The notes beneath the pieces were generated by a model. That model did not search any database, was not told the origin of the DNA, and saw only the letters and a program-made list of their open reading frames with translations. Shown piece after piece: positions 1 through 10,019 of a stretch of DNA of 10,019 nt. Source of the stretch: Silvimonas sp. JCM 19000 (GTDB lineage Bacteria; Pseudomonadota; Gammaproteobacteria; Burkholderiales; Chitinibacteraceae). Location of the stretch: the NCBI GenBank assembly GCA_001313065.1, contig BBFD01000146.1, positions 1 through 10,019 of the forward strand, read 5' to 3'. Position 1 is the stretch's first letter. Each line of letters opens with the position of its first letter. Position numbers and translations under genes: made by a program.

Positions 1-1
1 T

Positions 2-120
2 TTTCGCCAGACGCTGGCGGGCAGCGCCGATGCGCCCCGCCTGGCTTGCGATACAGCGCTCGAAATTGCGCCTTGCTGATCGACGACCGTTTACCGATAA
101 AACTGGGAAAAATCTCGTGA
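2..120 (+). CDS. 3' end of an unidentified upstream gene
   Basis: Only about 40 C-terminal residues are inside the window. The frame starting at base 2 reads FRQTLAGSADAPRLACDTAL and continues to about base 74. One lost base near 73-76 then moves it to a frame ending LLIDDRLPIKLGKIS with TGA at 118-120. Both pieces look like ordinary soluble protein, and together they give one continuous tail, so I read them as a single gene with one deletion error. The stop overlaps the GTG start of the next gene (GTGA), which suggests translational coupling and the same operon. I do not recognise the family from so short a piece. Confidence 0.5.
   Translation, partial: SPDAGGQRRCAPPGLRYSARNCALLIDDRLPIKLGKIS
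105..108 (+). promoter_or_regulatory. Ribosome binding site supporting the GTG start of AT1
   Basis: GGGA lies 8 bases upstream of GTG 117. No comparable site precedes the in-frame ATG at 171, so this supports the GTG, whose codon overlaps the upstream stop. Confidence 0.45.
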
Positions 121-1349
121 ACACCACTGAACTGAAGCCCGACCACAGCCTTAACCCTGTGCTGACCGGCATGGCCGTTTATGCCTCCAAAGCCATTTCC
201 TTGCAGGCCAAAAAATAATCCGGATGTCGCCAATCTGAGTTTTGGTGAGCCCGTATTCGGGCCGCCCGAATATTTGCTGGAGGCCATTGCCAACGAAGAT
301 CTGTCTATCGCGCGTTTCCTCGACGCCGCCAAGCGTTACGAGTCGCCGCGCGGCAGTCTGGCTTTGCGCCAGGCGATCGCGCACTGGTATCTGGAACGCT
401 ACGGCTGGTGCTGGATCCGGAATGCGAAATCATGGTGACGCACGGCGGGGTAGAGGCCATCACCCTGGCCTTGCTGAGCACTACCGCCGCGGGCGAGTCG
501 GTGGCGATCAGCGACCCGTCTACATGCTGTACGCCCGAACCATCCAGACGCTGGAGCGCAAGGTCAAACGCTTGACCCGGCCCGCTGGCGTGCATGAATA
601 CACCGCGATGCTGGCCGACCCGGCCGCACTGGACGGGGTAAAAACCATGATCATCAATTCGCCGGAAAACCCCAGCGGCTACATGCTCAGTGACGAGGAC
701 TGGCAGCAGGTTGCCCACGCCGCAAGTCGCAACGGCACGTGGATCATTCATGACGAAGTCTATGACGCAATGGCTTTTGAACGGCGCCATCGCCCGGCGC
801 GCGCGGTAGAGGGGCTGGCCGATAACGCGATCATCATCAACAGTTTTTTTTCCAAGAAATTTGGTCTGCCCGGCTTACGGATAGGCTGGCTGGTGGCGCC
901 CGCCCGGTGATCGAACAGGCGGCCAAGGCGCATGACTATCTGTACCTGGGCGTCAATATCCAGTACGAGCAAATCGCCACGCGCCTGTTGCGCGATGGTG
1001 CGCGTAGCCCCTGGCTGCAACAGGTGTCGAAAGACATGCGTGACCGCGCCACGGTGGCGCTGTCCACGCTTGGCGCCGAGGCTGGCTTTGCCTGGCCGCG
1101 CAAGCCTTGGGCGCGATGTTCCTGTTTCCGGAGGTCAGCGCAATCTATCGCCGCATGCCGGAGCAGTTTCGTACGCCAGGCCTGCCCGTCGGTGACGCTG
1201 TCGCCCGCTATCTGATGGACGAGGTGGGGGTGGCGGTGGTGCCAGGCTCGGTCTACGGGCCCGCCAGCAATAACCATGTGCGGATGGTCTTGTGCACGCC
1301 GCAGGAAGAATTCGAGCGCGCCTTGCAGCGGCTGGCGGCCCTGCGCTAA
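117..1349 (+). CDS. PLP-dependent class I/II aminotransferase, copy 1 (AT1)
   Basis: Fold-type I aminotransferase of the aspartate/alanine aminotransferase superfamily, cytosolic, expected to move an amino group between an amino acid and a 2-oxo acid; the substrate is unknown. Visible family marks are an N-terminal YASKAIS...LSFGEP substrate-side segment, NSPENPSG (Asn about 181), HDEVYD (Asp 213, Tyr 216), the PLP lysine in SKKFGLPGLRIG (about Lys 247) and a C-terminal carboxylate-binding Arg in HVRMVL (about Arg 390). The repaired length is about 411 residues, normal for the family. Reaching it needs one extra A removed (213-218) and single bases restored near 409, 520, 903 and 1107. An in-frame T8 at 844-851 reads SFFSKK where the paralogues have one residue fewer. 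It starts the module that continues into the dioxygenase. Paralogue of the genes at 3399 and 6807. Confidence 0.88.
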
Positions 1350-1358
1350 AGCCTGGGC

Positions 1359-1370
1359 CCCGACGTCGGG
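1359..1370 (+). repeat. 12-bp perfect palindrome between AT1 and the dioxygenase gene
   Basis: CCCGACGTCGGG lies in the 49-base gap after AT1. Outer bases GG (1356-1357) and CC (1371-1372) can extend the pairing if C1358 is bulged. No T run follows, so it is not a typical Rho-independent terminator. It could be a weak hairpin or a protein site; GC-rich palindromes of this size can also occur by chance. Confidence 0.35.
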
Positions 1371-1389
1371 CCGTCCTCAGCCAGCAGAT

Positions 1390-1393
1390 AAGG
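1390..1393 (+). promoter_or_regulatory. Ribosome binding site of the dioxygenase gene
   Basis: AAGG lies 5 bases before ATG 1399. It marks this ATG as the start even though the reading frame is broken immediately after it. Confidence 0.5.
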
Positions 1394-1398
1394 CAGAC

Positions 1399-2219
1399 AT
1401 GAACAACTCAAAGCACAGTTTCATCAAGCGGGCTACGTGCATCAATCAGCGCAGCAAAGCGGCCTCGACCTGGCACCGTTGCGTGCCGAGCATGACCGCC
1501 TTGAACTGGCGGCGCAGGCCGCTTTGCTCAATCATGCGGCCACTCCGCCCAGCACGCTGATTGCGGTGGCAGAAGCCCGCGACCGGCAGCAGCTGTGCCG
1601 CTTTGAACATATCGCGGGAAGCTCGCCGTTTTTTTTCCGGCACCAGGTGGTGGGCGCGCTGCAAAGCGTGGCCGAGGCGCTGGTGGGCGCGCCGCTGCTG
1701 CTGTTTAAAGACAAATGCAATCTGAAACGACCCGGAGGCGGCGGGTTTGCGCCGCACCAGGATATTACGGCCTACCGCCACTTTGATAGCTCGTTTCATA
1801 TCACGGCCGCACTGATGCTGGAACCCGCCACCGCCCGCAATGGCGCCCTCGAAATGGCCGCGCCCGGTTGGGCGAAGGGGCAGCACGACACACTGATAAA
1901 CACACCACGTGGACGTCTGCCCGTGCTGCCCAGCTATGTGGGTGGGGCCAGAAATGGCGATATCCGGGACGAGTTCGCCGCCACCATGCACTGGAATCTG
2001 CTTGAGGCAGCGCCCGGAGATATTGTGTTCTTCGATTCGTTTGTGCCGCATCGCTCGGCCGAAAACCGCTCGGACCACACCCGCCGCATCCTGTTTTTTA
2101 CCTTCAGCCTGCAGGCGGAGGGCGAGCGCTACGCACCGTATTACCGCGCCAAGCGCGAGCAGCCCGGCCATCCGATGTTCCATGTGTCGACGCCGACTTT
2201 GCACGATGCGCTGACCTGA
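1399..2219 (+). CDS. PhyH-family Fe(II)/2-oxoglutarate-dependent dioxygenase
   Basis: Phytanoyl-CoA dioxygenase (PhyH) family oxygenase that would hydroxylate or oxidise a small metabolite using O2 and 2-oxoglutarate. The iron triad is visible: His 120 and Asp 122 in FAPHQDITAY, and His 218 in FFDSFVPHRSAENRSD, followed by Arg 229/230 in HTRRILFFTF suited to binding 2-oxoglutarate. The start is ATG 1399. A single G lost just after it (ATGGAA read as ATGAA) hides the true N-terminus MEQLKAQFHQAGYV, a typical PhyH opening with an aromatic 'GY' turn. The repaired length is 273 residues, normal for the family. An in-frame T8 at 1629-1636 may be overlong. It lies 51 bases before a PhnW-like gene; PhyH enzymes of the PhnY/TmpA type hydroxylate aminoethylphosphonates in known pathways, which makes a phosphonate substrate plausible but unproven. 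Confidence 0.85.
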
Positions 2220-2222
2220 AGC

Positions 2223-2244
2223 GCAGCGGGTGCGCACCCGCTGC
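2223..2244 (+). repeat. 22-bp perfect palindrome between the dioxygenase and phnW-like genes
   Basis: The half-site GCAGCGGGTGC (2223-2233) is followed directly by its exact reverse complement (2234-2244). As RNA it could fold into a 9-bp stem with a GCGC loop. It begins 4 bases after the dioxygenase stop and ends 26 bases before the next start. No T tract follows, so a classical terminator is unlikely. A processing or stabilising hairpin, or a dimeric regulator site, fits better. Confidence 0.6.
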
Positions 2245-2270
2245 CCCGACCCTTGCCACCCGGAAACCCT

Positions 2271-3411
2271 ATGAGCACTCCTGACCGGCTTTTTTACGCC
2301 CGGCCCTTTGAATACCAGTTCGAGCGTGCGCGCTGCCGCGGCCGCCGATCTGGGCTCAAGGACGCCTGCAGCGATCACATTGACGCAGAATTTGCAGCAC
2401 GCCATAGCCAGGATTGCCGGCCTCGGCGACGCGCACAGCGTGGTGCCCATCCAGGGCAGCGGCACGTTTGCGGTCGAGGCCATGTTGACCAGTTTGCTGG
2501 ACGCGCACAGCCACGTCCTGATCATCGAGAACGGCGTATATAGCGCCCGCATGACAGAGATCTGCCGCATCCACCGCATCTCGCACGAGGTGCTGCGGCT
2601 GGATCCGTATCAGGCGCTCGACCTTGTGCTGGTGGAGCAGCGCCTGCAGCAGAGCGGGCACATCACCCATCTGGCGGCCGTCCATTTTGAAACTGCCCTC
2701 GGCGTGCTGAACGATCTGGAAGGACTGTCGCGCCTGGCCGTACAGCATGGCGCACTGCTGTTGCTGGATGTCATCAGCACCTTTGGCGCCATGGCCTTGA
2801 ATATCGAGCCGCGGCGGATTGCGGGCATGGCCTTGTCGGCCAACAAATGTCTGCATGGTTTGCCGGGTGTGGCCTTTGTGATTGCGCGGACTGACCTGCT
2901 GTTGCAGAACAACGCGCCGCGCTCGCTCAGCCTTGATCTCAAAGCGCAATGGCTGGGTTTGCAGCAAGACGGGCAATGGCGTTTTACGCCGCCGCTGCAA
3001 GTGTTGCTGGCGCTGCAACAAGCAATTCAGGAATACGAGCAACACGGTGGCCAGGCCGCCAGGCTAAAGACCTACGCGCTGCGGGCGGAACATTTGCTGG
3101 CGGGCATGCGGCAAATCGGCTTTGCCCCGGTGATCGCCGCGCAATATCGCGCCCCGATCATCATGACGTTTCAAGCCGCGCCCGGGGTGATGCTGCCCAT
3201 GGACCAGCTCCATGCCTGGCTGGCGCAGCAAGGGCTGCATATCTATCCGACCAGACACGCCAATCCGCATTCGTTTCGGGTGGGGGTGATCGGCGAGTTG
3301 AGCATGCTGGATATCGATGAGCTGGTCGCAGCGCTGGCGCGTTTTGTCGCGCTCGCGGCCACCGAGGGGCGCGAGCCTGATCCGAGGTGCGAAACAGTAT
3401 GCCCACACTAA
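2271..3411 (+). CDS. phnW: PhnW-like class V aminotransferase (2-aminoethylphosphonate:pyruvate aminotransferase family)
   Basis: PLP-dependent class V aminotransferase most like PhnW, which interconverts 2-aminoethylphosphonate plus pyruvate with phosphonoacetaldehyde plus alanine. Family marks in order are TPGPLNTSSSVR near the N-terminus, DLGSR, IQGSGTFAVEAML, ENGVYSARM, VHFETALGVLN, the PLP-holding LDVISTFG, the Schiff-base Lys 192 in SANKCLHGLPG, SRSLSLDL-type RSLSLDLKAQW, WRFTPP and a C-terminal FRVGVIGEL. The start ATG 2271 has GGAA upstream. One extra T in 2290-2295 breaks the frame after eight codons; with five T the read-through gives RLFTPGPLN, the expected opening. The repaired length is 379 residues, close to PhnW with a short polar tail. 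It deviates from remembered PhnW at YPTR (usual YPGK) and GVIGE (usual GNIGE), so the substrate may differ. The 3' end overlaps AT2 by 13 bases. Confidence 0.85.
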
Positions 3412-4653
3412 ACCAGTACTTGCAGCAAGCGCCGGCGCAGTCTTCCAAGGCCATCGCGCAGGCGGCCAAGGCGAATCCGCAGATCCTGAACCTGAGCATA
3501 GGCGAACCGGACTTTGCCTTGCCGCAGCAGGTGCTGGATGCCGTGGCGGCTGAAGATCTGCAGCTTGCACCGCTGTTGCAAGGGCTCAAAGCCTACGAAC
3601 ATTCCTGCGGCGCTTTGACGCTGCGGCGCGCCATCGCAGCGTGGTATGCGCAGCGCTACGGCCTGCAGATTGACCCCGAGCAAGAAATCCTGGTGACCCA
3701 TGGCGGCATGCAGGCGCTGAACGTGGCGCTGCTGTGCGTGACCAATCCTGCGATGAAGTCCAGCTGAGCGATCCTGGCTACACCTTGTACGATCGCGCCA
3801 TTCATTTGATGGGGCGGCGCGTAAGGCGCTATCGCCGGGCGGCGGCGGAACATGAGTTTCTGGACTTCAGCATCGCCGCCTCCAGCCAGGCTGTGCTGCT
3901 TAACTCGCCGGAAAATCCCACTGGTTACGTCAGCAGTGCGCAGATTGGGCGCGGATTCAGAGCGAGGTGGCGCGCGCCGGTTGCTGGCTGGTGCACGACG
4001 AAGTCTATGACACGCTGGCGCTGAGCCGCCCGCACCAGCCGGCATGGGCACATGCGGGCTTGCGCGAGCGCTCGCTCCTGGTCAACAGCTGCTCAAAGAA
4101 GTTCGGGGTGCCAGGCTTGCGCATAGGCTGCTGATCGCCGCGCCAGAAGTGATCGCCTTGGCGGCGCGCGTGCATGAGTCGATGTGTTTGAGCGTAAACC
4201 CGTGGGCGCAACGCATTGCGACGCGGCTGTTGACAGACCCTGGCCTGAGCACCTGGTGCGAGCACAACGCGCAGACATTGCGGGAGCGCAATCTGTACGC
4301 CCTGAATGCGCTCGGGCCCGCCAGCGGTTTCGCCTGGAACCGCACGCCGCGCGGGGGCATGTTTCTGTTTCCCGAGGTCAGTGCGATCTATCAAAACCTG
4401 CCCGCGGCATACGCCGGTTCTGACGTTTCGGCGTCAGACGCGGTGGCGAAATATCTGTTGCAGGCGCACGAAATCGCCGTGGTTCCCGGCGACTTGTATG
4501 GCCAGGCAGGCGCCGGACATATCCGCTTGACCAATTGTGGCGACGGCGCGGTATTTCAGCGCGCTATTTCCCGCATGGCGGAAATACATAAAGCAATCTG
4601 GCGTGATGCCCATCCAGAACCCAAAAAAGGTTTTTTTGCGGAGTCGACAATGA
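3399..4653 (+). CDS. PLP-dependent class I/II aminotransferase, copy 2 (AT2)
   Basis: Second paralogue of the fold-type I aminotransferase, substrate unknown. It shows LSIGEPDF, VTHGGMQAL, NSPENPTG (Asn 169), HDEVYD (Asp 201, Tyr 204), PLP Lys 234 in SKKFGVPGLRIG, FLFPEVSAIY and an Arg 377 carboxylate clamp in HIRLTNC. It lacks the GPPE motif shared by AT1 and AT3 and starts without their YASK segment, so it is the most divergent copy. ATG 3399 is preferred, with GAGG at 3384-3387; GTG 3387 is a possible alternative. Single bases are lost near 3750, 3943 and 4130. As written, no stop separates it from the next gene. Removing one base from the A6/T7 stretch (4623-4637) gives a TGA at 4651-4653 overlapping the next ATG and a protein of 418 residues. 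The exact C-terminus is therefore uncertain. Confidence 0.85.
4640..4643 (+). promoter_or_regulatory. Ribosome binding site of the permuted ATP-grasp gene
   Basis: GGAG lies 6 bases before ATG 4650. A strong site here argues that a separate protein starts at 4650 rather than an AT2-ligase fusion. Confidence 0.55.
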
Positions 4654-6001
4654 CAGAAAAGCTGGATCCCCGTGTGTTTGAAATTGCGGACTGCTGGCTG
4701 CAGGCCACAGGCTATCAGCCTGCTTTTGATGCCTATAACCAGCGCTTGCAACAGATTTTTTAATGGCAAATGGCCGGTATGTTATCCGCCACCGGTATTC
4801 AAGGCTGGTTACGTTGCGCAAATAGGCGATATTGCGCGGCAATTGCTGGAACTGGTGTTTCAGATTCCCGAGCGGATTTTTGCCGGGGATTTGCAGAAAA
4901 TGCTGCAAGCGCAAGGATTGCCGCAATCCCGGGTCGAATATTTTTTTTGCAGGCCGCCTCGCCGCGCCAATTGGGGCGGGCTCGATTACTGGCGCGACCC
5001 GATGCAATTCTGACCGAGCGTGGATTCCAGTTTGTCGAAATGAATGTCACGCCCTCACTCGGCGGCCTCGGCTCCACCAACCGCTGCGCGCGTAGCTTTG
5101 AAAGCGATGCGCTGTATCACGCTATTGCGCAATCAGGCGTGGCGCTGAGCAAGCCGGATATCAATCAGCACTGGGGCGCCATGATGCGCGCGCAATGCCA
5201 GACATGGTCGCCGCAGCGCGCCACTGTTTTGCTGGAGCTGCTGGATAATCCGGCCGAGCAGCCGGAATTGAATTTTGCGTGGCCTGATTTTATCAATATG
5301 GTTAAAGAAAGCGGATTCGAGGTCATTACCGGCAATACCGGCGAATTGACCATCGATGCCAGCGGCGTGTATTGCCGCGGCAAAAAAGGTGGACGTGGTT
5401 TATACCGATTTTGTGTACGCCGAGCAAATGCAATATCAGGTCGATGCGCAAATCATTGCCGATCTGGCCACAGCCGAAGCAAACGGATTAATTGATTTTA
5501 TTGGCTCGCCAGCCGCGTGTGCCATCTATGACAACAAAATCAATCTGCCTTTTTTAAGCAGCCCGCAATATCGCCACTATTTTACGGCGCAGGAAGCGGC
5601 ACTGATTGATCAATATATACCGCCCTCTTTTATTCTCAATAAAGAAACGTTGCCGCTGGCTTTGGCACAACGGCAACGTTTTGTCGTTAAACCCGGGTTG
5701 GGACTATGCGGTTTTGGCGTGGAATTTGGCAAAAAACCATGACGACGCCTCGTGGCAGCGCTTGCTGGAACAATTGGTGGCAGCCGAGGAACCGTATTTG
5801 TTGCAACAGCTGATCGAAGACATCTGGACCTACACGCTGGCGGCGTGGCAAGGCGCAAACCGGATGATCTGCATGGGCTCCATCGTGCTGGATGGTCAAT
5901 ACAGCGGCACTTTTGTGCGGGAAGACTGGTACGACGGCGTGCCGATTGCGGTCAACCTGGCCCAGGGCAGCAGCTTTACGGTCGGCTTTGAGGCGGCATA
6001 A
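4650..6001 (+). CDS. Circularly permuted ATP-grasp ligase-like protein
   Basis: Probable ATP-dependent ligase forming an amide or peptide bond between a carboxylate and an amine. The metal/ATP element E-x-N (Glu 130, Asn 132 in FVEMNVTPSLGGLGSTNR) comes before the lysine and glycine-rich loop (Lys 347 in FVVKPGLGLCGFG) and the adenine-side YLLQQLIED (about 382-390). In standard ATP-grasp enzymes the order is the reverse, so this is a permuted type, like glutathionylspermidine synthase-related proteins; the exact family is not certain. The repaired length is 449 residues. Frame breaks: an extra T in 4756-4761, a lost base near 5000, an extra A in 5382-5387 and an extra A in 5731-5736. An in-frame T8 at 4941-4948 may be overlong. 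A strong GGAG site and ATGA overlap with AT2 suggest coupling. Substrates unknown. Confidence 0.65.
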
Positions 6002-6031
6002 GCCAGCCTTGTTACGCAGCGTTTTTTTTAC

Positions 6032-6035
6032 GGAG
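6032..6035 (+). promoter_or_regulatory. Ribosome binding site of the nucleotidyltransferase gene
   Basis: GGAG lies 8 bases before ATG 6044, fixing the start. The preceding T8 (6022-6029) is probably an inflated run like others in this window. Confidence 0.5.
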
Positions 6036-6043
6036 TTCGCAGC

Positions 6044-6783
6044 ATGTACATCGCTTGTTTAATGGCTGGCATAGGCAGCCGGCTTGCCCCCCTGACCACG
6101 CATTGCCATAAGGCGACGCTGGACGTGGCCGGTCAATCGCTGATCGCGCGGCAACTGGCGCATTTTGCCGCGGCGGGGCTGGCTGACGCCACCTTCGTGC
6201 TGGGCCATGGTGCCGCCGAGCTGGCCGTGCAGATCGCCCATGGTTTTGCCAAACAGCCGTTTCGTCTGATCAATAACCCGCACTACGTCACCCGCAATCT
6301 GGACTGGAGTGCCTGGCTGGCCTTATCGAGCGTGCAAGACGATGTGATTTATTTTGAAGGCGATTTGCTGGTGCCGCCGTCGCTACTGCGCCAACTTGCG
6401 GCCAGCCCGGCGGATATCTGCATCGCGGTTGATTCCTTAAGCCAGAGTCCCTCCATCGACACGGTGGCCTACGCCGCGCAAGGCAAGGTGGCGGCGCTGC
6501 AGTTTGTCGAGCACGGCCGCGCACAACTGCAGCGCGCTGATGGCGCATTGGGCGAGCTGATCTGCACGGTCAAGCTCAGCAATCGCGCCCGCCAGTTTGT
6601 GGTGGATGCGCTGGCGCGGCTGGACTACACCGGGCCGATGCAGCTGTACCAGATTCTGGAGCGCGCCTTTGCCCGCTTTGACACCTCTTATGTGGATGCC
6701 GAGGGCCGCCCGTGGTGGAGATCGATAACGCTGGCGACCTGGCGCGTGCGCGCGATCTGGCTGCCGCCATTGCCGCCGCCTGA
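6044..6783 (+). CDS. MobA/LicC/PntC-like sugar- or alcohol-phosphate nucleotidyltransferase
   Basis: Small cytosolic nucleotidyltransferase of the NTP_transf fold, best matched to CTP:phosphocholine (LicC-type) and phosphonate (PntC-type) cytidylyltransferases. The signature LMAGIGSRLAPLT (residues 6-18) with Lys 23 in HKATLDVAG binds the nucleotide; INNPHYVTRNLDWSAWLAL follows, as in LicC-type enzymes; IYFEGDLLV carries the metal-binding Asp 107; the C-terminal PWVEIDNAGDLARARDL supplies a second acidic metal site. That last part is visible only after restoring one G near 6715 (TGGTGG for TGGGTGG); the literal frame runs past it to a stop at 6791-6793. The repaired length is 246 residues, normal. 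The expected product is a CDP-activated compound, and a CDP-alcohol transferase is encoded one gene downstream, which supports the CTP assignment. The true acceptor (phosphocholine, aminoethylphosphonate or other) is not shown by sequence. Confidence 0.8.
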
Positions 6784-6806
6784 GCGGGACTGATTCTGGA
6801 ATCAAT

Positions 6807-8047
6807 ATGAATGAAGCTGTGATGGCCTTAGGGCCGTATGCCTCCAAGCGCATCTCCGAAGCGGCCAAGCGCGATGCGTCTATCGTCAATCTGAGCATCG
6901 GCGAACCGTTTTTTTTCGGTCCGCCGGAGCCGCTGTTGCAGCAGATCGAAACCGAGGATTTAAGCCTCGCTACTTTTCTGCAGTGCGCCAAATCCTATGA
7001 GACGACGCAGGGATCGCTCGCCTTGCGTCGGGCGATATCGCGTTGGTATTTGCGCCGCTATGGCTGGTGGTGAATCCCGACACCGAAATCCTGGTGACGC
7101 ATGGTGGGGTGGAAGCGCTCACGCTGGCGCTGCTGGCGTGCACAGCGCCGGGCGACCGCGTGGCGCTGACCGATCCGTCTTATATGTTGTATCAGCGTGC
7201 CTTGCTCACGCTGGGCCGGCAGCCGGATGTGTTCCTGCGTCCGCCTGCGTACGACGAATATGCTGCCTTGCTCGGGCAGAACGACGCTTTTGTGCAAGGG
7301 CTGCGCAATGCAGCGGCGCTGATCATCAATTCACCCGAGAATCCAACGGGTTATGTGCTCTCCGAAAATGATTGGCGCCAGGTGATGGCACACGCGGATG
7401 AGGCAAAACCTGGGTGATCCATGACGAGGTGTACGACAGCATGACGTTCGGGCGTGCGCATTTTTCGGCGCGACGCTTTGACCGCAGCGGCAAACGTCAC
7501 ATCCTGCTCAACAGCATGTCGAAAAAAATTCGGTGTACCCGGCTTACGCATCGGCTGGATGGTGGCGTGCCCGGAAGTGATCGAAGCGGCGGGCAAAGTG
7601 CATGACTACCTGGTGCTGGCGGTGAACGCGCAATACGAACGCATCGCGACGCGGATACTCGATTACCCGCAAATTGACGCCTGGTTAAGCCAGCAAACCG
7701 AGCTGATTGCAAAGCGCTCGCAGGCGGTGCAAAGCACGCTGACCGCAGCGCGCGGATTTGCATGGACCCGCAAGCCCATGGGCGGCATGTTTGCCTTTCC
7801 CCAGGTGGCCGCGCTGGCCAACAGTTTGCCCGCCAGCGCGCGCGCGGCCAGCGCCGGAGAAGATGTGGCCACGTTTCTGTTGCAGCAAGCCCGGGTGGCG
7901 ACCGTGCCTGGCGCGGTGTATGGGCAGCAAGGGCAGGACCACCTGCGCATGGTGCTATCGGCGCCGCCTGCGGCGTTTGATGCGGCGCTGCAGCGCCTGA
8001 GCGCTTTACCCACGCTACAGTTGGCGGCGAGGACGTCATATGCCTAG
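6807..8047 (+). CDS. PLP-dependent class I/II aminotransferase, copy 3 (AT3)
   Basis: Third paralogue, closest by eye to AT1 (shared PYASK/VYASK opening, GPPE, SDPSYMLY/TDPSYMLY, MVL near the C-terminus). It carries VTHGGVEALTLALL, NSPENPTG (Asn 175), HDEVYD (Asp 207, Tyr 210), PLP Lys 240 in SKKFGVPGLRIG, KPMGGMFAFPQV and Arg 381 in HLRMVL. Start ATG 6807 with TGGA upstream. Frame repairs: a lost G near 7067 (the same GGG to GG change as in AT1 at the same codon), a lost base at 7404-7408 and an extra A in 7522-7528. The T8 at 6909-6916 adds one in-frame Phe relative to AT1 (EPFFFGPPE against EPVFGPPE), probably run inflation. The repaired length is 413 residues. The stop overlaps the next start by 8 bases. 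Substrate unknown. Confidence 0.88.
8029..8033 (+). promoter_or_regulatory. Ribosome binding site of the CDP-alcohol transferase gene
   Basis: GAGGA lies 6 bases before ATG 8040, inside the end of AT3. It fixes the start and supports coupled translation. Confidence 0.55.
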
Positions 8048-8659
8048 CCCCAGCAAATCCTGGTTGATGCCGGGCGCCTATATGGACGGCGCCAACAATG
8101 TAACCGGGCTTAATGTCTTGCTCGGCGTGGCTGCGCTTTATCTGGCCCTGCATCAACAAACCCGGTTTGCGCTGGGCATGGTTTATATCACTGCCATTCT
8201 GGACCACCTGGATGGTTATCTGGCGCGACGCTATTTCTTTAAAGATCAAACCCGGCGCGCATTTGGCAAACAGCTGGATACGCTGGCGGATCTGGTCAAT
8301 TTCAATATCGTGCCTGCCTTGTGCCTGACGCTGTTGCTGGATGGCTATGGCGCCTGGCTGGTCGCATCGGCGCTGGTGTTATGTGGCTGCGTGCGGCTGG
8401 CGCATTTCAATATCACATCCGATGGCGCTGGCCATTGCAGTACCGGCTTGCCGACCACCAATGCAGGTTTTCTGATTGCCAATTTGTTAATGCTGTTTGT
8501 TGCTGGCCATTGTCCGGCAGGGCTAGTGCTGGCGCTCTCCGCCTGATTGCGCTGGCGCAAATCGTGATGTTGCAGATCAGGCTGCCCGCCACGGCCATGA
8601 GCGTGGCGCTGTTTTCATTTGTTTTCTTTTTCCAATCTGGCGTTTTGCAGCCTTTATAA
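8040..8659 (+). CDS. CDP-alcohol phosphatidyltransferase, PssA-like integral membrane enzyme
   Basis: Inner-membrane enzyme of the CDP-OH_P family, which moves a phospho-group from a CDP-linked donor to an alcohol with release of CMP. The signature runs D55-H-L-D58-G59-x2-A62-R63, then 12 residues, G76-x3-D80-x3-D84; all catalytic acidic residues are present. RRAFGKQLDTLADLVNF and the later VRLAHFN and STGLPTT segments resemble phosphatidylserine synthase (PssA). Several hydrophobic segments (about 20-37, 90-115, 148-165, 170-200) fit a multi-pass protein. The spacing between AR and G is 12 where the textbook motif has 8. One C lost near 8542 breaks the frame; the repaired protein is 206 residues ending at TAA 8659. 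It likely uses the CDP-compound made by the nucleotidyltransferase at 6044, either as head-group donor or with CDP-diacylglycerol as donor. Confidence 0.85.
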
Positions 8660-8688
8660 ATAACGCCGACACTAAAAAAGAGCACCTT

Positions 8689-9987
8689 ATGGCACATGTG
8701 GTTTTTTTCTTGATAGCACGGCAATCGGGCTGAATGCGTTTCGCTCGGCCAAAAAAAATGGGGCATCGCGTGACACTGGTCAAGCCGACCCGCTCCACCA
8801 GCTTTATTGATCTGATGGCCAAAGATCCGGCACGTCTGGCGCCCCATCTCGCGTTTACCGATCACTATCTGTTGGTGGATGACCTGGAAAAGCACAACGT
8901 CAGCCAGCTATTACGCCGCCTGGCCGAGGTGGACCCGATCGACGCAATTATCAGTACCGCCGAAACCGGCATTGTGCCGGCGTCGATTGCAGCGGAAGAA
9001 TTCGGCACGCTTTATCCCTCGGCTGAGGCGTTGCGCGCCGCGGTTTTCAAAAAACGAATTGCGCGCCACCCTGGCCGCTCACGGCATCCGCTCGCCAGAA
9101 TTTGAAGTCCTGACCGAAGCAGATTTATTGCAGGGCCCGCGCAAAATCAAATTGCCGTTTGTGGTCAAGCCGGTGCGCGGCTTTGCCAAACAGTTTTCCG
9201 CCATTTGCCGAACCCAGGCCGACTTTGAGCAATATGTATTGGCATTGCAGCAGAGCCGTGAGAAATCGGACGCCATCGATCAGATCATCAGTCACGAATA
9301 TATTGTTGAAGAATACGTAAGCGGCATGCTGCATTCCGCGGAAACCATCGTGCGCGACGGCCGGGTGATGTGTTACGCCACCACCTCGCGCTATCGGGCC
9401 CATTATTACGATTTGCTCGAGCTGGCCGCCGTGATGCCATCCGGCTTGGCCGACGCAAAAAAAAGCGGAAATTAACCAGTATTTGCAGACGGTATTTTCT
9501 GCATTGGGCATACAGATCGGCCTCTACCACGTTGAGCTGCTGATGACCGAGACGGGGCCGGTATTGGTGGAAATAAATGCGCGCATGATGGGCAGCGTCT
9601 CGCCGGTCATGTATCAGATGCTGACGGGTCAGGATGCCTATGAGCACCTGGTCCGCCTGCATCTGGGCGAGCCGGTGGAAGTGAATGATGCGGGCTTTGC
9701 CGCCGCTGGCATTACGCTTGCCGTTGCGGCGCGCCATGGCGGGCGCATTGCGGCCACGTTTGAACAAGGGCAGTTGCAGGCACTGCTTGATCAATACGGC
9801 ATTACGTTTAATACGCTGGCCATCGAGGCGGGCAAGCAGATCGACAAATACGAAGCAATCTCAGCATCATGGGGCACGTGATCTGCACTGCCGAAACGCC
9901 GGAAGCAGTGGCACACAAGGCCCACCGCTTTTTTTGTGCGAGCTGGATCCGCTGATCGGGCTGGAGACGGCCAAGTACTTTGCCTGA
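8689..9987 (+). CDS. ATP-grasp ligase, amino-acid ligase-like
   Basis: Canonical ATP-grasp enzyme of the carbamoyl-phosphate-synthase-like/L-amino-acid ligase type, expected to form an acyl-phosphate and join it to an amine. Order of elements: a Rossmann-like preATP-grasp domain opening MAHVVFLDSTAIGLNAFRSA; FVVKPVRGFAKQ with Lys 159; YIVEEYVSGMLHSAET (about 205); LVEINARMMGSVSP with metal ligands Glu 293 and Asn 295; and a C-terminal lid region ending LIGLETAKYFA. The repaired length is 430 residues, normal for BacD-like ligases. Six frame breaks: T7 at 8702-8708, A8 at 8751-8758, A6 at 9049-9054, A8 at 9457-9464, a lost base near 9862 and T7 at 9929-9935. The start ATG 8689 has only a weak AGAG upstream. 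As last gene of the run it could add an amino acid to the product; substrates are not visible. Confidence 0.78.
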
Positions 9988-10019
9988 ACGCGCACAAGGC
10001 CCCGCGCCACACACCGTGG

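Follow-up and report, generated by a model that had tools for sequence, protein, structure and literature searches.

Three class I/II PLP enzymes (AT1, AT2 and AT3), a PhnW-like aminotransferase, a PhyH-family oxygenase, a nucleotidyltransferase (NTase), a CDP-alcohol phosphatidyltransferase (CDP-OH_P) and two ligases are packed into a single block in Silvimonas sp. JCM 19000, which raises the question of what such a combination produces. We analysed the whole stretch of DNA that carries them, 10,019 nucleotides referred to here as the window, and consider it reasonably probable that it is the downstream part of a phosphonate biosynthetic operon that depends on phosphoenolpyruvate mutase (PepM).

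Gene content of the window

A preliminary description of this DNA had claimed nine co-directional genes, and their coordinates, + strand and order were all confirmed (Table 1). Pfam and NCBIfam were run on ten pieces of the window, a set that leaves out AT3. Matches above the Pfam cut-off were obtained for the class I/II aminotransferases AT1 and AT2, PhyH, the PhnW-type class V enzyme, NTP_transf_3 and CDP-OH_P, in line with most of the families first proposed. An ATP-grasp N-terminal piece scored slightly under the cut-off (23.6 against 27 bits). The exception is the first 'ATP-grasp' gene (ligase 1), which lies under every Pfam cut-off, as does its intact relative; two ligase 1 pieces have no Pfam match at all. 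AT3 and both ligases were located by tblastn with relatives' proteins as queries. Scanning the window for Rfam families and tRNAs returned nothing.

Table 1. Features of the window. Breaks are frame breaks.
Feature	Position	Strand	Basis and remarks
Upstream gene, 3' end	1..116	+	numbered as locus tag 12630; synteny predicts phosphonopyruvate decarboxylase
AT1, class I/II PLP enzyme, GntC-like	117..1349	+	PF00155; five breaks by count
PhyH-family Fe(II)/2OG oxygenase	1399..2219	+	PF05721; break close to start
PhnW-like class V aminotransferase	2271..3411	+	NF010006; break close to start
AT2, class I/II PLP enzyme	3399..4625, end approximate	+	PF00155; at least three breaks
Ligase 1, circularly permuted ATP-grasp-like	4650..6001	+	tblastn; three to four breaks
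NTP_transf_3 nucleotidyltransferase, PntC/LicC-like	6044..6784, end approximate	+	PF12804; final ~25 codons out of frame
AT3, class I/II PLP enzyme	6807..8042	+	tblastn; about three breaks
CDP-alcohol phosphatidyltransferase, PssA-like	8040..8659	+	PF01066; terminal part out of frame
Ligase 2, ATP-grasp amino-acid ligase, LAL-like	8689..9987	+	tblastn to L002:12675-13970; four to six breaks

The three class I PLP enzymes and both ligases are each split over several frames, and the window holds 22 to 25 frame breaks by count, part of them adjoining T or A runs of six to eight. In NCBI, the PhyH (P0039) and NTase (P0001) proteins of this strain are uninterrupted, and on that ground we read these breaks as sequencing errors.

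Linkage to PepM and related loci

PepM is the enzyme that forms the C–P bond, and the same strain encodes one outside the window (P0129, JCM19000A_12620) with the EDKx5NS motif in the form EDKLFPKVNS. By locus-tag numbering it precedes AT1 by two genes: PepM is _12620, PhyH _12650 and the NTase _12690, each on a contig of 220,926, a linkage made by same-sized contig and numbering and not by contiguous DNA read. Eleven such PhyH–PepM pairs on same-sized contigs, Silvimonas included, were found from 79 PhyH matches with 52 PepM entered. One protein, P0065, was considered as a PepM–PhyH fusion enzyme and rejected, as it is without the EDKx5NS motif; its sequence looks like a deletion joint.

Three related loci have a similar composition. 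In Chimaeribacter (L002), AT2, ligase 1, NTase, AT3, CDP-OH_P and ligase 2 follow one another in the same order as in the window, with PepM and a PhnW-like gene upstream. The locus also bears a scar in which the first 86 codons of ppd (3940-4198) run into a PhyH 3' end (from 4217); this implies the ancestral order PepM-Ppd-...-PhyH-PhnW. The Azospirillum locus (L001) reads PepM-Ppd-AT1-PhyH-PhnW-GNAT-EamA-like-AT2, and that of Winslowiella (L016) holds PepM, a GntC-like PLP enzyme, PhyH, PhnW-like, NTase, CDP-OH_P, Ppd and ATP-grasps. Common to all three are PepM, Ppd and PhyH (each intact or as a remnant), together with a PhnW-like enzyme and either one or two PLP enzymes of class I. The guess of a phosphonate product in the preliminary description is thus strongly supported, by the strain's PepM two locus tags before AT1 and by pepM in the three related loci.

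The gene between PepM and AT1, tag 12630, would be the phosphonopyruvate decarboxylase because of this synteny: aepY sits in that place in L001, and in L002 the ppd remnant follows PepM. Its end within the window (1..116) gave no NCBIfam match in three frames and no tblastn match with Azospirillum Ppd, so that these searches revealed no decarboxylase in Silvimonas, which speaks against the proposed operon.

Searches of the Azospirillum plasmid turned up no relative of either the NTase or ligase 1, and in the annotation of its core, an incomplete table, no CDP-OH_P or second ligase appears alongside, so some members may lack activation and transfer. Two further loci (L003 and L006) keep only the PhnW-like/NTase pair, which indicates that operon genes can separate. 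Within the genome samples searched, this set of genes is rare. The NTase at E≤1e-40 occurred in 2/392 and 2/394 genomes (two overlapping draws, centres included), and in a sample of 398 genomes ligase 1 at E≤1e-10 was confined to Chimaeribacter itself. A PhyH profile at E≤1e-45 found none in 398 phylum genomes, a sample without a known intact positive that therefore shows little. Scanning genome contigs with a single NTase sequence yielded no relative and with an NTase alignment two loci; against plasmids, the L002 NTase gene had no match at the DNA level and P0001 matched 4 records at the protein level (28-32% identity). The PhnW piece had no match among viral contigs.

Enzyme families

The PhyH piece scores 62 bits against PF05721 (cut-off 22) and is 99.6% identical to the strain's P0039. 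Residues H119, D121, H217 and R228 are invariant in 13/13 aligned sequences, P0039 among them. The PhnW-like enzyme clears one of three PhnW models: NF010006 at 334.8 bits is over its cut-off of 296, whereas TIGR02326 (314.4 bits, cut-off 400.8) and TIGR03301 fall short, the latter at 351.4 bits against 360.8 despite E=6.6e-105. Its PDB matches are 7e7g and 1m32, and K191 and D165, which we take to be the catalytic Lys and Asp, are invariant in four aligned sequences.

Judged by sequence, the class I PLP enzymes are one family, with 43-58% identity among the relatives' five intact copies. AT1 matches PF00155 in piece 572-907 (E=3.3e-20), and its four compared pieces are 58-72% identical to Azospirillum AT1; AT2 matches PF00155 on two pieces and is 47-58% identical to Chimaeribacter AT2 over four. 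Two AT3 pieces align with Chimaeribacter AT3 by tblastn at 53% and 49%, but as some pieces score equally well or better with Azospirillum AT1, this gene is called AT3 for its position. The labels AT1, AT2 and AT3 could not be carried cleanly from one species to another: Azospirillum AT1 shares 57% identity with Azospirillum AT2 but 51% with its Winslowiella counterpart. With the GntC (guanitoxin cyclodehydratase) model, intact relatives reach 217, 202.5 and 222.4 bits, below its 415-bit cut-off.

Ligase 1 aligns with L002:8554-9951 in four pieces at 36-50% (tblastn), and its profile matches 3n6x (E=6.3e-6). It resembles a divergent ATP-grasp of circularly permuted type: in the intact L002 relative the ExN motif comes before the lysine motif, a reversed order. 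The L002 copy reaches 15.9 of the 32 bits required for PF14403, and a Streptomyces relative 19.5 of 32 for PF14403 and 19.3 of 23.1 for PF04174, all below cut-off. The central pieces of ligase 2 are 74% and 68% identical to L002:12675-13970, which matches PF13535 at 69.7 bits (cut-off 27) and the L-amino acid ligase 3vot in the PDB (E=2e-16).

The NTase passes PF12804 at 30 bits (cut-off 27), and its profile has LicC (1jyk) as the top PDB match and also finds PntC-AEPT (6pd1). Within its N-terminal signature, Arg13 is invariant (25/25 aligned sequences) and Lys23 is present in 23/25, the exceptions being P0027 and P0029. CDP-OH_P scores 57 bits with PF01066 (cut-off 22). The pattern DxxDGxxAR...GxxxDxxxD, presumably the CDP-alcohol phosphotransferase signature, is found in L002, L016 and the window, where it reads DHLDGYLAR...GKQLDTLAD. 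Profile matches are 7pow and 7b1k, with PssA nearest; for the L002 copy PssA ranks second, after archaetidylserine synthase. These family and signature tests support the proposed logic of CTP activation followed by head-group transfer.

Proposed pathway and alternatives

In the pathway that we propose, PepM would make phosphonopyruvate, which the product of tag 12630, a decarboxylase by synteny, would convert to phosphonoacetaldehyde and the PhnW-like enzyme to 2-aminoethylphosphonate (AEP). PhyH would hydroxylate the phosphonate, 1-hydroxy-AEP being a guess. The NTase would then couple the phosphonate to CMP, from which the membrane CDP-alcohol transferase would pass it on to an acceptor with a hydroxyl group, so that a phosphonate ester forms. 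Amino acids would be added via amide bonds by the two ATP-grasp-type ligases, and AT1, AT2 and AT3, the related class I PLP enzymes, would act on amino-acid or amino-phosphonate intermediates.

Readings that dispense with phosphonate synthesis fare poorly. PhyH and PhnW might instead degrade AEP, since PhnW can run in both directions (PMC8154272) and the sole NCBIfam match of PhyH at E≤0.01 is a methylphosphonate hydroxylase (NF052437, 107 bits, below the 500-bit cut-off). We rejected such a catabolic operon as highly improbable, given that PepM lies upstream, that the operon includes the NTase and CDP-OH_P, and that none of the families PhnX, PhnA and PhnZ was matched by the ten pieces scanned. 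Tailoring of the phosphocholine or phosphoethanolamine type, without a C–P bond and with an incidental PepM linkage, would suit the LicC match of the NTase and those relatives annotated 'phosphocholine cytidylyltransferase' or 'choline kinase'; it is improbable nonetheless, as the NTase is found together with pepM and phnW in three species (Silvimonas, L002 and L016) and PntC is itself LicC-related (PMC6697681).

The product may be a secreted small molecule, a lipid or a glycan. For a lipid, the CDP-alcohol transferase might use diacylglycerol as the acceptor for CMP-(hydroxy)AEP, with the ATP-grasps aminoacylating the amino head group. The PssA-like affinity of CDP-OH_P agrees with such a phosphonolipid, HAEP occurs in Bdellovibrio stolpii lipids and has been postulated from genomes elsewhere in bacteria (PMC8154272), and Rice et al. 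presume that a carbohydrate or lipid captures activated AEP (PMC6697681). Against this, no further lipid gene was seen in the window, and small-molecule export is favoured by L002, where MFS-like and TetR-like genes were recognised by eye and an EamA-like gene scored below cut-off; we regard the lipid as possible but doubtful. Because a related locus has FemAB-like, EamA-like and MFS-like genes, we lean by analogy towards an exported small molecule rather than a membrane head group. Its specific form, a new class of secreted phosphonate ester in which a CMP-(hydroxy)aminophosphonate is transferred to a small hydroxy acceptor, the paired ATP-grasps (one circularly permuted, one canonical) aminoacylate and the three duplicated PLP enzymes act on successive intermediates, is rather unlikely to be right in full and is offered tentatively.

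Relation to known systems

The preliminary description could name no pathway for this gene set. That does not hold for the toolkit of PepM, Ppd, PhnW, NTase and CDP-OH_P, which is known, and much of which is present in pgb of Pantoea ananatis; otherwise the statement stands. The pgb locus shares pepM, aepY (Ppd), phnW, an aspartate aminotransferase, a CDP-alcohol phosphatidyltransferase and the NTase-type genes spsI1 and spsI2, clustered with an MFS transporter; compared by gene lists alone, it adds asnB, asd, glyA, fabG and cpdA, while its list contains neither PhyH nor an ATP-grasp (PMC9933511). The cluster has been likened to a phosphonoglycan locus (PMC7858074). PntC tailoring (Rice et al. 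2019) shares PepM, an AEP transaminase and a PF12804 cytidylyltransferase. However, PntC neighbourhoods carry LicD-like phosphotransferases or glycosyltransferases, whereas the Silvimonas operon has CDP-OH_P, PhyH, three class I PLP enzymes and two ligases; neither 'CDP-alcohol' nor 'ATP-grasp' occurs in the main text of that paper (PMC6697681).

Flavophos (PMC12871164) and pantaphos/HiVir, which lists an ATP-grasp and a GNAT (PMC9933511), are likewise Proteobacterial PepM-dependent phosphonate clusters. Both pass through 2-phosphonomethylmalate (PMC12871164), and no Pmm-synthase-like gene is present among the assigned window genes or across the PepM-to-ligase 2 stretch of L002. The Flavophos source, Burkholderia mayonis, holds a PhyH relative; identity with Flavophos was rejected as its listed genes differ (PMC12871164). 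Pantoea stewartii subsp. indologenes and P. allii carry a further pepM cluster, Halophos. No Pantoea locus was among the matches listed in the NTase genome-contig scan, which is at most weak evidence against a Halophos relationship. Literature searches returned nothing joining Silvimonas with phosphonate, nor Serratia plymuthica with both phosphonate and phosphoenolpyruvate mutase. The general kind of pathway is known; a description of the present one was not found in the literature searched.

Phosphonates include antibiotics and herbicides, and this block of a soil bacterium, with its uncommon combination of enzymes for activation, transfer and amide formation, very probably makes a C–P compound. 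Phosphonate tailoring after C–P bond formation has been called enigmatic (PMC6697681). With its PntC-like NTase, PssA-like transferase, PhyH and two kinds of ligase, the compact operon is a small system whose steps can be assayed singly with purified enzymes, and its related PLP enzymes and putative circularly permuted ligase point to chemistry that we did not find assigned in the literature searched.

PepM linkage and gene content

The locus is very probably a phosphonate cluster by virtue of its linkage to PepM, the phosphoenolpyruvate mutase. Its PhyH and NTase proteins have 100% matches in Silvimonas sp. JCM 19000, of a genus belonging to Chitinibacteraceae, as JCM19000A_12650 and JCM19000A_12690, both on a contig of size 220,926. 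With the PEP mutase of Chimaeribacter as query, JCM19000A_12620 was found on a contig of the same size. This protein carries, as EDKLFPKVNS, the PepM motif EDKx5NS defined in PMC6697681, which occurs in all 120 PepM matches listed of 5,941 found. Because the tags step by ten from gene to gene, with three genes between 12650 and 12690, we infer from locus tags and equal contig size that PepM lies two genes upstream of AT1. The last ~116 bases of gene 12630 are all of it that the window holds; they gave no match by tblastn with Azospirillum Ppd or, in three frames, with NCBIfam.

The preliminary description had nine genes in one direction and a set order, and tblastn with relatives' proteins bears this out, placing all nine, including AT3 and both ligases. 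Adjacent genes abut or overlap, an arrangement like that of an operon; AT2, for instance, starts at ~3399, before the PhnW-like frame has ended at 3411. Pfam and NCBIfam, applied to ten window pieces, assigned AT1 and AT2 to the class I/II aminotransferases and also recognized PhyH, a PhnW-type class V aminotransferase, NTP_transf_3 and CDP-OH_P. In Pfam, the piece from ligase 2 scored just under cut-off against ATP-grasp N-terminal models, and neither of the two ligase 1 pieces had a match.

Frame breaks divide each of the three class I genes (AT1-3) and each of the two ligases into four to seven pieces, and 22 to 25 breaks were counted over the whole window, whose G+C is 60%. As the strain's own PhyH (P0039) and NTase (P0001) were intact in the protein search, we treat the breaks as sequencing errors; the window sequence was left unmended. 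The eight-base T or A runs, some of which lie near breaks, have the appearance of homopolymer sequencing error.

Properties of the enzymes

The HxD...H...R residues of PhyH are invariant in 13 aligned sequences, and the corresponding pattern is carried by 61 of 80 matches. Most of the PhnW-like protein can be aligned with 7e7g and 1m32; it retains the lysine and aspartate and passes one of three PhnW models. The NTase profile matches LicC (1jyk, 1.6e-11) and the PntC-AEPT structure 6pd1 (1e-6). For CDP-OH_P, the signature is intact in the window, Chimaeribacter and Winslowiella, and PssA structures are nearest to the profile.

Five intact PLP-enzyme copies from relatives share 43-58% identity (349-469 bits across ten pairs), the window's three being too broken for whole comparison; the best solved structure for one of them scored 134 bits, in a different program. 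Orthology between species is not clean, and none of three PLP enzymes tested passed the GntC model.

Ligase 2 is of the L-amino-acid ligase type. An ExN pattern matched two of five proteins given, ligase 2 and the intact Chimaeribacter copy of ligase 1. In the latter, ExN (residue 144) lies upstream of the lysine motif (360); in ligase 2 the order is the opposite, with the lysine motif (158) ahead of ExN (292). A Streptomyces relative of ligase 1 has LETN at the ExN place in the alignment; its matches to the two Pfam models of circularly permuted ATP-grasps score under cut-off, and the joint ligase 1 profile matches 3n6x, a putative glutathionylspermidine synthase (6.3e-6).

Related loci

In Chimaeribacter californicus (L002), PepM, a ppd remnant, PhnW-like, FemAB/GNAT-like and EamA-like (below cut-off) genes precede AT2, ligase 1, NTase, AT3, CDP-OH_P, ligase 2 and an MFS-like gene (by eye), the six from AT2 to ligase 2 being in the window's order. 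In L003 and L006, all that is left is a PhnW-like gene (by eye) next to a shortened NTase, which speaks against strict linkage of the set. No PepM was seen by eye in the stretches read around this orphan pair, which is possibly a decayed remnant.

The L002 deletion scar implies an ancestor with ppd before PhyH, as in the Azospirillum thermophilum plasmid (L001), which has PepM, aepY, AT1, PhyH, PhnW-like, GNAT, EamA-like (below cut-off) and AT2. The L001 annotation table enters no gene for PepM. Protein P0065 (2553-base contig) joins ~105 N-terminal PepM residues to PhyH, has no PepM motif and is possibly an independent deletion joint.

Winslowiella iniecta (L016) represents a second type: PepM, a GntC-like PLP enzyme, PhyH, PhnW-like, a second class V enzyme, an OlsC/LpxO-like hydroxylase, NTase, CDP-OH_P, a short-chain dehydrogenase (by eye), a HisN/inositol-phosphatase-like enzyme, a formyltransferase-like enzyme, Ppd and ATP-grasps.

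As a wider proxy for linkage, we paired 79 PhyH, 52 PepM (of 120 listed) and 38 NTase matches by coinciding contig size, obtaining 11 PhyH-PepM, 5 NTase-PhyH and 4 NTase-PepM pairs, Silvimonas being one in each.

Coordinates of features in the window and related loci
Sequence	Position	Feature	Remark
Window	844, 1629, 4941, 6022, 6909, 8751, 9457	Eight-base T or A runs	
L001	14103-16105	PhyH and part of PhnW-like gene	Fused into one CDS by plasmid annotation
L002	1699-2388	Gene before PepM	Weakly similar to Haem_oxygenas_2 (35 bits, cut-off 29); in L003, a gene resembling it and a TetR-like one lie upstream of the orphan pair (by eye)
L002	3940-4260	Deletion scar between PepM and PhnW-like	First 86 codons of ppd-like frame, then PhyH 3' end; remainder of ppd, most of PhyH and whatever lay between them gone; PepM and downstream genes kept
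L003	8781-10687	PhnW-like (by eye)/shortened NTase pair	
L006	283-2187	PhnW-like (by eye)/shortened NTase pair	
L016	3460-16435	Fuller Winslowiella phosphonate cluster	PhyH-PhnW and NTase-CDP-OH_P pairs common with window
L020 (Streptomyces angustmyceticus plasmid)	8000-13272	Ligase 1 relative	Near L-amino-acid-ligase-type ATP-grasp and 7-deazaguanine genes; no PepM annotated in this stretch

Known clusters and a proposed pathway

We rejected a flavophos (PMC12871164) or pantaphos (PMC9933511) route for this cluster, as the genes listed in the parts of these sources available differ. The Pantoea ananatis pgb cluster, as listed in PMC9933511, has in common with it a PepM-Ppd-PhnW-NTase-CDP-OH_P-aminotransferase toolkit but lacks PhyH and the ligases, which are both present here.

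The pathway probably runs from PepM through 2-aminoethylphosphonate (AEP) and a CMP ester to alcohol transfer and amidation. PepM would form phosphonopyruvate, whose decarboxylation and amination would give AEP, possibly hydroxylated by PhyH; the NTase would activate the phosphonate as a CMP ester, the CDP-OH_P enzyme would transfer it to an alcohol, and the ligases would carry out amidation. This logic is supported by precedents in the available parts of three sources: PntC makes CMP-AEP (PMC6697681), 1-hydroxy-AEP is reported from Bdellovibrio stolpii lipids (PMC8154272), and phosphonate peptide pathways include ATP-grasp enzymes and phosphonopyruvate aminotransferases (PMC12723261).
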